Positions 1 through 7,778 of a DNA stretch of 7,778 nucleotides are shown here, piece after piece (the stretch's first letter is position 1; every line of letters starts with the position of its first letter). A model generated the notes under the pieces. That model was not told where the DNA came from. It saw only the letters and a list, made by a program, of their open reading frames with translations, and did not search any database. Source of the DNA: Patescibacteria group bacterium. Its GTDB lineage: Bacteria; Patescibacteriota; Minisyncoccia; Moranbacterales; UBA1568. The translations under genes and the position numbers were made by a program. The DNA is taken from NCBI GenBank assembly GCA_030917745.1, contig JAUPUC010000043.1, positions 1 through 7,778 on the forward strand, in the 5' to 3' direction.

Positions 1-1094
1 AAAAGGATGAAGATTGGCCGCAGACGCTCGAGGAGGTTTCGGCGTATTGTGTGAAGTGAACACGTGCCGCTCATGAGAAGTGGTGTGAGAGCGATAAGGA
101 AAATCATCAGAAAGTTGGAGACATATTTTGTCAGAAGTGCCATGCCAAAGAAGAATCCACTCCAGAGGAGATTGTGCTGCTGGCGTGTCGAGAGGAAAGC
201 AAAATAAGCAAAAAAAGAAAGTGAGAAAAAACCCCAAAGTAGTGCGTCTGGATTGATGATACGGGAGATACCGATGAGGACAGGTGATGTTCCGATGAGA
301 AGTGCGGTGAGTGCGCCGACTGATGGATTGGTAGCTCGTGATACAAAAATGAATATGAAGAAGAGAAGGAGAGTAGCGGTCAAGAGAATCGGGAGCCGGA
401 AAGAAGCAGACATGATTTCTGCTTTTGGATCGTACTGGCGTTCCTGTATCGGATCTGGTGAGAAACCAAAAAGAGCGGCTCCGCTGGTTAATAGAATGGT
501 GACGCCTGGCTTATCGCTGACGCGGGTGTTTGCAAATTCTCCCTCCCGGATATTTTCGAAGAAGCGAGGGATGCGTTCGTGAGTCCAGAGCGCTTCATCG
601 ATGATGGCTTGTTTACCGATACCACTCGCTCCGGTGAAAAAGAAGAAGGTGATTGCGAGCGCGACTATGATTCGGACGCTGTGTTGATGGGGAAGGGTAT
701 GAATAGATGGAATTGTTGTTTCTGTGAGCGGTGTGAGAGGGAGGAAGCGCATGAGAAGTAACGCTCCCGTTGAGAGAAACCAAAAGTCCAATACGAGCCA
801 GGGGAGAAGTGCTGGTTCCTCGGATGGCAGCATGCTGAAGAGAATCGGGAGAAGTGGGACAAGGGTGGAGAGGAAGAATGTGAGTGCTCTTCGCGTGTGA
901 CCCCGAGCAGTTTTCCAGGAGCATAGAGCGAGGCTTCCGTAAGCGAGACTGCAGATAAGAACCGCGATTTTGTCACCGAAGACATATCTGAAATCTGTTT
1001 TGAAAGAAAGAATGAAAACAAGACACCAAAAAATACTCAGACTTACCAGCCTGAACAGCGGAGAGAGATACCAGTTTTGATCGACAGAGCTCAT
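1..1094 (-). CDS. GT-C (PMT/ArnT-like) membrane glycosyltransferase, N-terminal part, cut by window edge
   Basis: This minus-strand reading frame stays open from the ATG at 1094-1092 to the left edge (364 full codons), so the C-terminus is missing. It is very hydrophobic. A TM segment near residues 139-155 leads into a loop with the acidic motif IIDEALW (residues 164-170), followed by the loop stretch RVSDKPGVTILL (191-202) and further TM pairs at about 232-251, 258-278, 285-302 and 310-340. A TM helix, then an Asp-Glu motif in the first outer loop, then a KPG-type stretch is typical of PMT/ArnT (GT39/GT83) enzymes, which move sugars from polyprenyl-phosphate donors outside the cytoplasm. Residues 1-138 are an extra N-terminal block with about four more TM helices. 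The start is uncertain: an in-frame ATG at 1142-1140 would add 16 residues, and one at 754-750 (Met115) would give a family-standard N-terminus. Acceptor and sugar cannot be read from the sequence. Confidence 0.85.
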   Translation of the reverse strand, partial: MSSVDQNWYLSPLFRLVSLSIFWCLVFILSFKTDFRYVFGDKIAVLICSLAYGSLALCSWKTARGHTRRALTFFLSTLVPLLPILFSMLPSEEPALLPWLVLDFWFLSTGALLLMRFLPLTPLTETTIPSIHTLPHQHSVRIIVALAITFFFFTGASGIGKQAIIDEALWTHERIPRFFENIREGEFANTRVSDKPGVTILLTSGAALFGFSPDPIQERQYDPKAEIMSASFRLPILLTATLLLFFIFIFVSRATNPSVGALTALLIGTSPVLIGISRIINPDALLWGFFSLSFFAYFAFLSTRQQHNLLWSGFFFGMALLTKYVSNFLMIFLIALTPLLMSGTCSLHTIRRNLLERLRPIFIL

Positions 1095-1109
1095 AGGGTA
1101 GGATACAAT
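1081..1109 (+). promoter_or_regulatory. Predicted sigma70-type promoter for the plus-strand GT-C gene
   Basis: TCGACA (1081-1086) and TACAAT (1104-1109) each match the consensus at 5 of 6 bases, with the optimal 17-base spacer. The predicted start near 1116 gives a leader of about 46 bases to the ATG at 1162. The -35 box lies within the first codons of the divergent minus-strand gene, so the two genes are wired through overlapping promoters. This rests on consensus matching only. Confidence 0.5.
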
Positions 1110-1154
1110 GGAGGCGATTCGATGAGGGCTTATTTTCCGCATCCAATTGTTTTG

Positions 1155-1184
1155 AGTATATATGTATATGGGATTGTCTGACAA
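1155..1184 (-). promoter_or_regulatory. Predicted sigma70-type promoter for the minus-strand GT-C gene
   Basis: Read on the minus strand, TTGTCA (1184-1179) and TATACT (1160-1155) each match the sigma70 consensus at 5 of 6 bases and are 18 bases apart. Transcription would start near 1148. That gives a leader of only about 6 bases to the ATG at 1142, or about 54 bases to the ATG at 1094. The -35 box lies inside the first codons of the divergent plus-strand gene. This rests on consensus matching only. Confidence 0.4.
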
Positions 1185-2976
1185 ACCTGTTCTTTGGTCA
1201 CGCGGATGGTGGCTCACTCTGCTTGCAGTGGCAATTATTCTTCTGTTTGGGGCTTTTTTACGTCTCTTTTACTTGGGTGATTGGCTTCATTTTGAACTTG
1301 ATCAGGCGCGCGATGCCCTGGTAATTGATGCAGCTCTCCTTGGAGGTCCGCTTGATCTGCCCCTGTTGGGACCGAAAGCCGGTGGGACATTTCTGCGTCT
1401 TGGGCCGGGATTTTATTGGTTAGAGTATTTCGGTGCTTGGGTATCGGGCGATACTGTTTTGGGAAGCGCGTGGGTGGTGGCTCTGTGCTCAATCGCGTCG
1501 ATTTTCCTCTTTTATCTCTTCTCGCGTCGATTTTCCTCGGCAGCGTCATCGGTAGCATTGACACTGCTTTTTTCGGTGTCGGCATTCTTGGTGCTTTATG
1601 GTCGCTTCGCGTGGAATCCCAATCTGATTCCCTTTTTCAGTTTGCTTGGTATGTACGCATTATTGCGGTCCGTTGATCGTCACGAAAAGTATATGGGACG
1701 CTGGCTTCTGGTTGCAGCCTTCGCTATCGGTCTTGCAACGCATATGCATTTCTTGGCTTTTCTCGCTCTCCCGACTATCGCGGGCTTATTTCTTCTGTGG
1801 CGACGACCACGGATTGCACTGCGATTTTGGTTAGGAGCAGGAGCAATCATTTTCGTTCTCTATGTTCCGATGATACTCAATGAGATCAAAACCGGCGGCA
1901 TGAACACTCGTGAATTTATCGGGGCAATCTCCGAAAAATCAACCAAGGAGGATCACCCATTGATCGAAAAAGCAGTGCGGAATACGAGTGAGTTTGCCTT
2001 GCATAGCTTCGTGTTGCTGACTGGCTTTGAGGGGGCGACTCTTCCTTCTCTTGTGATTCAGAATGGTACATTTGAATCAGTATGCGTAGGTCGATGTGAT
2101 CAGGGAAAGCCATATGGCATCGTGGCTCTTGTGTTACTTTTCTGCATGCTCTTGTCTCTCTTGTGGCTGTGGTGGCGGGAGACAGACCGGCGTAAGGAGG
2201 ATGTTTTGTTACTCTCTTTGCTCTGGTTCGGCGTGACTTTTGTCCTCTTCTTACCGCTTGCTTATGGTATTGCACCTCGTTTTTTCTTGTTGAATGCGCC
2301 AGTATTTTTCTTGCTGTTTGGATTTTTGTGGCGAGCTTTATCTCAGATAATACCCAAGCGGTATCATCTGGGAACGGTTGTGTTTTGGGGAGTGGTGATG
2401 GGTCTAGTCGCTTCTAACTTGTATTTTTTGGCTCATCGTTTTGAACAGCTACGTTTGGCGGGGAGCGAAGCTGTAGAAAGCCCTCCGGATCGTATTCTGA
2501 AAGAGCGTGTACGGGTGACTCGAGAACAGCAAGAACGCATTGCGGATTTTCTTGTGGAACGGACTCGTGAGGCGAACGTGCCACTCTATATGAGTAGTGA
2601 ACCGCAGTATCGTCGGGCATTGAAATATCTTCTCGACCAGAGAGGGATTGAGAGTATCAGCCCCAAAACGAATCAAGCGTATCGGCAAAGCATTTCGTTT
2701 GTCATTCTTCGTACCCAATCAGATCATGAAGCAGGCTTAGAGAAATATCGCTCTGCCTACATGATAGGGAATGCAGTTGCCTTCGGTACATTGACGGTAT
2801 TTGAGTTGCTGCCGAAACCCGAAAATATCATCGGTGAACGACAGGATTTTACGACAATTAAGGAAAGTCGTTCTCAGGCACCGCCACGCTATACACTCCG
2901 ACAGTTTCTCTATCCCAACTCATCGGATGTGACAATAGAGGACAGTGAGAACTTGGAAGACGAGGGAACGGAGTGA
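1162..2976 (+). CDS. GT-C-like multi-pass membrane glycosyltransferase (GT39/PMT_2-like)
   Basis: This 604-residue protein has about ten TM helices in residues 15-425 and a soluble tail at 430-604. After TM1 (about 15-37) the first outer loop carries FELDQARDAL (44-53), then a Gly/Pro-rich stretch with PLLGPKAGG (67-75) and LGPGFYWLEY (80-89). This is the acidic-motif loop of bacterial GT-C enzymes that use polyprenyl-phosphate sugars, with Asp47 the likely catalytic or metal-linked residue. Residues 241-317 form a long outer loop with a CxxxC pair (C308, C312). The mixed alpha/beta tail should face outward if TM parity holds, and could bind acceptor. ATG 1162 is the longest start; ATG 1168 is possible, and neither has a clear ribosome binding site. 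It is divergent to the other GT-C gene and lies 73 bases before ispG. The sugar and acceptor are unknown, and an oligosaccharide ligase or other GT-C role cannot be excluded. Confidence 0.82.
   Translation: MYMGLSDKPVLWSRGWWLTLLAVAIILLFGAFLRLFYLGDWLHFELDQARDALVIDAALLGGPLDLPLLGPKAGGTFLRLGPGFYWLEYFGAWVSGDTVLGSAWVVALCSIASIFLFYLFSRRFSSAASSVALTLLFSVSAFLVLYGRFAWNPNLIPFFSLLGMYALLRSVDRHEKYMGRWLLVAAFAIGLATHMHFLAFLALPTIAGLFLLWRRPRIALRFWLGAGAIIFVLYVPMILNEIKTGGMNTREFIGAISEKSTKEDHPLIEKAVRNTSEFALHSFVLLTGFEGATLPSLVIQNGTFESVCVGRCDQGKPYGIVALVLLFCMLLSLLWLWWRETDRRKEDVLLLSLLWFGVTFVLFLPLAYGIAPRFFLLNAPVFFLLFGFLWRALSQIIPKRYHLGTVVFWGVVMGLVASNLYFLAHRFEQLRLAGSEAVESPPDRILKERVRVTREQQERIADFLVERTREANVPLYMSSEPQYRRALKYLLDQRGIESISPKTNQAYRQSISFVILRTQSDHEAGLEKYRSAYMIGNAVAFGTLTVFELLPKPENIIGERQDFTTIKESRSQAPPRYTLRQFLYPNSSDVTIEDSENLEDEGTE
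1493..1538 (+). repeat. Imperfect tandem duplication: 17-bp direct repeat, 29-bp period
   Basis: TCGCGTCGATTTTCCTC occurs exactly at 1493-1509 and again at 1522-1538 inside the GT-C gene. The offset of 29 bases is not a multiple of three, so the copies are read in different frames (one gives ASIFL, the other SRRFSS). It may be a remnant of a slipped-strand duplication or a chance similarity in TM-coding DNA. Confidence 0.6.
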
Positions 2977-3022
2977 GAGTGCTACGTGCTGTGCTCTTGA
3001 GGTGTTGGACTTTGCATTCTTT

Positions 3023-3031
3023 TGGCATAAT
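3023..3031 (+). promoter_or_regulatory. Possible extended -10 element upstream of ispG
   Basis: TGG followed by CATAAT (3026-3031, 5 of 6 to TATAAT) forms an extended -10 element 18 bases before the ispG ATG. The best -35 candidate, TTGGAC at 3005-3010, is only 15 bases away, so the extended -10 would have to carry most of the recognition. It would give a leader of about 12 bases. It lies in the 73-bp gap after the GT-C gene, so read-through from that gene is also possible. Confidence 0.3.
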
Positions 3032-3049
3032 TCGGAAAATGGTATTCTC

Positions 3050-4234
3050 ATGAGTATGCGTCTTCAAGCCTTAGAGTCAAGAAGAAAAACACGAGTTATC
3101 CGAGTCGGCGATATTGGTATCGGAGGAGATGAACCAATTCGCGTTCAGACCATGACCAATACAGACACGCTCGATATCGAGGCGACCGCGGCGCAGACGG
3201 CACGTTGCGTCGAAGCGGGGGCTGAACTCATACGCATTACGACTCAGACGCCCAAGCACGCACGGGCATTGGCTGACATTCGGCAATTGCTCATAACACG
3301 CTATGGAATCAGCGTTCCTTTGATTGCCGATGTACATTTTTCGCAAGCAGCAGCGTTTGAAGCGCTCAAATGGGCTGATAAGGTTCGCCTCAATCCAGGG
3401 AACTTGCTCGACGCCAAGCTTCAGAAGACCCTGGAATATGAATCTGGAGCCTACGAAGAAGAATTGAAGCGCATCGAGAAAGGCTTGCTCCCGTTTATTG
3501 AAGAGGCCAAGCGACTCGCAAAACCGATTCGAATCGGAGCGAATCATGGATCACTGTCGGATCGTATTCTCTCTCGCTACGGCGACACCCCTCTGGGTAT
3601 GGTGGAATCGGCGATGGAATACTTACGTATATTTCATCGATATGGATATGATGAGATTGTTGTGGCTATGAAATCTTCTGATCCATTGGTGATGATTGAA
3701 GCAAATCGTTTGCTCGCGCAGACACTTCGGGTTGAAAATATGGACTATCCTCTCCACCTCGGCGTGACGGAAGCGGGAAGCGCGGAGGATGGGCGGGCAA
3801 AATCGACCATTGGTATTGGGACTATCCTGCTTGATGGTCTTGGTGATACGCTGCGTGTTTCTTTGACCGAGGCACCCGAGCGAGAAATTCCGGTTTGCTA
3901 TAGCATTTTACAGGCGACGCGGCGGCGGATAACAAAAACGGAATTTATCTCTTGTCCATCGTGCGGTCGGACTTTGTATGATATTGAAAGTGTGACTCAT
4001 CAAATCAAGATACGGATGGATCATCTGGTTGGGGTGCGTATCGCGGTGATGGGTTGTATCGTGAACGGAATCGGTGAAATGGCTGATGCGGATTTTGGAT
4101 ACGTTGGTGGCCGACCGGGCATGATTAACCTGTATTGGAAGAAGGCATTGGTGGAACGTGATGTGCCAGAGGCCGAGGCTATCAATCGGCTTGAATTGCT
4201 CATCAAAGAAAAGGGCTTGTGGGTGAATCGGTAA
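3050..4234 (+). CDS. ispG: 4-hydroxy-3-methylbut-2-en-1-yl diphosphate synthase (IspG/GcpE), plant-type sequence without the middle domain
   Basis: IspG reduces methylerythritol cyclodiphosphate to HMBPP in the MEP isoprenoid pathway, using a [4Fe-4S] cluster and a flavodoxin or ferredoxin donor. An N-terminal TIM-barrel domain spans about residues 10-280, with VQTMTNTDT (32-40), LIADVHF (91-97), RLNPGN (113-118), IGANHGSLSDR (162-172) and HLGVTEAG (236-243). The C-terminal cluster domain has CPSC (C302, C305) and MGCIVNGIGE (C336, E343), so all three cluster cysteines and the conserved Glu are present. The sequence follows the plant/Chlamydia type (NHGSLSDR, MADADFGYVGG), but the barrel runs straight into the cluster domain (residues 281-300) with no insert. 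At 394 residues it is near E. coli size. The start at 3050 (MSMRLQ) was chosen over an in-frame upstream ATG at 2945 that overlaps the previous gene; Met3 is an alternative. No Shine-Dalgarno sequence is seen. It sits among glycan genes, consistent with supplying polyprenyl carrier. Confidence 0.96.
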   Translation: MSMRLQALESRRKTRVIRVGDIGIGGDEPIRVQTMTNTDTLDIEATAAQTARCVEAGAELIRITTQTPKHARALADIRQLLITRYGISVPLIADVHFSQAAAFEALKWADKVRLNPGNLLDAKLQKTLEYESGAYEEELKRIEKGLLPFIEEAKRLAKPIRIGANHGSLSDRILSRYGDTPLGMVESAMEYLRIFHRYGYDEIVVAMKSSDPLVMIEANRLLAQTLRVENMDYPLHLGVTEAGSAEDGRAKSTIGIGTILLDGLGDTLRVSLTEAPEREIPVCYSILQATRRRITKTEFISCPSCGRTLYDIESVTHQIKIRMDHLVGVRIAVMGCIVNGIGEMADADFGYVGGRPGMINLYWKKALVERDVPEAEAINRLELLIKEKGLWVNR

Positions 4235-4261
4235 AGATGGGAATGCCGTGTTTTGCAGAGA

Positions 4262-4279
4262 TTGAGTATTTTTGAGTAT
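4262..4279 (+). repeat. Direct repeat of TTGAGTAT at 10-bp spacing in the ispG/beta-helix gene gap
   Basis: TTGAGTAT occurs at 4262-4269 and 4272-4279, one helical turn apart, in the 146-bp gap between ispG and the next gene. A third copy lies at 1152-1159, just upstream of the GT-C ATG. It could be a regulatory half-site, but the motif is short. The rest of this gap (4235-4380) shows no convincing terminator hairpin; TATGAT at 4304-4309 is a weak -10 candidate with no matching -35. Confidence 0.35.
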
Positions 4280-4380
4280 CGCGGTTGTGTCAGATAGGTT
4301 CTTTATGATAGAAATGAAGAAAGATATGTGCTGAAAGGGAGTGTATTTGGAGTACTTGATGAGTCCGAAGAGACAAGTTT

Positions 4381-6687
4381 ATGATACACGGAAGAAATAG
4401 AGTGGGTTGGCAGATACTTATTTTTGTATTTTGTCTTTTGGTTTTGGCACCAGCTGGATCGGCGCGAGCTGCTTCTCCGGATTATTTTGTTGAGGCAGGA
4501 AAAAATGGGGATGGTTCGGAGTCTGATCCCTTTGGATCTATTGCGGAAGCGGTTGAAGAAATTTCAGAGCATGGTGGAAAATCTATTTTGGTTCGTGCGG
4601 GCAAGTATAATGAAGCCTTCACTCTTCCAAAGGGTGTTTCTCTCGTGGGCGAGGGTGATCGGGACAATGTCTGGTTGAAGCAGAAGATGCGTATGGAGGA
4701 CGGAAGTGAGGTGCAAAATCTTGCCTTCACTGAAAGAGGCGGTATTATTGTTGGCGGAGGTGCCGATGTGACTATTCAGAATATCCATGTGAAGAATGTC
4801 ACGGCTATCGGAATTAATGCCGAGCCAGGTGACGGTCGATTAGTGATGGAGGAGATTTTGATCGAAGGAGCGCGTAAGGGTCTGTATATTCAAAAGGGAC
4901 GTGAGATAATCATAAAAGACTCTGAAGTGTCATACAATCGTGAGGAAGGAGCAGATATCCGAAATCAAGTTTCTGGTAGCATTACTGAGAGTCGTTTCCG
5001 GAATAATAAAGAATCAGGCATCGAGGTTATTCTGGGTGCTTCAAAGATATCGATACATTCGAATATCGTTAAAGACAATGGTTCGAGCGGAATTGCAACC
5101 CAGTTCTTGTTTGGTGAAGATCGTGCGGGTGACGTCCGAATTGAAGACAATACGATTGAGGGGAGCACGAACTACGGCATTGATTGTCGGATACCGGGCG
5201 GTGGGCCTTTCGCTGGTGATTATTTTCTCAATTCGCTTCGTATTGAAGGGAATACCTATAAGGGGAATCAGAAGGGTGATATTGCCCCGCGTTGTAAGGT
5301 TCTGACAGAAGAAGAGTCTCGAGCATTAGCGGAGAAGGAGGCTCGGGAACAGGAATGGGAAGCGAAGCGTCAGGCGCCGTTACTGCTTTCGGAAACAGAG
5401 CTGTCTCGTCGTACCTTGGCGGCCGCTCAGGAACGCAAGGCGTATGATGAGATTCAGATCAGTGATGAGCGGGAACGCTTCGGACAATCCGGAGAGAGTC
5501 TCAATGCGGCGCTTTTGCACATGGAACGGTATGTTCAAGAAATGTCAGAACGTTCCTCATTTGCCTGTTTTTTTCTTGGCAGAGATGTTGCCGCGAATCG
5601 TGCGTTCAGAGCGACCTTTGATAAGGCAGAATCAGTACTCGATGTCTTAGAACAGGGGGGGCAAGGAATCAAATATGATGAAAATCGACGGGTTTTTCAG
5701 GAGGTATTGTCAGTGAGTCGTGGGCGATTGGTAGATATGCAGGCGCGAGTTGAGGGATTGCCCGTGTGTCAGTTTTCTCTCCTTGGAAACATGACGCGAT
5801 GGTTTGCGGAGCGGCGTGATACAAAGCGGATTGTGTCAGAGGAGGAATGGCATCAGGTGGAGCAATCGCTCCCTGGGAACGGAAAAAAGATTCTCCTCCT
5901 CGGGACTTTGTCCTGGACGCCGTTTGTTCGGAATCAGGTTGTAGAGAAAGGAGACGAGTATCTTTTTCGACAGATACGAGATGAATTGCGTGGATACGAT
6001 ACAGTAGTTGCTGATATTGCATTACCGATACTGAATGCCGCTGACCCGGTACCCGCGGCTCGGGCAGTGCGTCCGGTATCACTTCCTTCGCGCCTCGCGA
6101 ATATCTTCTCAGCGAATAATATCCGTCTCTTGAGTGTAACCGGTCTTTCTGATCACGATCTTATGACCACAAAGTTGCTCGCCCAAACTGAAGCGAATTT
6201 ACAGGATACGAGTGCCGATGTGTTTGGATCTTCTGGGAAAAATGCGGCGCGAATACTGGGAGAAAAAACAGTACGCTTTTTTGGGTATGACGAAGGGAAA
6301 CCGCAGCGTCTGGAGAGGATACTGACTGAGATAGCGGAGGCAAGGAAGTCCGCCAACGCGCTCATCGTGTATGTCGCTTGGAAGAAAACAGCTTCTTCAA
6401 TAGCAAATGCGGAGCGGATGAATGAGCAGCGTTTACTTGTAGAGCGTCTTATTGAAGTGGGAGCAGATATAGTCGTTGGTACCGGAGTGTCGTTGCCGAT
6501 TCAGTCAGAAGACATTTCAGGCCATCGGGTGTATTATTCTCTGGGAGACATGTTCCCGGTTACCGAGTCTCCGGATGGATTTTCGGCCATTTCAATCGGT
6601 TTTGATCAGTCAGGTTCTCTGGTGATTGAGGAGCGGAAGGGCAGATATGATGGAGATGAAGGCGTTGTCTTCCCGAGCAGTGAGTGA
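4381..6687 (+). CDS. Secreted parallel beta-helix protein with C-terminal degenerate CapA/PgsA-like domain
   Basis: This 768-residue protein begins with a Sec signal peptide: basic start, hydrophobic core at about 11-24, and SARA-A cleavage near residue 30. Residues 34-90 match the opening of DUF1565/NosD-type beta-helix proteins (YFVEAGKNGDG, then DPFGSIAEAVEE, then ILVRAGKYNE and GVSLVGEG). About nine helix rungs follow to about 300, with repeats such as VTIQNIHVKN and VRIEDNTIEG. Residues 308-365 are charged and likely coiled coil, and 366-500 are helical. Residues 502-752 follow the CapA/PgsA (PGA_cap) order, ending in GADIVVG (694-700) and YYSLGDMF (718-725), but the metal-ligand motifs are replaced. 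The mature protein has four cysteines, in two close pairs (C269/C305, C396/C463). ATG 4381 is well supported by the signal peptide. It lies upstream of the sugar-lipid synthase. A binding or scaffold role at the cell surface is inferred; beta-helices often bind or cleave polysaccharide, but no catalytic residues are evident. Confidence 0.8.
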   Translation: MIHGRNRVGWQILIFVFCLLVLAPAGSARAASPDYFVEAGKNGDGSESDPFGSIAEAVEEISEHGGKSILVRAGKYNEAFTLPKGVSLVGEGDRDNVWLKQKMRMEDGSEVQNLAFTERGGIIVGGGADVTIQNIHVKNVTAIGINAEPGDGRLVMEEILIEGARKGLYIQKGREIIIKDSEVSYNREEGADIRNQVSGSITESRFRNNKESGIEVILGASKISIHSNIVKDNGSSGIATQFLFGEDRAGDVRIEDNTIEGSTNYGIDCRIPGGGPFAGDYFLNSLRIEGNTYKGNQKGDIAPRCKVLTEEESRALAEKEAREQEWEAKRQAPLLLSETELSRRTLAAAQERKAYDEIQISDERERFGQSGESLNAALLHMERYVQEMSERSSFACFFLGRDVAANRAFRATFDKAESVLDVLEQGGQGIKYDENRRVFQEVLSVSRGRLVDMQARVEGLPVCQFSLLGNMTRWFAERRDTKRIVSEEEWHQVEQSLPGNGKKILLLGTLSWTPFVRNQVVEKGDEYLFRQIRDELRGYDTVVADIALPILNAADPVPAARAVRPVSLPSRLANIFSANNIRLLSVTGLSDHDLMTTKLLAQTEANLQDTSADVFGSSGKNAARILGEKTVRFFGYDEGKPQRLERILTEIAEARKSANALIVYVAWKKTASSIANAERMNEQRLLVERLIEVGADIVVGTGVSLPIQSEDISGHRVYYSLGDMFPVTESPDGFSAISIGFDQSGSLVIEERKGRYDGDEGVVFPSSE

Positions 6688-6734
6688 TTAGGTGTTCGGG
6701 ATAGACCTGAAAGTGTGCTCTGGTAAGCAAATTT

Positions 6735-6740
6735 TATAAT
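6735..6740 (+). promoter_or_regulatory. Perfect TATAAT -10 element close upstream of the GT2 gene
   Basis: TATAAT lies in an AT-rich stretch of the 67-bp gap, with 14 bases between it and the ATG at 6755. A start near 6747 would give a leader of about 8 bases, too short for a ribosome binding site. No good -35 is found at 16-18 bases upstream. The gap has no convincing terminator; the only pairing is a 4-bp stem near 6690. Confidence 0.35.
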
Positions 6741-6754
6741 TTATTTTCTCATGT

Positions 6755-7696
6755 ATGACTGAACCGATGCCGTACCTCTCGATTGTGGTACCACTGTACA
6801 ATGAAGAAGGAAACGTGGAACTTCTCCATCAGAAAATCCATACAGCCCTCGAAAAAATCGGCAAACCATTTGAGATTCTTTTTGTGGATGATGGCTCGAA
6901 GGATAAGACACGCGCGGAAGCAGAGCGCTGTAAGCCGGTTACTCTTATTGTGTTTCGCAAGAACTTTGGTCAGACAGCGGCTTTTGATGCTGGAATCAAG
7001 GAGGCTCGGGGTGAGATTATCATCACGCTTGATGGCGACCTTCAGAATGATCCCGCGGATATCCCTCTGTTGCTGGCTAAGATTGATGAGGGATTTGATG
7101 TGGTGTCAGGATGGCGACATAAACGTCATGATCCTTGGAGTAAGAAAATTCCATCTCGTATTGCCAATTTCCTTCGCAAAGTCCTGATTCATGATGACAT
7201 ACATGATTCAGGGTGTAGTTTGAAGGCATATCGGAGAGAGTGTTTCAGAGATATTGACTTGTTTGGCGAGATGCATCGTTTCATCCCTGCATTACTTCAG
7301 TTGGAGGGTTTTCGGGTAGCCGAAGTCAAAGTGAGTCATCATCCGCGTATTCATGGTGTGACCAAGTACAACTGGAAACGTGGGTTGAAGGGTTTTGTGG
7401 ATATGATTTCTATTTGGTTTTGGCGAAAATATTCCCACCGACCATTGCATCTTTTTGGAGGTGTCGGAGTGGCCCTGATTGGACTTGGTGGTGTGATGCT
7501 CTCCTGGATGTTTATTGAAAAAATTGTCTTTCAATCACCAATTGCTGATCGGATTTGGCCACTGATGGGTATTTTCTTTGTGCTGATCGGAGTCCAGCTT
7601 TTTATTTCGGGATTGCTTGCGGATATTGTCGTGAGGAATTATTATCAGTCGCGACATCGGATGAATTATAATGTGAAAGAAGTCATAATTCGGTAG
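6755..7696 (+). CDS. Polyprenyl-phosphate glycosyltransferase, GT2 family (GtrB/DPM1/ArnC-like)
   Basis: The enzyme would transfer a sugar from a nucleotide sugar to polyprenyl phosphate on the inner membrane face, making the lipid-linked donor used by GT-C enzymes. Its 313 residues are normal for the GtrB type. The GT-A domain covers residues 7-225: IVVPLYNEE (10-18), FVDDGSKD (43-50), the metal-binding DxD motif within TLDGDLQNDP (91-100), GWRHKR (119-124), DSGCSLKAYRR (151-161) and GEMHRFIPAL (171-180). Two TM helices follow at about 231-253 and 268-290, as in GtrB. A short cytoplasmic tail ends the protein. The start at 6755 was chosen because the out-of-frame ATG at 6751 hits a stop after three codons; Met5 (6767) is an alternative. 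No Shine-Dalgarno sequence is visible. The next gene begins 14 bases after its stop, so the two are probably co-transcribed. The sugar (mannose, glucose or another) cannot be told from sequence alone. Confidence 0.93.
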   Translation: MTEPMPYLSIVVPLYNEEGNVELLHQKIHTALEKIGKPFEILFVDDGSKDKTRAEAERCKPVTLIVFRKNFGQTAAFDAGIKEARGEIIITLDGDLQNDPADIPLLLAKIDEGFDVVSGWRHKRHDPWSKKIPSRIANFLRKVLIHDDIHDSGCSLKAYRRECFRDIDLFGEMHRFIPALLQLEGFRVAEVKVSHHPRIHGVTKYNWKRGLKGFVDMISIWFWRKYSHRPLHLFGGVGVALIGLGGVMLSWMFIEKIVFQSPIADRIWPLMGIFFVLIGVQLFISGLLADIVVRNYYQSRHRMNYNVKEVIIR

Positions 7697-7710
7697 TTGA
7701 TGATTGAGAT

Positions 7711-7778
7711 ATGAAACTCGCTTTTGTTGGAACTGGGTATGTGGGATTAGTTTCTGGGGTGTGTATGGCGGAGCTTGG
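7711..7778 (+). CDS. UDP-glucose/GDP-mannose dehydrogenase, N-terminal fragment cut by window edge
   Basis: Only 22 codons and two bases lie in the window. They begin MKLAFVGTGYVGLVSGVCMA, which is the opening of the UDP-glucose 6-dehydrogenase/GDP-mannose dehydrogenase family: a first beta strand and the NAD-binding GxGYVG loop (residues 7-12), followed by the LVSG helix start. Family members oxidise a nucleotide sugar to its uronic acid, most often UDP-glucose to UDP-glucuronate, for capsule and exopolysaccharide. UDP-glucose is the commonest substrate for this exact opening, but the fragment cannot settle specificity. ATG 7711 lies 14 bases after the GT2 stop with no strong ribosome binding site. 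The frame reaches the right edge open. Confidence 0.9.
   Translation, partial: MKLAFVGTGYVGLVSGVCMAEL

What the first reader, a model, noticed from the sequence alone, without database searches (positions are those of the whole stretch)
5884..6636. CapA/PgsA-like domain with its metal-ligand motifs erased: a candidate secreted pseudoenzyme
Residues 502-752 of the secreted protein keep the CapA/PgsA order of strands and motifs, but the residues that usually bind metal are changed. The family GD-x-M-L-x-R motif is GTLSWTP (508-514, Asp lost). NLE is DIA (545-547). ANNHxxD is TGLSDHD (587-593, Asn-Asn-His lost, last Asp kept). HWG is AWK (666-668). The GxHPH motif after GADxVVG is GTGVS (700-704, both His lost). 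YSLGNF is YSLGDMF (719-725). Structural motifs stay and ligands go, which is the pattern of a fold kept for binding rather than catalysis. The family motifs are from memory; the substitutions are read directly.
Basis: partly seen in the sequence, partly recalled or inferred. Interest (0 to 1): 0.72.

Follow-up and report, generated by a model that had tools for sequence, protein, structure and literature searches.

The report
Dead-enzyme domain on secreted Moranbacteria protein
A predicted secreted protein of a likely Moranbacteria genome ends in a domain related to CapA-type enzymes in which all nine metal-site residues kept by 54 intact relatives are replaced, as they are in the four full-length relatives found, so the domain has likely become a non-catalytic docking part of the cell surface.

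The parts
4381..6687 (+). Whole ORF, 768 aa plus stop: secretion signal, beta-helix, helical stalk, CapA-like domain
   Evidence: full-length model
4381..4470 (+). Probable Sec signal peptide, residues 1-30 (hydrophobic helix 5-22, Ala-Arg-Ala before residue 31)
   Evidence: read from the sequence; helix 5-22; no signal-peptide program was run
4471..5295 (+). Right-handed beta-helix, residues 31-305
   Evidence: PF13229 1.3e-14; pLDDT mostly 93-98, lower in a few blocks
5296..5826 (+). Helical stalk, residues 306-482 (predicted helices 310-331, 338-389, 393-399, 403-427, 433-458, 469-482), with an FSL-x-G motif at 465-469 that ends 10 of 31 unfused relatives
5878..6636 (+). CapA/PGA_cap-like, calcineurin-fold domain without metal-site residues, residues 500-752
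5905..5907 (+). Thr509, in place of the family Asp (MslH Asp11)
6013..6021 (+). Asp545-Ile-Ala547, in place of Asn-Leu-Glu (MslH Glu44)
6142..6150 (+). Gly588-Leu-Ser590, in place of Asn-Asn-His (MslH Asn87/His88)
6376..6378 (+). Ala666, in place of His (MslH His259); the neighbouring Trp667 is kept
6484..6492 (+). Gly702-Val-Ser704, in place of His-Pro-His (second His = MslH His295)
1162..2976 (+). PMT_2-family (GT-C) glycosyltransferase; its closest G015 relative adjoins the G015 fusion gene
2945..4234 (+). IspG/GcpE, between the PMT and the fusion gene in this genome; absent at this place in G015 and G001
6755..7696 (+). GT2 glycosyltransferase; directly follows the PMT gene in the same-genus genome G001

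Best explanation
The C-terminal domain of this predicted secreted protein is a relative of CapA-type, calcineurin-fold enzymes that has lost all nine metal-site residues kept by its intact relatives, and it most likely works as a rigid, non-catalytic docking module behind a beta-helix and predicted helical stalk on the cell surface. Shown by sequence: the domain assignment; the loss in five full-length proteins that form one clade; the beta-helix and stalk shared with unfused relatives of 429-529 residues; and a PMT-family glycosyltransferase close by in two genera. Predicted: the fold, the secretion and the stalk. Inferred: that an intact CapA-type domain became fused to the end of the beta-helix/stalk protein in one family of the order, that the fused copy was freed from catalysis, and that selection now keeps its outer surface to hold a partner (a glycan, a wall component or an envelope protein), as VPS29 uses the same kind of fold as a metal-independent scaffold.
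Against: No binding partner is known and nothing was assayed. The old pocket shows no clear excess conservation. The domain is less conserved than the beta-helix of the same protein (63 against 77% with P0004, 30 against 48% with G015), so constraint on it is moderate. Codon-level selection could not be measured, because no DNA for P0002-P0004 was reachable. Only two of 128 order genomes carry the fusion. The model's alignment contained intact CapA rows, which favours the CapA fold.
Confidence: 0.5

Rival explanations
1. Decaying passenger: the domain is a fused CapA copy under little or no selection, on its way out.
For: Fusion seen in only two of 128 order genomes; the empty place in the same-genus genome G001, where GT2 directly follows PMT; long branches and no clear excess conservation of the pocket.
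Against: Full length in five proteins of at least two genera; identity among relatives matches that of the stalk in the same protein; 13-16 of 29 non-ligand family positions kept against 0 of 9 ligand positions, with the YYSLG stretch kept; confident globular model.
Confidence: 0.2
2. Changed enzyme: the domain still catalyses something with a re-made, metal-free or differently placed active site.
For: Some so-called pseudoenzymes may have migrated catalytic residues (PMC10211241, start of abstract in the search listing); invariant polar residues exist in all five (among them Ser511, Arg517, Asp525, Asp555, Ser570, Arg571, Arg582, Glu638, Glu645).
Against: No invariant His or Cys in the domain; no clear excess conservation of the former active-site loops; the least confident inner stretches of the model (residues ~550-569, 590-599, 670-679) lie right behind three of the former ligand motifs.
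Confidence: 0.12
3. Sugar- or polymer-binding through the old pocket: a lectin-like CapA that still holds the CapA substrate but cannot turn it over.
For: Location among glycosyltransferase genes: PMT_2, GT2 and a second PMT_2 gene on the other strand; among the four close relatives loop positions are somewhat more often invariant (26 of 39 against 104 of 212, p = 0.055).
Against: With another definition of the loops, or with the G015 relative included, the excess is not significant (p = 0.20, 1.0, 0.27).
Confidence: 0.18

Closest known systems
CapA/PgsA family (Pfam PF09587, PGA_cap), including MslH, the lasso-peptide tryptophan epimerase (PDB 8GQ9)
   Different: All nine metal-site residues lost; sits behind a beta-helix and stalk; far below the MslH cut-off of 700 bits, so not an MslH epimerase.
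VPS29 (retromer subunit), a calcineurin-fold scaffold without phosphatase activity
   Same: [quoted passage not shown] proposed here to work in the same way, as a rigid docking part.
   Different: Mammalian retromer subunit of another family; VPS29 still binds metals with low affinity (PMC3101248, abstract). The likeness is in manner of working, not membership.
Beta-helix/stalk proteins of Moranbacteria and relatives (429-529 aa, PF13229/NosD-like)
   Same: Beta-helix and helical stalk align with the window protein's first ~480 residues.
   Different: They end about where the CapA-like domain begins (10 of 31 in an exact FSL-x-G motif, 22 of 31 in a looser aromatic one); the window protein and its four relatives go on.
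G121:C32 protein (L116): Memo domain plus degenerate PGA_cap
   Same: Another CapA-like domain of the order with metal-site residues lost (Glu, the second Asn and the His of Asn-Asn-His, the His before Trp and both His of His-Pro-His changed).
   Different: Different N-terminal partner (Memo); keeps the Asp and two Asn; no supported tie to the window clade, though a common origin is not rejected (p-AU 0.30), both branches being long.

Membership tests
CapA/PgsA family (PF09587) | Profile match above the curated cut-off | tested here: met
   41.4 bits (45.3 for the domain alone) against 27
CapA/PgsA family (PF09587) | Calcineurin-like fold like that of MslH | tested here: met
   [not shown]
CapA/PgsA family (PF09587) | Metal-site residues (Asp, Asn-x-Glu, Asn-Asn-His, His, His-Pro-His) | tested here: not met
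   0 of 9 kept in P0001, P0002, P0003, P0004 and L004; kept in 54 of 54 intact domains. Filed as a degenerate homologue, not as a CapA enzyme.
MslH lasso-peptide epimerase (NF038314) | Score above the curated cut-off, and the dyads His88/Asp91 and His295/Asp11 | tested here: not met
   28.8 bits against 700; His88->Ser590, His295->Ser704, Asp11->Thr509
Pseudoenzyme | Homologue of an enzyme without its catalytic residues, loss shared by relatives | tested here: met
   five full-length proteins, one clade
Pseudoenzyme | No catalytic activity in assay | not testable with these tools
   needs purified protein
Pseudoenzyme | Purifying selection at codon level on the domain | not tested
   no DNA for P0002-P0004 was reachable; the G015 gene is too far off for synonymous rates
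VPS29-like scaffold (manner of working) | Partner binding through an outer surface, no need of metal | not testable with these tools
   no partner known

The most novel reading that the evidence does not exclude
A CapA-family enzyme fold was captured as a dead docking head on a beta-helix stalk, giving one Moranbacteria lineage a new surface adaptor that ties its outer glycan machinery (PMT and GT2 glycosyltransferases, and in some related genomes a flippase) to a partner at the cell surface: a bacterial, extracellular counterpart of VPS29 and the first CapA-family scaffold that these searches turned up.
Probability: 0.3. Interest if true: 0.65.

Novelty: new variant of a known kind. Interest (0 to 1): 0.45.

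Why it matters
Pseudoenzymes are, to my knowledge, best studied in eukaryotic signalling. A secreted bacterial one with a traceable origin (added to an existing surface protein in one lineage, with an intact CapA still present in the related genus) would show how a bacterium with a small genome builds surface parts from spare enzyme folds. To my knowledge hardly any Moranbacteria surface protein has been characterised, and this gives a defined domain with an intact control (G015:C9) for metal, activity and binding tests.

Tried and rejected
Intact enzyme with a shifted site: rejected as main reading because no His or Cys of the domain is invariant. MslH-type epimerase: rejected (ligands lost). 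Conserved re-used pocket: tested and not supported. Phage origin: one scan of viral contigs with the domain found no relative. Named organism: the first genome-contig scan found no relative; the second gave 19 loci, of which 15 have record titles naming Moranbacteria/Moraniibacteriota, three say only 'bacterium' and one is a weak Verrucomicrobiia match; one of the 15 is a contig of the same length as G015:C25 (43293). Wider spread of the fusion: full-length match in 2 of 128 order genomes and in 1 of 383 sampled class genomes, the window's own (G015 is not among the matches there).

Calcineurin-like phosphoesterases beside beta-helix genes: 4 of 40 neighbourhoods (seed locus left out) hold relatives of the L129 enzyme, 5 genes against 0.35-0.38 expected (Poisson 3e-5 to 6e-4). 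One further match (G097:C14:11103-11813) touches the edge of L164 and was not counted. The seed was picked after seeing a neighbourhood and PMT loci seem to attract these genes too, so this is only a lead.

A uniform end motif of the unfused relatives: my first impression that they all end in FSL-x-G did not hold; it is exact in 10 of 31, and a looser aromatic pattern, written after seeing them, fits 22 of 31. The full-length model has pTM 0.47 and a poor C-terminal domain, its alignment holding only five rows there; domain orientation was not used. Promoter and terminator scans of 4200-6800 gave counts about 1.6-1.7 sd above shuffles and were not used. Literature: searches found no paper with the terms; others (10 of 93,314 listed; 1 of 1; 6 of 934 listed) showed no title or abstract start about a CapA-family pseudoenzyme or this protein.

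Rows left out: ORFs with X and near-copies (same last 150 residues); 9 of 60 domain rows before the model alignment (51 used); 11 of 46 rows before the full-length alignment (35 used); G032:C7 (20.2 bits, below cut-off) did not reach the list and is not among the 60 domains.

Full report
What is there. The ORF 4381-6687 (+) encodes 768 residues: a probable signal peptide (read by eye; helix 5-22), a right-handed beta-helix (PF13229), a predicted helical stalk and, from about residue 500, a domain that matches PGA_cap at 41.4 bits against a cut-off of 27.

Are the ligands gone? In the order, 54 of 128 genomes have a PGA_cap match. I aligned 60 domains: 54 intact ones keep Asp, Asn-x-Glu, Asn-Asn-His, His and His-Pro-His without exception. 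The window protein, its database relatives P0002, P0003 and P0004 (89, 77 and 64% identical) and the protein of G015, another genus of the same family (35-37% identical), keep 0 of 9. They keep 14, 14, 14, 13 and 16 of the 29 other positions conserved in at least 90% of intact domains (Fisher p 0.005-0.016 each, not independent). The column placement at the Asn-Asn-His loop is less sure for the G015 protein, which has a gap there. No His or Cys in the domain is invariant among the five. A sixth protein, L116 (G121), has lost most ligands too, with a different partner domain.

When and how did it arise? The five fusion proteins lie on one side of a branch with support 100/99 on a long stem (the tree has no outgroup), so the loss likely predates the split of the two genera, if the gene was inherited vertically. 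39 of 128 order genomes have a strong match to the profile of the window protein (E <= 1e-30); only G000 and G015 match over the full length, 29 others have open frames of 429-529 residues and 8 have 320-348 (at least one of the 8, G103, ends with its contig). Among 31 unfused relatives of 429-529 residues in the fetched neighbourhoods, 10 end in an exact FSL-x-G motif and 22 in a looser aromatic one. P0001 and P0004 carry the same motif, P0002, P0003 a near form of it, at about residues 454-469, and G015 an exact one at 479, and then continue into the CapA-like domain. The simplest inference is a fusion of a CapA-type domain to the end of the older protein. G015 still has an intact CapA elsewhere (C9). 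In the window's own genome (76.5% complete) the fused copy is the only PGA_cap match. In a relative of another family of the order (G030) the C-terminal part holds an SH3 domain, which suggests that this end of the protein is a place for binding modules.

Where does it sit? In the window the order is PMT_2, IspG, this gene, GT2. In G015 the gene directly adjoins the PMT gene. In the same-genus genome G001, GT2 follows PMT with neither IspG nor this gene between. Of 42 neighbourhoods with a beta-helix gene of this family, counting the window, 9 hold a Wzx-like flippase and 11 a PMT relative (names through; many contigs are short). So the association is with surface-glycan genes, in a minority of loci.

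Limits. The AF2 alignment contained intact CapA rows, which helps the model take the CapA fold. No coordinates were available, so pocket geometry and surface patches were not measured. Codon-level selection was not tested. Taxonomy rests on relatives: 15 of 19 named loci are Moranbacteria/Moraniibacteriota, and the G015 contig equals JAAXXZ010000012.1 in length.

Noticed in passing
L116 (G121:C32:4000-9000), ORF at 1418-3001 +: A Memo-domain protein with a second degenerate PGA_cap domain (68.9 bits, most metal-site residues lost); the same genome also has an intact CapA (C37).
   Followed up: partly
L133 (G030:C8:1-9000), 2-1456 +: Member of the beta-helix family whose C-terminal part holds a bacterial SH3 domain followed by what reads as a transmembrane helix, in the part where the window protein has stalk and CapA-like domain.
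   Followed up: partly
L129, L134, L147, L157, L163: Calcineurin-like phosphoesterase genes lie near beta-helix genes more often than a rough Poisson expectation; exploratory only.
   Followed up: partly
window 3-1268 -: Reverse-strand ORF at the window start with a PMT_2 match (4.2e-11): a second, divergently placed GT-C glycosyltransferase upstream of the PMT gene, with relatives in the same place in G001, G003 and G015.
   Followed up: partly
window 7711-7778 +: Start of an ORF that reads like a UDP-glucose/GDP-mannose dehydrogenase N-terminus (recalled motif, not searched).
   Followed up: no
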